A stretch of 64,000 bases of DNA from Methanothermobacter tenebrarum (GTDB lineage Archaea > Methanobacteriota > Methanobacteria > Methanobacteriales > DSM-23052). Positions 1 through 64,000 of the stretch are shown here, piece after piece (positions within the stretch are counted from its first letter, which is position 1; each line of letters opens with the position of its first letter). A program made the translations under genes and the position numbers. The stretch is taken from NCBI RefSeq assembly GCF_003264935.1, contig NZ_QLOE01000002.1, positions 124,001-188,000 of the forward strand, in the 5' to 3' direction. The notes under the pieces are model-generated. The model searched no databases. It was not told where the DNA came from and was given only the letters and a program-made list of their open reading frames with translations.

Positions 1-839
1 AAAGTATGCTCCCTAGAAGATGATATCTTATTTCTGGTATACTCTGGTCTGAAATCTGCCACAGCAGCAGCTGAAATAAAAACATCAAAATCTCCAATTA
101 AATCCTGAACCTTATCAAACATTTCAGCAGCTGATACAACATTAACCATACCTATACATGAAGGCACATCCAAGGATAAATTAGCCCCAAGGAGTGTGAC
201 ATCTGCCCCTTGTATAAAAGCTTCCTTGGCTAATTCCAAACCCATTTTACCAGAACTCAGATTACAAACACCCCTCACAGGATCTATAGCCTCATAGGTT
301 CCACCAGCGCTTACAAGAACCCTCTTACCCTTCAGAGTGCCAAAAGATGTTCCTCTTAAAACCGTAAGCACTATATCATCAAGATGAGGGAACTTAGCTT
401 TCCCCTCCTCCACCTTTGGGGGTACGAAGATCACTCCCTCCCGGGCAAGTTTTTCTATATTATCTTTTATCGCCCGATACATTGAAAAGTTCATCGAAGG
501 TACCATTACAATAGGGGTTCCATAACCCATGGCTGCGATTAAAAGCGCGTTTATCGGATTATCAGCTATTTTACATGCAAACTTGCTTATAACGTTAGCC
601 GTGGCCGGGGCAACAAGGATTAGATCGGCGTCGGCATATTTAACATGTTCTATTTCGCCTGTGAGCTCTAATATAACATCATTTCCTGTTGCAAATTCCA
701 TGGCATAGGGATGGATAATATTACAAGCGCCATCACTCATGAAACACTTTATAGTCGCTCCGTGCCTTCTAAGCTCTCGCGCAAGTTTAACAGCTTCTAT
801 AGCCGCGACACTACCAGTTACACATAATATAATATCCAT
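1..839 (-). CDS. coaBC: Bifunctional phosphopantothenoylcysteine decarboxylase/synthase (3' part outside window)
   Basis: Makes 4'-phosphopantetheine for coenzyme A: one domain joins cysteine to phosphopantothenate, the other decarboxylates the product. The reading frame opens at ATG 839-837 and has no stop before the window edge, so about 279 N-terminal residues are present. The N-terminal flavoprotein decarboxylase domain begins MDIILCVTGSVAAIEAVKLA and carries the PSMNFSMY substrate motif near residue 115. The synthase domain begins around residue 170 with SAGGTYEAIDPVRG and NLSSGKMG, the usual nucleotide-binding segment. It lies 10 bases downstream of the KH-protein gene and is probably co-transcribed with it. 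The call is firm; only the C-terminus is unseen. Confidence 0.93.
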   Translation of the reverse strand, partial: MDIILCVTGSVAAIEAVKLARELRRHGATIKCFMSDGACNIIHPYAMEFATGNDVILELTGEIEHVKYADADLILVAPATANVISKFACKIADNPINALLIAAMGYGTPIVMVPSMNFSMYRAIKDNIEKLAREGVIFVPPKVEEGKAKFPHLDDIVLTVLRGTSFGTLKGKRVLVSAGGTYEAIDPVRGVCNLSSGKMGLELAKEAFIQGADVTLLGANLSLDVPSCIGMVNVVSAAEMFDKVQDLIGDFDVFISAAAVADFRPEYTRNKISSSREHT

Positions 840-849
840 GGAAACCCCA

Positions 850-1350
850 TTAATACTCATCAACTACTATAGTTGTATCCTCACCAGTTAATCGCTTTAT
901 TATCTTATTAAGAACATCAAGGCTGGCTGGTATTCTTCTAGCATCCTCTTTGATAACCCTTATCTTGAACTTTTCTTTACCATCCTTACCATAAACAATA
1001 TTTATACCAGAAATCCTAGCAGGTGCAAGAACATCCTCTGCAACTGATTTAAGATCAGAATCCTCACCAACAACTCTTACACGTTTACCTATAGCCCTTG
1101 AAATGGTCCTCACAATCTTACCACCTTTACCTATAAGTTTACCCACCTGATCCCTATCGGTGATGATAATAACAACATCACCCATATCTATCGCCCTCTT
1201 GAACCCTAGCTTGCCCTCAGCTAACTTGTAGAGAACTTTTGAAATTTCCAATTCTAATTCCGTCACCTCACCACTTTTAAGTTTATCCTCACAACCTTGA
1301 CATAAAATTCCACTCTTTAAACAAACATCACATATCGGTAATCCCATCAT
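850..1350 (-). CDS. KH-domain RNA-binding protein with N-terminal Cys4 motif (NusA-like)
   Basis: A 166-residue protein. Residues about 7-20 hold two CxxC pairs (CDVC, CQGC) that look like a small zinc knuckle. Residues about 58-110 contain a KH fold with the signature VGKLIGKGGKIVRTI. The remainder resembles a second KH-type or NusA-like half. KH domains bind single-stranded RNA, and archaeal proteins of this type are often annotated as NusA-related elongation factors; a role in transcription or RNA handling is inferred. The start ATG 1350 follows a strong GAGGAGGAG ribosome-binding site. It is the first gene of the pair with coaBC. Confidence 0.75.
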   Translation of the reverse strand: MMGLPICDVCLKSGILCQGCEDKLKSGEVTELELEISKVLYKLAEGKLGFKRAIDMGDVVIIITDRDQVGKLIGKGGKIVRTISRAIGKRVRVVGEDSDLKSVAEDVLAPARISGINIVYGKDGKEKFKIRVIKEDARRIPASLDVLNKIIKRLTGEDTTIVVDEY

Positions 1351-1647
1351 TAACTCCTCCTCTCGTTATATGATAAACTGATAAGCATTATAGGCCACAA
1401 TAAGGAACAATTAGCACTTTTTACCAGCAAGTGCAAAAATAAAAAATCCCCTTTGATTACCGTGAACATATTCCTATTGTGACCCTTAATCATAGATTTT
1501 AATTATTATAATATAAATTTATAGCCTCTAAAACTTCAATAATCATATTCTAATAGAAATTATTATCAACAGGTTTACATGATAATTAGAAATCCCCACA
1601 TACCATATACATGATGGGGGGTTGTCTCCCATTTTTACAAGCTTAGG
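1351..1647. other. Intergenic region, no gene seen
   Basis: AT-rich spacer between the divergent KH gene and the radical SAM pseudogene. It holds the KH-gene ribosome-binding site near 1356-1364. Around 1595-1621 a run of C followed by a run of G (CCCC ... GGGG) could form an imperfect hairpin just before the pseudogene. No open frame with family resemblance was found in it. Confidence 0.4.
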
Positions 1648-2776
1648 ATGGATATAATGGATCAGTCCATAGGAAGAGAAGCAAGGTGCAAAGTTTGTGG
1701 CGGAACTGCTGCTCGGATCTTAAACCATATTTGTGGAAATTGTCTGAAAAAGGGAACCTGAAAAGATAATCCAAGATATTATGAGAAAGGCTTATAGTGA
1801 AAGTCGCATTATACCACCAAGTCTACCCTCAAAGGATCCTAAAGGCGTCACTTGCCATGAATGCGCCAACCTATGCGGGATAAAAGAATGAGAATATGGT
1901 TTCTACCGCTTGCGCAAAGCGAAAAAAGATAAGATACACTCCAAGTTAGACACAAGTCAAGAAGCTGTCGGTATTTTCCATTTTGACCCCTTACCCACCA
2001 ATTGCGTGGCTGATTGGGTCTGTCCAGTGGGGTGGAGGAGCCGGTTATCTACGATATGCCTATTCACCAAGGCCAGAATATGGTTATAATCTTGCCATAT
2101 TTTTTGGGGGGGGTTGTTCATTTGATTGCTTATTCTGTCAAAACAGTTCATATCGTGAAACGGCCCTTAGACTAGAGTCTTTTTTTACAGTTGAAGATAT
2201 CAAAATCCTAGATGATAAAAGCGCTTGTATATGTTTTTTTGGGGTGACCCGTCACTGCAGATGTCATTCGCATTATCAGCTGATAGAGGGGCTTTGAAGG
2301 AAAAAAGGGCGAGATTTTGAGGATTTGTTGGGGAGACTAATGGTAATGTTCACCCAAAGTATTTAGATGAAATGGCAATGACAAGCTTATCATCTGGTGG
2401 TATAATAAAATTTGACCTTAAAGCATGGGATGAAAAACTTCACAGACAAGTTGTAAGTAACCGGCAAACCTTTAAAATCTTAAATTACATTTACGAAGGC
2501 TATTTTGATAAGAGGAGTGAACCACCCTTACTTGTTGCAAGCACCCTCTTAATACAGGGTATGTAGGTGAAAATGAAGTGAAGAATATAGCCAATTTTCT
2601 AGTGAAACTTGACCCCCCCGGATAACCCTATATACTCGCATTTTTCCCCTCAACACATATAAAAGATCTTCCACTATTGGCTTGGAAAGAAGCAAATGTT
2701 TAGAAGCGGCCCAAGAAGCTGGATTAAAGAGGGTGCGATTAGGGAACACCCACCTACTCATTTGTTTATCCTATGA
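1648..2776 (+). pseudogene. Decayed PflA-like radical SAM protein gene
   Basis: Remnants of one radical SAM protein of the archaeal pyruvate-formate-lyase-activating-enzyme-like type can be read in order through several frames. A Cys-rich N-terminus (CKVCGGTA, CGNC) stops at TGA 1759. The frame resumes shifted with IIQDIMRKAYSESR and meets an in-frame TGA at 1889 where GGA would be expected (KE*EYGF). It continues as DPLPTNCVADWVCP, shifts near 2031 to GAGYLRYAYSPRPEYGYN, carries the cluster motif CSFDCLFC (CxxxCxxC) near 2120, shifts again near 2240, and ends through IIKFDLKAWDEKLH, GYVGENEVKNIANF and AAQEAGLKRVRLGN. At least six lesions are visible, so it cannot encode a full protein. It meets the PsbP-like gene tail to tail. 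Confidence 0.85.
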
Positions 2777-3290
2777 ATTTGAAACTGTTGAGTATAATAT
2801 CAAAATTTGATTTTTCCTTGTCGAATTCGCTGGCTAGGGCGCTGCAGAGTATCACATACACTTCATCCCCCTTTTGTATCCATATTGCCATCTGTTTCTT
2901 TTTCACATCACCTTCCGTTACAATGTAAGTGTTTTCAAGCGCCTGAAGGGATCCTATTGTTATGTTACCTTCAGAAATCCTCTGATAACTTGAATTATTA
3001 AATAAGGTTGCATAATTTTCATTATACATTTGATAAAAGTCACCTTCTAATCCCCTCTTCTGTATTACCACAACGGTCTGAGCATAACCTGTTTGTGGAT
3101 TTACAGATTTAGGATCTGCTACAGCCACTATAGTATCATTTGCCTGCGAATTTGCTATAACCCAATCTGGGGGATACTCAAATGTTATATTATCCCCTTT
3201 GAATATTTTATTCTCTACATTTGATTGGGAAGTGCAACCCGCAACACTTACAATGGCCATGATAAATAGAATAACTAGACTCTTTTTCAT
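2766..3290 (-). CDS. PsbP-like exported lipoprotein
   Basis: About 174 residues. The N-terminus MKKSLVILFIMAIVSVAGC is a lipoprotein signal peptide with a VAGC lipobox, so the mature protein should be lipid-anchored outside the membrane. The rest (TFEYPPDWVIANS ... YVILCSA ... FDIILNSFKFI) has the pattern of the PsbP/Mog1-like fold common in methanogen secreted proteins of unknown role. ATG 3290 is preferred over an in-frame TTG at 3308 because it makes the signal peptide compact and follows a GGGGGG stretch about ten bases upstream. It sits about 30 bases after the membrane coiled-coil gene and is probably in one transcript with it. Confidence 0.65.
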   Translation of the reverse strand: MKKSLVILFIMAIVSVAGCTSQSNVENKIFKGDNITFEYPPDWVIANSQANDTIVAVADPKSVNPQTGYAQTVVVIQKRGLEGDFYQMYNENYATLFNNSSYQRISEGNITIGSLQALENTYIVTEGDVKKKQMAIWIQKGDEVYVILCSALASEFDKEKSNFDIILNSFKFIG

Positions 3291-3319
3291 GATGGAGCTA
3301 CCCCCCAATAAACTTGATT

Positions 3320-3922
3320 TTATCCTGAAGTATTTGTTGGTGTTGATGGTGTAGTTGGTGTGGTTGGTGTGGTTGGTGTTGTCGGTTCATAATATCTTGT
3401 GGTGTTCTCATAAGTCTGGGGCACATAATTAGGAGTTGTAGTAGTGGTATTGTTGATTGTGAATGTCGGGAAGGCGCTCTCATTAACAAGAACCGTACCT
3501 GTCTGATCCTGGCTTAAATTTAATAAGTAGAGGCCAAAACCACTACCTATAAAGAATGCTAATGCCAATAATATGATCCCCACCACTTTGAAAACGGCTT
3601 GTGGCTTTTCTGTCTTTTTCACAGTGGCTGGTTTTTTAACATATTTCTTCACGAGCTCCTCTTTTTCACGGGCTTCCTCTTCCTCCTTGGCCTTTTCAAT
3701 CCAATGGTCCAAAGGTTTTTCAGAAGTGGAACGGCCCTGCATCCTCTTTATCCTCTCAGCAACTTCTATAGCCTCCAGTTCCCTCTGATATTCTTTTTTT
3801 AGCATTCTATATTTGCTCTCGGATATTCTGCCTTCTTGCCAATCTTTTTCCAAGTCCCTTAGACGACGGAGGAGCTCTTTTCCCCTTTTGATCATCTCCA
3901 TCTCCCTTATAATTTTATTCAT
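3320..3922 (-). CDS. Single-span membrane protein with coiled-coil and Thr/Pro-rich tail
   Basis: A 200-residue protein not assigned to a known family. Residues 1-100 are highly charged and helical (LLRRLRDLEKDWQEGR, KEEEEAREKEELVKK), consistent with a cytoplasmic coiled coil. A single transmembrane segment lies near 112-134 (VVGIILLALAFFIGSGFGLYL). The remaining external tail is rich in Thr, Asn and Pro and ends in PTTPTTPTTP repeats. The layout suggests a cell-surface-linked protein with an O-glycosylatable stalk; no function can be assigned. It is followed closely by the lipoprotein gene. Confidence 0.6.
   Translation of the reverse strand: MNKIIREMEMIKRGKELLRRLRDLEKDWQEGRISESKYRMLKKEYQRELEAIEVAERIKRMQGRSTSEKPLDHWIEKAKEEEEAREKEELVKKYVKKPATVKKTEKPQAVFKVVGIILLALAFFIGSGFGLYLLNLSQDQTGTVLVNESAFPTFTINNTTTTTPNYVPQTYENTTRYYEPTTPTTPTTPTTPSTPTNTSG
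3336..3386. repeat. Tandem 9-base repeat encoding TTP units
   Basis: The plus strand shows GTGGTTGGT-type units in tandem, read on the minus strand as Thr-Thr-Pro codons. The repeat lies in the external tail of the membrane protein and is a candidate for length variation between strains. Confidence 0.7.
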
Positions 3923-3962
3923 CTGTTGGAAAGCAATTCTCTTTTCATATTTAAATAATTAC

Positions 3963-4799
3963 CTATCTTTTCTTGTACCATTCATCCATTGGATATGAAC
4001 CTAGGATCTTCATGAATGGTGTCCTATCTTTAATCTCCTTTAATATTATACTTATATTCTTTTCTTTTCTATGTCCCTCAAAATCTAGGAAGAATATGTA
4101 CCTTCCAAGACCCATCTTTGAAGGTCTAGATTCTATCTTGGTCAAATTTACATTTGCATATGCAAATAATCCTAAGATCTCATATAAGCCTCCTGGCCTA
4201 TCCTCTGCAAGTGTGAATAATATTGAAGTCTTATCAGAGCCTGTGAACTCATGGTCGTGTAAGGCTATAACGATGAATCGTGTCATATTGGGAGTATAAT
4301 CTTGAATAGCCTCAGCCACAATCTCTAGGTCATATAATCTGGCTGCTCTTAGGGTGCCTATAGCGCAAGCTCCACTTTTACCTTTTATAATCTTCGCCGC
4401 AGCAGCAGTACTAGATGTTGAATGTGCCCTAAGACCCATCTTCTCTATGAATTTGTGGCATTGGGCGAGTGATTGGGGATGTGAATAAACATCTGTGAGT
4501 TCCTCTAATCTGACGCCTTTATTAGCGAGAAGATAATGATCAACTTTTAATACTATCTCCCTTTCTATGCAAAGGTCGTACTCATGGGCCAGAAGATCTA
4601 ATGTGGCGCCTACAGGACCCTCAATCGAATTTTCGATAGGTACAACACCCTTATCGACCTTCCCATTTTTCACAGCATCTAAGATATCTATAATGGAATC
4701 GAATGGTATTAACTTCTTTGATAATCTATGGGCCGCTTCTTCTGTAAAAGTTCCTTCTGGTCCAAGATATGCTATAACATCCAAAATGGGCACCCCCAC
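3963..4799 (-). CDS. pheA: Prephenate dehydratase
   Basis: Converts prephenate to phenylpyruvate in phenylalanine synthesis. The 278-residue protein has the PDT catalytic domain first (AYLGPEGTFTEEAA at about 11-24, GVVPIENSIEGPVG at about 52-65, the catalytic TRF motif in NMTRFIVIA near 172). A C-terminal ACT domain follows (TSILFTLAEDRPGGLYEIL, then IESRPSK), which in this family binds phenylalanine for feedback inhibition. There is no fused chorismate mutase, as is usual in archaea. Its start overlaps the stop of the RNA ligase gene by one base, so the two are probably translated from one transcript. Confidence 0.93.
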   Translation of the reverse strand: MGVPILDVIAYLGPEGTFTEEAAHRLSKKLIPFDSIIDILDAVKNGKVDKGVVPIENSIEGPVGATLDLLAHEYDLCIEREIVLKVDHYLLANKGVRLEELTDVYSHPQSLAQCHKFIEKMGLRAHSTSSTAAAAKIIKGKSGACAIGTLRAARLYDLEIVAEAIQDYTPNMTRFIVIALHDHEFTGSDKTSILFTLAEDRPGGLYEILGLFAYANVNLTKIESRPSKMGLGRYIFFLDFEGHRKEKNISIILKEIKDRTPFMKILGSYPMDEWYKKR

Positions 4800-6007
4800 T
4801 AGTATAGGCCACCTTCTAGGAAATTTTTTGTCCTATCAGTAGTTGCTTGGTGGAAACGTCTTATAACGGCTTTACCATCTTTATATTCCAGAATGGTTGC
4901 TGATACGCCTAATGCGTGCAAGTGTTTTATGAATTCCATGGCCTCTTTTCTACTTGACACGTTAATGGTGGTGTCTTCGTGTGCTACTCCACCTTCAGCT
5001 ATCTCTTTTATCGTCTTTACCATAGGGTAGATTATGGCCTCACCGAGTCTGTGGGCTCTTTCACGCAGTTCATCTTCGGATTCTTTCATCTCATATGCTT
5101 GAAATCCTTCTCTTATCACTCTACTGAAGAAGAACGCTCTCCCAAAATCGAATGGATAATTGAAGGCGTATTTTATTTCGTTTGCGTGTGCTTGAGATGC
5201 TGTATATTTTATGGGTGGCAATTCCATCTGCGGATCCTTTATTACAACCCCTTCTCTCCCTTCTTCTCCCAATCTTTTCACGATCTTTTTTATTTTTTCA
5301 GCGGCTTTCTCCACTGGGAAAGTTCCAAGTAGACGGACCATTGGAAGATCATAATCTTTAAGTAATTTTCTCTTCTCTTTAATAGGTAATGGCCTATTCG
5401 TGGTTTTTTCTCTCACATCGAATATTCTGAATCCTAGTTTTCCTATCTCAGGATAATAGTGTGAAACGTATGGGTTGGCCGTGCCTAACATTTCCCCGCA
5501 GATTACAAAGTTTGGGTTGTCCTTGAAAAACCTCTCTAAGTCCATGAATTCTTGGACTTTGCGTGTTGTGAAAGGACAAAGGTATCCACCCCTTGTAAGG
5601 GCTATTATCTTTGAGTCGACTGATGCTATTCTTACATTGTAGCCGTTCATTTTTTCCTCGACTGCTACCTTGTCCTTGAAGTGTTTTTCTATGGTTGGGG
5701 ATAAAATTAGGGTTCTTCGAATTTTTGGGAAGCCCCTTATAATTTCTAGTTTATCATCTGTGATATAAACTACTGTACCAGATTCTATGTGCATGAGATC
5801 CTTTTTGAATAGTAGAACCGGTCTTATTGACTTGTAGAATTTAACTCCACGTCTTCTAATGGCCCTTTCTAGTCTTTCATGGCTTATTCCTAGGGCTTTT
5901 GCTATCTTCTTTTCTAGGAAGTTTTCGACGTATAATCTCCCTGTGAAAGCGCATTTTTCGCAAGTGAAAAAGAAATTTTTGAGGGAGTTGTTCCTTCTCC
6001 AGTCCAC
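4799..6007 (-). CDS. Archaeal ATP-dependent RNA ligase (Rnl3 family)
   Basis: Seals or circularises RNA through an enzyme-AMP intermediate. The nucleotidyl-transferase motif I is VEEKMNGYNVR, with the adenylated Lys at about residue 119 of this reading. Further motifs include FVICGEMLG (motif III), REGVVIKDP (motif IV) and EIKYAFN (motif V). The C-terminal half matches the dimerisation domain of the Pab1020/MthRnl group. From memory, the M. thermautotrophicus enzyme is 381 residues with Lys97 as nucleophile, so this frame carries about 22 extra N-terminal residues. The only canonical start is GTG 6007, but it cuts a Cys4 zinc ribbon in half (see 6008-6055), so the real start is probably upstream. 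It lies between five CBS genes and pheA. Confidence 0.9.
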   Translation of the reverse strand: MDWRRNNSLKNFFFTCEKCAFTGRLYVENFLEKKIAKALGISHERLERAIRRRGVKFYKSIRPVLLFKKDLMHIESGTVVYITDDKLEIIRGFPKIRRTLILSPTIEKHFKDKVAVEEKMNGYNVRIASVDSKIIALTRGGYLCPFTTRKVQEFMDLERFFKDNPNFVICGEMLGTANPYVSHYYPEIGKLGFRIFDVREKTTNRPLPIKEKRKLLKDYDLPMVRLLGTFPVEKAAEKIKKIVKRLGEEGREGVVIKDPQMELPPIKYTASQAHANEIKYAFNYPFDFGRAFFFSRVIREGFQAYEMKESEDELRERAHRLGEAIIYPMVKTIKEIAEGGVAHEDTTINVSSRKEAMEFIKHLHALGVSATILEYKDGKAVIRRFHQATTDRTKNFLEGGLY

Positions 6008-6055
6008 CTCAAGGCTTGATCCGCATTTAGGACATTTTATGGTGGGTAAAATTAT
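6008..6055 (-). other. Probable N-terminal extension of the RNA ligase, non-canonical start
   Basis: The ligase frame is open from the TAA stop of the upstream CBS gene (6061-6059) to GTG 6007, with no ATG, GTG or TTG in it. It reads ILPTIKCPKCGSSLE, whose CPKC pair completes a zinc ribbon with CEKC just inside the annotated ligase. A strong GGAGGGGGG sequence ends at 6063, suitably placed for starting at ATA 6055 or ATT 6052. GTG 6007 has no comparable site. Non-AUG initiation is the simplest reading; translation past the TAA is an alternative. Confidence 0.55.
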
Positions 6056-6058
6056 TAG

Positions 6059-6880
6059 TTAACCCCCCTCCATTTCAACTATAAGATCTAATATGTCGCT
6101 TTTGGTTATTATGCCCACTACTGTGCCATTATCATCTAATACTGGGAAGCCTCCGTATCCTGTTTCTATCATCTTTGATGCTGTTTTTGATATGGTATCT
6201 GTTGTTTTCACTGTTTTAACGTTTTGTGTCATGAGATCCTCCACGAGTAGGTTTCTTATCCTCGCACTTTTGTATTTGTCAGGGACTATTTTTCTAAAGG
6301 CTATCATTGAACGTGCTATATCCTTTGATGTGATGATTCCTACTAGTTCTCCGTCTTCCATGACTGGTAGTCTTCCTATGTTCGCGTCTATCATTAATCT
6401 CCTGGCGTGTATCATCCTCTCTGTTGGTTCTATGGTTATGAGCTCTGAACTCATCACATCTTCCACTAGCGGTTTTTCATAGGGTTTGCCTTTGCATATT
6501 TCGAGTATGTCTGTTTTGGTGAGTATGCCAACTAATTTATCATCTTCTATGACGGGTAGGCTCCCTATATGATTTTCTAGCATTATATCAGCTGCTGTGC
6601 TCACGTCCATGTTAACATCTGCTGTTATGAGATTTGAGCTCATGACAGTTGATACATGGAAATGTGATGGGGCTAGGTTCCCATATCTTGAAGATCCAAG
6701 TTTTTCGGCTATATCCTTCTCAGTTATTATCCCAACAACCTCTTTTATATGCTCATTGTTGGTGTTTATGACCACGAGGCGTGAAATATTATTCTTTTTC
6801 ATTATCCTTAGAGCATCGCAAATGTTTTGATCCTTATCAATACAAGTGACGTTCTGATTCATGAGATATTTTATTTTCAT
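6059..6880 (-). CDS. Four-CBS-domain protein
   Basis: A 273-residue protein made entirely of CBS motifs at about residues 1-60, 72-130, 142-195 and 212-268. Each ends in the typical hydrophobic-GI-hydrophobic-T/S-x-x-D/E pattern (VVGIITEKDIAEKL, LVGILTKTDILEIC, LVGIITSKDIARSM, VVGIITKSDILDLI). CBS pairs bind adenosyl ligands such as AMP, ATP or SAM and act as sensors. There is no catalytic domain, so a stand-alone sensor or regulator is inferred. Its 3' end (EMEGG, TAA) supplies the strong ribosome-binding site for the RNA ligase, implying coupled translation. Confidence 0.88.
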   Translation of the reverse strand: MKIKYLMNQNVTCIDKDQNICDALRIMKKNNISRLVVINTNNEHIKEVVGIITEKDIAEKLGSSRYGNLAPSHFHVSTVMSSNLITADVNMDVSTAADIMLENHIGSLPVIEDDKLVGILTKTDILEICKGKPYEKPLVEDVMSSELITIEPTERMIHARRLMIDANIGRLPVMEDGELVGIITSKDIARSMIAFRKIVPDKYKSARIRNLLVEDLMTQNVKTVKTTDTISKTASKMIETGYGGFPVLDDNGTVVGIITKSDILDLIVEMEGG

Positions 6881-6896
6881 ATGATCCCCCCAGAGT

Positions 6897-7736
6897 TTAT
6901 TGTATGCCCTTTATGATGTCTGTCTTTGTTATTATACCCTTAAGTTGGTTTTTTTCGTCCACTATGGGTATTCCGCTAATTTTCTCCTTTAACATTATGT
7001 TAGCGGCTTTGGCAGCATCAGCATTCTCTTCTAATTTTATAAGATCCTCTGTCATGATATCTCCAGCTGTTAACATGGAAACTAATCTGACCTTCTTTTT
7101 CTTTTTTGAGGCTCTCCCTATGAAATAGATCTTCTCAAGGGGCACCCCAGTCTCAGGATCTTCAAGTTGGGCAAATGATATGTTCTCTGATGTTATGATA
7201 CCCACTGGTTCCCCGTCTTTAATTACAATAATCCTCCCTATCCTATTTTCTTCCATTAAGCTTGTTACATGGGCTATCGTGTGATTTTCTGTGACCGTGA
7301 TAACATTCTTTGTCATGAGATCAGAAACTTTCCATCTGCCTTTACATTTTTCATTATAAACTCTGAGAAGGTCTGTTTTTGTTATTATACCGACAAGTTT
7401 CCCATCCTCCACTACAGGTAGGGAGCTTATATTATTCCTCAGCATGATATCTACAGCCTCTCTTATGTCTGCAGTGGCCGGTACACTTATAAGGTCTTTA
7501 CTCATCACCCTCTTTATGGATATTTTATCTATCGGCCTTCTTCGCCATGTTGGCCCGGCCACTCTCAATTTGCGGGTTATGTCCTTTTCTGTTACTATCC
7601 CGACTGGTTTTCTTTCGCTGTCTACCACGACTATGTGACTTATTCCATGTTTCAGCATTAGGTTTCTGGCATAGGAAACCTGTTGAGTGTCTGGCATTAC
7701 CTTTACTGTTGTGGTCATCACATCTTCGACTTTCAT
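6897..7736 (-). CDS. Four-CBS-domain protein with basic linker
   Basis: A 279-residue paralogue of its neighbours with four CBS motifs (VEDVMTTTVKVMPDT, IKRVMSKDLISVPAT, VSDLMTKNVITVTEN, AGDIMTEDLIKLEEN). It differs by two strongly basic linkers, RVAGPTWRRRPIDK between motifs 1 and 2 and RASKKKKKVRL before motif 4. Such linkers could contact nucleic acid or an acidic partner, but this is a guess. Sixteen bases separate it from the next CBS gene downstream. Confidence 0.88.
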   Translation of the reverse strand: MKVEDVMTTTVKVMPDTQQVSYARNLMLKHGISHIVVVDSERKPVGIVTEKDITRKLRVAGPTWRRRPIDKISIKRVMSKDLISVPATADIREAVDIMLRNNISSLPVVEDGKLVGIITKTDLLRVYNEKCKGRWKVSDLMTKNVITVTENHTIAHVTSLMEENRIGRIIVIKDGEPVGIITSENISFAQLEDPETGVPLEKIYFIGRASKKKKKVRLVSMLTAGDIMTEDLIKLEENADAAKAANIMLKEKISGIPIVDEKNQLKGIITKTDIIKGIQ

Positions 7737-7761
7737 ATTCTCTCACCTGGTAAAAAATAGT

Positions 7762-8703
7762 TTAGCGGGCTATGGCCTTTAATAGGTCGCTTTCGGTTAT
7801 TATACCTAGAAGTTCATCGTAGTCAACTACTGGCACTCCCCCGATACCGTTTTTGGCCATTATCTCGTATAATTGTCCTAGTGTGCTTGTTGAGTTTATC
7901 GTGACTACTTTTTTCTCCATTATTTCACTTACTGGGGTGTTAAGGGCTTCTTCTGCGCTATTTGTTTTTATGGTGTCGAATACTTTGTTGGATCCTAAAA
8001 ATTCTAGTATGTCGGTGGATGTTACAATCCCTACAAGTTTTTCTTTTTCTGGGTGGGGTGTTTTTCTTTCTTCTCCAACTATTGGTAATCTTCTGAATTT
8101 GTTTCTTACCATTATCTTGGAAGCTCCCTCTATTGGGGTGCCTGGGGTTGTTGTTATGAGATTTTCTGTCATGTGATCTGCTACTATTTCATCATTTAGG
8201 ATTCCTGCCATTAGAAATACGAAGTCTCTTTCTGAGACTATCCCTACTAGTTTTTTTTCATGGTTGACAACTGGTAATGCTCCAATATTATATTTGAGCA
8301 TCTTTTCAACCGCGTCTGTTATTGAATCCTTTAGGGTTATGTATTTAACGTTACGGGTCATTATTTTCCTTACGGGTTCGTTTATGGCTGCGAGAAAGTT
8401 ATCATCATATTTTTCTTCGAGTATTTTGGATTTGTCTCCTCCTCCTAAAAAGTCTAGGATGTCCATTGATGTTATTATCCCCAAGAGTTTCCCTGTGCCC
8501 GGGTCCGTTATTGGAAGCCTTCTGAACTTGTTTTTAACCATTATTTCAGCGGCCTCTTTAATATTTATAGTGGGTGGTATTGAGACCACTTCTTTTTGGG
8601 CGACGCTCATAACATCGCCTTCATGTTCAAAATTTCTGCTTTCAAACTCCACTGGACCCCGGTCCAAGGATTTTACTATGTTTATGGTGTCTTTTTTCCT
8701 CAT
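7762..8703 (-). CDS. Four-CBS-domain protein
   Basis: About 313 residues, four CBS motifs after a 25-residue lead. Motifs 1 and 3 are close copies of each other (both contain MVKNKFRRLPI or MVRNKFRRLPI), which points to duplication of a CBS pair within the gene. Motif 3 carries a short Lys/Glu insertion (GEERKTPHPEKEKL). ATG 8703 is preferred to the in-frame GTG 8709 because GAGGTG then has normal spacing. The 100 bases upstream hold an AT-rich stretch that could be an internal promoter, so this gene may start a second transcript in the array. Confidence 0.87.
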   Translation of the reverse strand: MRKKDTINIVKSLDRGPVEFESRNFEHEGDVMSVAQKEVVSIPPTINIKEAAEIMVKNKFRRLPITDPGTGKLLGIITSMDILDFLGGGDKSKILEEKYDDNFLAAINEPVRKIMTRNVKYITLKDSITDAVEKMLKYNIGALPVVNHEKKLVGIVSERDFVFLMAGILNDEIVADHMTENLITTTPGTPIEGASKIMVRNKFRRLPIVGEERKTPHPEKEKLVGIVTSTDILEFLGSNKVFDTIKTNSAEEALNTPVSEIMEKKVVTINSTSTLGQLYEIMAKNGIGGVPVVDYDELLGIITESDLLKAIAR

Positions 8704-8803
8704 CAACACACCTCACAGTTTTATTAATAATCGTGAAAATTTTATTAAAAAATTGTTTGGGTGGGTAGAAACCCTAAAATCCCAAGGTAGCATCGCCACA
8801 CCT

Positions 8804-9616
8804 TTAAGAATAAATATAAGCCTTCAATATATCCTCTCTTGAAACTATGCCGACGAGTTTTCCCTCTTTAGCCCTTTGAGGGTCGCTTTTAACATATATT
8901 GGGTCTTCAACTACTGGGAGTCTCCCCACATCCCTATTTACCATTATCGTGGCCGCTTCATCAATGGGCATGTCCCTTGTAGCCACTATGGGTGGGGTTT
9001 GCATTATCTTCTCCACGGGCACGGCTCTAACGTCCCCTGATTCTTTCACTATACGAGCATGACCATATTTTATAAGATCTTTTCTCGTTATTATGCCAAT
9101 TAGTTTACCCTCTTTCATTACAGGTAATCCTGAATAGCCTGATTCATCCATCTTGTTCCAAACCTTGGAGAGTGGGTCCTTTATATCACATACTACGACC
9201 TTTTCTGTTAAAACTTCACCCACTTTTTCCTTTTTTGGTGGGATCCTCCTTTCAATAAAACCTGCCAATATATCATAGACGCTTAATATCCCTATTAGTT
9301 TCATATTATCAGTGGATTCCACTACAGGGGCTTGTATCTCCTTGGCCCTTATTAGGAGGTCGGCAGCTTTGTATACATCCATTTCTGGGAGGAGTATGAC
9401 ATCTGGCTTCTCCATCATCCCCCTTGCTTCAATGTTGGATTTTGTGGATGAAATATGGAGTACATCACCTCTTGTGATTAATCCTTCAAGGTGTTCTCCG
9501 TTTACAACAGGAACGCATCTAAAATCCTCATCGCGGAGTATGGATCTCACACGGGTAATTGTCATGTCAACTGGGACAGTCACTGGATTGGGGGTCATTA
9601 AATCTTTCACTTTCAA
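8804..9616 (-). CDS. Four-CBS-domain protein
   Basis: About 270 residues with four CBS motifs (VKDLMTPNPVTVPVD, MEKPDVILLPEMD, VGEVLTEKVVVCDI, VEKIMQTPPIVATRD). The last motif has an insertion (YVKSDPQRAKEGK) before LVGIVSREDIL. It is the most divergent member of the five-gene array. TTG 9616 is favoured over GTG 9625 because GAGGGTGA sits at a suitable distance; with GTG the gene would overlap the upstream stop by eight bases. Ligand and target are unknown. Confidence 0.86.
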   Translation of the reverse strand: MKVKDLMTPNPVTVPVDMTITRVRSILRDEDFRCVPVVNGEHLEGLITRGDVLHISSTKSNIEARGMMEKPDVILLPEMDVYKAADLLIRAKEIQAPVVESTDNMKLIGILSVYDILAGFIERRIPPKKEKVGEVLTEKVVVCDIKDPLSKVWNKMDESGYSGLPVMKEGKLIGIITRKDLIKYGHARIVKESGDVRAVPVEKIMQTPPIVATRDMPIDEAATIMVNRDVGRLPVVEDPIYVKSDPQRAKEGKLVGIVSREDILKAYIYS

Positions 9617-9617
9617 A

Positions 9618-10181
9618 TTATTCACCCTCTAATTCCTCTTTACACTCCTCACATACATACTTACCGTCATATTCTTCTAAATATTCGGCGAAAGTTCCGC
9701 AAATTTCACAGATACCTGGTAGGGGTCTTTCTTCTTCAGTGTATGTTGTTGTATTCTCTTCAAAACGTGCGCTTTCAACTAATATCTCGGTGAGTTCAGG
9801 TGATACTGCCATCACATCTGTGGATGTTAATATGCCTACTAATGAGCCGTCCTTCACGACTAGTAGTCTTCTTATATTGTTTCTGGCCATTAATCTGGCG
9901 GCTTCATTCAATTCTTTTTCAGGTTCTATGGTGATAAGGTCTTTGGTCATGACTTCCCCTATGGTAACCTTGCTTGCCTTCAAATCCTTGGAGACAACCT
10001 TTTGGATTATGTCGCTTTCTGTTATTAACCCTTCTGGTTCTGCATTACTCTTCACGATTAGGCTCCCTACCTTTTCCTTTGTCATTATATATGCTGCCTC
10101 GGCGACACTGATACTCGGATCTACAGTTACCACGTTTGTTGTCATGGCATCATGGACAGTCATCTTTGTTTCTACATCCAT
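9618..10181 (-). CDS. CBS-pair protein with C-terminal zinc ribbon
   Basis: 187 residues: two CBS motifs ([14 protein letters not shown] and [14 protein letters not shown]) followed near residue 155 by a Cys4 ribbon, CEICGTF then CEEC, and an acidic tail. The CBS plus ribbon architecture is known in archaea (for example Ta0289 of Thermoplasma) and has been suggested to bind nucleic acid or a protein partner. It is the first gene of the five-gene CBS array and follows queE by about ten bases. ATG 10181 is chosen over GTG 10184 because AGGAGGT is then seven bases away. Confidence 0.87.
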
Positions 10182-10193
10182 CACCTAAACCTC

Positions 10194-10886
10194 CTATCTT
10201 AGATCTAAAATTTTGTGAACCTGGGGTATTAACCGTACTTTAAAGTGCTTTCCAATTTCCTCCGAAATCCTTAACAGTCGATGAGCGCTCCCAATCCAAT
10301 AATCTAACGGGCTGATTGGCTGGATCACTATGGGAGTCTTAGAGGGTTCTGAAATCTCTTCTCGAAGTTTTTGGGCTAATTGTCCCATGTAGAGTGGGGA
10401 GATAGTTGGTAAGATCACTACCTTGAGATATGTATTTACACCTCTTTTTATTAATATGTTTATGGACTTGATTTCTTTTTCTATAATTTCCTCAGTATCA
10501 ACATGTTCTGGTAATTTTATATCAACAGATGCATAATCTATGAGATGGGCTATTTTTTTGATCTCACTTGGTAAAGATCCGTTAGTTTCTAACAGCGACT
10601 TATAATTGGTTTCATGCAAGAGATTTTTTATAAAATCGGCGTAAAGTAGGGGTTCGCCCCCTGTTAAACTGATTGAATGGAGATCAGGAGTTTCAAGTCC
10701 TTTTATTTTAAATTTAAGATCATTTATGGTGATTAATTCTCCCCTTTGAGGGTCTCTGCTCTCGGGAGTGTCACAGTATCTGCAGTTGAGGTTACATCCT
10801 GCGAATCGTATGAATATTTGCCTGCACCCAACTAGGAGCCCCTCTCCTTGGATGCTGGAAAAGACCTCCATTATAGGGGCTCTCAT
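10194..10886 (-). CDS. queE: 7-carboxy-7-deazaguanine synthase (radical SAM)
   Basis: Forms 7-carboxy-7-deazaguanine from 6-carboxy-tetrahydropterin, on the route to archaeosine at tRNA position 15. The 230-residue protein starts [16 protein letters not shown] and has the radical SAM motif CNLNCRYC at about residues 31-38 with the GRQ-like [10 protein letters not shown] just before it. SLTGGEPLL is the SAM-binding GGE motif. Its start overlaps the queD stop by four bases (ATGA), so the two consecutive pathway enzymes are translationally coupled. Confidence 0.92.
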
Positions 10887-11374
10887 ATCCTATCAACTCC
10901 AGGGTAGGTGAAGATAGCACCTTGTCCTATTCCCTCATTCACACAAACTTTGACATTCTTTATCATCTTATTATATTCTTTCAGCTCCTTATAGAGTTTC
11001 TTGGCGAAGTATTTTGCAAGTCCTTCTGCAGAAGTGGATTCTATGGGTAATAGGCAGCAATCTTCCTTTGGGATTTTATATTTTTTATCTGCAACTTGAA
11101 ATTCTACCTCCTCGTCACTTACTTGCACGTCCATTAGCGGACTTTTCAATGGCACTAGTAGACGGTGATCCAATCTTTTACAGATTCTCCGCATTATACC
11201 CTTAACATCTTTGAAGTCGACTATGAAACCATGTTTTCCTGTTGGTTCGCCTTCCACTTCTACATTAACTATATAGGAATGTCCATGGATGACGCCACAT
11301 GTTTCATGCTCAGGTATCATATGTGCTGCTGAAAATCTCAAATTAGCATGTATCCCCTCTATTATTATCTTCAA
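10883..11374 (-). CDS. queD: 6-carboxy-tetrahydropterin synthase family protein
   Basis: 163 residues of the PTPS/QueD family, acting just before QueE on dihydroneopterin triphosphate or a related pterin. Zinc ligands are FSAAH near residue 18 and HGHSY near residue 30-32; the Cys in CGVIHGH is the usual catalytic residue; ESTSAE near 126 supplies the conserved Glu. An insertion around 85-115 ([19 protein letters not shown]) makes it longer than the minimal bacterial enzyme. It follows the DUF366 gene by six bases and overlaps queE. Confidence 0.88.
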
Positions 11375-11380
11375 CGCATA

Positions 11381-11944
11381 TCACCCTGTTCTCGTCTTTG
11401 TAATGTCCTCTTCTATTAATCTGATCTCTTGGATGTACTTCTTGGCCACATTACTCACGATTTTTATTATATCATCTTCCCCCAAGCTCTTATAATCTAG
11501 TATCCCCACTGTTTCAACATCCTCTGGGGTCCCCTTGCTTGTTATGTTCATTCCAAGGTGTATTTTCATGCTTGAGACCGCTGCCGTGGCCACTGACACG
11601 GTAAGTTTACCAGTGCCTATGTAGAGGTCGTCACCTTCCCTCTTTGTGGGTATGTCATGTTCCCATAATTCTTCTTGGAGTATCATCACAAGTATCCTCT
11701 GACGATGATAACATAACCTTAGATTCGCTGGTTGTTCATCAAAATGTTCTACTATGAAATGGGCCATCTTCTCGGCCTTTATCTCGAGGTTTTTGTCCTC
11801 GTAGTCTATGATATCTTTTATGTTCATGGGCCCGATCCAAGTTATTATACTTGGGCCTTTGATATTGAGTTCATTAAGGGCCCAGTTGGGTCTTATTTGG
11901 GTGCCATCATATAATATTCTATCCTTGAGGTGTTCATGTATCAT
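11381..11944 (-). CDS. DUF366 family protein
   Basis: 187-residue conserved archaeal protein of unknown function; the DUF366 assignment is from recall of the family. It is soluble, with no signal or membrane segment, and contains [20 protein letters not shown] and [20 protein letters not shown]. It stands directly upstream of queD and overlaps the PPC-domain gene by one base, so a link to pterin or deazapurine metabolism is possible but unproven. Confidence 0.65.
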
Positions 11945-12312
11945 CAGAATCCTCCTATGTCTAATTCCATGAAACCAGTTTTTTCATCCTTTGATCTTTT
12001 TAGAGTCCCATTGTATGGTAAAATTGCGATTTCTACGGTTGTGTGGACCTTGCATCCCCCTTTTAGGTGTCCTCCTATTATTTTCCCGTCTTTGTTGGCT
12101 ATTGCTATGTGTACATGTATGCCATCTGCTGTGATTGTACCTTGCATGGATATTATCTCAAGGGGGCCTTCGATTTCCACTATTTTTTCATCTGCTAACC
12201 TTAAAGTGGCTCTTTTAAGACTCCCAATACCTGATATTATTATGCCACTCTCTTCTATTTTTAAAAGCTCTTCTTTCAGGTCCTTGGATGGTTTTATTCT
12301 TTTGACTATCAT
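11944..12312 (-). CDS. PPC/DUF296 domain protein
   Basis: About 122 residues matching the plant-and-prokaryote-conserved (PPC) domain: [11 protein letters not shown], the histidines of HVHIA and the [16 protein letters not shown] block. The histidines form a metal-binding-like site in solved homologues; prokaryotic function is unknown. ATG 12312 is preferred to an upstream TTG at 12327 because the domain begins there and there is no ribosome-binding site. An AT-rich element about 25 bases upstream suggests a leaderless transcript. It heads the DUF366-queD-queE run. Confidence 0.75.
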
Positions 12313-12371
12313 GGCATTAAGACTCAATTTTTGGGTAAATTATTTATTAGTTTTCGCATTTATTTTATCCT

Positions 12372-13388
12372 ATGATGTCAAGGCCAAGGGATTTTGTATA
12401 TACTGTGGATGATCTTTTCTTCGCAACTACTTCTTATTTGCACCCTGAGGATCGTATAATTGCATTTTTAAGATACATACCTGATCCAGAGGGTGAAAGG
12501 TCAAGGGATGGTAGAAGATATTCTAAGGTGGATTCAAAAGGGGCCTACCATTTCCTTGAAGAGAATTATCCAACCTATTTATATGAAGCTGAAAATCTTA
12601 GGAAGATCATTTTAGCGGTTCCTGATGAGCTTATAGAAGAGATTCTAACACCAACAAGGCGATTAAGGGAAATTATGGAAGAAGGTCCTTCTGATGAGCT
12701 TCTCGAGAAGGTTCTGATAATAGCTGACGCTTTCCATGAGGAAGCATCAATATCATATAATGATATGGGGGTTTCTGGTTCTATTCTACCATCACTACAT
12801 GATCCTAAAAATTCGGATATTGATTTCGTTATTTATGGCCTTGAGAATCATAGGAAGGCGCTTGAAACATTCGCCCAACTTAAAGATCAAGGACCATTTA
12901 AGAGTCTGAGTGGAGATTATTGGTTAAAGGTTTATAAAAAGCGTATCAAGGATGATAGTTTGAGTTTCGAGGAGTTTTGTTGGTATGAGGAGCGTAAAAA
13001 TAATAGGGGCCTTGTTAACGGCACATTATTCGATATACTTGCGACTCGCAGCTGGGATGAAATAGAGGGCTCATGGGCTGACACAGTATATGAGCCCATT
13101 GGTAAGATAAAAATAGAGGCTAGGGTCTATGATGCCATGGCAGCATTCGACAACCCGGCTATTTATAAAGTGGAGGATGTTCGCATCATAGAGGGTCCAA
13201 ATGTGGATATAGATGAGGTTGTTTCTTTTACCCATACATATGCTGGCCAGGCAAAAGAGGGTGAAAGAATAATAGCTAAGGGGGAACTGGAAAAATATAC
13301 CGGTGCAAGGGAAGGCTACAGGGTGGTTGTGGGAACCACAAGAGAAGCCCTCAATGAATATATAAAGGTAAAATATCCCCTCTTCTAG
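12372..13388 (+). CDS. Nucleotidyltransferase-fold protein of unknown substrate
   Basis: 338 residues. The centre (about 133-160) has a Pol-beta-type minimal nucleotidyltransferase signature: [20 protein letters not shown], with a Gly-Ser and a DxD pair typical of metal-binding active sites. The N-terminal 120 residues ([20 protein letters not shown]) and the C-terminal part ([17 protein letters not shown]) are not recognised. Homologues in methanogens are annotated only as nucleotidyltransferase or DNA polymerase beta-like. A second ATG three bases downstream is equally possible. It is divergent from the PPC gene. Confidence 0.65.
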
Positions 13389-13457
13389 TTTTAAAGGTTT
13401 ACTATCGATAAGTTTAAATAGTACCCTAATTTTTGTAATATTATGGTGGTGCTTTTT

Positions 13458-14195
13458 ATGAATATGAGGGTTTCTTTGATATCAGAGTATCTTTTCTGTC
13501 CCTTCAAATTATACATAGAGGAAGTCGATGAAAGGAGTATACAAAAGATCAAACTGATTAGGGGGGCCTATAACGATTTTAAGGATCTGATAGGGGATGT
13601 ATTACCACTAATCCATAAAGGAATGGGAGTTAATGAGATAAGAGATATTCTAAAAAGGGGAGTTGAAAGATTAGCACCTCCAAGTGAAATTGAAAAGATC
13701 CTTGAAATGGAGGCTGAAGTGGAGTCAATAAAAATTAAAAGATTTATGGATGTAACCGGAAAAGATGGATATGAGATCAGAAGATTCATAGCAAATCCAA
13801 GTCTAAGCAATTATAGGATCTATGATGATAGTCTAGAACTTTATGGGAATGTTCACAGGATTGAGATCATCAAGGGAAAATATCATCCAATTAAGATTAA
13901 AACAGGACTACCACCATATAAGGGTGTTTGGGATTCAGACGCTCTGGAAGTAGCCGCGTATGCACTATTAATAGAAAAAGAGTTTAAAAGCGAAGTCCTC
14001 CTAGGATTCGTAGATTACATCCTCGTAGGTGAAAGAAGACCGGTTACCATAGACCAAGCCCTTAGAGAAGACCTCCTTACCATAATAGGGGAAATAAAAG
14101 GGATTCTAATGGGAGAACATGCACCATCAGCAAATCTAAACCCTCGAAAATGTGAAAAATGCAACTGCAATGATATCTGCCCAGAAAAACTATAA
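13458..14195 (+). CDS. Cas4/RecB-like Fe-S protein with altered nuclease residues
   Basis: About 245 residues with the outline of a Cas4-type protein. An N-terminal Cys lies in ISEYLFCPFKLY. A Cys cluster CEKCNCNDIC at the C-terminus would complete a 4Fe-4S site. Between them is a RecB-like core. The usual GxxD is read here as LYGNVHRIE, the ExK motif as HPIKIKTG, and the QxxxY as EVAAYALL, so the canonical Asp, Glu and Gln appear replaced. It may bind DNA without cutting, or use different residues. ATG 13458 follows GGTGGTG. No cas genes or CRISPR array lie nearby. Confidence 0.6.
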   Translation: MNMRVSLISEYLFCPFKLYIEEVDERSIQKIKLIRGAYNDFKDLIGDVLPLIHKGMGVNEIRDILKRGVERLAPPSEIEKILEMEAEVESIKIKRFMDVTGKDGYEIRRFIANPSLSNYRIYDDSLELYGNVHRIEIIKGKYHPIKIKTGLPPYKGVWDSDALEVAAYALLIEKEFKSEVLLGFVDYILVGERRPVTIDQALREDLLTIIGEIKGILMGEHAPSANLNPRKCEKCNCNDICPEKL

Positions 14196-14241
14196 GATTT
14201 TTATAAAACGAAAATAATAATATTATTACGGTGATTAAAAA

Positions 14242-14511
14242 ATGAAAGAAGAACTTCTAAAAAAATGTGAGAATATAGACGACCCAGATATCCTCAATAC
14301 ATGTAAAGTCCTACTAGAATTGATGGAAAAGAAGAAGGTAAAAATAGAGGAAAAAGAGGAAAGTTACCTCGAAATGGCTGAAAAGATAAAACCATCAGAC
14401 GTCCCCAGAGTACTAGAACTTGCCCTGCGAATAAGGGAAAGCAAAGACATAAAAGATCCCGAAGTAAAAAACACTGCAAGTAAACTTATAAGAGCCATAG
14501 AAATGAGCTAA
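14242..14511 (+). CDS. Small conserved helical protein, unknown
   Basis: 89 residues, charged and probably all helical ([30 protein letters not shown]). Two cysteines at about 9 and 21 are the only notable side chains. No family is recognised. It follows the Cas4-like gene by 46 bases with its own AT-rich stretch before it, and its stop overlaps that of ehbQ (opposite strand) by four bases. Confidence 0.55.
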
Positions 14512-15164
14512 AACTTCCTACCCCGCACCTTCTTTATATCAAATATGGCAGTATCAGCCACGGCCATAACAGCCATAACACCTGCTTGTATAGGATCAGT
14601 AACTACAAGATCCGCCTTTTCAGTAACACTACCAGGCATGTTAAGACTTATCACAATAATATTCTGTTCCCTTTTTATTTTTTCTACTGCCTTGCTTATT
14701 TCACCACCCATAAGAGAACCTGCAAGCACCAGCGCGCCAACCCTTGGGAGCCGTCCAACAGCCCTAACAGCTTCTGCAAGTTCTTTCTCCCCAACAAGCG
14801 GTATTGTGTCGACGCTTATCCTCTCACCCCTAATGTTATGTCTGTCAGCCTCACTTATAGCCCCCATGGCAACTTGTGAAACCTGCGCCCCACCCCCAAT
14901 GATTATTATTCGTTTTCCATAAATATCCTCAAGTGGCCTGTGAACATCAACATCCAAAACGCTTTCAAAAGATCTTAAATCAGTGATAAGCTCTTCTATA
15001 TCCTTAACATCTTCTAATTCCATGTATATTGAGCCAATCCCATCCTCTTCCACGTAAAGATAAGCATAGCTTATATTTATACCTTTCCGGGCTATCATTT
15101 CAGCTATCTCACTGAGAACACCCGGCCTTTCAACAGTCTTTATACTAATAGCCGTTATAGCCAT
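14508..15164 (-). CDS. ehbQ: Energy-converting hydrogenase B subunit Q (ACT-domain protein)
   Basis: Last gene of the ehb operon. 218 residues: an N-terminal ACT domain ([20 protein letters not shown] at about 6-25) and a C-terminal domain with a Rossmann-like strand-loop ([20 protein letters not shown]) that ends [18 protein letters not shown] domains sense small metabolites, often amino acids, which suggests a regulatory rather than catalytic subunit. It follows ehbP by seven bases. Gene name is by position in the 17-gene A-Q order known from M. thermautotrophicus. Confidence 0.8.
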
Positions 15165-15171
15165 AATATCC

Positions 15172-15414
15172 TTACTCTAACTTGGATTTCTCCCTCTTCC
15201 ATAGGCTGAGATAATTATCCTCATATCTCACAGGGGTTATTCTAAGTCCAAGTTTTCTGTGCTCTTCAATCCACTCCTCATCAAAGACTGGGACCTCTAT
15301 CTTTATGTGCTCATCAGTTGGATTCACAACTATAAGATTCCTGTATGGGAAATCCCATTCCACTATATATCCTCCAAGGCTTATAATATGATGAGGTCTT
15401 ATAACCATCTTCAT
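15172..15414 (-). CDS. ehbP: Energy-converting hydrogenase B subunit P
   Basis: 80-residue soluble protein with no membrane segment and no Cys motifs, rich in aromatic residues ([20 protein letters not shown]). Function within the complex is unknown; it is named by its place between ehbO and ehbQ. Start ATG 15414. Confidence 0.75.
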
Positions 15415-15437
15415 CTATAATCAGCCCCCCTACATTT

Positions 15438-16421
15438 TTATATGAATGCTGCCAAGAGTGCTACAACCCCAAGTATCGTCACCCCAAATGTAACAGGATA
15501 AAATTGTTTAAATGTGAAGATCGGGGCGAAAGCACTGAAAGAAGCCATTAACATGGGGAACAACACCGCCACCAGGATATTAACAAGTATGCCCCAACTG
15601 AATATGCTTGGCGGCACACCCAAAAACAATACCGAGAATAGCATGGCAAGTGTGAACATGAGAAAACCCCTCATTATATAAACTAATGCACGCCACTTAG
15701 CAGCATACTCCATATACGGGCCCTCGATGACATCTGCCTTCGCCTTTAAGATGACAAATGGATACTCATTAAGAAGTATCATGTATCCTAAAAAGAATAC
15801 TATGGCCCCTATCACACCAGCTACTGAGAAGAGTATTGGACCATGGAGTTTCTGATAAGCCACTATATCCCCTAGGAATATGCTCTTGGAGATGACTACT
15901 GGGATGAACATTGCGATATATAATGGGAATGACCCGAATGCTATTAATCTGAATGCTCTCATGGCACTTATATCCTCTAGGAAGCTCCTCTGCACATTAG
16001 GATGCTTAGCACCCTTGGCAAGATCTGGGAATGGCATCCTAAGAGACATGACAGACTTTGAAAGGGACCCCATGAAAACATATATAACCTCCTCTATCTT
16101 CAAGAAACCCACAATTGCAACTATACTCGCAAGAGCCCCCAGATGATAAGTTTCAGGGACTGAGAATAAGAAAATAAGAAACACTGATAATAATCCGATA
16201 AGTGGTAATGAATTATATAATCTTGGCAATGGCGAATATGGTCTTATGGTTTGTTTAAAGAAGAATTTCAATGGGGCCATTATACCCGGACTAGAAATTG
16301 GCGGGCCTATTCTCTGCTGGATTCGCGCATGTATCATTTTCCTTTCAAGGCCGGGAAGCCATAGGCTGATTATGAATCCGATGATGATGGTCCCAATGGC
16401 ACTTATTATAGAATATTCCAT
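15438..16421 (-). CDS. ehbO: Energy-converting hydrogenase B subunit O (NuoH-like membrane anchor)
   Basis: About 327 residues with around eight membrane segments; it is the NuoH/HycD-type subunit that joins the hydrogenase module to the ion-translocating membrane arm. The conserved region [19 protein letters not shown] matches the family's cytoplasmic quinone-site-like loop, and [16 protein letters not shown] the second. ATG 16421 follows AAGGTGATC and lies just after the ehbN stop; longer frames would run back into ehbN. Confidence 0.9.
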
Positions 16422-16426
16422 TATGA

Positions 16427-17545
16427 TCACCTTTTTAGATTGACTATCTCTATTGCACGATCTGTACAAGTGAAGCAAGGATCGCATTGCACTATCCCAA
16501 GTTGGGCGTCTGTTATATGATGGCCTATAAGCGCATATTGCATGGCACCTATATTAGCCATTGAAGGTGTTCTGATAACAACATTCCTAACCCTACCATC
16601 TTCGAGGGCATAAGAATGGTATAATGTGCCCCTTGGAGCTTCAACATAACTTTTTGTTATATTAGTGTCCTGCATTTCCCAGCTTCTGTCCACGATAGCC
16701 CCCTCTGGGAGGTTATCCAGGGCCTGTCTTATTATCTTAACAGATTCGAAGATTTCGAAGACTCTGACGAGGAGATTGGATTTCACGTCCCCATCATTTT
16801 CTGTGATAATATCAAATTCAAAGGGGTCATAGCATTCCATTTCCCTGCGCATGTCAAATTCCACCCCTGTCGCCCTTAAAGTCGGCCCTGTTACCGCTAG
16901 TCTAAGGGCGTCCTTTCTGCTAAGCGGACACACCCCAGTTATGCGTGACATTATCATGGGGTCTGAGGTGAAACGATCTGCAAACCCTTTCACTTTTTCT
17001 TCTATGTAATCTAGGCCTTCTCTTATTTTCTGGATTTTCATCTCATCTAATTCTGCCCTTGGCCTTATCCCACCTATGATGGGAACACCATATTGGACTC
17101 TGTTGCCCCCTATCATCCTTAGAAGTTCCATCACAGTCTCTCTTATATAAAATAATCTCATTGAAAATGTTTCATGTCCTAGGACCTCGTTACCATGGGC
17201 CAAGTATAGGAGGTGGCTATGTATCCTTTCAAGTTCCCCTACTATTATCCTTATATAACTGGCCCTTTCAGGTATTTCGATCTCTAATCCTTTCTCAGCG
17301 ACTAGGACTGAATTCCACAAGTGAACACCAGAACATATACCACATATTTTCTCTGTGAGACTGTTAGCTTTCTCTACGGGGAGACCTTCCATTATACGCT
17401 CCACTCCTCTATGATTGACGCCTACTGTTATCTCGGCATCCTTCACTATCTCATCTTCCACAAAGAGTCTGACGCGGTATGGTTCTATAGCTGCTGAATG
17501 GACTGTCCCCATTGTGATCTCAGCTTCTATAATATTTCTATCCAA
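16427..17545 (-). CDS. ehbN: Energy-converting hydrogenase B large subunit N (NiFe)
   Basis: 372 residues; the catalytic large subunit. Nickel-iron ligands are the two CxxC motifs, [11 protein letters not shown] near residue 66-69 and CDPCFTC close to the C-terminus. There is only a short tail after the second motif ([12 protein letters not shown]), typical of energy-converting hydrogenases that need little or no C-terminal processing. It oxidises H2 or reduces protons in exchange with the ferredoxin chain of EhbM, L and K. Confidence 0.94.
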
Positions 17546-17564
17546 ATTTTGTCACCCCTCACGA

Positions 17565-18011
17565 TTATTTGGCTTCTAGAAGTTTTGGTAGTGCAGATAT
17601 GGCGCCGGCTAATACGTCTTCTGGTCTCACTGCGCATCCTGGGACTTTGGCATCTACTGGTATTACTTCCTCAACTGGTCCAGCGATCTCTTCTGATGGT
17701 ATGTCCCCATGGATGTTCTTATAAACGCCCCCCATGAGAGCGCATGCACCCGCTGCTATGACAATTTTTGGCTCGGGTATTGCCTTATAAATCTCTTCTA
17801 ATGGCTTTTTGTTTTGTTTGGTTACTGGTCCTGTTACTATGAGTACATCTGCTTCCCTGGGATTCCATGTTAGGAATATTTTATATTGTTCAGCGTCATA
17901 TTTTGGGGAGAACACTGCATTCACGATTTCTATGTCGCAGCCATTGCAGCCACCTGTATATACTAGCATTGCATGGATGGCTCTGGCCCTTGCATATGAT
18001 TTGATTCCCAT
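17565..18011 (-). CDS. ehbM: Energy-converting hydrogenase B small subunit M
   Basis: 148 residues, NuoB/hydrogenase small-subunit type. The proximal 4Fe-4S cluster ligands are GGCNGCDIE (about 20-26), Cys in [10 protein letters not shown] and Cys in [11 protein letters not shown]. It passes electrons between the EhbN active site and the ferredoxin subunits. Twenty bases separate it from ehbN. Confidence 0.94.
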
Positions 18012-18022
18012 TAAACTCCCCC

Positions 18023-18517
18023 CTACTCCCTTGAAGTTTTTTCACGTTCTATGATGCTTTTATCTGAGAGGAATTGTGTTATGAATTTCAGTTTTTCTTC
18101 GGGTATTTTAACGGGTTTTTCGATGGCTTCTTTAACATCAAATTCTACGATGCCCACATCATTTGGGTGTATTGTCCCAGGTTCCCCGAATAGAGCATAT
18201 AATGGGCAGAAATCATGACAATAATAACAGTAGACGCACTTTTCAGAATCTAGTGTTGGTATTTGCCTTTTTATGAGGCCTTCTGCTATTTCGATTGGTT
18301 CTTCAAGGTCCTTCATTTGGATGGCTCCTGTGGGGCAAGCATTTGAGCATCCTCCACAGCCAATACATGGGGTTTCAGCTACTTTAGGTGTTGGTTCAAC
18401 TTTTCCTGTGAGTATTTTCTTTCTAAGTTCCATGTCTGTGACCCTATCAGCGGCGAAGAATATCCTTTTGATGTTGGTGTAGGCGCCTTCCAATAGTATC
18501 CTTAACAAGTTTTTCAT
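18023..18517 (-). CDS. ehbL: Energy-converting hydrogenase B ferredoxin subunit L
   Basis: 164 residues with two classical 4Fe-4S motifs, [12 protein letters not shown] (about 51-62) and [12 protein letters not shown] (about 93-104). The N-terminus is helical and basic and resembles NuoI-type subunits. It links EhbM to the polyferredoxin EhbK. Confidence 0.92.
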
Positions 18518-18532
18518 AGTGTGGTCCTCCTT

Positions 18533-19882
18533 TTATTTGGAGAGGCTGAATTCTCTCTCGAATAGTATGGCTTTGGCTGGGCATATGTTGTTGCATGCTC
18601 CGCAGTAGATGCACTTGTCTTCATCCACTACCATTATATTCTCTGGTGTTTTTGTTATAGCATCTTCTGGGCATGTTTCCATACAGAGACCGCATTTTAT
18701 ACATAATCTGTCGTCTATTAGGGTGAATCCATCCTTTATTGACTTTTTGCGCATTGTGGTTTTTGGTATGGCGTCTGTGGGGCAATGTATCCCACATTTT
18801 TCGCATAATATGCATCTATCGAAGTCTACTTCGATGGAACCCTTCTTAAGGGTTATAGTATCCTTTGGACAGACCTCTGCACAGGTACCGCAGGATATAC
18901 AATCTTCAGATACCGTACCGTCCCATTTAACTTCTTGGAAGCTTCGTGCTTCATAAATGTCACAAGATTCTACACATTTTCCACAAGATACGCAATATCC
19001 TTTTAGTCTTCCATCAGATCCGAGTCTGAGGGTGCCTACTGGGCAGGCATCTAAGCATGGTTTTTCTTCGCATTCTTCACATAATGATGGATCATAGCGC
19101 ATTTTACCATCTATCATTCTAAGGGCGCCGGTTTCACATGCACTTGCACATAATCCACAATTTAGACAAGAAACTATTACCCCTTCTAGTTCTTTTTCGG
19201 GTTTCCTTATTTTGACAGTGAAATCATCAGTATAGATTGCATTGTTTGGGCATTCTTCCATGCATTTGAGGCATAATGTACACTTTTCAGGGTCTATGGT
19301 TGTGTCCTTTATAGCCCCAACTGGGCAAACATCCTCACATATTCTACATTCACTACAGAAGCCTTCTTCTTCCAAATCTACAATTATGGCTCCTGTGGGA
19401 CAATAATATTGGCATCTTCTACATTTGATGCATTCTTCGGGGTCTGTTATCACGTTTGTCCTTTTAACCTCCTTTTTTAGGGGTTTTCGCTTTTTGGGTA
19501 TTTTAACAGCAAAATCTAGGGCCTCGAGGAACTTTAGTTGACGTTCTTCTATGAGGTCGAATGCGTCTATGCGCGCGTTAACAGGACAAGCCTCTTCACA
19601 TAATCCGCACCTGGCACATATACCCTTCACTGTATCGTCTTCTATTTTTATACTGTTAACTGGGCATATGTATTCGCATATACCACATAGGTTACATTTT
19701 GCCCTGTCAACAACGAATCCACCATACTTATTTTGTTGTATTGCCTTATTCGGGCATTCATCAGCGCATGCACCACAAGTGATGCAGCTGAATGCTTTCC
19801 CATCAATTAATCTTATAGCATCTGTTGGACACGCCTTTACACATTCGCCTATCCCTTCACATTTTGCTGTTGTGATGAACAT
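18533..19882 (-). CDS. ehbK: Energy-converting hydrogenase B polyferredoxin K
   Basis: 449 residues with fourteen ferredoxin-type Cys motifs in a row, mostly CxxCxxCxxxCP (for example [36 protein letters not shown]). The first ([12 protein letters not shown]) and the ninth ([14 protein letters not shown]) have altered spacing. It should hold many 4Fe-4S clusters and act as an electron wire or store between the hydrogenase and ferredoxin-dependent oxidoreductases. A plus-strand shadow frame over this gene is not a gene. Confidence 0.93.
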
Positions 19883-19897
19883 GATCCTACTCTCCGT

Positions 19898-20134
19898 CTA
19901 GCCTCTTATGATCCTCCCTGCTATTATACCAATGAATGCTGCTATGAAACCGCTTGCTAATGGCAGATCATGATAGTATGGGAATGGGCCTAGCTGCCAT
20001 GCCATTAAAATTGCAGCTATTAAGATCACAATATAAGATGATAGGGGAAATCTCAGTTCTTCATCTTCTTTTATTCTTGTTCCGAGGATGAAACCTATTA
20101 GGAATCCGAAAAGGCTCGGACCAGCGTACAACAT
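19898..20134 (-). CDS. ehbJ: Energy-converting hydrogenase B subunit J
   Basis: 78 residues with two or three short membrane segments (FGFLIGFILGTRI, YIVILIAAILMAW, GFIAAFIGIIAGRII). A small integral membrane subunit of unknown role, named by position. Confidence 0.8.
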   Translation of the reverse strand: MLYAGPSLFGFLIGFILGTRIKEDEELRFPLSSYIVILIAAILMAWQLGPFPYYHDLPLASGFIAAFIGIIAGRIIRG

Positions 20135-20145
20135 TTGTTTCCACC

Positions 20146-20595
20146 TTATTCTCCTTTAAATTCTAGGAAGGTTATAACAACAGCGCTTAAACCCACCAGC
20201 ACCTTCAATCCTATTAATATGTTCAAGTATGGTATTATACCCGCATGTACCGCGTCAGGATAATTGAAAACACTACTTACACCCGGTAAGAGATTATACA
20301 AGTCCACTCCTATATTGTAGAGGAAGTAACCTGAAAATAGGATTCCGACCAATCCTAGGATTATGTAGCCTATGGCCCCTATACTCTCTAATGCTGCCAT
20401 GAATCTGTGCGTGAATTTGAATGGTGTCTTCTCAGATCCATAGACTATCGCACAGAATATGAATCCTGCTGCTATGATCGCACCACCCTGGAAACCTCCT
20501 CCAGGGGTTATATGACCCCCTAATATTGTTGAAATTCCAAGACATATTATGAGTATTGATGCTGGGAATGCGAATATTTTAAGTATGGTGCTCAT
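20146..20595 (-). CDS. ehbI: Energy-converting hydrogenase B subunit I (MnhB/MrpB-like)
   Basis: 149 residues, about four membrane segments. The sequence [20 protein letters not shown] is the hallmark of MnhB/MrpB subunits of multisubunit cation/proton antiporters and related membrane hydrogenases, so it belongs to the ion-translocating part. Two bases separate it from ehbH. Confidence 0.88.
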
Positions 20596-20597
20596 AC

Positions 20598-20876
20598 CTA
20601 TTTCCCTCCAAGTTCTACTTTCCCTCTTCCAAAGATGAGTAATGTTACAATAACCGCTGTAACTAATATTAGAGCTTCACCTAAGGTATCATATCCTCTC
20701 CAATCGAACACAACAATTGTAACCATGTTGGGGGCTATCCTTGTACCTACATAATTGTATATCCAACTTATACCCGGATTAAGGACTTTATAAAGGCCTA
20801 TTATGGTGTCAAAAAGCGTGACCCCGAAGATAACTAATGAGAATGTTACTATAAGGCTTCTAATCCCTTCAGACAT
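20598..20876 (-). CDS. ehbH: Energy-converting hydrogenase B subunit H
   Basis: 92 residues with two membrane segments ([35 protein letters not shown]) joined by [13 protein letters not shown], the pattern of the C-terminal part of MrpA/MbhE-type subunits. It overlaps the end of ehbG by eight bases, suggesting translational coupling. Confidence 0.83.
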
Positions 20877-21207
20877 TTATATTCCCCCAGTAGAGTAATG
20901 TTATTAAAACTCCGAAGGTTAAAATGACATAGAATATCATTTTATGGAATGAATCAGTTTGCTCTCTCCGTAGGATAACCGTAATAGGGGTCATTGAAAT
21001 TAACATGAACCCCATTAATAAAAGGACAAGGACCATTATGTAAATATTCACTTTCCTTATCATCAATATCACTAGGAATATCGTGGATACAATGGTGAGT
21101 TCAGCTGTTAAGACAGCAGAGGTGGATATATTCGTTACTCGCGCCTCCTTCTTAGTCTTCTCTTCTATCTCCCTTATCTTCTCGATTATACTATCATATA
21201 ATGTCAT
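20869..21207 (-). CDS. ehbG: Energy-converting hydrogenase B subunit G
   Basis: 112 residues. A charged helical N-terminus ([20 protein letters not shown]) is followed by three membrane segments ([45 protein letters not shown]). No catalytic motif; named by position. It lies 15 bases after ehbF. Confidence 0.8.
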
Positions 21208-21222
21208 GATCTCCTCCTCTCA

Positions 21223-22719
21223 TCATAGCATGAGTGCATGGATTATGCTCCCAAATTGTGAAGTTGCAAGTTGTGGGAGAATACCAAGGATTGTGCAGAT
21301 CACCAACAATATTATCATGGAAAATATCGTGGAAGAGGGTATCCTCTCAGTTTTAACTTCAAGTCCCATTGGCTCCGGTTTCAAATAGATTGAATAGTAT
21401 GCCTTCATAAAGGTCATGAATGTAATTATACTCAACAATATCATTATAATGGCAAGTTCAGGGAACCCAGCGCTTATAGCAGATTCTATGAGCATCAATT
21501 TGCTCTGGAAGACATTAAATGGTGGTATGCCAGCCATTATAAAACCTGCCAAAATCATGAGCCCGGCCACGCCAGGTTTATACTTTAAAAGACCTCCCAG
21601 TTTATCTATTTCACTTGTACCCGTCTGGTAGAGTATTGTCCCAAAGCCTAAGAAAAGGCAAGCAGTTACTATGGCCTCGTTCACTGCCTGGAAAAGACCT
21701 GCTGTTATGCTCATAGCAGTCCCTAATCCCAGTCCTATCCCAATATAGCCTAATTCTCCAACTGCAAGGAAACCTATCAAACGTTTGAAGTCTGTCTGCA
21801 TGATGGCCATGCTAATACCAAGGGCCATGGCTGCAATAGAAAATATGATAATAGCCCATCTCACAACTGGGATATAGTAGAATAATCTGAGTATGATCAC
21901 GCCCAAGGCTACAAGGGTGAATACTGAGAATGCTTGGATGAGGGAGGCTGCATGTGGAAGGGCCTTACTGTACAATCCTGACTTTATTGTGTGGAATGGT
22001 GGCAAGCCTGACCCATAAAGCCATCCAAAGAATATTAGTCCCGCAGCTGTTAAAAATATTGGATTACTCTGGTCTATTAGCCCGTTCTTCATGGCGAATA
22101 TCATGTCTGATATGTTAACATTCCCTATAGCACCTAATAGTAGGGCCACGCCCAAGAGCAGCATTGGCGCTGCAACACCTCCAAGGAAAAGGTACCTTAG
22201 GGCCATTTTATAACTTCCCTTGATATTGGAAGAGAGTATTATGCCTGCTTGTGAAATTGCAGCTATCTCAAAGAAAACATACAAGTTGAATATGTCATCT
22301 GCCAATATAATAGCTGTTACAGCTGCGGTGGCCATGAACATTAGGAAGGAGTAGACCCCTGATGGTCTTTTAACCTCGTTTAGTGATGTGAAGATCGCGA
22401 GGAAAGCTACGATTCCAAGTATGAAGATGAATATTCTCTGGGCGCTGTTGAAGATGTAGGTTATCGCGGGGTGGAATTTGGCTAAATACGATCCTGTAAT
22501 ATATGCTGGCAGATACTTTGCAAGGGTGGGGTTTTCCACGATTGGTGGGTATCCTCCAAAATAATAGGCTCCATAACTTGCGATTAAAGGGATTATTGGG
22601 AGTACTATCGCAACGGTCAATGCTAATATTTTGATTGTTCTATCCTTTTTATGGAGTAGGTTCAAGAGTAGACCGCATAGGATTGGTAGTATCACCATCA
22701 GGGCAATAAGGGATTTCAT
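21223..22719 (-). CDS. ehbF: Energy-converting hydrogenase B subunit F (NuoN/MrpD-like ion channel subunit)
   Basis: 498 residues with about fourteen membrane segments; the large antiporter-like subunit expected to move H+ or Na+. Typical pieces are [38 protein letters not shown], the buried lysine region [21 protein letters not shown] and [19 protein letters not shown]. Its activity couples the ion gradient to ferredoxin reduction by H2. Confidence 0.92.
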
Positions 22720-22736
22720 ATGCTAATCCTCTCCTT

Positions 22737-23093
22737 TTAGTCTTCAAGTATTTTTGATGAAAGGCTACCATGTCTATGGTATAATACGATTATTATAGCT
22801 AGCATGACTGCTAGGGTGCTTGCACCGATAACTATACTTGTAAGTACGAGAGCAAATGGCAAGGGATATGATGCGTTCTGGGCAAACCATGAACTTGGCA
22901 TTCCTGGCATGTGAATATATACTATGCCACCGGGCTTGTAGCCTAGGGTCACCAGGAAAAGGTTAACACCGTCACTTATAAATGAGAGTGCTATCACCTT
23001 CTTTATGAGGTTGTCAATGAAGAAGACGCCTATAATCCCGATTAGGATTAGGCTTGCTGCTGTGAAGAATGATGCTAATTGTACTGGTATCAT
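22737..23093 (-). CDS. ehbE: Energy-converting hydrogenase B subunit E (MnhC/NuoK-like)
   Basis: 118 residues with three membrane segments. [20 protein letters not shown] and [20 protein letters not shown] correspond to the MnhC/NuoK pattern, including the conserved glutamate-less variant seen in methanogens. It overlaps ehbD by four bases (ATGA). Confidence 0.86.
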
Positions 23094-23323
23094 TCCTCCA
23101 TCCTCCTTGTCTTATAGACTGCGAGTGCGAAGAATACCGGTATTATTGCGGATCCTACGATTGCTTGTGTCAATGCGACATCCGGGGCGAGTAGAAACTG
23201 GTAAAGGAATGCCATGGACGCTCCTGGGACACCTGTCAATATAGCTGCCTTTAGAAGGTCCCTTTGGATCAATGCTAATATAGCTCCTAGTACTATTATG
23301 ATCATTATCAAGTATTCAATCAT
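23090..23323 (-). CDS. ehbD: Energy-converting hydrogenase B subunit D (MbhD-like)
   Basis: 77 residues from ATG 23323, which follows a GAGGAGG site; a longer frame to 23362 would overlap ehbC without need. Membrane segments [18 protein letters not shown] and [20 protein letters not shown] match the MbhD/DUF4040 part of MrpA-like antiporters (PDVALTEA motif with Q). It overlaps the end of ehbC by eight bases. Confidence 0.86.
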
Positions 23324-23588
23324 GGTCCTCCTCTCCATAATAGTATGCGTTTGCGATTGCATGGGCTGCGAATGGTGCTAATATGAAGTATGTGATTGCG
23401 AGAAGTGGCTCATATAATGTTAAAAGGGCGATGATACATGCGATATCGGCCACGCCGAGGATGTGTATTCTTGCGTATAGTACCCTTGGGATGTTATCCT
23501 TGAATCTTAGGATGCCTGCGGCGCTTATCAATAATAGGATTGATGAGATTAATAGTATGGCTGATCTGATTATTATTATGGGATTCAA
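23316..23588 (-). CDS. ehbC: Energy-converting hydrogenase B subunit C (MnhG-like)
   Basis: 90 residues, three membrane segments, with [19 protein letters not shown], the MnhG/MrpG signature, and an acidic C-terminus (YYYGEEDHD). Part of the small-subunit cluster at the start of the operon. Confidence 0.87.
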
Positions 23589-23594
23589 TCTTAT

Positions 23595-23852
23595 TCACCC
23601 CTTTAGGACCTTTGCAAATGCTATTGTGCCTACGGGTCCGAGTAGTACGAGTGCATAGGCAATGTCTCGGCAGAATCCTATACCATGGATTTTATTTATG
23701 AGTATGAGTATTGTTGCCACTGCGATAGTTAATGCTGAAACTCCTACAAGGCCCATTGCTATTGTTTTTCTTGTTGCTATTCTGACAGCTGCTATTATGA
23801 ATATTGCGAGGGATGCGAGTAGAATATATTCTGAGATTAGGAGTAGGTTCAT
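23595..23852 (-). CDS. ehbB: Energy-converting hydrogenase B subunit B (MnhF-like)
   Basis: 85 residues, three membrane segments; [20 protein letters not shown] is the MnhF/MrpF C-terminal pattern. It sits 12 bases after ehbA and 6 before ehbC. Confidence 0.87.
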
Positions 23853-23864
23853 TTTCCCCCCCTC

Positions 23865-24176
23865 TTATTCGAGCATTTTTTTGATGTAAGATTCAAATGG
23901 TATTATTTCCTTTTTTTCTTTTGGTATTATTGTGGCGACTTTTAGTAGTCTTTTTTCTGAATCGAGATCTATTGATAGTGTTCCAGGTGTTAGTGTTATG
24001 CTGTTTGCGAGTATGGTCTGTGATATTGGACGCTCTAGTATTGTTTCAATTTCAACCACTACCGGTTTTATATTCCCTGTTAAGACCATTTTAGCCACGT
24101 TTAGGGCTGATTTAAGGATATTGTATATTAATATGATGAAGTAGGCGATTCCATAACCGATTCTTGCTATGGACAT
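23865..24176 (-). CDS. ehbA: Energy-converting hydrogenase B subunit A (MnhE-like)
   Basis: First gene of the operon. 103 residues: a hydrophobic N-terminus (YGIAYFIILIYNILKSALNV) and a soluble tail with LANSITLTPGTLSIDL, the MnhE/MrpE motif. Together with ehbB-F it forms the Mrp antiporter-like half of the complex. Confidence 0.88.
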   Translation of the reverse strand: MSIARIGYGIAYFIILIYNILKSALNVAKMVLTGNIKPVVVEIETILERPISQTILANSITLTPGTLSIDLDSEKRLLKVATIIPKEKKEIIPFESYIKKMLE

Positions 24177-24576
24177 TGTCTTTACTCCTAACTAATCCGA
24201 TAATTAACATGATTATTTATGATAATATAAATTTTTCTATCTTTTACCTAACAAAAGAATTTTTAAAAGTAACTCTTTTTGTAACATCCTATAAATTCCA
24301 ATATATATAATCTAGAAAGTTCTATATGCTGGATCTTCCACACACCTAATATAACCCCCATTAATCCAAATTGGAAAGTTTATAATCTTTTTCAATATCC
24401 TTGAATGAACGTTTACAAAATCCCAGATAATGTGAAAATATTCGCCACTGGCCCGTGAAAATTTAACAAAAAAACCAATCAAACCCTCTAGACCCTATAA
24501 TTTCAAAAATGTATCCACAAACACAGAATATTGTACAATTTCAACCGTATTTTACTGATCAAAGAACCATGAAAAA
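24177..24576. other. Intergenic region between ehbA and the oxidoreductase remnant
   Basis: Very AT-rich. Apart from the ehb promoter it holds AACTCTTTTTGTAAC at about 24270-24284, loosely like the heat-shock repeats at 47245, and no open frame or structured RNA that I can support. The downstream side carries the 3' flank of the minus-strand oxidoreductase. Confidence 0.4.
24221..24232 (-). promoter_or_regulatory. Probable ehb operon promoter (TATA box)
   Basis: The minus strand reads GAAAAATTTATATTATC, a BRE-like purine/A stretch followed by a TATA box. A start site about 25 bases downstream would leave a short leader before ehbA at 24176. Confidence 0.5.
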
Positions 24577-25934
24577 TTATATAAATTTGAACGAATTTAC
24601 CCGGACAAATTTCTTCTGATCATCCAATAGAATGTTTATTTTCCTTTCCAACGTTCTATTATTTTTTCTTGATACTTTAAGTGCAAGGGCTGCGGCGAGC
24701 AATATTGTGGGTAAACCTTGTGAACGAGGTGCTAATGAAAGATCGGCCACCCATAACCTTCTAGGCAACCATGAAGGCTTCATTGAATCCACATCTTCAG
24801 CCTTAAGAGGAACAGTACCTCCAAGGTGCCCACCATTATACATCCCCTTAATATATGGGCCTGAAACCCCTGCTGATTCCATGATTTTTGCGGCTTCATT
24901 AATTGCCTTATCTAGGCGCAGATTATCCTCCCTTTTTATAATTTTTTCCACTTTTCCATCTGCAAAGACTGTTCCTTTCTCTATATCGGCAAGTTTTACC
25001 ATCATGCCAACTCTATCGGTTATATGAACGCCTCTCCATGGTTTATGGAACCAGTGGGAGAGAATATCAAAATATGGGGAAAGGATATAATCCTCATGTT
25101 TTGTATACCATGCCATTGGAGGTTCCTTGAGCTGATTAGCCCCTTTAAGAACACCCCCTAATGTAAGGACGATGTCAACCCATAAATTGTCTTTGGCAGG
25201 TAAACCTGATGCCTTCAGTATCTGGGCCGTGCCTATTCCTCCAGCAGCTAAAACCACAATATCTGCTTTTAAAGTTTTTGATTTGAACCTTGATTTCAAT
25301 TTAACTCCTTTAACAGTTCCATTTTCTACTATAAGTTTTTTAACTGGTGATGATGTATGTATTATGGCGCCTCCACGAATCGCATCATCTAAAAAATTTC
25401 TAGAGTCCCATTTCGCGCCATTAGCGCATCCAAGCTCGCATAATCCACAACATATGCACTTTTCAGGGTCTATAGCCTTGTTTACAAGTTTTGGTTTCAA
25501 TCCGAGTTCTTCTGCAACTTCAAACATTTTCTTTGTTATTGGCCTCCATTTTTCCCTTGAAAATTCTCTTATACCAATACTTTCTTCAATTTCTTCAAAT
25601 TCTGGTGTGAGGTCAAGTCCAATTTCTTTTAGTCCGTGTTCAGCACGCGCTATATTGCCACAGGAAAGTACCGTGGAGCCGCCCATTGTCATGCCCCTTA
25701 AGAGTACAAGTTCATTTGATGAACGTGTGGCATTCATTGGAGGAAATATGTGGCTAATATTCTTTCATCACCTAAAAGGCCTGTTTTTCTTAATGGTGTT
25801 GCCAATGATAAAAGTCTTCTGAATGGCTTGAATGTCCCTCCCGCCTCTAATATTGTTACTTTGAAGCCTTGGGCTGATAATTCACGTGCAGCTGTCGCTC
25901 CTCCTGCCCCGGTTCCCACAACTATTGCTTTCAT
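24577..25934 (-). pseudogene. GMC-type FAD oxidoreductase with 4Fe-4S motif, frameshifted
   Basis: Two frames together give one FAD-dependent GMC-like oxidoreductase. The N-terminal part (25934-25734) starts [20 protein letters not shown], a dinucleotide-binding Rossmann motif, and stops at TGA after [10 protein letters not shown]. The C-terminal part (25737-24577) starts at an ATG overlapping that [23 protein letters not shown]. Adding one base would fuse them smoothly ([10 protein letters not shown]). The second part carries [11 protein letters not shown], a 4Fe-4S-type motif unusual for GMC enzymes, [11 protein letters not shown], and a C-terminal [16 protein letters not shown] true frameshift, a sequencing error, or two coupled genes are all possible. 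ATG 25934 follows AAAGGTAAAAAG. Confidence 0.7.
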
Positions 25935-26077
25935 CTTTTTACCTTTATATGAGCTATACATTCAAGTGAGCCGCTAGTAATCCTCTGTTTAAATTGCATG
26001 TTCATATTTTCATTGAGCCCATGAACTACGTTTTTATTATTTATCTTTTTTCACCACCTCAAATAATAGGATGAGAA

Positions 26078-26752
26078 TCAGAAAAAGGTGTGCATAATGC
26101 TATATCCTGCGCATATGATCCATATTATTATTAGAAAGCCGCCAAGGCCTTTTTTAAATGTTCTGGTTGAGAATGGTCTTAAAAATTTAACCCCACTATG
26201 CGTATATAAATCAAGGATAACATGACTTACAAATCCTAGTAAAAACGGCCCCATGATATTATAAAGGTTCAAACCAGGAAACGGTGTGAACAAAACACCT
26301 AAAATGCCTAGAAGCGTGAATGGGATTAATATTTTCCTGTTAATGAACATTAACCCTGAAAAGGCCAATATCAAGGCGAGGGATTCCCTTTCATCAGCCC
26401 CAAAATCCCTGAAAAGAAAATAAGAACTTATAACAAGAAGTGTCAGTAAAATTGACAAAATAAAAATGCCAAGTATTGAATGGCTAAAACCCCTATGCCT
26501 CGAAAAATAAAATATCATCGCCAAAATCATCAAAAGAACCCCAATGAGATATGGCAGGCCAAGCAAATAAAAAATTATCAAAATTAAAACTCCAATAAGG
26601 AATATGAGTGAAACTCTCCTACCTTTAATTGGATGATCCAAGTCTGGAATTGAAGACCCTAAAACGCTAAGTGCAAGGGCAAATATGTTCTGGAAAAAGA
26701 ATGGTAAAGCAAACACTAAAGAAAATATCACATGCTTTTTATAAGAGGACAT
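26078..26752 (-). CDS. Membrane-bound metal-dependent hydrolase (DUF457/YdjM-like)
   Basis: About 224 residues with several membrane helices. Conserved polar residues of the family lie between them: KKHVIFSLVF at the start, SSIPDLDHPIKG near 35, RHRGFSHSILG near 90 and SHVILDLYTHSG near 190. Members are predicted metal-dependent hydrolases of the membrane; the substrate is unknown. ATG 26752 is chosen; a GTG at 26761 that overlaps the upstream stop by one base is also possible. Confidence 0.72.
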   Translation of the reverse strand: MSSYKKHVIFSLVFALPFFFQNIFALALSVLGSSIPDLDHPIKGRRVSLIFLIGVLILIIFYLLGLPYLIGVLLMILAMIFYFSRHRGFSHSILGIFILSILLTLLVISSYFLFRDFGADERESLALILAFSGLMFINRKILIPFTLLGILGVLFTPFPGLNLYNIMGPFLLGFVSHVILDLYTHSGVKFLRPFSTRTFKKGLGGFLIIIWIICAGYSIMHTFF

Positions 26753-26760
26753 GGCAATCA

Positions 26761-27498
26761 CTAGATTATATTAAAGTATTTGAGGAAGGCTTTCATTTGA
26801 AGGAGCGACCTTTCAAGGCTTCCAAGGGTTAATGAACCATTCTTCGACACAACCTCACAAGTAACCGCGCCTACACCAGCAAGATTGCATTCATCCTCAA
26901 GAGCGCCTTTATAATGTGAAGCCGCATTCTCATAAACTATAACATCTGATGAGCCCATTCTACTTATATACTTTGCTATTAGATAACTTCTCCTACAAGG
27001 TTTCTTGGAACAGAAGACACTCTCCCGCCCAGGGTTACTCCTTGGCGCGGTTGAATGGAAATCTCCAAGAGCATCCACATTCAAATCAACAGCAACCTTA
27101 AATATAGTATTTGTCACAGAACCCGGAGCATGGGAAGAACGGTTAAGATCAACACCCTTGAACCAGCGAGTATTATTCATAGTCGACCATGGCGCGGCAA
27201 ATGGTATAATATATACTGTCCCAGTAATATCTAAAGGAGCAAGAGACTTAATAAGTTCAAGAGTTGCAAGCTGCGGTGGAATCTCATTACCATGAACACC
27301 TGCAGTTATCATGACACGGGGTCTTCCCTCTCCCAAAGCCACGAAGGGAGTTCCCCTCCTAGAATACTCAAATAATCCCTTAAATGAGGGATTAACCCTA
27401 AGATACTCCCCCATAATAACATTCTTCTCCAAATGGCCGCCTGAGCCCCTATATATAATTTTAATATCTAGTGGGTCTAACACCATCCACACCCACAT
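26761..27498 (-). CDS. Succinylglutamate desuccinylase/aspartoacylase-like metallopeptidase
   Basis: 245 residues of the M14-related AstE/AspA family, zinc hydrolases that remove acyl groups or cleave terminal residues. Zinc ligands are the His and Glu of AGVHGNEIPPQ (about 69-79) and the His of LGDFHST (about 141). Substrate unknown. A TATA-like ATTATATTTTAT lies about 25 bases before ATG 27498, so the mRNA may be leaderless. The gene is divergent from argG and its stop touches the DUF457 gene. Confidence 0.72.
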   Translation of the reverse strand: MWVWMVLDPLDIKIIYRGSGGHLEKNVIMGEYLRVNPSFKGLFEYSRRGTPFVALGEGRPRVMITAGVHGNEIPPQLATLELIKSLAPLDITGTVYIIPFAAPWSTMNNTRWFKGVDLNRSSHAPGSVTNTIFKVAVDLNVDALGDFHSTAPRSNPGRESVFCSKKPCRRSYLIAKYISRMGSSDVIVYENAASHYKGALEDECNLAGVGAVTCEVVSKNGSLTLGSLERSLLQMKAFLKYFNII

Positions 27499-27517
27499 AA
27501 AAATATTGTTAGGCCCA

Positions 27518-27530
27518 TAAAATATAATAT
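27518..27530 (+). promoter_or_regulatory. AT-rich promoter element between argG and the divergent hydrolase
   Basis: The plus strand reads AAAATATAATATC, a TATA-like element; argG at 27579 would have a leader of about 30 bases with the site AGGGTGATC. The complementary reading could serve the divergent gene. Confidence 0.4.
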
Positions 27531-27578
27531 CATACTAACGACAGACTCACCTCTACAAAAAAAATCTAGGGTGATCTA

Positions 27579-28757
27579 ATGGATAAAGTTGTCCTTGCAT
27601 TTAGTGGAGGCCTTGACACATCAGTATGTATCAAGTTACTCGAAGAAAAGTATAACATGGAGGTTATCACGGCATGCGTAGATGTGGGACAACCACGTGA
27701 AGAAATCAAAAGACCAGCCCAAGTCTCCAAGGAACTAGGCAATTATAAACATTATACGATAGATGCAAGGGAAGAATTTGCAGAAGATTACATTTTCAGG
27801 GCCATAAAAGCCAACGCATCATATGAAGGCTACCCGTTAAGCACAGCCCTTGCAAGGCCGCTTATAGCCACTAAGATAGTTGAAGTTGCCGAGGAGGAAG
27901 GAGCATCCGCGATAGCCCATGGTTGCACTGGCAAAGGGAATGACCAGTTCAGATTCGAGGCCATTATAAGGTCCATGTGTGACTGTGATGTTATAGCACC
28001 CATAAGAGATCTTAACCTTACAAGATCCGAGGAAATAGAGTATGCAAAGTCTTGTGGAATACCATTACCACCAAAGAAACAATATAGTATAGATGAAAAT
28101 TTATGGGGAAGGGCCATTGAAGGGGACATACTAGAAGATCCTATAATGGAACCCCCAGAGGATGCCTTTAGTTGGACAAAAGCACCAGATGAAACCCCAG
28201 ATGATCCTGAGATTATCCAGATAGGATTCAGGGATGGAATCCCCCAGGAGATTAATGGAGAAGAAATGGAACCTGTTGAACTTATAAAGAAGGCTAATTT
28301 TATCGCGGGAGAACATGGGATCGGCCGAGTAGACATAATAGAAGATCGTATTATAGGAATGAAAAGCCGTGAAGTCTATGAGACGCCAGCTGCTCTGCTC
28401 CTAATAGAGGCTCACAAGGCCCTTGAACAGTTAACACTAACTAGGAATGAGCTTAAATTTGCGGATATGATAAGTGGCATTTACTCAGAATTGGTATATA
28501 ATGGTTTGTGGCATGAACCCCTTAGGGAGGATCTTGACAAGGCCATTGACCATATGCAACGTCGTGTTACAGGTAGAGTTAATGTGAAATTACATAAGGG
28601 TAATATGAGAATCATTGGAAGGGAATCACCTTACAGCTTGTATAGTGAAAAGATTGTCTCATTTGAGGATAAAAGCTTTGATCAGCGGGAAATGAAGGGT
28701 ATGGTTAAAAATTATGGGTTACAGGCTAGGTTATACCAGAAGTTATGGTGGGAATAG
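27579..28757 (+). CDS. argG: Argininosuccinate synthase
   Basis: Joins citrulline and aspartate with ATP in arginine synthesis. 392 residues; the N-terminal PP-loop is [12 protein letters not shown] at residues 5-16, followed by [16 protein letters not shown] near 113 and the substrate-binding [10 protein letters not shown] near the C-terminus, all typical. ATG 27579 follows AGGGTGATCTA. The 3' end overlaps the convergent NAD(P)HX repair gene by 32 bases. Confidence 0.97.
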
Positions 28758-30252
28758 ACATGGCCTTGGGGATGAAATTGATCATCTCAGAAGCTGTGAA
28801 ACCATAACCATATTCTTTTTCAGCCATTTCCCCTGCTCTACCATTTATGAAAGCTGCCAGTGCAGCTGCATCCATTGGTGTTAATCCTTGGGCCCATAAG
28901 GATGCTGTGATACCTGCAAGACAATCCCCAGTACCGCCTACTGTCATCCCTGGAGTCCCTGTACTGTTTAATCGCACTTTTTCGCCTTGGAATATCATGT
29001 CAACTGGCCCTTTTAACAATACAACTCCCTTTATATTATTTGCTATTGAATGGTAGGCTGTGACTTTCTCTTTAAAATCTTCGATGATAATTGGAGATTT
29101 TAGTGAAAAGAATTCTCTGAATTCTCCCTCATGTGGTGTTATAATAAGATTAGGGTAATCTTTGATGGTGTCCTTTTTTATTAGTTTTAGTCCGTCAGCA
29201 TCTATTACAAGGGGTTTTTCCATTTTCATGATTTCCTGGACGAGGAGGTTGAACGCATCCCCTGTATCGGGTTCTAAGCCTCCTCCGCAGCCTATTAGGA
29301 TGCAATCAACCCTCTCTATTATTTTAAGCGCTTTTTTTATCATTCTGGGGTTAATGTGGTCTCCTGGGAATCCTTTGACGATGAGGTCTGGTGAATATGA
29401 TTTTATAGGGAGCATGGCAGACTCTGAGCATGCGATTGTCACAATATCTGCGCCGGCTTTGAGAGCGGCTAAACCTGCAAGTGCAGGAGCCCCAGCATAT
29501 TTAGCACTCCCCCCTACTATTAGTATTCTGCCGTTTTCTCCTTTATGACTTGAGCCTTTCCTCTTGGGTAATCTTAGAAGATCTCCCGGTCCTGTGAATA
29601 CTTCACAAATAATAGGTATCCCAATATCAGATACTATTATCTCCCCTGTGAATGTGGGATCCGCCATTTTTAGGCCATCTTTTATCCTATGGAATGTCAC
29701 AGTATAATCTGCCTCAACCGCAACATCTAATACTTCCCCTGTTCCAGGATCTACACCACTTGGAATGTCTACAGCGATTTTAAGCGCTTCAGATTCGTTC
29801 ATGATTTTTATGGCTGATCTTATAGGCTCTCTTAACCTCCCCTTTATGCCTGTACCTAGGATAGCGTCAACTATCACAGCACTATATGGTGGTTCAAGTT
29901 GGGATGAATCCTCAATTATTCTAAGCTCCAAGGGGGCTGGGGAAATCCTCATCTTCTCTAGGACTTCCCAGTTTTTTTTAGCCTCCTTTGATCTTATCTT
30001 TGAAGGGTGGGCTAATAGTATAACCTCCACTTTAAAGCCCATGTTTAGAAGGTGTCGTGCAGCCACAAAACCATCACCCCCATTGCCCCCGGTACCTGCA
30101 AAGATTGTTACACGTCCACTATCCACTATTTTATTCACTTGTTGAGCAACAGCCTTCCCAGCATTCTCCATTAATGAAAGTCGGGGGATTCCAAGATATT
30201 CTGCATTTAAATCCGTGACCATCATGTCAATAGGCCTCATATTTATCAACAT
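28726..30252 (-). CDS. Bifunctional NAD(P)H-hydrate epimerase / ADP-dependent dehydratase
   Basis: About 508 residues repairing hydrated NAD(P)H. The N-terminal YjeF_N epimerase half has [12 protein letters not shown] and the phosphate loop [13 protein letters not shown]. The C-terminal ribokinase-like dehydratase half has [28 protein letters not shown] and the nucleotide-binding [13 protein letters not shown]. The fused NnrE-NnrD layout is common in archaea and bacteria. ATG 30252 is chosen because homologues begin near [18 protein letters not shown] 30240 is nearly as good. A TATA-like TATTATATC lies about 30 bases upstream. Confidence 0.9.
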
Positions 30253-30330
30253 CCTAAAAAGGGTTATATTCATTAATAGTGATATAATAGTTTTAAAGAG
30301 GATTAAGTTTTTCATTTGAGGTTTTGTCCC

Positions 30331-32280
30331 ATGCCTCCACAAGAACCTAAGATTTCACGATGGGAATCTGCTGTCGAATACATACAGACCGTACCAACAT
30401 CCATATTCTATTATGGGATATTAGCACTCATAATATTACTCATATATGGCATCATAGGTTCTCTTTTTATTATGGGCCTCAGCTTCTATGATGCCATCTA
30501 TTTTACCATAGTCACGCTCGCGACTGTAGGCTATGGAGACATCGTACCCCATACCATTGGACAGAAACTTTTCAGCGTGACCTTGGCACTTGGTGGTGTA
30601 GGTCTTATAGCATATGTTTTTAGTGTCGGTGTGGCGGTGGTTGCCATGACATTAGAAGAAACAATCTCTGGTGCAAAGATCCGTAGGATTATGAGGGCTA
30701 TGCAAAACCATTTTATATTATGTGGTTTTGGCAGGGTTGGATCAGCCACATTTAAAGAATTGAGAAAGAGGAACCATAAAGTTATCATAATCGAAAAGGA
30801 TAGGACGCTCGTTGAAAAAGAATTATGGGAGGACCCTAACATCCTCGCGATCCCAGGTGATGCCACAGATGAGGAACTATTAAAAGATGCCGGGATTAAG
30901 AGGGCGAGGGGCATCATCATAACAACTGGTGATGATGTGGATAATCTCTTTATTACGCTCACCTCAAGGGAGCTCAACCCTGATATATGGATAGTTACAA
31001 GGGCAAGTAAAAGAGAAAACATAAAGAGATTATACAGGGCAGGGGCTAACCGTGTCATCTCCCCAGAGATAAGTGGGGGAGAAGACATTTATTTCGCGGC
31101 CATGGAACCCACAATGGTGAAGATAACTGTAAAACATGAAGTCAAGGACATAGAAAAGGAAACTGAGATCATAATAAAGAATGGTTGCACCATCGAAGAC
31201 ATAGAATATCATCTCCCAGAATTTAAAAGGCCCCTCATACGGAAAGTTGAAGTTTCAAGAAGAAGACAATTAGAAAAGTTCCTAAAAAGTCTCGAAGAGG
31301 ATGTTCACCGACGAAGATCCCTTGAAAGGATCTATGAGTCGGTGAGTGGCATACACTCCCACTGGATTTCAGGACCCGATAAAAAAACCATGGAAAAAGT
31401 GGTCAAGGAATTAGAAGAGGAAGGATTACTACTAGGAGTGAACCTTTCAGAGGATGAAATAAAAGAAGTAGCACGTAAACATGGCCGCCTCGTGGAGGTC
31501 ATAATAAAACCAGAAATGACAATAGTAGAAAACCATGGTGTTGAGGATATAAAAAAGGAAGCAGAGGTCATAATAAAGAATGGTTGCACCCTTGAAGACA
31601 TAGAATATTATCTACCAGGCTTCAGAGAACCATTAAAACGGGAAATACACGTAGATGACATAGAAGACGTGGAAAGATTCGTTGAAGCTTTGAAAAATAA
31701 TCCTTCAAAGTATGAAGCCCTTGACAGACTTTACATGCTCTCGGGTGGGGGCGTGCACAGCCACCGTATTTCAGCGCCTGATACAAAAAGCCTTGAAAAG
31801 GTGGAAGATGAGCTCAAAGAGTGCGGATTCCTCCTAGGTGTTAATCTCAGTCAAAAGGAGATAAAAGATCTCATCCAAAGATCTGGTAGGGTTGCTCAGA
31901 TCCTAGTAAAACATGATGTTGGAGTCGTTGATGATAAGAGGATAATAGTGGAAAATGGTGGTAGGATACTTGACTCATCCCATTATCTCCCTGGGGTAAA
32001 GCAAATTGTAACAAGGAAACTGAACATTAAAAATTTTGAGGATCTTAGAAGTTGTGAAAAGGAACTTGAAAATCCGGATGCTAGAAGATCTCTCACAGCA
32101 CTTTATAAAATATCCCGTAATATACATTCACATACAGTGGCAGCCCCGGATGTGAAGATCATCAAGAAAATAGAAACTGAATTAAAAAAGAAGGGTCTGC
32201 TTTTAGGCGTGAATCTTTCAGAGGATGAAGTATGGGATATTATAGAAAAAGAAATGATTGAGAAGTTCTGTATAGACTAG
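30331..32280 (+). CDS. Potassium channel with RCK nucleotide-binding domain and three novel C-terminal repeats
   Basis: About 649 residues. Two membrane helices (about 27-50 and 85-108) flank a pore helix and the selectivity filter TVGYGD near 67-72, as in two-TM potassium channels. A TrkA-N/RCK Rossmann domain follows ([19 protein letters not shown], about 125-255). From about residue 262 to the end the protein consists of three related modules of roughly 125-133 residues instead of a normal RCK C-domain; each contains a KNGC..EDIEY.LP element, an HSH..S.PD element and an LLLGVNLS element. These could be ligand-binding gating domains. ATG 30331 is preferred to TTG 30316 (GAGG nine bases upstream). 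Its stop shares CTAG with the ftr stop. Confidence 0.88.
31114..32265 (+). repeat. Three tandem protein-coding modules in the channel C-terminus
   Basis: Module A about 31114-31488, B about 31489-31889, C about 31890-32265. A and B still share identical DNA runs such as CATAATAAAGAATGGTTGC near 31170 and 31570, so they arose by fairly recent internal duplication; C is more diverged ([39 protein letters not shown]). Confidence 0.8.
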
Positions 32281-33170
32281 AATAGTTCATGGAGTTTTAT
32301 CTGATAGGCTCCAAGTTTTCCACCATAGTTTCCTGCACTGATCTTCTTGACACCTGGCACTTTACACGCTGCTTCTATACCAGCCCTTGTAGCCTCCTTT
32401 ACGGCTTCTTCGTCGACACCATCAATGACTATCTCATAGACTCCGTTTACATCCGCTGGTATCTGGCTGCCCTCGACCTCGTCTTTTAATGTGACGCACA
32501 TCTTCTCATTCGTGGAAGCGTCAAGGAATTTATACTTGTTAGACCCGACCTTGGATCCTGAAGCAACTACTCCACCAGGGAATGGTGTTATCACACCCTC
32601 AACAGCACTTATCGCATCAACTGCTGCCTGCGCTGCTAATAGTGCTGATCCTTGACTGTCACCTAATATGAAAAAGTTTCCACCAGCAACGCCATCTTTT
32701 ATTCCTAGGTCGCTTTCGATTAGGAAATCGCCAGACATTATAGGAATGGAATGAATCTTCCTACCGGCTATTTCAAGATCCTTCTCATAACCGTCCCCAA
32801 AGAATTTTAATTTGAATCCCACATTCAATTTTTCATCAGGGTCCTCCAGTGCATCGAATACCGCAGTTGTTGGTGCTGTGAGTATACCCATCCCTATCCT
32901 CTCAAGTAGTTCATGGTCTAGACCCTTCTTTGTAGGATTGCATATCATTATAGTGTATCCTGGTCTCCCATCAGGTGACTCCCCTGGTGGTATATATGAG
33001 TCTATACCTGCCTCGGCCGAACATCCTATAACAGATGTTCCATAGCCTGTTGCCTCTGTAGCGGCTATCTTCGCAAGTTTTTTGGTTGCCGCTGTGACAA
33101 GAACCCTTGAAACTTTAATATCGAAGGCTTCTGCAAATGTGTCTTCTATCTCGACTCCATTTATTTCCAT
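32277..33170 (-). CDS. ftr: Formylmethanofuran:tetrahydromethanopterin formyltransferase
   Basis: Transfers the formyl group from formylmethanofuran to H4MPT, the second step of CO2 reduction to methane, in the cytoplasm. 297 residues, the normal family length, beginning [52 protein letters not shown] and the C-terminal [16 protein letters not shown] are family-typical. The rich acidic composition fits thermophilic Ftr. It is convergent with the channel gene and followed upstream by a separate transcript. Confidence 0.96.
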
Positions 33171-33225
33171 AATACATCACCCAGTTCTAGGATTTTTTAT
33201 ATAGACACATTAGTATCTTTCCCTT

Positions 33226-34248
33226 TTATAATTTTTCTGATAATTTTTTCACCACTGGCGCCCCGAAGTATGGTAAGCATGCGACCCCGAGGATAGATGT
33301 CATCCAAAATGAGATTAAACGTTCAACCACAGTTACAGCCGCACTTATGGATGGTGAAATGCCAGCCATAGAATATAATATTATCATCATACCCTCAATG
33401 GCCCCTAGGCCACCTGGAAGCAATGGTATCATCCCAATCAATGTCGCTACAATGAATACTTCTGCTATTACTATCATTGTAACATTGGCCCCGAATGCAC
33501 AGAATATAAAGTAAACCCTTAGAATCTCTAAGAACCAGAGCGAGAATGATAATGGTATACCATAGACAAAAACTTGCCTATTCTTTAACATGAGGCGCAT
33601 GGAGTCTTGGAATTCCATGATAGCATTTTTTATTTTTGAACTCCATTTCTTATAACCCTTTTTATAGAAAAACTTTAAAATGTTAATTATCCAGTTTGTG
33701 AATTTTTCACCAGCCCCGTCATCAATCGAGACATACAATGCCAACACAAATACTATTATTATGATAACAGCCGTTATAAGGGATATTATCCAGATTGGGG
33801 AGAGATCAAAATATAATATCATCGATACTATTGTGATGATTGCCAATACTATGAATGGGAATGTGTCAAGTCCCCTATCCGCTATTACTGTGGCTAGTGC
33901 GGATTCTATTGATGTACTGGAATACTTTCCTAGAATATAGGCTCTTACAGGTTCCCCACCACCCCTCGCACTGGGTGTTAAATTGTTTATTGCCATGCCA
34001 ACAAGTAACATTGGGAGAAGATGCCTCTTCTTGATGTTAATACCAACTGCTCGGGTGGTTATCGACCATCTAAGGGTGAAAAGGCCAAATGTTACAAACT
34101 GTATAATCACTGCTAATATTAAATAAAATGGGTCTGCTCTCTCAAGGTCCTTGGCGATATCTGCAGGTCCTACAAAGTATATCATTAGGGCTATGATAGC
34201 AACCCCTACCAGGAGTAAGAGCAGACCCTTATGTTTCATTTTTATCAT
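33226..34248 (-). CDS. Flippase-like membrane protein (UPF0104 / LPG synthase TM family)
   Basis: 340 residues with about eight membrane segments, of the AglD/MprF transmembrane family. Motifs include LTPSARGGGEPVRAYILGK near 90-108 and MIPLLPGGLGAIEGMMIILY near 275-294, both hallmarks of the group. Members are thought to move or modify lipids or lipid-linked sugars; the substrate here is unknown. Its start overlaps the phosphoesterase stop by four bases. Confidence 0.8.
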   Translation of the reverse strand: MIKMKHKGLLLLLVGVAIIALMIYFVGPADIAKDLERADPFYLILAVIIQFVTFGLFTLRWSITTRAVGINIKKRHLLPMLLVGMAINNLTPSARGGGEPVRAYILGKYSSTSIESALATVIADRGLDTFPFIVLAIITIVSMILYFDLSPIWIISLITAVIIIIVFVLALYVSIDDGAGEKFTNWIINILKFFYKKGYKKWSSKIKNAIMEFQDSMRLMLKNRQVFVYGIPLSFSLWFLEILRVYFIFCAFGANVTMIVIAEVFIVATLIGMIPLLPGGLGAIEGMMIILYSMAGISPSISAAVTVVERLISFWMTSILGVACLPYFGAPVVKKLSEKL

Positions 34249-34727
34249 AACTCGACTAATTCATGGCTTAGATCATCCAAATCCAAGAGTATGAATGTTT
34301 TTTTCCCCGAGACATAGCCACATAATTCCCCGGGGTCTATTATCAAAGATCCTTTTTCTTCCACACTACTTTGGTGGCTGTGACCCCTCACCACCACATC
34401 ATATTTTCCGCATCTTGCAAGACAATCAACTAATTCTTCTTGGTGGCCGTGGATCATCGCTATACTCACACCATCAACTTCCAAAACCTTAAACTCATCT
34501 AAATCACATATATTAGAATATGCGGCTCTTAGACCATCTCTTTCCCCGTCATTGTTCCCGAATATGGCCTCAAATGGCATTTTAAGCTCATTAAAGTCCT
34601 TAGCCGTGAAGGGTGATATTAGGTCTCCTGCATGTAATACCATATCCACCCTTTCACGGTTGAGAAAATCTACCGCTTCTTTTATAACCGGGATGTTATC
34701 ATGTGAATCAGCCATTATAGCAATCAT
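34245..34727 (-). CDS. Metallophosphoesterase, YfcE/MJ0936 family
   Basis: 160 residues with the full calcineurin-like metal-binding set: MADSHDN, HAGDLISPF, GNNDG, and HGHQEE/RGHSHQ. Homologues are phosphodiesterases of unknown natural substrate (MJ0936 in Methanocaldococcus). A TATA box (AGTATATAAAG, about 34766-34776 on the minus strand) lies about 40 bases upstream. It is coupled to the downstream membrane protein gene. Confidence 0.85.
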   Translation of the reverse strand: MIAIMADSHDNIPVIKEAVDFLNRERVDMVLHAGDLISPFTAKDFNELKMPFEAIFGNNDGERDGLRAAYSNICDLDEFKVLEVDGVSIAMIHGHQEELVDCLARCGKYDVVVRGHSHQSSVEEKGSLIIDPGELCGYVSGKKTFILLDLDDLSHELVEL

Positions 34728-34783
34728 ATCCCATCACCCATAATTAGATGTTAGTGACCATAACTTTATATACTATGAAATAA

Positions 34784-34795
34784 AACCTTTTGTAA
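34784..34795. promoter_or_regulatory. Single copy of the heat-shock-type repeat core
   Basis: AACCTTTTGTAA here is identical to the core of both 17-bp repeats at 47245 and 47284. It lies between the divergent phosphoesterase and TRAM genes, close to the TATA element. A role as binding site is inferred only from the match. Confidence 0.35.
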
Positions 34796-34885
34796 GGTAG
34801 GGTTTGAGCAAAATTATGATCCTAATTTTTTTTATGAGGATTCAGATTTTGCAATAAACCCCACTATATCATAGGATGTGATGAA

Positions 34886-35104
34886 TTGTTCGGAGATTAT
34901 AGGAAAGAGAGTTACTCTGCACCTGTTAATGTTGGTGAAGAGTACAAGGTTAAAATAGAGGACCTAGGCCGGGATGGAGATGGAATCGCCCGCGTCGAAG
35001 GTTTCGTGATATTCGTCCCTGGTGCGAAGGTCGGTGACGAAGTTAAAATAAGGATCAGCGCAACCAGGAGAAAATTTGCATTCGCAGAATTAGTAGAAGA
35101 ATAA
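34886..35104 (+). CDS. Small TRAM-domain RNA-binding protein
   Basis: 72 residues forming one TRAM domain ([38 protein letters not shown]). Stand-alone TRAM proteins in methanogens bind RNA and have been proposed as RNA chaperones. The start is TTG 34886: no ATG in this frame precedes the domain and GGATGTGATG lies just before it. A T-rich run at 35113-35158 may act as terminator. Confidence 0.85.
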
Positions 35105-35112
35105 AAATTTAA

Positions 35113-35160
35113 TCTTACTCTTTTAAAATATTTTTTCCATAATTTTATTCTTTTTTTTTG
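35113..35160 (+). terminator. Oligo-T terminator region after the TRAM gene
   Basis: Several T runs (TTTTTT, TTTTTTTTT) follow the TRAM stop within 55 bases, the usual form of archaeal termination signal. Confidence 0.45.
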
Positions 35161-35166
35161 GAAAAA

Positions 35167-35178
35167 ATTTATATATAG
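35167..35178 (+). promoter_or_regulatory. trkH promoter, leaderless type
   Basis: GAAAAAATTTATATATAG is a BRE/TATA element whose centre lies about 25 bases before the first ATG of trkH at 35196, and no ribosome-binding site is present, so transcription and translation probably start at the same base. Confidence 0.5.
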
Positions 35179-35195
35179 TTGGGCGTATCTCTCAT

Positions 35196-36638
35196 ATGAT
35201 GAGGTATGTTAGAAGACGAGATTTTCTGATTGTTGGAAAGTTCCTAGGGACAATAATGCAAGCCGTGGGCATAATCGTCTTATTAACTATAATAGTCGCG
35301 GTCATATACAATGAAGGACATTATCCAAGCTTTATTTTTCCTTCGCTATTATCGATAGCTACAGGGACTCTGATCAGAATTATACTCAAAAGGTATCCTA
35401 TTAGTGGAGATATAATAAAGCTAAAGCATGGAATGATGATCGCATCCCTTGGATGGCTCTGGGCAACCTTTATAGGTGCACTAATTCTAATGTTATATCT
35501 TAACATTGATCTTGTAAACGCCGCCTTTGAGAACATGTCAGGGTGGACGACCACAGGACTTAGCATATTCTCAGACGTCCAATCACTCCCAAAATCAATA
35601 CTACTTCTAAGAAGCCTAGAACAGTGGATCGGCGGATTAGGGGTGGTTATAGTAGTTATTGGGGTGCTTATTAGGCCAGGCACTGCCGCGTCAAGACTTT
35701 ACAAGTCAGAAGCCCGGGATGAGAGGATCAAGCCAAGTATTGTGAATACTGTTAAAACGATCTGGTGGATCTATATAACATACACCATCATGGGTATAAT
35801 ATTATACTGTATCAGTGGAATGCCCGTATTCGACGCTGTAAATCACACCTTTTCCGCCCTCTCCACTGGAGGATTCTCCATAAAAAATGATAATATCGGA
35901 TATTACCACAATAACATAATATACTTGATATCAATGCTCCTCATGACCCTTGGGGGTACAAGTTTCATAGTCCACTATCAACTACTAAAAGGGAATATAA
36001 AAAACGTCCTAAAGGATGTTCAACTCCAAGCTGCCATCACCTTTATAATACTCTTCTCGATCCTTATAATATACCTTGGAAGGCTAGCCCCCATGGAAGG
36101 CATCTTCCATGTAGTGTCAAGTCTCAGCACAACAGGATTCAACATCAGCCCCACCAATACAATGATAGCATGGCCAGCATACGTGAAAATAATCCTAATA
36201 GCATGTATGATGATAGGTATGGCTACAGGTTCCACAGGTGGTGGTATAAAACTATTAAGGATAATAACCATTATCAAGGGGATCTACTGGGAGATAATCA
36301 GGATACTCGCACCTGAAGGTTCAGTCATCCCTAGGGAAATATCAGGCAAAAGTATAGGCGATGTAGAGATAAAAGAAGCCGGATCCTATCTAAACCTCTA
36401 TCTTGTCTTCATGTTTATAAGCTGGTCAATCCTACTATTATATGGGTATGAACCACTAAATTCACTTTTTGAAGTTGCCTCTGCACAGGGAAACGTGGGA
36501 CTCAGTATGGGCATAACATCTGCCACACTCCCCACAATCCCCAAAATAGCCTTAATATTTAATATGTGGATTGGCAGACTAGAGATCATACCCATACTCG
36601 TCCTAATCAGGGGCATAATAGAAGCCTTTAAAAGATAA
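35196..36638 (+). CDS. trkH: Trk-type potassium uptake protein, membrane subunit
   Basis: 480 residues with about ten membrane segments and repeated pore loops: FENMSGWTTTGLSIF, FSALSTGGFSIK, VSSLSTTGFNI and SAQGNVGLSMG, which carry the four glycine filter positions of the TrkH/KtrB family. It imports K+ together with the cytoplasmic TrkA encoded 60 bases downstream. A second ATG at 35199 is an alternative start. Confidence 0.93.
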   Translation: MMRYVRRRDFLIVGKFLGTIMQAVGIIVLLTIIVAVIYNEGHYPSFIFPSLLSIATGTLIRIILKRYPISGDIIKLKHGMMIASLGWLWATFIGALILMLYLNIDLVNAAFENMSGWTTTGLSIFSDVQSLPKSILLLRSLEQWIGGLGVVIVVIGVLIRPGTAASRLYKSEARDERIKPSIVNTVKTIWWIYITYTIMGIILYCISGMPVFDAVNHTFSALSTGGFSIKNDNIGYYHNNIIYLISMLLMTLGGTSFIVHYQLLKGNIKNVLKDVQLQAAITFIILFSILIIYLGRLAPMEGIFHVVSSLSTTGFNISPTNTMIAWPAYVKIILIACMMIGMATGSTGGGIKLLRIITIIKGIYWEIIRILAPEGSVIPREISGKSIGDVEIKEAGSYLNLYLVFMFISWSILLLYGYEPLNSLFEVASAQGNVGLSMGITSATLPTIPKIALIFNMWIGRLEIIPILVLIRGIIEAFKR

Positions 36639-36697
36639 AAGTTTATTAATAATAAAGTTAGACCTTTGAAATGGAAATTTACTTCTCAGGTGTAGAT

Positions 36698-37348
36698 ATG
36701 TATGTTGTTATAATGGGTGGTGGAAGAGTAGGACTAACCTTGGCAAGTCTCTTAATATCGGATGGACATGATGTAACGCTCATAGAAAGCGACGAATCAT
36801 TATGTGCCGATGCCGCTGTTGAACTTGACGCCCTCGTAATCTGCGGTAACGGTACAGATACAAAAACCCTCGAAGAGGCCAACATAAAGGATGCTGATGT
36901 TTTTGTCGCGGCCACAGGAAATGATGAGGCTAACCTCTTAAGTTGCATACTTGCAAGGGAGTATCATGTCCCCAAGATCATCGCAAGGGTTAGTAACCCA
37001 GATCATGAGGACGCATTCCACAAGGTAGGCATACAATATGTTATAAGCCCTGAGAGGACCGCGGCAGGATACCTTGAAAAACTCATAACCAGGCCTAAGG
37101 TGGCCGATCTTATAGTTCTCGGTCATGGAGATGCTGAGATCCTTGACATGACCGTGAAAAACCATGAGGTAGTCGGTAAGAGGATAGGGGATATCTCACC
37201 CACAGAAGAGTATATAATAATCGCAATTCATACCAATGGTGAGATTAAAATACCCCAACCAGACATGATATTAGAAGAAGATACTAAGATATCTGTCCTC
37301 GTGAAGATGGACGCGGTCCAGAAGGTTACTAATCTCTTCGCAGGCTAA
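36698..37348 (+). CDS. trkA: Trk potassium uptake regulatory protein
   Basis: 216 residues. RCK/TrkA-N Rossmann domain [19 protein letters not shown] with the nucleotide-ribose acid in VTLIESDES, then a TrkA-C domain from about 140 ([19 protein letters not shown]). It gates TrkH by binding NAD(H) or ATP-type ligands. ATG 36698 is preferred to 36671 because the Rossmann strand starts there and AGGTG lies just upstream. Confidence 0.93.
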
Positions 37349-37959
37349 AATAGTATATTATATGCTAGTTCTAGGTGTCTGTTCCCATCCTCCACCCAGG
37401 GTCCGTGTCCTGGGAGAAGGTACTTGACATCTAATTTTATGAGCTTTTTGAGGGACTTTTTCATTTCCTTGATGCTCCCACCAATGTCAAGCCTGCCAAA
37501 ACCACCATATGCAAATATAGTGTCACCCGAGATGAGAGTTTCCCCATCATAAAGGCATATACTACCCCTAGTGTGACCCGGCGTATGTATAATTTCAAAG
37601 TCCCCTATATTGTCTCCTTCCTCGAATTTCAAGTCCACTTTCATTGGTTCGATTGAAGCTCCGAATAAGTATGCTGCTGTGGCTATACTATCGCCTTCTT
37701 CGAGTGGGGGGGCATCCATTCTATGTATGGCTATATCAGCATTTGGGAATAGCCTGTTGCCTCCTGAATGATCGAAATGGCAGTGCGTATTCATAACTAG
37801 TCTTATATCAGCTGGGCTGATATTAACTTTTTTTAAAGCTGATAATAGATGGTTATTGAGTCCTGTTCCTGTGTCAATTATAGTATCATCGAGGATGTAA
37901 CTGTTACAATCATAGACTGAACCTTCGATAAAAATAATATCCTTTATCCTCTGGATCAA
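37345..37959 (-). CDS. Metallo-beta-lactamase-fold hydrolase
   Basis: About 204 residues with the complete metal-binding set: [29 protein letters not shown] and LPGHGPW, the glyoxalase-II-like pattern. Substrate unknown. The frame extends to GTG 38001, but that start would lie inside the tRNA-Trp gene; TTG 37959 with GGG nine bases upstream is more likely, TTG 37968 also possible. Its stop overlaps that of trkA by four bases on the other strand. Confidence 0.75.
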
Positions 37960-37992
37960 AGTAATCAACCCTAAAAAAGGATGAATTAATGA

Positions 37993-38134
<142 letters not shown>

Positions 38135-38162
38135 CATATAATATAAGGAAAATTTTTTTGGA

Positions 38163-38236
38163 AGCCAAGGGTGAGATTTGAACTCACGTATAGTGGATCT
38201 GCAGTCCACCGCCTCACCAGACTAGGCTACCTTGGC
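38163..38236 (-). tRNA. tRNA-Cys (GCA)
   Basis: Acceptor GCCAAGG/CCTTGGC, anticodon loop CTGCAGA giving GCA, T-arm with GTTCAAAT, and discriminator U73, the identity base for cysteine. CCA is not encoded. A TATA element AAATATTTATAAG lies upstream around 38293-38306. Confidence 0.95.
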
Positions 38237-38313
38237 TAGGATCCTCCTATCAGCTGCTTTCAACTTGGGGCAATTCATACTATCATTGGTAATCTTATAA
38301 ATATTTTTCGCCC

Positions 38314-38331
38314 ACCCCCTAGGCGGGGGGT
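38314..38331 (-). other. GC hairpin between hjc and the tRNA-Cys promoter
   Basis: ACCCCC pairs with GGGGGT around a six-base loop, 22 bases after the hjc stop and just before GGGCGAAAAATATTTATAAG. It may end the hjc transcript or be part of the upstream region of the tRNA promoter. Confidence 0.35.
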
Positions 38332-38352
38332 TCTACTCATCAAAGAAGGGGA

Positions 38353-38760
38353 TTATTTAAATTTGATTTGTTTTTCTTTACCAATAACCTCATAGATGTC
38401 TAATCCTTTACTGAGTGCAAGTTTAAGGTCTATCTTATAACTCTTTTTTGTCTTTTCAAGGTCATCTAATGGTAGGAAAAACCATTTTTTATATTTGAAT
38501 TTGATTCCAATGTATGGTTCGGCTCCGAATATTCTCGAGAATTTACGCAAACCTTCAACCCTATTAGATGATATATAAATCTTGTCCTTGGATGTCGTTT
38601 TAACTTCGATTGCAAGGTATCTGTCCCCATTACCCGCTATTACATCAGGCAATGGTTTTTTAGTCGCCCCCCCAGAAGCTGGTGCTCTTATAGCGGCAAA
38701 ATTGTTATCCCATAATATCTTAACAAGATCTATCTCTTCTTTATAACCTTTTCTCGCCAT
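38353..38760 (-). CDS. hjc: Holliday junction resolvase Hjc
   Basis: 135 residues; cuts four-way DNA junctions in recombination and fork repair. Active-site pattern: Glu in YKEEIDLVKIL near 8-9, RAPASGGATKKPLPDVIA with the metal-binding Asp near 39, and AIEVKTTSKDK with Glu and Lys near 52-54. Length and motif order match archaeal Hjc. It sits alone among tRNA genes. Confidence 0.94.
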   Translation of the reverse strand: MARKGYKEEIDLVKILWDNNFAAIRAPASGGATKKPLPDVIAGNGDRYLAIEVKTTSKDKIYISSNRVEGLRKFSRIFGAEPYIGIKFKYKKWFFLPLDDLEKTKKSYKIDLKLALSKGLDIYEVIGKEKQIKFK

Positions 38761-38808
38761 CTAAAACCCCAAAAAATCCACTATGAACAAATGATATGAT
38801 GAAAATGG

Positions 38809-38881
38809 GGCCGGGGCCGAGATTTGAACCCGAGTCGCGGGATCCACAGTCCCGAAGGATAACCAACTACCCCACCCCGGC
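38809..38881 (-). tRNA. tRNA-His (GTG)
   Basis: Acceptor GCCGGGG/CCCCGGC, anticodon loop CTGTGGA giving GTG, discriminator C73. The next three bases read CCA, so the 3' end may be encoded. Position -1 is A in the gene (38882), not the G required in mature tRNA-His. Confidence 0.95.
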
Positions 38882-38905
38882 TCTATTCACCTCCTTCTTT
38901 AACAG

Positions 38906-38989
<84 letters not shown>

Positions 38990-39033
38990 AATCCTAAAAG
39001 AGGAAAAAGATGAAACAATTAATGGGTTTTTGA

Positions 39034-39112
<79 letters not shown>

Positions 39113-39113
39113 A

Positions 39114-39187
<74 letters not shown>

Positions 39188-39191
39188 GTGA

Positions 39192-39265
<74 letters not shown>

Positions 39266-39287
39266 GATCAAAATCTTTTAATCATAT

Positions 39288-39300
39288 CGGGCCACTAAAA
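39288..39300 (-). promoter_or_regulatory. Probable promoter of the tRNA group
   Basis: The minus strand reads GCATATATTTTTAG about 25-35 bases before the 5' end of tRNA-Asn, a TATA-like element suited to drive the Asn-Met pair and perhaps the whole group. Confidence 0.4.
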
Positions 39301-39425
39301 ATATATGCTCACCTAATGAGAGTTATATCCCAGCGTAGGATTAGTTTTAATATTATGATATATAAAATTTTTGGTAAAGTATTGGGGGTCCACAGTGCAA
39401 AGTTTAATATTATGGTGGTGGTTTT

Positions 39426-39794
39426 CTATAGGCCTATGAATGCTTTTATATTAACGGCTATGAGTAATGTTATGATTATCAGTAGGGGAATCGATGCTTT
39501 TTTCTTGGTGGCTGATAACAAGTATAATATTGAAAATGCCGCTGCTAACCATGGGGCTATTGGGGGTGATATTATCCCTAAAATCTTATATGATATTAGG
39601 AATATTAAAGCTGCTATTATGGCCACATCCCATTCAAAGGAACTTTTAACTGTCTCCCCCATGGGATGAATGGATTCTCCTGGTAAATGGTGACTTGTAG
39701 GCTTATTTTCGATTTCTGGTAATCGTTTACCACATTTTTTACAGAAGGTGGCATTATCCTTGTTTTTTTCACCACAATATGGACAATAAACCAT
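39426..39794 (-). CDS. Zinc-ribbon membrane protein, unknown
   Basis: 122 residues. The N-terminus has a double CxxC ribbon, [19 protein letters not shown], the small zinc-ribbon type common in archaeal membrane proteins. After a polar linker come three hydrophobic segments ([48 protein letters not shown]). No function can be given. It is divergent from the radical SAM gene. Confidence 0.68.
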
Positions 39795-39875
39795 AAAGAA
39801 TCATCCCAATAAACTTTTAATATCAATATTATAGTCTAAGATTATAAAATATATTTTTTGAGGTGAAAATCTAAC

Positions 39876-40883
39876 ATGGACGTTATCAGATGCTTAAAAG
39901 ATCAAAGAATACTTAAATTGTTCGAAAAGGCTAATAAGATCACCCTTAGCGAACATGGGGATATTATAACCCTTGAAAGGGCTATATTCCTCTCTTGGTG
40001 GTGTGAGATGGGGGACTGCGCATTCTGTTATATGAGCACTCAAAAGCCCCTTATAAAAGACCCCAAGAAAGCAAGAAGAAATGTTAATGCGATACTCGCC
40101 GAGGCAGAAATATGCAAGCGCATAGGATGGAACATCGAATTCCTCTCAGGAGGCTACAAATCATTCACAACCACTGAGATAAAACACATTGCTAAATCAA
40201 TAAAAGATATAACAGGATCCCCAGTTTGGCTCAACATAGGCATAACAAAAGACCTAGAAGAATATGGAGACGAAATTGAAGGTATAACAGGGGCTATAGA
40301 AACAGCCAACCCCAGATTACAGGAAAAGTTATGTCCAAGCAAACCTATAAACCAAATAGTGGAAATGCTAGAACTGGCAGAAGAACTAGGATTTAAAAAG
40401 GCCATCACGATAATACTTGGCGTTGGAGAAACCATCGAAGATTTGGAACATCTTTTCAAGCTCATAGATAACCTAAAATTGGACCGAATAATATTCTATT
40501 CACTCAACCCACACAAGGGCACAATATTCGAGGACACACCACAACCACCATCATTGTATTATGCCGGTATAGTCGCCGCCACAAGAATAAAATTTCCAAA
40601 AATTAAAATCATCACAGGCACCTGGATTGACAACCTAGCCAACATAGGACCATTAATACTCGCAGGAGCTAATGGACTTACAAAATTCCCATTATTTAAA
40701 ATGTTCGGGACAAGATACGGTAAAAGGGTTGAAGAAGAAGTGAAATGGAGTGGGAGAAAACTTAAAGGCACGTTCACAGACCATCAAAAGCTCCTTAAAG
40801 GGGAAGCAGATGAAAAATTAAAACCCTTTATAAAAAGATATATTGATATGTGCCTAAAAAAATCATATACACTAACCCAATGA
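39876..40883 (+). CDS. Radical SAM protein with unusual CX4CX2C motif (BioB/HmdB-like)
   Basis: 335 residues. The iron-sulfur motif is CEMGDCAFC near residues 45-53, that is C-x4-C-x2-C, instead of the standard C-x3-C-x2-C. HmdB of methanogens has C-x5-C-x2-C, so variants of this kind are known in the group. FLSGGYKSFTTTEI supplies the GGE-like SAM element, and IILGVGETIEDLEHLF is typical of the BioB/HmdB/ThiH branch. The substrate is unknown. ATG 39876 follows GAGGTGAAAATCTAAC. gatB starts 36 bases downstream. Confidence 0.78.
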   Translation: MDVIRCLKDQRILKLFEKANKITLSEHGDIITLERAIFLSWWCEMGDCAFCYMSTQKPLIKDPKKARRNVNAILAEAEICKRIGWNIEFLSGGYKSFTTTEIKHIAKSIKDITGSPVWLNIGITKDLEEYGDEIEGITGAIETANPRLQEKLCPSKPINQIVEMLELAEELGFKKAITIILGVGETIEDLEHLFKLIDNLKLDRIIFYSLNPHKGTIFEDTPQPPSLYYAGIVAATRIKFPKIKIITGTWIDNLANIGPLILAGANGLTKFPLFKMFGTRYGKRVEEEVKWSGRKLKGTFTDHQKLLKGEADEKLKPFIKRYIDMCLKKSYTLTQ

Positions 40884-40919
40884 TCCTTACATTGATAAAA
40901 TGGGGGAATAACCATTAAG

Positions 40920-42269
40920 ATGAAATGCGGCCTCGAAATTCACGTTCAACTCGAAACAGAATCCAAACTGTTCTGTGATTGTCCAACAAATTACCAGGAA
41001 GTATCAGCAAATGAAAACATTTGCCCAGTATGCTTAAACCAGCCAGGGGCTAAACCATATCCACCAAATGAAAAGGCAATCGAAGGGGCTATTAAAATCG
41101 CCCTCATGTTAGACTGTAAAATAAACCCAGAGACAACATACTTCCTACGTAAACACTATGACTACCCAGACCTCCCATCAGGCTACCAGCGCACTTCAGT
41201 CCCCATAGGTTACAACGGTGAATTAAACAATGTCAGGATAAGAGAAGTGCACCTCGAAGAAGACCCAGGACAATACAAACCAGACCTAGGAGTAGTGGAC
41301 TTCAACCGTTCAGGGATACCACTCATCGAAATAGTAACAGAACCAGACATAAAATCGCCAGAAGAAGCTAGAAACTTCCTCAAAGAACTAATAAGAGTAC
41401 TAGAGTATAGTAAATGTGCAAGGGGCGAAGGTACCATGAGAGCCGACGTAAACATATCCCTAGAAGGGGGTAAACGCGTTGAAATAAAAAACATAAATTC
41501 CATCAAAGGAGCATACAAAGCCCTGAAATTTGAGATGATAAGACAAAAAAACCTCCTAAAGAGGGGAGTCGAAGTTAAACAGGAAACGAGAGCATTCCTA
41601 GAATCTCAGATGATCACAGTCCCCATGAGACTCAAAGAAGAAGCAGAAGATTACCGTTACATACCAGACCCTGACCTTCCACCCATGAAATTCCAAGAAA
41701 AACTATTGAAAAAAATAAAAGAAACAATCCCAGAACCCCCACATATAAAAGTTAAACGTTTCATGAGAGAATACAACCTAGAAGAAGAACACGCCAGGGT
41801 CCTCACATCAGAAATAGAACTAGCAGACGCATTCGAGGAAGTGGCCAAGGAGATAGACCCAGAATTCGCAGCCCTTTGGATGAGGGATGAAGTAAAAAGA
41901 GTACTCTACTATAATAAGATGAGCTTCAAAGAAAGTAAAATAACAGCCCAAAACCTCATAGAATTACTCAAAATGATAAAAAACAAGGAAATCACAGTAA
42001 AGGCAGGTCAGAGGATAATAGAAAAAATGCCGCACACAAGAAAGAACCCCCGTAAAATAGCAGAAGAACTCGGATTAATCGGGATAATAGACGAATCAGA
42101 TATTATAAAAGCCGTTGAAAAAGCCATAAAAGAGAATCCACAAGCCGTTAAGGACTATCATGATGGTAAGGAAGCTGCGATCAACTTCCTCGTTGGACAA
42201 GTAATGCGATTAACCCAGGGAAAAGCTGACCCCACAAAGACACTCCAACTCATAAAAGAAAGAATTTGA
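40920..42269 (+). CDS. gatB: Asp-tRNA(Asn) amidotransferase subunit B
   Basis: 449 residues. In methanogens GatCAB amidates Asp-tRNA(Asn); GatB is the tRNA-binding kinase subunit. Seen: start [19 protein letters not shown], zinc-site cysteines CDCP and CPVC near 20-40, [17 protein letters not shown] near 128, and a C-terminal GatB/YqeY helical domain ([20 protein letters not shown]). A tRNA-Asn gene lies in the same neighbourhood. Confidence 0.95.
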
Positions 42270-42285
42270 GAGGAGCCTACATGCA

Positions 42286-42525
42286 ATGGCTAGGAAAGTC
42301 ATTGATCTGATGATATGGCACCCAAAGGGCGATATCAGAAAATGTAAGATAAGTTACCTTCACAGAGGAGCCCATAAAAATTTGAAAACTATTAAAGGCA
42401 CGGATATAAAGAAACTTGAAAAAGGGTTCCTGATCCTTAAAAAAGGAACAGCCATACCATATCATAGGATAGTGAAAATAGAATGCGGGGAAAAATTAAT
42501 ATGGAAAAAAGGTGAAAAGGGGTAA
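42286..42525 (+). CDS. DUF504/UPF0248 small basic protein
   Basis: 79 residues, basic, with the family pattern [33 protein letters not shown] and [12 protein letters not shown] putative RNA-binding-like small archaeal protein of unknown role. It begins 16 bases after gatB and its tail supplies the ribosome-binding site of the next gene. Confidence 0.78.
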
Positions 42526-42526
42526 A

Positions 42527-43330
42527 ATGGCCAAGAAAGCACTAGTAAAAGATTACATGACGAGAGAAGTTATCTCAGTAACTCCTGACACTTCAACTGC
42601 TGAGATAATCAGGTTAATGAAAGAAACAGGACATGATGGGTTCCCGGTGAGAGATAATGATAGTGTTATCGGTATCATAACCGCATTCGACCTTCTAATA
42701 AAACCTTGGGTAAAAACTGTCAAGGAGATAATGTCCACCGATGTTGTGGTGGCAGACCAGGACATGTCATTAAATGATGCCGCTAGAGTAATGTTCAGAA
42801 TGGGAATATCACGCCTCCCAGTTATTGACAAGAACGGAAAGCTCGTGGGTATAATCACCAACACTGACATAGTGCGTTCACATATTGAAAGATCAACACC
42901 AATGAAAGTCAATTATTTTAAAAAGACGCTAGAACAGCTATATAATGTTAAACCAGAAGTTAAGCGGATGAAAATACCGATATCAAAGCTCAGACCCACA
43001 CAGAGTAAAATATACGCTGATGAACTCGAAGGAAGAATATACGAGATCAGAAAGGGACTTGCAGAACCCACAATAGTCGTTAAAACAGGAGACCGTTACA
43101 TCTTGGTTGATGGGCACCATAGAGCCGTGGCATCATATAAACTAGGCTATAAAGAAATAGACTCCTATGTAATAGACATGAAAAAAGATCTTAAACTTGG
43201 AATGGAAAAAACCGCAGATATTAACAAGATATACACCCTAGACGATATTGAAATAATCGATGACGCCCAACATCCTCTTATAGCCATCACAACCAGTATG
43301 AAAAAAGCAAAATCGAGGAAAAAAAGATGA
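42527..43330 (+). CDS. CBS-pair protein fused to a ParB/Srx-like domain
   Basis: About 267 residues. Two CBS motifs ([30 protein letters not shown]) are followed from about residue 150 by a ParB-superfamily domain with [18 protein letters not shown] and [15 protein letters not shown]. The DGHHR motif is shared with the archaeal free-serine kinase SerK of Thermococcus, a ParB relative, so a nucleotide-using enzyme regulated through CBS is possible; a DNA-binding regulator is the alternative. ATG 42527 lies one base after the upstream stop with GGTG...GGGG before it. Its stop overlaps hisE. Confidence 0.75.
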
Positions 43331-43620
43331 AAAATGATATATTAAGGGAAATCTACATGGTCCTCGAAACACGCAGAGACAAACCAATAGACTCTTACAC
43401 CTCCAATCTAATGAAAGATGATAACAAAACCGGAGAGGATAAAATACTTGAAAAGATTGGGGAGGAAGCAGCAGAACTTATAATAGCATCAAAAAATGAT
43501 GAACACGTCCTAGAAGAGGCTGTAGACCTCCTATTTCACACTTTTTTACTCCTCGTCTATAAAGGTATAAAATTTGATGAAATCCTCGATGAATTCTCAA
43601 AAAGGAGAAAACCCCACTAA
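43327..43620 (+). CDS. hisE: Phosphoribosyl-ATP pyrophosphatase
   Basis: 97 residues; second step of histidine synthesis. MazG-like signature [16 protein letters not shown] near 44-59 and [19 protein letters not shown] near 66-84 carry the acidic metal-binding residues. Single-domain HisE, not fused to HisI. ATGA overlap with the CBS-ParB gene indicates coupled translation. Convergent with larB. Confidence 0.93.
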
Positions 43621-44391
43621 TCATTCAAATGCTCTTATAATTTTAATTGCCAGGGCCGCTGCTCCAAAACCATTATCAATATTCACAACCCCGATACCTG
43701 GTGTGCAGGATTGCAACATTGAATAGAGGGCTGAGAACCCACCTTCACCCACACCATATCCAATGGAAGTTGGGACTCCAATAACGGGCACATCCACTAA
43801 ACCAGCAACAACTGATGGTAGGGCGCCCTCCATCCCAGCCACCACAATTATAATCTTAACATCGTCTTCAAGCATATCATATAAAGGTTGTACAAGCCTA
43901 TGAATCCCAGCAACACCCACATCATAGGCTCTGATAACCTGACAACCATATTCCTCCAAGATAGTCCTAGCTTCTTCTGCAACTGGTATATCCGCAGTAC
44001 CAGCAGTTATTATACCCACCTTAGAATCCAGAGAAATTTTATCATCCCTCTTCACAACAAGAATATGAGCTCTCTTATTATATTTGATTGAAAATCCCCT
44101 CTCTTCAAGCGAACTTATCTCTTCCCTGATATTCTCAAATCTCTCAGGACTGAGACGTGTTACGATCATAGGATCTGTTGGAGAAGACAAGAGAATCTGC
44201 ACAATATCATCATCATCTTTACCCAATGCTAATATAGCTTCTGGAAATCCTGTTCTTAACTTTCTCCCAATATCGAACCTAGCCACTTCTCTAATATCCA
44301 AAAACTGACTCTTTATAAGCTTTTCAGCCTCCTCGATTGAAATCTTACCATCCTTAAGATCTTTAAGTATGGGTCTTACGATGAAGACCAC
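43621..44391 (-). CDS. larB: LarB-family carboxylase (PurE-related)
   Basis: About 256 residues. The C-terminal half is PurE-like (VGIITAGTADIPVAEEARTI, GVAGIHRLVQPL, AGMEGALPSVVAGLVDVPVI). LarB carboxylates and hydrolyses nicotinic acid adenine dinucleotide in making the nickel-pincer cofactor; no larC or larE is seen here, and many methanogens keep larB for uncertain use. The frame is open to 44496, but that part lies opposite the hypF start and has no family likeness; GTG 44391 gives the normal N-terminus just before LKDLKDGKISIEEAEKL. Confidence 0.85.
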   Translation of the reverse strand: MVFIVRPILKDLKDGKISIEEAEKLIKSQFLDIREVARFDIGRKLRTGFPEAILALGKDDDDIVQILLSSPTDPMIVTRLSPERFENIREEISSLEERGFSIKYNKRAHILVVKRDDKISLDSKVGIITAGTADIPVAEEARTILEEYGCQVIRAYDVGVAGIHRLVQPLYDMLEDDVKIIIVVAGMEGALPSVVAGLVDVPVIGVPTSIGYGVGEGGFSALYSMLQSCTPGIGVVNIDNGFGAAALAIKIIRAFE

Positions 44392-44457
44392 CCCCCAATA
44401 TGATAATATAATAAAGTTTACAATATACACTTTAAAAGGTAACCGGTGAGGTGTGAA

Positions 44458-46755
44458 ATGTACAGGGCCCACATTTTCGTCCAAGGGATAGTACAAGGCG
44501 TAGGTTTCAGGCCAACGGTCTACAGGTTAGCGAATGATCTCGAACTTAAAGGTTATGTTAGGAATCTTGGAAACATTGTAGAAATAGTCGTTGAAGGGGA
44601 AAAAGAAATCATAAGAAAATTTATCAATGATCTGAAATTGAAAAAGCCCCCAATATCGAAAATATCTAACATAGAAGTTGAATGGGATGAAATAAACCAT
44701 CTAAGTTTCACAAATTTCGAAATCAAAGGGAGTTCCTCAGAATTTAAAGGAAGATCTGTAATACCTGCTGATGTTGCAACTTGTGAAGCATGCCTATCTG
44801 ACATGAACAATCCAAAGGATCGAAGATACCTTTACCCATTCACCGCATGTACAGATTGTGGGCCAAGATTTACCGTAATCGAGGAAATACCCTATGACAG
44901 AGAAAGGACAAGTATGAAGGAGTTCCCGCTCTGTGAAGAATGTCAAAGGGAATACAATAACCCATCAGATCGAAGATATCATGCGGAGGCAACATGCTGT
45001 CCAGTATGCGGGCCAAAACTCTCGTTATACGATGATAGACCCATCCTTGTCGATGATCCGTTAAAAGAGGCTGCTAAGATATTAGATGAAGGTTATATTG
45101 TCGCCATGAAGGGTATAGGTGGCACGCACCTTGTATGTGACGCTACAAACGAAGAAACAGTTAAAATGTTAAGAGAAAGATTAGGAAGACCATATCAGCC
45201 CTTTGCTTGCATGTCACCCGACATCGAGACAATAAAAACCTTCGCGATAGTATCAAGTGCAGAGGAAAGAGTTTTAAAGTCAAGAAGACGGCCGATTGTC
45301 GTGTTAAAAAAAAGTGACCAATATTATCTAGCTCCATCAGTTGCTCCAAGTTTACATAATATTGGTATAATGCTCCCTTATTCAGGCATACATCATATGC
45401 TCTTTAAATATGCTGAAAGGCCCGCTTATGTGATGACATCTGCTAACAAGCCTGGAGAACCCATGATAATTAGAAACAAGGAAATACTTGGAAGACTTAA
45501 AGGCATAGCTGACTATTTCTTAATCCATAACAGGAAGATAGTGAATCGATGTGACGATTCTGTTGTCCGCTTCAGAGGGGATGACATGGCATTCATACGC
45601 CGGTCCCGTGGCTACACACCAGAACCTTATGACCTTTCAAATTTATCATCAGATTCTAATGTTATAGCATTGGGGCCTGAGATAGATGTGACATTCGCTA
45701 TTTTAAACCATGGAGAATGTTATCTTTCCCAATATATTGGTAATACTACAAAATATGATACTACAAGGTTTCTGGAAGATGCCCTTAGGCATCTTATGAA
45801 AATAACTGGAATTGAGGAGGTAGATGCGGTAGCTTGTGATTTGCATCCTAGATTTTTCACGACTAAACTTGCGGAAGAGTTAAGCAGAGAATATTCAGCC
45901 CGATTATTTAAGGTTCAGCATCATCATGCCCATGCAGCCGCCCTTGCGGTAGATTCTGGAGTAGATGAATTTGTATGCATCGCGGCTGATGGTGTAGGGT
46001 ATGGAGATGATGGTACGGCATGGGGTGGTGAAATACTTTATTGTTTTGATGATCAATATAAGAGACTTGGGAGCTTAGCCCCCCAGAAAATGCCGGGTGG
46101 AGACTTATGCGCCATATATCCTGCTAGGATGCTTTTTTCAATCCTTGGAAGTTATTATACTCTTGATTATCTTGAAGAACTTTTCAAGGATGAATACAAG
46201 CAATATTTCCCCCATGGCGAGAAGGAGATACAATTGGTGAGAAGACAATTGGAAAGGGATATTAATGTTGGTATAACCACAAGTACTGGGAGGATCCTGG
46301 ATTCTATCGCAACAGCACTCCATATATGTTCTAAGAGGACATATGAGGGGGAGTGTGCGATGAAACTTGAATCAGCCGCTTATAAGTCCTCAAATTATCT
46401 TGATATACCCTATAGGGTGGACAAGTACGAAGGTAGGTATGTTCTTGACACAACAGATCTTTTATTAAAAGTGATGGAGCTTAAAAATGCGGGTGAAAAA
46501 ATAGTGGATATAGCGGCAGCAGCTCAAAGATCTCTCTCAAGGGGTTTGGCTGAGATAGCTGTTAGGGTTGCGGAGGATGTTGGCACAGATATAATCGGTG
46601 GATCAGGGGGTGTGTTCTATAATGAGGCCATAAGTCTCACGGTCAAGGATTATGTGGAGGATATGGGTTATAGGTTTATACAACATAAAAATTCGTGTGC
46701 AGGTGATGGTTCAGTATCCCTTGGACAAGCTGTGATCGCCACTATGCGACTATAG
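44458..46755 (+). CDS. hypF: Hydrogenase maturation carbamoyltransferase HypF
   Basis: About 765 residues; uses carbamoyl phosphate to make the cyanide ligands of NiFe sites, here for Frh and Ehb. Domains in order: acylphosphatase ([19 protein letters not shown]), two zinc fingers (CEAC, CTDCGP, CEEC, CCPVCGP), YrdC-like (about 195-380) and Kae1-like carbamoyltransferase with [14 protein letters not shown] and [15 protein letters not shown] 44458 follows GAGGTG. The stop overlaps the convergent regulator gene by six bases. Confidence 0.95.
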
Positions 46756-47229
46756 CGGATTTTCTTCTAGGATCTTTTCTGCTTTCCTTTTGAGTGATTC
46801 ATAGACTTTTATCAACTTCTCTAATTCTTTCACCGCCCCCTCATCACCTTTTTTTATTCTTGTTTCTATTTTCATGAGCCTTGACCATTCACTGGTGAAA
46901 AATTCTTCATCTTCTTCTATAAGGTCTATTTTGAAGGTGTTCTTGTTTATTATGATGCTAAGGTGGATGTCATTAGAAATATTATAATATTTACGTGGTC
47001 TTCCACGTTCTATTTTCTTAAAGAAGGAATCTAGTATACCTACTTCTTCCATTGCTCTCAGATGTTCTATTATGGCTTTCTGGCCTATCTTTAACTCCTT
47101 TGATATTTGGCTTACGAATCTTGGCTCTTCCCTTAATAGGTTTATGATTTCGCGTCTTGTCCTGCATCCCATAACATCTAGTAAGGCTTCCATGTCCATG
47201 TTGTTTATCCTTGTCATTGTTATAATCAT
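46750..47229 (-). CDS. ArsR-like winged-helix regulator, putative heat-shock repressor
   Basis: About 159 residues. The winged helix is clear ([40 protein letters not shown] with the recognition helix, then the wing [11 protein letters not shown]), followed by a coiled C-terminal half that may dimerise. It stands divergent from grpE-dnaK-dnaJ, and two identical 17-bp repeats lie between them. By position and fold it resembles Phr/HSR1-type archaeal heat-shock regulators. ATG codons at 47229, 47217 or 47199 could all serve as start. Confidence 0.8.
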
Positions 47230-47244
47230 TTGACGAAAGATTTA

Positions 47245-47261
47245 TATAACCTTTTGTAACT
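47245..47261. promoter_or_regulatory. 17-bp repeat, likely operator 1 (regulator side)
   Basis: TATAACCTTTTGTAACT. On the minus strand its left end merges with GGTTATATAAA, the TATA box of the divergent regulator gene about 30-40 bases downstream, so binding here would block that promoter (autoregulation). Confidence 0.6.
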
Positions 47262-47283
47262 ATAACTTTCTTGAACCTAAAAT

Positions 47284-47300
47284 TATAACCTTTTGTAACT
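47284..47300. promoter_or_regulatory. 17-bp repeat, likely operator 2 (grpE side)
   Basis: An exact second copy of TATAACCTTTTGTAACT, 39 bases from the first, just upstream of grpE (ATG 47317). Its AATTATAAC left end is the best TATA candidate of the grpE operon, so it is placed to control it. Confidence 0.6.
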
Positions 47301-47316
47301 TTAATAGGGTGACTCA

Positions 47317-47832
47317 ATGCCAAAACCAAAAAAGGAAAAATCCGAAAAAGAACTTGAAAAATGCACAAAAAAATTAAAAGAACTCAAAAAAGAGTTATCA
47401 AAAAAGGAAGATGAAATAGAAGAATACATTTCACATTTGCAAAGATTACAAGCTGACTTCGAAAACTATAAAAAACAAAGAGAAAAACAAGAAACCCAGA
47501 TAATAGAATACGCCAATGAAAAACTCATACTAAAATTAGTAGACGTGCTAGAGGACATGGAACGAGCCATTGCCAACTGTAACAGCCCCAAAGACTTCAA
47601 AGATGGTCTGAATCTCATCTACAGGAAATTCAACAATATCCTAGAAAAAGAGGGCCTACAAAGAATACCCACCAAAGGAGAAAAATTCGACCCATTCAAA
47701 CACGAAGCAATCCAAGTAGAAAATCACGAAAAATACAAAAACGGGGAAATAATCGAAGAAATATCAAGAGGTTACATGCTAAAAGACAAGATAATAAAAC
47801 CCTCCCTCGTAAAAGTATGTAAAAAGGATTAA
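47317..47832 (+). CDS. grpE: Nucleotide exchange factor GrpE
   Basis: 171 residues: a long Lys/Glu-rich coiled coil (about 1-70), then the compact head with MERAIANCNSPKDFKDGLN, EKFDPFKHEAIQVE and GYMLKDKIIKPSLVKV. It releases ADP from DnaK. First gene of the grpE-dnaK-dnaJ order, 12 bases before dnaK. Such bacterial-type Hsp70 systems in archaea are ancient acquisitions from bacteria. Confidence 0.95.
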   Translation: MPKPKKEKSEKELEKCTKKLKELKKELSKKEDEIEEYISHLQRLQADFENYKKQREKQETQIIEYANEKLILKLVDVLEDMERAIANCNSPKDFKDGLNLIYRKFNNILEKEGLQRIPTKGEKFDPFKHEAIQVENHEKYKNGEIIEEISRGYMLKDKIIKPSLVKVCKKD

Positions 47833-47844
47833 TGGGGTGATTAA

Positions 47845-49659
47845 GTGGCGAAAAAGGAAAAGATCATAGGAATAGACCTTGGGACAAGCAACTCTGCCGC
47901 AGCAGTACTCATAGGTGGTAAACCCACCATAATACCCAGTGCAGAAGGCGCATCACTATATGGTAAAACATTCCCAAGTGTTGTCGCATTCACAGAAGAC
48001 GGACAAATGCTAGTAGGAGAACCAGCCAGAAGACAAGCAATCACAAACCCAGAAAACACAATCACAGCCATAAAAAGGAGCATGGGCACCAACAGGAAAA
48101 TAAAAATCCAAGACAAAGAATTCACACCACAAGAAATATCAGCATTCATACTACAAAAAATAAAAAAGGACGCAGAAGCATTCCTAGGAGAAAAAGTGGA
48201 AAAAGCAGTTATAACTGTCCCAGCCTATTTCAACGACAACCAGAGAACAGCAACAAAAGACGCCGGCACGATAGCAGGATTAGAAGTCGTTAGACTAGTA
48301 AACGAACCAACAGCCGCAAGCCTAGCCTACGGATTAGACAAAGAAGACGAAGAACTCGACATAATGGTATTCGACTTCGGAGGAGGAACACTAGACGTAA
48401 CAATAATGGAATTCGGCGGAGGAGTATTCGAAGTACAATCCACAAGCGGAGACACACAACTCGGCGGAACAGACATGGACAACGCCATCATGAACTACCT
48501 AGCAGAAGAATTCAAAAAAGAAACAGGAATAGACATAATGGAAGACGACAATGCAGTCCAAAGACTGAGAGAAGCCGCCGAAAAAGCCAAAATAGAACTA
48601 TCATCAACAGTACAAACCGAAATAAACCTACCATACATAACAGCAGACTCCAGCGGCCCCAAACACCTCATACATACGCTGACAAGGGCAAAACTAGAAG
48701 AACTAGTAGATCCAATCGTCCGAAAATGTGCAGGGCCAATGGAACAAGCCCTAAAAGATGCTAAGATGGGTAAAGAAGACATCGACAAAATAATACTAGT
48801 AGGTGGGCCCACAAGGATGCCAATCGTCCAAAAATTCGTCGAAGACTTCATGGGCAAACCAGTTGAACGTGGAATCGACCCAATGGAATGCGTGGCAATG
48901 GGAGCGGCCATACAAGGCGGAGTACTCGCAGGTGAAATAAAAGATATTGTACTATTAGACGTGACACCATTATCCCTTGGCATCGAAACACAAGGGGGTA
49001 TATTCACCAAATTAATCGAAAGAAACACAACAATACCCACACGAAAGAGCCAAATATTCACAACAGCAGCCGACAACCAAACAGCAGTAGACATACACAT
49101 ATTACAAGGTGAAAGGCCAATGGCAAAGGATAACATAAGCCTTGGTAGATTCCAATTAGTAGGCATACCACCCGCCCCAAGGGGAGTGCCACAAATAGAA
49201 GTAACATTCGACATTGACGCCAACGGCATACTAAACGTGTCAGCAAAGGACCTTGGAACAGGAAAAGAACAAGCCATGAAAATAACAGCACCACATAAAC
49301 TATCAGAAGAAGAAATAAAAAAGAAGATTGAAGAAGCCAAAAAGTATGCTGAAGAAGACCGTAAAAGACAAAAAGAAGTTGAAATCAGAAACAATGCAGA
49401 CTCCATGATATACACAGCAGAAAAAACCCTAAATGAACTATCAGAGAAAATACCCTCTGATAAGAAAGAGAAAATCAAAAAATTAATCGAAGAATTAAAA
49501 GAAGAACTTAAAGGAGATGACATAACAAAGATAAAATCAAAGACAGAAGAACTCACAAAGGCCGTGCAAGAGATCGGCGCAACAATCTACCAACAAGTAC
49601 AACAAGAAAGCGGGGACTCAGATGATACAATCGATGCAGACTACGAAGTAAAAGATTAA
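47845..49659 (+). CDS. dnaK: Hsp70 chaperone DnaK
   Basis: 604 residues. ATPase domain with [48 protein letters not shown] and [15 protein letters not shown]; substrate-binding domain from about 375 ([16 protein letters not shown]); short helical lid and acidic tail. The single 24-residue-shorter N-lobe usual in Gram-positive/archaeal DnaK fits its length. GTG start with GGGGTGATTA upstream. Confidence 0.97.
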
Positions 49660-49688
49660 TCCATCCCCTCCAATTTTTTGGTGAACCT

Positions 49689-50813
49689 ATGCCAAAAAAG
49701 GATTATTATGAGATACTAGGTGTTGATAGAAACGCCAGTAAAAAAGATATAAAAAGAGCCTATAGGAGGCTGGCGAGGAAATACCATCCGGACGTTAGCG
49801 ATGACCCCAATGCTGCTGAAAAGTTTAAAGAAATCAGCGAAGCCTACGCGGTATTATCCGATGATGAGAAAAGGCGAAGATACGACCAATTCGGACACGC
49901 TGGGATGGAAGGGTTCACACAAGAAGACATATTCAGAAACATAAACTTTGAAGACATATTCAAAGATTTAGACTTCGATTTTAGCAACATATTCGACATC
50001 TTCGGCTTCGGCAGGAGACGAAGCCCCCAAAAGGGGGCTGATATAAATTATAGGCTCGAAATAACACTAGAAGATGCATACAACGGCTTGGAAACCGATA
50101 TAAAAGTCCCACATACAAGAAAGTGTCCTGTTTGTAATGGTTCAAGGGCAGAACCCGGCAGCAACACAAGGACATGCACCACCTGTAACGGCACAGGACA
50201 GGTAAGACAAGTGCAAAGAACGCTCCTAGGCCAAATAATGAACATAAAAACCTGTCCGGATTGTAATGGGGAAGGTAGAATCATTGAAAAACCATGTAAC
50301 AATTGTAAAGGTACAGGAATGGTTAAAAAGACGAGCACGATCCATATAAGGATACCCCCTGGAGTTGAGGACGGTTCAAAGTTAAGGATTCCAGGAGAAG
50401 GTGAAATGGGCCCAATGGGCAGGCCCCCAGGCGACCTTTACGTGACGATAAAAATAAAACCACACAAATTATTCGAAAGGAAAGGGGCTAACCTTTATTT
50501 TGAAAAACCAATAAGTTTCGTCCAAGCAGCCCTAGGAGATATAGTTGAAATCCCAACCATGGAAAAACCAGTCAAACTTAAAATACCCCCAGGAACCCAA
50601 ACCGGGACTACATTCCGCATAAAAGGTTATGGGATGCCCCATATCAACTGGGAAGGCCGTGGCAACTTATATGTGAAAGTGAGGGTTGTAACACCACAAA
50701 AGTTGAATAAGAGACAAAAGGAACTTTTAAGGGAATTTGCGAAGGTTAGTGGTGATGAGATCAAAAAGGAAAAGGGTCTGTTCCAGAGGATGAAGGATGC
50801 TATAATATATTGA
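49689..50813 (+). CDS. dnaJ: Hsp40 co-chaperone DnaJ
   Basis: 374 residues. J-domain with the HPD motif in [10 protein letters not shown], a Gly/Phe segment rich in aspartate ([16 protein letters not shown]), four zinc repeats ([32 protein letters not shown]) and C-terminal substrate domain. Stimulates DnaK ATPase. Its stop lies three bases from the 3' end of the convergent rnpB gene. Confidence 0.96.
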
Positions 50814-50815
50814 AT

Positions 50816-51145
50816 GGAGCATGCCGAGAGTAACCCCCCTTCTGTTCATGGCAGCATTTATCTAGGCGGGCTACCTCTGCCTCGTACAGTACTCATAGGC
50901 AGTATTTGCCCTTGCATCCCACGGGTTGGCCGTTTCACCGATCCCCCCACTGTCAATCAACCCCTTTATAGTGGTTGGGGTCTCATTATCATCCAAATGG
51001 GGGACGTGTCGTTTCTGCTCCAGAGCCCAGCCTCTCGGCTGATGCCTTGCGGCACCGTGGATACTGTATGATGGGGGGAGTTTCCTCAGCCCCCCACACA
51101 ATGAGTGTGTGGTGGGGGGCCGGTAGCTGCCCTTCGGCTTACTCC
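50816..51145 (-). ncRNA. rnpB: RNase P RNA
   Basis: Reading the minus strand: P1 is formed by GGAGTAAGCCGA at the 5' end and TCGGCATGCTCC at the 3' end. GAGGAAACTCCCCCC is conserved region I, GGTGAAACGGCCAACCC the middle region, and AGATAAATGCTGCC followed by ACAGAA is conserved region V. Length about 330 nt fits archaeal type A. It processes tRNA 5' ends. Open frames drawn across it are not genes. Confidence 0.93.
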
Positions 51146-51164
51146 ATCAAAGAATAGTATTGAA

Positions 51165-51239
<75 letters not shown>

Positions 51240-51565
51240 AAATAGTAGATTATATCATAACCTTATATAAATCTTTCGCCCCCACCGTGCCTGGGAGGAT
51301 CTGTTTTGGGGCGGTGGAGTAGTTTCTTGTGGGATATGGGTAAGTTTTTTAGTTTATTTTGTGGAAATCCCATGTGGGTGTAGGGTTGAACAACCTCGAT
51401 TTTTTGACTTTCTATATTCACAGAAAGGTTTTAACTGCTTATATATATGGAGAATCTATTAGCATTTTGGGGGGAGTGTAAGGGTATTTAAATTTGTATT
51501 TTGGCGTGCTGCCAAGTTGTGGTGGTTTTATAAGTAAGGATAGTTTGAATTTTGATGTGTGTGGT
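51240..51565. other. Intergenic region with initiator tRNA promoter
   Basis: The minus strand carries GGGGGCGAAAGATTTATATAAGG (about 51261-51283), a strong BRE plus TATA box for the initiator tRNA. The rest, to 51565, is T- and G-rich 3' flank of the next gene with a TATA-like TATATATGG near 51440; no gene is seen. Confidence 0.5.
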
Positions 51566-52030
51566 TTATTTTATTTTATCTTCTAATTTTTTAAGTCTTT
51601 TGTCCAAGGATTCGAGTTTTTTATTAGTATAACCTCTATATTCATTGAATCTCTGTTCTAATTCGCTTATATTACGTGATACTAGGTCTAATCTGCTTTG
51701 TAATGTTTTTATATCATCTTTTGTGGCTAATTCCCAATCTTTTATTAGTTCGTCGCTTTTTTCTTCTAGGAAAGCGTCAATTTTACTTGATATTATATCT
51801 GTGCTGATGGGCACTTCCTTTACTTTGTGGATTATCCTGTCGCTTACATCGGATACTTTTTCGCTTACGCTCATGCGTCCACCTTCCTCTTCAGTAAGTT
51901 TTCCCCCCATATTATAAACACGGGATCTTAGGCGTGTCTTAACATTGCCAGATTCTATGAGATAATAATATAATAAGACTATTATAGCCCCTGCGAGTAT
52001 AAGTATAGCTAACAGTTCTAATGCGCTCAT
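51566..52030 (-). CDS. Membrane-anchored coiled-coil protein, unknown
   Basis: 154 residues: N-terminal membrane segment (ALELLAILILAGAIIVLLYY), a linker, then heptad-type helices at the C-terminus (LQSRLDLVSRNISELEQRF, KKLESLDKRLKKLEDKI). Not recognised as a known family. One base separates it from the upstream gene of the same design, so the two products may form a pair. Confidence 0.62.
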   Translation of the reverse strand: MSALELLAILILAGAIIVLLYYYLIESGNVKTRLRSRVYNMGGKLTEEEGGRMSVSEKVSDVSDRIIHKVKEVPISTDIISSKIDAFLEEKSDELIKDWELATKDDIKTLQSRLDLVSRNISELEQRFNEYRGYTNKKLESLDKRLKKLEDKIK

Positions 52031-52031
52031 A

Positions 52032-52457
52032 CTAATCCCTCACCCTTTTTAAAATTTTATCCATTTCTTTTTCTTTTTTTTCTATGTCTTTTAGCATTTC
52101 TTCGAGTTTTCTGAATTCTGTCTGGGCTTCTAGTCTCGCTAATCTTTCACTTATTTCACTGTGAAGATATCCTATTCTTTGCATTATATTCTTGGTATCT
52201 TTCCTTATCTTCGCTAATTTCTCCTGTTGCTCCTTTGGAAGGGGTATTGTCGTCTCCATTAAACGTTTAGATTCAAGATCCTTTTCAACGAGTGAGATTT
52301 TTCTGAGTTCTATCTCCTTCTCGAGTAATAGAACATTATTCTGCACTTCCCTGACCTTCCTCCATTGGATGGCAATTATAACTATAGCTGCAAATGCTAT
52401 GAAAGCCAAAATCAAGATCATTAAATTTTGGGGTATTATAACACTACTTGTAGCCAT
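52032..52457 (-). CDS. Membrane-anchored coiled-coil protein, unknown
   Basis: 141 residues with one N-terminal membrane segment ([19 protein letters not shown]) and a long charged coiled coil to the end ([39 protein letters not shown]). Function unknown. First gene of a two-gene unit that shares its promoter region with the divergent map gene. Confidence 0.62.
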
Positions 52458-52487
52458 ACCACTCCCTCACATATATTCTTTTAGCAG

Positions 52488-52501
52488 ATGATATATAAAT
52501 A
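52488..52501. promoter_or_regulatory. Shared TATA region between map and the coiled-coil gene pair
   Basis: ATGATATATAAATA reads as a TATA box on both strands (TTTATATATC on the minus strand). It is suitably placed about 30 bases from the minus-strand start at 52457 and 55-60 bases from map, so it may act in both directions. Confidence 0.4.
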
Positions 52502-52555
52502 GGTTTATAAGATTAAAATTTCACTATTGACCATAATGAGTATTATGTGATCATC

Positions 52556-53455
52556 ATGGAGGAAGAATACAAGAAAGCTGGGCGGATACTATCAAAGATC
52601 CGAAGGAAAGCTTCCAGGTTCGTGCAAGAAGATCTGCCAGTTATAGAACTCGTAAATTTCGTTGAAGATAATATCCGGAAAGAAGGGGCTAGACCAGCAT
52701 TCCCATGTAATGTTTCAATAAATGATATAACAGCACATTACACCCCCCCAGCCAACGACAAAACTGTGATTAGAAGTGGGGATCTTGTGAAATTAGATAT
52801 GGGTGCGCATGTAGATGGTTATATAGCCGATACCGCCATAAGCATCCTCATAGGAGACCATGATGAAAATTTTGAAAAAAACCTGAAAATGATCGAGGCG
52901 TCCCAGAGGGCTCTTGAAAATGCTATAAGCATAATAAAAGCCGGTGTAGAACTCGAAAAAGTAGGGAAGATCATCCAGGATACCATAAATGATTTCGGTT
53001 TCAAACCAGTAGCCAATCTCACCGGTCATAGTATGGATAGATGGATACTACATTCAGGATTATCAGTACCTAATATCAACGAGAAAAATACACATAAACT
53101 CGAAGAAGGAGATGTTCTCGCTATCGAACCATTCGCAACTGATGGTATTGGATATGTAACCGACATGCCCCAGACATATATTTTCAGATTTTTAAGGGAT
53201 AGACCCCTCAGATTAGCCCATGCAAGGAATGTTCTCAAAAAGATAAAACAAGAATACAAAAGTTTACCATTCGCCCAAAGGTGGCTAACAGAATACTTCG
53301 ACCCCAAAAGACTTAACGCTTCTATGAGGCTACTAATACAGTCAAGGGCGATCTACCCATACCATGTACTCCGAGAAAAGAGTGGCGCATGGGTATCACA
53401 AGCAGAACATACAATAATCGTTGAAAAGGACAGCTGCCAAGTTATAACCGAATAA
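52556..53455 (+). CDS. map: Methionine aminopeptidase, type II
   Basis: 299 residues; removes the initiator methionine. Metal ligands and neighbours: VKLDMGAHVDGYIADTA (two Asp), GHSMDRWILHSG (His), AIEPFATDG (Glu) and a final Glu in the C-terminal QAEHTIIVEK. The helical insertion around 195-255 marks type II (archaeal/eukaryal). ATG 52556 is preferred to GTG 52547 because it opens directly into the domain. Confidence 0.95.
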   Translation: MEEEYKKAGRILSKIRRKASRFVQEDLPVIELVNFVEDNIRKEGARPAFPCNVSINDITAHYTPPANDKTVIRSGDLVKLDMGAHVDGYIADTAISILIGDHDENFEKNLKMIEASQRALENAISIIKAGVELEKVGKIIQDTINDFGFKPVANLTGHSMDRWILHSGLSVPNINEKNTHKLEEGDVLAIEPFATDGIGYVTDMPQTYIFRFLRDRPLRLAHARNVLKKIKQEYKSLPFAQRWLTEYFDPKRLNASMRLLIQSRAIYPYHVLREKSGAWVSQAEHTIIVEKDSCQVITE

Positions 53456-53544
53456 AGACTTTTTCTCGCCAAAATTTTATATACTACTTTCACAGAAAAT
53501 AGTAAAAATATAGAAAATTTTTCACATTGGGGGGGTGAATTTTT

Positions 53545-54292
53545 ATGATCCTAGAAGGGCCAGTAGGCCTCTATCTTAAAGGTCTAATTGACAATCTTTT
53601 AGATGAAATTGAAAATGATGTGAATGGTAAAAGAGCATTAGATTTAGGTTGTGGGTATGGATACTATACAGTGGATTTGCTTCAGAGAGGATATGAAGTT
53701 GATGCTGTTGATATTTCAAAACATTCAATCCAAATGACCCGAAATTGAGAAAATGGAAAATAATCCAAGTGTCAAATTACATAATATAAACGCATTAAAA
53801 TTCAAACCAGAGAAAAAATATAATCTTATAGTCTGCTTTGAGATGTTAGAACATTTACATGAAGATCTAAAGTTATTAAAATTGATCAATTCTTGGATGA
53901 AAAATGATGGATTTTTATTAATCAGCGTCCCCCACAATGAAAAGCTTTGGAACATAAGAGACGAACAAGCCGGCCACCTTAGAAGATACTCCAAGGACGA
54001 AATCAAAAATAAATTGAAAAAAGCAAATCTAAAACCGACAAGGATACTATGTTACGGTTTCCCATTTATCAGACTATTCCTAGGAACCTATTTAAAAATT
54101 GAGGAAAAAATGCAAAAAAAGACGGGAAAAGAGGATAAAACCAACACCTCACAAACCAGACCAGTTCTACCAAGGCGGATGAAAAAAATAAGCGCGCCCA
54201 TACTAAAACATCTTTTCAAATTCGACAATTTGTTCTTAAATAGTGATCGAGGTTTTGGACTAGTAATAATGGCCAAGAAAATTACACAATGA
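53545..54292 (+). pseudogene. SAM-dependent methyltransferase, frameshifted
   Basis: Two frames form one class I methyltransferase. The first part (53545-53748) has the SAM loop ALDLGCGYGYYTVDLLQRG and VDAVDISKHSI, then stops at TGA. The second (from about 53750 to 54292) goes on with INALKFKPEKKYNLIVCFEM, EHLHEDLKLL, DGFLLISVPHNEKLW and HLRRYSKDEI. The break lies near ATGACCCGAAATTGAG, which is not a known slippery site, so a real frameshift mutation or sequence error is likely. The start has a strong GGGGGGTGA site. Substrate unknown. Confidence 0.75.
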
Positions 54293-54313
54293 TAAGAGGG
54301 AGCGTTAAGGGCC

Positions 54314-54835
54314 TTGCAGGGCAGAGAAAATAAAATCCAAGTAAAAAAGGGTGACATTACCAATATCGAAGTTGATGCCATAGTTAACCCTGCCAATTCC
54401 TATGGTCTAATGGGGGGAGGCGTGGCATTATCAATAAAAGAGAAAGGCGGCGCTGATATAGAAAAAGAGGCGATTTCAAAGGCGCCCATACCCATAGGTG
54501 GGGCTATAGCAACAACCGCGGGGAGATTAAAGGCAAAGTATGTTATACACGCCCCAACAATGGAAGAGCCTGCACAACCATCAAACATAAAGGCAGTAAA
54601 GAAAGCGACACTTGCAGCCTTAAAAAAGGCATCTGAACTTAAAATTTCATCAATAGCCTTCCCTGGTATGGGCACGGGTGTTGGTGGAGTGCCAAAAGAC
54701 AAAGCAGCCCAAGCCATGATGGAAGCCGTAAAAGAATTCCCTGAGGAAATAGGGAAGATACTATTCATAGCATATAACCAGGAAATGTACGAGGCATTTA
54801 AAAATGCTATGAAAAATCTTATAAAGGTGAGTTGA
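54314..54835 (+). CDS. Macro-domain (ADP-ribose-binding) protein
   Basis: 173 residues with the macro-domain signature: VNPANSYGLMGGGVALSIKE (about 24-43), AGRLKAKYVIHAPTM, and IAFPGMGTGVGGVPKDKAA (about 115-133). Such proteins bind ADP-ribose or remove it from targets or O-acetyl-ADP-ribose. Start is TTG 54314, about ten bases after a GGGAG site; no ATG precedes the domain. The last gene overlaps none; the small membrane gene follows after one base. Confidence 0.88.
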   Translation: MQGRENKIQVKKGDITNIEVDAIVNPANSYGLMGGGVALSIKEKGGADIEKEAISKAPIPIGGAIATTAGRLKAKYVIHAPTMEEPAQPSNIKAVKKATLAALKKASELKISSIAFPGMGTGVGGVPKDKAAQAMMEAVKEFPEEIGKILFIAYNQEMYEAFKNAMKNLIKVS

Positions 54836-54836
54836 T

Positions 54837-55076
54837 ATGAGAAGTAGTTTTGCCATTGCAAGTATAATTATTGGAATATGCGCTTTTATACAGCTTTTTG
54901 GAGCAGAGAAGGCAATATTAGCGATAATATTCGGCATACTAGCCCTCAAGGAAGTCAGGGAAAAAGAGCTAAACGGAAAATATCTAGCCATAGCAGGGAT
55001 AATCTTAGGGATAATCTACATAATACTTTTAATAGCCGTGTTACCCTCTATAATGAGGATACTACCAAAAATATAG
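54837..55076 (+). CDS. Small two-span membrane protein (DUF4190-like)
   Basis: 79 residues with two hydrophobic stretches (IASIIIGICAFIQLFGAEKA and YLAIAGIILGIIYIILLIAV) separated by ILALKEVREKELNG, the pattern of DUF4190 small membrane proteins. Role unknown. It is probably in one transcript with the macro-domain gene. Confidence 0.65.
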   Translation: MRSSFAIASIIIGICAFIQLFGAEKAILAIIFGILALKEVREKELNGKYLAIAGIILGIIYIILLIAVLPSIMRILPKI

Positions 55077-55102
55077 GCTCTCAAAAAAAGAGAATAAGGG
55101 GA

Positions 55103-55948
55103 TTAATAGGGTGTGGGTAACCCCATCTCCTTTCTCTCGGCAATAGTCTTCTCTGCCTTTTCCTTTTTCTGTGACGCCAACTTTTCAAGCATTCCTAAGC
55201 CAGGTTTGACCTCTTCTATAGGTTTGGTCTCGAATAAGCCTGCTTCAAGCGCATCCTTGAATATGGACTCTCCGGTATCCGTTCTTAGGAATACTGTGGA
55301 CCATCCATCAGGAGTGCCCACAGATCCTGTTGATACATCGGCAAGTTCGGCTACATAATCATTGCATACTTTGCAACCGGCTTGTTCATATCCATGGGTT
55401 TCCTTAAGTGGTAGAGTGTAGACATCATCCTGGGTGTAGACCCAGAATTTTCCTTTACCTATGTCCATTTTCTCTACTAGTTCTAGGCTGAGTCCCATTT
55501 TCTCTGAGATGAATGTCTGCAGTGAACTGTATGAGAAGTTCTCCATGCAGAATATTCCAATGAGTAACTTTATCTTATCAGCGAGGAATCTGACACCGAA
55601 TGGATATGTTTGCATCTTCCTTATACCCATTAACTGGCAGGGTATGCCCACTGTACCTAATTTTTCTATACCGTATTGCCTAACAGCCTTTTTAAGCATC
55701 CAAACGTTTGGAGAGAATGTGTACTTGGTGCCTGCAGCTGCTTTCAGCTCATCTGATGTCATTGCAACTATAGGTTCTGGTTTCCAGAATTCATCTCCTG
55801 GACCAGCGACCACTGCACCTTCAATTATCTTTTCGTCAAGGGCATATGATAGTAGTCCTGTTACAATTCCCCCATCTTGCGCAATCTTCAAAATCTCTTT
55901 ATCGGTTGATCGGGCAGCAAATACTTCTTTGTATTTTCCTAAAACCAT
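55103..55948 (-). CDS. frhB: F420-reducing hydrogenase subunit beta
   Basis: 281 residues; binds FAD, F420 and a 4Fe-4S cluster and hands electrons to F420. Starts [20 protein letters not shown]; the conserved [18 protein letters not shown] and [20 protein letters not shown] carry cluster-ligand cysteines. ATG 55948 is preferred to GTG 55954 because of GGGAGG spacing and match to the known FrhB N-terminus. Last gene of frhADGB. Confidence 0.96.
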
Positions 55949-55961
55949 CTTCACAGCCTCC

Positions 55962-56774
55962 CTATAATCCTAACTCCTTCCTTATCTGTTCTTCTGGCCA
56001 CCAACTCCTTGGGCATTGGATGTAGCATATTCCACATTTTATGCAACGGTCATTGTTGAGTTGTGGTCTTCCGTTTATCATTTCAAGGGCTCGGGTCTGG
56101 CAAGCCATGGCACATGTACCGCATCCTATGCAGAGGCCCTGGTTAACTATCTTGGTCTGTAAGTCGCATCCACAAGCCTCGTTATAGCCTGCAAGATCTA
56201 ACATGGGTTTAAGGTAGTCCATGTCATCGTTTAGAAGCGCTACAACGGCCTTGGCTATAATCTCGGGTGATGGTGGGCATCCTGGTAAGGCCAAGTCAAC
56301 ATCTATTATAGATGATATGGGTACGAAAGATTCGTGTGCTGGTTGTGCTTGTTGGCCTCCTCTGGCATATCTTGTGAAGCAGCCTGTTGCAGCGCATGAG
56401 CCGAATGCACATACTAGTTTGGCCTTCTCTCTTACCTCCTTCAATTCTTTTAGGCTGTGTTCATCCTGCAAGCATACGGATCCTTCCACTAGGGCGAGAT
56501 CCATCTCGGGCATTTCCCATACATCCACCAGGGTATGTCCATAAACTATCTCTACCATGTCAGTTAGTAAATCTGCAAGGATGTCGTAATTTTCGGTTAA
56601 CGACATTGCATCTCCTGTACACCCACTTAGGTGGATGTAACCTATTCTTGGTTTTGCTTTTTCTTCTTCAGCCACTTTCTCAACCTCCTCTTTTGGAACT
56701 TCAACAACTTTTTCCTCTTTTTCAGGTTTAGCCTCCAATCCTAAAAATCTTTTAATACGGGCAATTAAGCTCAT
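55962..56774 (-). CDS. frhG: F420-reducing hydrogenase subunit gamma (small subunit)
   Basis: 270 residues; carries the Fe-S clusters between the NiFe site and FrhB. Small-subunit ligands include [23 protein letters not shown] and [11 protein letters not shown]. Two ferredoxin motifs follow at the C-terminus, [12 protein letters not shown] and [12 protein letters not shown]. An N-terminal extension rich in Lys/Glu ([20 protein letters not shown]) precedes the domain. Its start overlaps frhD by four bases. Confidence 0.96.
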
Positions 56775-57247
56775 TGGTAAACCCCAATTTCGTTTAAAAT
56801 CATCTTAACAGCCTTGGGAATGGCCTTCTCTACTGGGGGTGTGAGGCCCATTTCCACATAAGGGGCGGATATTTCCTTTGGTTTACACCCTATTACCACC
56901 ACTTCGATTTTTTCGCTGAGTTCATGGAGGGGCTGGTTAACCGGCCATGAATGCATGTTCTCATAGGATCCTTTTGGGATTTCTTCGAGACTAAATTTCC
57001 TTAGAGTTCCGGGTTCTGCGTTGAATTCCACGACGTCCACGACTATTATCTTCCTCCAAGATTCTTGGGGAAGTGAGAACACATAATGTGGACCGCCAGT
57101 ACCTGCGTCGATGAACATGACATTGTCTGGTTTTTTCTTGTCTTTGAAGTGTTCTTCAAGGGCTTGGATTACCGCAGGGCCGAAACCGTCATCCTTGAAT
57201 AGGATGTTTCCACAGCCCACTATTAGAATCTCAGCGTCGTATGGCAT
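56771..57247 (-). CDS. frhD: F420-reducing hydrogenase maturation protease
   Basis: 158 residues of the HycI/HybD endopeptidase family, which removes the C-terminal tail of FrhA after nickel insertion. Typical [19 protein letters not shown] with the nickel-sensing Asp, [13 protein letters not shown], and [13 protein letters not shown]. Between frhA (3 bases) and frhG (overlap). Confidence 0.95.
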
Positions 57248-57250
57248 AGT

Positions 57251-58468
57251 TTAGATCCTGACCATTTCACTTTTTATAGGAGTTTTCTCTTCGTCGTCGA
57301 TGACCATCACGTGGGTTGCACATGATAGACATGGGTCATATGCCCGTATGACATGTGGTGCATACTCGTAATGGAAGCCTTCGGTTGCTGGTCCCATTGT
57401 TGGTATGTTCCATGTTGTTGGGACGAGGGCGCTGTAGAATTGTATTTTGCCATCGGCTACTTGGGCTAGGTGAACGTCTAGTCCTCTTGGAGCTTCTATT
57501 GCACCGACTCCTAGTTTTCCTGTTCCGGTTATGTCGAAGTCTGCCATTACTGGTGCTGATGTGTCAAGCTCATCTAATATGTCTATGGCTCTTGAGAGTG
57601 CGGTTTTCATTTCGAGTGCTCTGGCTACGTGTTGTGCTACAACTCCTCTTTCTTTGAAGCCTTGGAATTCTACGAATCTTGCTCTTGGCCCTACTTCTAC
57701 GCTTCTTCCATCGTATAGGGGTATTGTTGAGCATGCTCTTTTTCCTATTTCTGGGTCGTCGTACCAGCTTTCTGGCATGACTTCTGTGAATCTGTCTAGG
57801 TCGAATTTTGTCCTGTCACCATATATTTGGTGTGTTGCCAGTGTTGGTTGGTTGTGTGCGCCTAGTCCTTCTGGGAGTCCTTTTTCTTCGACTAGGCTTA
57901 TTATGAGTTCTACGTGTTCGTTTAATTTGGGTTTGAGTTGTTTTAGTCTTGCGTATAATCTTTTTCTTGCGAGTTCTGTTATGTTGTCGGCCATTCCCCC
58001 TATTCTAACGTCTGAGGGGTGTATGCCTTCTCCTGCGACCATGTCTACTACGTATTGGGCGTTTTTCCTTATTTCTGATACTGATTCTATTGCTGTTTTC
58101 ATGAGGTTTTCTGGGACGAAGTCTTGTGCTATGAGGAAGTGGTGTATTGCGTGGCTGTTTACGTGGTGTGCGGCTAATGTTAATTCTCGGAGTAGTTTAG
58201 CGGCTTTTGGGGGTTCAATGTCGAGTGAGTCTTCCACGGCTTCAGTTGATGCTAATGTGTGGGGTATGGGGCAAACTCCACAAATTCTCTGTGTGAATAC
58301 TGGTGCTGTTTCTGGGGCCTTTCCGAGTAGCATCTTTTCAAGACCCCTCACGGGGGTAATACTGAAGTATCGCCCCTTTGTCACAATACCTTCGTCATCG
58401 ACTTCCAAGACAAGTTCTGCATGGCCTTCCTGTCGGCTGGTCGGCGATATAACAATCCTTTCGCTCAA
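57251..58468 (-). CDS. frhA: F420-reducing hydrogenase subunit alpha (NiFe large subunit)
   Basis: 405 residues; the H2-activating subunit. Nickel ligands in [14 protein letters not shown] and [13 protein letters not shown]; the tail after the second motif ([15 protein letters not shown]) is the peptide cut off by FrhD. TTG 58468 is chosen, giving [20 protein letters not shown] as in the known enzyme, with GAGGTGAT at good distance; the longer GTG 58477 would lack a site. First gene of frhADGB. Confidence 0.97.
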
Positions 58469-58510
58469 GTGTATCACCTCTTCTTTTTAGAGTTCAAAAA
58501 AACCATCGAA

Positions 58511-58521
58511 TTTTATATAAA
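58511..58521 (-). promoter_or_regulatory. frh operon promoter (TATA box)
   Basis: The minus strand reads AATATTTATATAAAATTC, an A-rich BRE region and TATA box; a start about 25 bases downstream gives a leader of some 20 bases with GAGGTGAT. Confidence 0.6.
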
Positions 58522-58920
58522 TATTTTTAAATGTTATAAGTTTTTCAATTAAAGAAAAACTGAAAAGTATTTATATTAGAATAAAAAATTAATAAAAATT
58601 AATAAAATCATAAAAAATGCTAATAGATAATACCATGCAATTTTTTCAACGAGAAAGCCTCCTTCTTAAAGGAAATAGAGAAAAATTTAAATATATTCAA
58701 TCTCTAAATATTTTTCTGTGGATATTCCCACATAGAGGGTTCAAAACTCGTTAAAGATACCCCCTGCTTCGATGAAAAACATGATATGGCGAAGATGCGA
58801 ACCCCTCCAAACCAGCATAGGAAGCTGGAATTTTAAAACATCAGATAAAATACTGGAAACCCCCTATCATAAGGGGGCAGCTCACATCAAATCCAATAAA
58901 AAGTTAAAGGGTGAGAATTG
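58522..58920 (+). other. Intergenic region with possible structured leader or small RNA
   Basis: The part up to about 58720 is AT-rich and includes TTTAAATATATTC near 58685, a TATA candidate for the plus strand. From about 58727 the composition changes and hairpins appear: CCAGC..GCTGG near 58811-58830 and CCCCCT-ATCATA-AGGGGG at about 58861-58879. These precede the PepSY gene by about 40 bases. It could be a 5' leader or a separate small RNA; no known family is recognised. Confidence 0.4.
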
Positions 58921-59409
58921 ATGATAGACTCCAAGATTATAATTTCAGTGACGATAGTTCTAATCATCGGAGCCATCGCAGCAGGTTACCAGATAAGCAA
59001 CAACCCCAAAATTTTATGGCAACCAACAACCCCTGATAGCACCACACCACATTCCCAAGGGACCGGAGGCGGATCAGGGGGGGCCGGAGGCGGAGCAGGC
59101 GGATCAGTCGGTCCTACAGGCGCAGGCGATGGTTCAGGTGGGAGTGCAGGAGGATCCGGCAGTTCTTCAAACGGTATTGGTATTGGGGGTAATGGAGGTT
59201 ATCCCGTGGGTCCATCAGAAGCCCAAAGTATAGCCCAGAAATACATAAAAGAAGAAGGCGCTAAAGCAGGAACACCACGCCTCGTCACCATAGGCGGCGA
59301 ACCAGTATATGTAGTGCCAATAGAAAAGAATGGTAAAATCGTAGGAGAAATCCATATAGATCCCATCACTGGTAAAAACATAGGCGGGGGCGGTGGTGCA
59401 CCACCATGA
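58921..59409 (+). CDS. Membrane-anchored PepSY-domain protein with Gly-rich linker
   Basis: 162 residues. An N-terminal membrane or signal segment ([18 protein letters not shown]) is followed by a long Gly/Ser linker (about 45-95). The C-terminal PepSY-type domain reads [19 protein letters not shown] and [20 protein letters not shown] with the GKNIGG end. PepSY domains often inhibit peptidases or sense ligands outside the cell. ATG 58921 follows GGGTGAG. ATGA overlap with the next gene. Confidence 0.72.
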
Positions 59410-60137
59410 AGGTCGAAACAAAGAATGAATCATGCACAATAGTATCTGAAGAGATTGAAAACGCTATAGTCCTTGAAGGATCCCCAGGCTTGGGGCTGAT
59501 AGGCAACATCGTAGGATGGCTCTTAGTAGACGATCTCAAGATGAGGGAAATAGGATACATCGACTCCAAATATTTCCCGCCCCTAGCAGTCCTCTACAGG
59601 GGTGTTGCAATACACCCCTTCAGAATATATGAAGGAGAAGGACTAGTACTCTTCCTATCAGATTTCATCCTACCATCCTCAGTAGTCTATGACATGACCA
59701 ATGCAATGGTAAAATGGATGAAAAGAAACAACAGCAAGGAATTAATAACATTTAACAGCGTCATTGTAAGACAAAAGTCACACCTAGTCGCAGGAGCAGC
59801 TAACAGTAAAGACGCCTTGAAAAGACTTGGAAAACTGGACATACCAATATTACCATTCGGGAACATAAACGGGATCTCAGGAACATTACTAACAAGATGC
59901 GCTATAGAAAACATACCAGCTTCTTGCTTATTCGGCGAGATACTAACACCCTACCCAGATCCAAGAGCAGCGGCAGAAGTAGTCGAAGTCCTAAACAAAA
60001 TGTTAGGCCTCGAAGTAGATACAGAACCATTACTAGAAGAAGCCCAAGCAATCGAATCAAGGCTTAAAAAATTAGCAGAAAAAGTGCACAAAACAGAAAC
60101 ACCCACAACCCCAACAGAAACACCAATATACATGTAG
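59406..60137 (+). CDS. PAC2-family protein (proteasome-assembly-chaperone-like)
   Basis: 243 residues with the PAC2 pattern [19 protein letters not shown] near 22-40, [11 protein letters not shown] and a helical C-terminus ([19 protein letters not shown]) ending in a Thr/Pro tail. Archaeal PAC2 proteins relate to proteasome assembly chaperones but their job is not settled. It overlaps the PepSY gene by four bases. A second PAC2 gene lies at 61714. Confidence 0.82.
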
Positions 60138-60143
60138 ACAAAG

Positions 60144-60165
60144 GGCAAATATTTTTATATATTAA
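60144..60165 (+). promoter_or_regulatory. tRNA-Arg promoter
   Basis: GGGCAAATATTTTTATATATT combines a GGGC-A-rich BRE and a TATA box about 35-45 bases before the first tRNA-Arg. Confidence 0.5.
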
Positions 60166-60195
60166 AAATTTACAATTTTTTTATCCATAGTAGAG

Positions 60196-60273
<78 letters not shown>

Positions 60274-60299
60274 CAAAAAAAAATTTTCACCAATTGAGG

Positions 60300-60376
<77 letters not shown>

Positions 60377-60543
60377 CACTCATTAGAAGGTTCTTCGCCC
60401 AATGGATTCGCAGAAGATTGCACCTAATCTTTGTGATTATAATATGATACCCTTAAAATCCCACAATATTTTAATATTATTGTTTCATGGGCGCTTGTTT
60501 TCCCAAATAAATTTTAGGGGGCTATGGACGAATAATTAAGATC

Positions 60544-61707
60544 CTATTTGAAATAAGCGTCCAATGTGTTTTCTGGAAATCTTATTTCACCGTATCTGCC
60601 CCCACCACCGGGTATTATGATGAGGGAGCCATTCCTAAAAGCTTTTATTGCGAGGGCGGTTTCGCCATCCACTTCCCTTATCTTGTCTAATGGGGCGTCA
60701 AGGAGCGTTCTTATTTCATTGCCGAACTCTTTTACAAGTTTTCCCCAAATCCTTTGGACATAACGTGTTGTAACACCCTTCCCATGCTTCATGCTAATTA
60801 TCTCGGCAAGTGGCATGATATGGATATAAGGTGGGCGATGACTTGGATGATGTGGCTTTTTCCATGTGGCTATTTCATGTATCCGATAATCTACACCCTT
60901 TTTGATGGTTCCACCACATGAACATTTCATGCCAAGTTTTATAGCCTCCTCAGGTTCATAGACTCTGTAACAGCGCGTGCACGCTGTGAGATGATATTTA
61001 CCAAGCCTTGGATCGAAACCATAATTTGCAAGTATATTCTTCCCCTTTATAGACTTTTTAATAGCGGAAAAAGAAATTTCATCTACTTTGAATTGGTTAA
61101 ATTCTCTACCGAGGCGGTGCGGCCAAGGGGAATGTGCATCGGAATTCGTCAAGAATGGTATGTTTTGGAGTTCTTTTATCCTGTCAGCCATGTCAGTGTC
61201 GGCTGAGAGGCCCAATTCCAAAAAATCGGGTGCTTTACCATAACAGTCATTGTAACTATCATAGGATTTGTATAAGCTGGTCCATGGTGTGAATGCATGG
61301 GATGGGCCGATGAGGCCATCATATTCATGTACTAAGTCCATTATCTCTGATCCTCGCATTCTAACCTTGGGTCTGCCCTCCTTGTTAATGTTGGATGATG
61401 GTAACTTCTCCTTTAGTTCCATGGCTGTTTCTATGGATGGTAAAATTAGAAGATGATGGACTCGTCTCAAGTCTTCAACTTCACTTGTTATTATGAAATT
61501 GCAGTCTTCATGGGAATAGATACCATCTTCTGTGGCCTTTGTACTTTCTATGATTATTTTGAGCCACTTGGGGTGAAATCCGTCACCGGTGCCTACAAGG
61601 TCTAAGCCTTTAAGTTTTGCTTGTGGGGCTATGTTCTTTATGGTCATCTTCTGGGATGTTGCCTGGGAAAAGCAACTGTGTATGTGTAGATCCGCGTTTA
61701 TTATCAT
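60544..61707 (-). CDS. Endonuclease Q (PHP-domain DNA repair nuclease)
   Basis: 387 residues of the EndoQ family, which cuts DNA 5' to deaminated bases and abasic sites. PHP metal site: DLHIHSCFS at the start, [17 protein letters not shown] and [16 protein letters not shown] zinc finger lies near 243-270 ([18 protein letters not shown]). The C-terminal helical part ends with [17 protein letters not shown] 61707 begins the domain directly. It follows the second PAC2 gene by six bases. Confidence 0.85.
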
Positions 61708-61713
61708 CTATGA

Positions 61714-62487
61714 TCAGCCTATGTATCTAAGATCCTCTTCGCCTGGTTTGAGCGTCATCCTCTCTATCATTTCCTGTTCCATCTGCTGAGCCTTTGATAT
61801 CATCTTACGGGTTTCCTTGGCCCTTTCTTCAAGTTTTTCAGTGTCTATTTCCAAGTTTAGTAATTCCATGAGGACGTTTAGCAGTGCTCTCGCGGCCTCG
61901 GCATCTATATAATATCCTGGTGTTTCACCCATGAGACAGACGCCTTCCATTCCTCTGAGGCTTCCCATTCCTAGTAGCAGACCTGATGCGCCGATTATGC
62001 CACCATCAGCTGACCTTAAAATGACTCCATGCTTTTCTAATTTCTTTGCAAGTTCTATGTTGGTGGCGGCGCCGTAGACCTTTGAAACTTCGACTGGTTG
62101 TCCTGTGGCTAATCCTCCAAGGGTGTATATCTCTTTGACGCCATGTTTTTCCACAAAGTCTAGTATCATGCCACAGATTTCATATTGCCCTTCTGGTGAA
62201 AGTCCTTGTGTATTACCGATTAGTATTATGTAGTCTCTTTTTTCTTTACCGACTGATTTCAAGTAATAAAATTCGTTTTTCATGGGTTCTACAATGCCAT
62301 TGTCATCTACTAGAACTTGTGGAGGAAATGATGGTGAGTAAAGTTCTGCGAATTTGGTAGCATCTAATTCGTCGATGATATGATCAGCGGCTAATTTTCC
62401 CACATGTCCTATACCTGGTAGAGCTTCTATGAATATCGGATGGTCTAATTCCACTTCTTCTATGACATTTATTATTGTTTCTTTCAT
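61714..62487 (-). CDS. PAC2-family protein (proteasome-assembly-chaperone-like)
   Basis: 257 residues: [20 protein letters not shown] near 20-40, [37 protein letters not shown] and [19 protein letters not shown] are typical of the archaeal PAC2 family. A paralogue of the protein at 59406. It starts three bases after the nop10 stop and so belongs to the translation-gene operon L44e-S27e-aIF2alpha-Nop10-PAC2, a frequent archaeal arrangement. Confidence 0.87.
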
Positions 62488-62489
62488 TT

Positions 62490-62666
62490 TTACCCCCCAT
62501 TATTTTTTTTAAAGAGCATCTGTTTTTTTAAAATGCGCCTATATTTCCCATACTTATCCTCTGGGGAATATTTTGGCGGGGCTACATTCCCTGTTTTCGC
62601 CCCACAATATGGGCATTTCTCTTTTAGTGTGTATTCTCCACACGAAGAACATTTTCGCATTTTCAT
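62490..62666 (-). CDS. nop10: H/ACA RNP protein Nop10
   Basis: 58 residues, [20 protein letters not shown] then [20 protein letters not shown]: the Cys4 ribbon followed by the PP-x-YSPEDKY motif is diagnostic. Part of the pseudouridine-guide ribonucleoprotein with Cbf5, Gar1 and L7Ae. Its ATG overlaps the aIF2alpha stop (ATGA), so it is coupled to translation of that gene. It is too short for most automatic calls. Confidence 0.93.
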
Positions 62667-63442
62667 GTTAATTCACGATGGAATTCTCCTTTTCCTCCTT
62701 CTTTCATTATGATGTCTATACACTTCTGCGCGGCCTTTTTAAGCTTCTTTTCAGCTGTTGGATAATCTGTCGATTTAACTATTAAGCGGTAACGGGGTGC
62801 TCCAACAGCTTGTACGACCGCCCCTACTTTCTGAGCGGCCTTGAGGGCCTTTTTAATTATCTCTATACCATTAGGTGCATAGGATTTAATATCCACATAA
62901 CCAGTTACTTGAACCTCTGGGGGTGTTATATTCTTCTTAGCGACTTTGGTAATCGCCTTAGCCCAATCTTCAGGGACCCCCTCTTCTATTAATGCTTTTT
63001 CACCCTCATCTGCCGCTGTTTCAAATGCACCGTAAAGATCGCCGAATATGTCCATCAGATCATAGCCTACTTCCTCGTAGGCCTGGTCAAGGTTTTTACC
63101 TAAACTTTTAGCTGCTAATTCTAAAAATTTTTCAGCCTTTTGCTCAATCTTCCAAGTTTGTATCTTTTTACGTCTCTGATCATCTCTTATACGTTTCATG
63201 GAAGCGTCAACATGTCCCTTTTCAGGGTTGACTCTTAACACCCTAGCTACGATCTTCTGATTTTCCCTGACAAAATCTCTTATATTCTTAACCCAACCAG
63301 ATGAAACCTCTGAGATGTGTATGAAAGCTTCTTTACCAGGATATTCTTCAAGTTTTGCGAATGCACCATAACTTAAAACTTTATGCACAGTTGCAACTAC
63401 TAATTCGCCTTCTTCGGGCCATTCTCTTCTCCTTCTAACCAT
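62663..63442 (-). CDS. Translation initiation factor 2 subunit alpha
   Basis: 259 residues. N-terminal S1 domain ([36 protein letters not shown]), helical middle domain, and alpha-beta C-terminal domain ([40 protein letters not shown]) that binds the gamma subunit. It helps deliver initiator tRNA to the ribosome. Nine bases after S27e. Confidence 0.95.
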
Positions 63443-63451
63443 GAAAACACC

Positions 63452-63631
63452 TTAGTCTAAAACCTCTAGGATCTGGGCCTTTATATTTGCTTTGCCACCA
63501 GTTGGTTCCACTAATGTCTTACCACATATTATGCATTTTACATAGGATGCGGCCCTGTCGAACACTATCTGTTGGTTCCCACAATCTAGGCATTTAACCC
63601 GTAAAAAATTGCTCCTACTCTCATAGAACAT
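63452..63631 (-). CDS. Ribosomal protein S27e
   Basis: 59 residues from ATG 63631, which follows GGGGTGTGGCC. The zinc finger is [20 protein letters not shown] with [13 protein letters not shown] after it. Longer frames upstream overlap the L44e gene and are not needed. Confidence 0.95.
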
Positions 63632-63645
63632 GGCCACACCCCAAA

Positions 63646-63924
63646 TTATGTGGTGAATTCGACTCTTCCAACTCTGAATGTTCTTCTTTTTGTGTGAGAT
63701 TTTCCGCATTCTTTACATTTTAAGCGTAAGTCTAATTTTTTCACAGGTTTATTACCTGATGGTAATGGTCTTGGATATCCCCTGTAACCTGCGGTAACCC
63801 TCCTGAACTGTCTCTGACCCCATTTTAATTCGCTGGCTTTACGCCTTTTTGACTCTAGCACTTCATGGATGGTGTGTTTCCTACAATATGGACAGTAAGT
63901 TCTTCTTTCCTTCGGAATCTTCAT
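63646..63924 (-). CDS. Ribosomal protein L44e
   Basis: 92 residues, basic. [12 protein letters not shown] near 11-22 and [20 protein letters not shown] near the end give the zinc site of L44e. First gene of the L44e-S27e-aIF2alpha-nop10-PAC2 operon. A GAGGTGAT site precedes ATG 63924. Confidence 0.96.
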
Positions 63925-64000
63925 TTTGTAATCACCTCAGAATATAATTTTAGAATGGTAAAAAATAATCTTCATGGTAATTATTTTTTTGCATTCTATT

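Follow-up and report, generated by a model that had tools for sequence, protein, structure and literature searches.

RCK channels are gated by calcium, sodium, or nucleotides, and one described member, GsuK, repeats RCK domains. In NiaR, a repressor that responds to niacin, the 3H domain (PF02829) serves as effector domain. According to the structural report (PMC7713382), zinc is held in Bacillus halodurans NiaR by Glu91, His150, and His152, with His83, located 3.8 Å from the zinc, binding the carboxylate of niacin; in T. maritima NiaR, the equivalent four residues hold nickel, and NiaR crystals contain zinc or nickel without niacin. The same source describes a dimer in which Tyr112 reaches across to line the pocket of the partner subunit.

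Here, we describe a gene found in a 64,000-nucleotide stretch of the Methanothermobacter tenebrarum genome (contig NZ_QLOE01000002.1, positions 124,001 to 188,000; hereafter “the window”), whose product is predicted to be a two-transmembrane RCK-type potassium channel with 3H domains in place of the RCK C-lobe.

An RCK-type potassium channel with three tandem repeats

The features of the locus are collected in Table 1. The N-terminal part of the protein carries a two-transmembrane pore with the potassium filter TVGYGD, followed by a single TrkA_N match, as the initial annotation had recognized in pointing out the filter and one RCK Rossmann domain. The RCK C-lobe (TrkA_C) is absent among the 18 Pfam families listed for the 649-residue channel at E values up to 10, and the region where it would be expected is occupied by 3H modules. 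Thus, we refer to the protein as an RCK-type channel variant rather than as a standard member of the family.

The three C-terminal repeats comprise 125 (A), 134 (B), and 128 (C) residues, with module B carrying an eight-residue insert near its N-terminus. Compared with shuffled sequences (300 shuffles each), the pairwise alignment scores of the repeats are higher by 28.3 (A-B), 17.6 (A-C), and 18.2 (B-C) standard deviations, so that their similarity is not a matter of chance. Both the tandem triplication and its position in place of the RCK C-domain had been proposed from the DNA alone and agree with these data; the proposed twelve modules per channel likewise follow from three modules per subunit, provided that the channel is a tetramer.

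Table 1. Features of the channel locus, with positions counted from the first nucleotide of the window
Feature	Position	Strand	Residues and motifs	Evidence
Complete potassium channel gene (two-TM pore, RCK N-lobe, and three 3H modules)	30331..32280	+	649 aa; ATG at 30331, stop at 32280	Open frame, Pfam; upstream GAGGT 5' of the ATG backs the start
Pore domain (Ion_trans_2)	30424..30639	+	32-103; filter TVGYGD at 65-70	Pfam E 1.3e-15
RCK N-lobe (TrkA_N)	30712..31065	+	128-245; GFGRVG nucleotide-type motif	Pfam E 6.2e-35
3H module A	31117..31491	+	263-387, 125 aa; site H269, E277, H342, H344	
3H module B	31492..31893	+	388-521, 134 aa; site H, E, HSH complete	Best structural match 9ebr
3H module C	31894..32277	+	522-649, 128 aa; H and HSH kept, Lys in Glu column	
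nnr, NAD(P)H-hydrate epimerase/dehydratase, divergent neighbor	28726..30288	-	Upper end as translated	
ftr, formylmethanofuran--tetrahydromethanopterin N-formyltransferase, convergent neighbor	32277..33170	-		
TrkH (35196-36638) and TrkA-like (36671-37348), potassium uptake, downstream	35196..37348	+		

The repeats are 3H domains

The initial annotation had regarded the repeats as an unrecognized, new domain and had stated that this view would fall if they confidently matched a domain already described. Such a match is provided by PF02829, which aligns to three stretches of the channel with a whole-protein E value of 1.2e-67 (224.6 bits against a gathering score of 25), and the three modules taken one at a time, at 86.6, 85.9, and 72.8 bits, also lie above that score. 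In agreement with this, a phmmer comparison of the array with NiaR chains returned 9ebr and 1j5y at E values of about 1e-8, and 7cv0 at 0.02. We then modeled the three-module array with AlphaFold2 (mean pLDDT 85.6). In this predicted model, module B superimposes on nicotinate-bound NiaR (9ebr) with a Z score of 15.7 and 1.6 Å over 106 residues at 32% identity, and thus has the NiaR 3H fold; the comparison covers mainly module B, with modules A and C barely included. The next structural matches, 1j5y (Z 15.4) and 7cv0 (Z 14.8), are also NiaR structures, the next unrelated fold follows at 6.8, and the three Foldseek matches of the array model that pass an E value of 0.001 are all NiaR. The model of the full-length channel has low global confidence (pTM 0.41).

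Taken together, the Pfam match, the phmmer hits to NiaR, and the superposition of module B lead us to reject the new-domain reading. Of the earlier proposal of a new gating or sensor domain, what stands is a sensor-type array in the place of the RCK C-lobe, and what falls is the novelty of the domain: the domain is known already, and the point of interest is that a sensor array of the NiaR type is combined with an RCK-type channel. Each channel module also extends past the NiaR domain by a further strand and a helix ([13 protein letters not shown] in module A), which are missing from the aligned NiaR segments and from the kinase modules described below.

Distribution and age of the triplication

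The 3H domain is present in 131 of the 149 genomes of the order and in 133 of the 151 of the phylum; among 14 control genomes, it was found in B. subtilis and T. maritima only. For a census of the channel, we searched the 151 genomes with the RCK-3H junction (270 residues). The three-module form was found in 17 of them, all checked as sequences, one being cut by a contig end. The one-module form was found in 69 (70 rows, one genome appearing twice); this call was made from the extent of the match and the frame length, with nine of the 69 checked as sequence, and nine more single modules were taken from the loci of a peptide-pattern scan. Among the remaining junction matches, six genomes gave partial matches only and three matched only via the kinase. 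One further match (G070:C27:32853-33338) contains seven internal stops and resembles a decayed channel gene. The modules are thus conserved among homologs, but their number is not fixed.

Methanobrevibacter and its relatives carry a single A-like module. A scan of contigs with two narrow peptide patterns yielded 39 stretches, 12 of which are relatives (nine from Methanobrevibacter, two from Methanobacteriaceae, and one from a Euryarchaeota archaeon). Outside the same class, no match was found at an E value of 1e-60 among 395 relatives from 204 genera, with at most six candidates scored per genome; the 88 below this cut-off all belong to the same class. An RCK-type channel with a NiaR-type array is, as judged from these sequence matches, kept through much of an archaeal class.

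The duplication had earlier been taken as fairly recent, given identical DNA stretches shared by modules A and B. This reading is rejected: only 62% of the bases are identical in the ungapped aligned parts of A and B, and the longest identical run is 23 bases (17 and 13 in two compared sister species). In a tree of the modules (78 rows), C forms one group (100/99), A joins the single modules (99/85), and B groups at 87/82 (not starred); the tree has long branches among the single modules and is built on few columns. The A, B, and C orthologs cluster by position over four families, and the three modules of Methanothermus fervidus each fall within their own positional group. This grouping by position places the triplication before the split of the four families, so that it is old, and the single-module form is best read as a loss of B and C.

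Conservation of the metal site and a proposed gating mechanism

In our alignment, the NiaR site residues (His, Glu, and His-x-His) are all kept in 17/17 A modules, 17/17 B modules, and 18/18 single modules, which therefore all carry the NiaR metal ligands Glu and His-x-His; the three conserved histidines of the 3H family are found in 69/69 A, B, C, and single modules. The HSH motif, which had been proposed as a possible metal or nucleotide site, is the counterpart of the NiaR metal ligands. Module C keeps the three histidines (17/17) and lacks the Glu in all 17 sequences, with a Lys in the Glu column, although an Asp stands just before this column and would be placed there by another alignment.

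The pocket itself differs from that of NiaR. In the alignment of A and B, Leu92 is replaced by Ala, Thr, or Ser, and Tyr112 by Phe; the Leu141 column holds an Arg in 33 of the 34 A and B modules, an uncertain assignment since the column adjoins a gap. Two further residues of the window protein, R304 and Y335, show no variation among the 17 aligned archaeal modules; in the NiaR alignments, R304 faces Gly or Ala and Y335 faces a residue other than Tyr. Given this altered pocket with its extra invariant Arg and Tyr, the ligand may differ from niacin.

By analogy with NiaR, we consider it moderately probable that the potassium channel is gated via its 3H modules by a metal-bound carboxylate, possibly a niacin-like one. 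Modules A and B would each bind a divalent metal (zinc or nickel) via Glu and His-x-His, and the metal together with the first His would bind a small ligand by its carboxylate, in the way that NiaR binds niacin. The 3H modules of neighboring subunits would pair as in the NiaR dimer, and a ligand at the pair interface would move the RCK ring and, with it, the pore helices, the transmission to the pore running through the RCK N-lobe. Module C, with its altered Glu position, may be a structural module or carry a modified site. The ligand would most likely be a metabolite with a carboxylate group; the first candidate, niacin or another NAD precursor, is one that we consider possible rather than probable. 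The most specific version of the proposal, in which nicotinate or another NAD precursor on zinc or nickel would gate the channel, each tetramer having eight intact 3H sites and four altered ones, and would couple K+ flux to the NAD-precursor state in Methanobacteria, including the methanogens of the gut, is tentative and somewhat doubtful; in M. fervidus, it would concern the sole channel of its own pore family.

Another possibility is that the 3H modules sense metal only, such that the channel would answer to Zn2+ or Ni2+ with no organic ligand involved. Nickel is vital to methanogens, and the conservation of the metal-site residues in 52/52 A, B, and single modules is compatible with this idea, as is the presence of the nickel regulator NikR among the distant structural neighbors, even if its Z score of 6.6 is within noise. 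The NiaR report (PMC7713382) adds the crystals that hold zinc or nickel without niacin, but it also assigns the first His of B. halodurans NiaR to the niacin carboxylate, and this His is equally invariant in our modules (52/52). The latter point is not decisive, since the first His is a metal ligand in T. maritima NiaR; on balance, we regard sensing of metal alone as rather unlikely. It is also conceivable that the modules are structural, pairing subunits and steadying the tetramer, with gating effected by a nucleotide at the RCK N-lobe. That one module is enough in the 69 one-module genomes and that module C lacks the Glu would both fit a structural role, which leaves unexplained, however, why all four site residues are kept in each of the 52 A, B, and single modules, and which we therefore consider quite unlikely.

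Gene neighborhood and the 3H kinase

The only other 3H gene matched in the genome of the window encodes a P-loop kinase (PRK12338, NF008995) with one 3H domain, related to 2-phosphoglycerate kinase (G000:C1:27034-27996; L008 877-1839). Its 3H site is often altered: among 21 kinases, the first His is kept in 15, each His of His-x-His in 16, and the Glu in 8, the Glu count being alignment dependent, as the kinase of the window genome carries a Glu one position ahead of that column. A separate gene encodes 2-phosphoglycerate kinase itself; it was matched in 122 of the 151 genomes, also in groups g5 and g15, where the search matched no 3H channel, and its co-occurrence with the channel was discarded as uninformative, the gene being nearly universal. 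In genome G016, 2-phosphoglycerate kinase was unmatched at an E value of 1e-70, while the other seven g2 genomes have one; this is perhaps another frame disruption of the assembly.

In thermophilic methanogens, the cyclic 2,3-diphosphoglycerate pathway yields a solute that is balanced by potassium, and it could be argued from the kinase relationship of the sole other 3H protein and from the extra invariant Arg of the modules that the array senses a phosphorylated carboxylate of this pathway and so matches K+ flux to solute; yet this is improbable, as the occurrence of 2-phosphoglycerate kinase in g5 and g15 means that co-occurrence does not point to this pathway, and the 3H site of the kinase is itself altered in many species.

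Gene order offers weak context for the metal-bound carboxylate that we favor. The fetched flanks contain nnr in 20 of the 21 channel loci of the order (the window and 20 others), and ftr in 20 of the 21, the exception being a stretch no longer than 2,200 bases; some loci have a further frame separating the channel from its neighbor. In M. fervidus, ftr is kept and an HtpX-like gene stands where nnr would be. Similarly, 16 of the 20 3H-kinase loci (all from one order) have nadC in their flanks, and nadC was not found within 13 kb around the M. fervidus 3H kinase. The proximity of nnr to the channel and of nadC to the kinase is a weak hint to NAD metabolism, because the loci counted belong to one order, in which gene order is inherited.

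As to other pores, the window genome has one other Ion_trans_2 match, confined to a 101-residue frame. A second ion-channel pore of this genome seems to fall into two frames, of 141 and 67 residues (L101 1438-2092, G000:C3, minus strand of the locus) and is possibly a broken channel gene. The one Ion_trans_2 match in the M. fervidus genome is the 3H channel, and the filter of this ortholog reads TTGFGD instead of TVGYGD (L095 5351-7261). In group g2, each of the eight genomes also has, in a gene of its own, a pore frame of 336 to 359 residues, the length of MthK. Two g2 channel genes are disrupted at the selectivity filter within their pore part, in G010 by a direct repeat of 33 bases whose two copies flank a stop (L054 3900-4260) and in G016 by a frame change (L053 4002-4400), with the RCK-3H part remaining open in both; these disruptions may reflect sequencing error. 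In 18 of the 22 channel loci, a Met shortly precedes the RCK domain. An internal start producing a soluble gating ring, as in MthK, is not claimed, because inspection of these loci by eye revealed no consistent ribosome-binding motif before that Met.

Significance

If the proposed gating is correct, a vitamin or metal sensor on a channel would represent a new kind of gating input, and the NAD-precursor or metal state would be linked to K+ in methanogens; having potassium flow controlled through 3H would be unusual. The idea lends itself directly to experiment, as the structure of a related sensor with its ligand is known (9ebr), and, with a one- or three-module channel in 86 of the 151 genomes, both natural forms can be compared. 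A literature search over titles and abstract openings, in which subscription papers were thinly covered, found no study concerning a 3H-bearing channel. Fusions of 3H to channels may already be listed in the original description of the domain. Our own survey spans 151 genomes of the phylum, 14 controls, and 395 relatives.

Comparison with known systems

The 3H kinase shares with the channel a 3H domain from the same archaeal branch, but it is a soluble kinase with one 3H copy, in which site residues are often replaced. NiaR (YrxA, TM1602; PDB 1j5y, 9ebr, and 7cv0) resembles the channel array in its fold (Z 14.8 to 15.7 for module B), its His, Glu, and His-x-His residues, and its sequence family. 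However, the 3H domain of NiaR is fused to a DNA-binding domain and that of the channel to a potassium channel; the helix-turn-helix found at the N-terminus of the NiaR repressor is missing, its place before the 3H modules being taken by the pore and RCK domains; and the channel has three tandem 3H copies, each with the additional C-terminal strand and helix and with an altered pocket that includes the additional invariant Arg and Tyr. By its domain order, the channel protein is thus not a NiaR. MthK, a calcium-gated RCK channel, shares the two-transmembrane pore and RCK N-lobe (phmmer E value 2.8e-25 over residues 31 to 251), whereas our protein has no TrkA_C match and bears the 3H array in that place. 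Finally, GsuK (PDB 4gx0 to 4gx5, with NAD- and ADP-bound structures), two entries of which (4gx5 and 4gx0) top the list of sequence matches of the channel, likewise carries a multidomain cytoplasmic array on a two-transmembrane pore, but in the channel described here it is 3H domains that are repeated.
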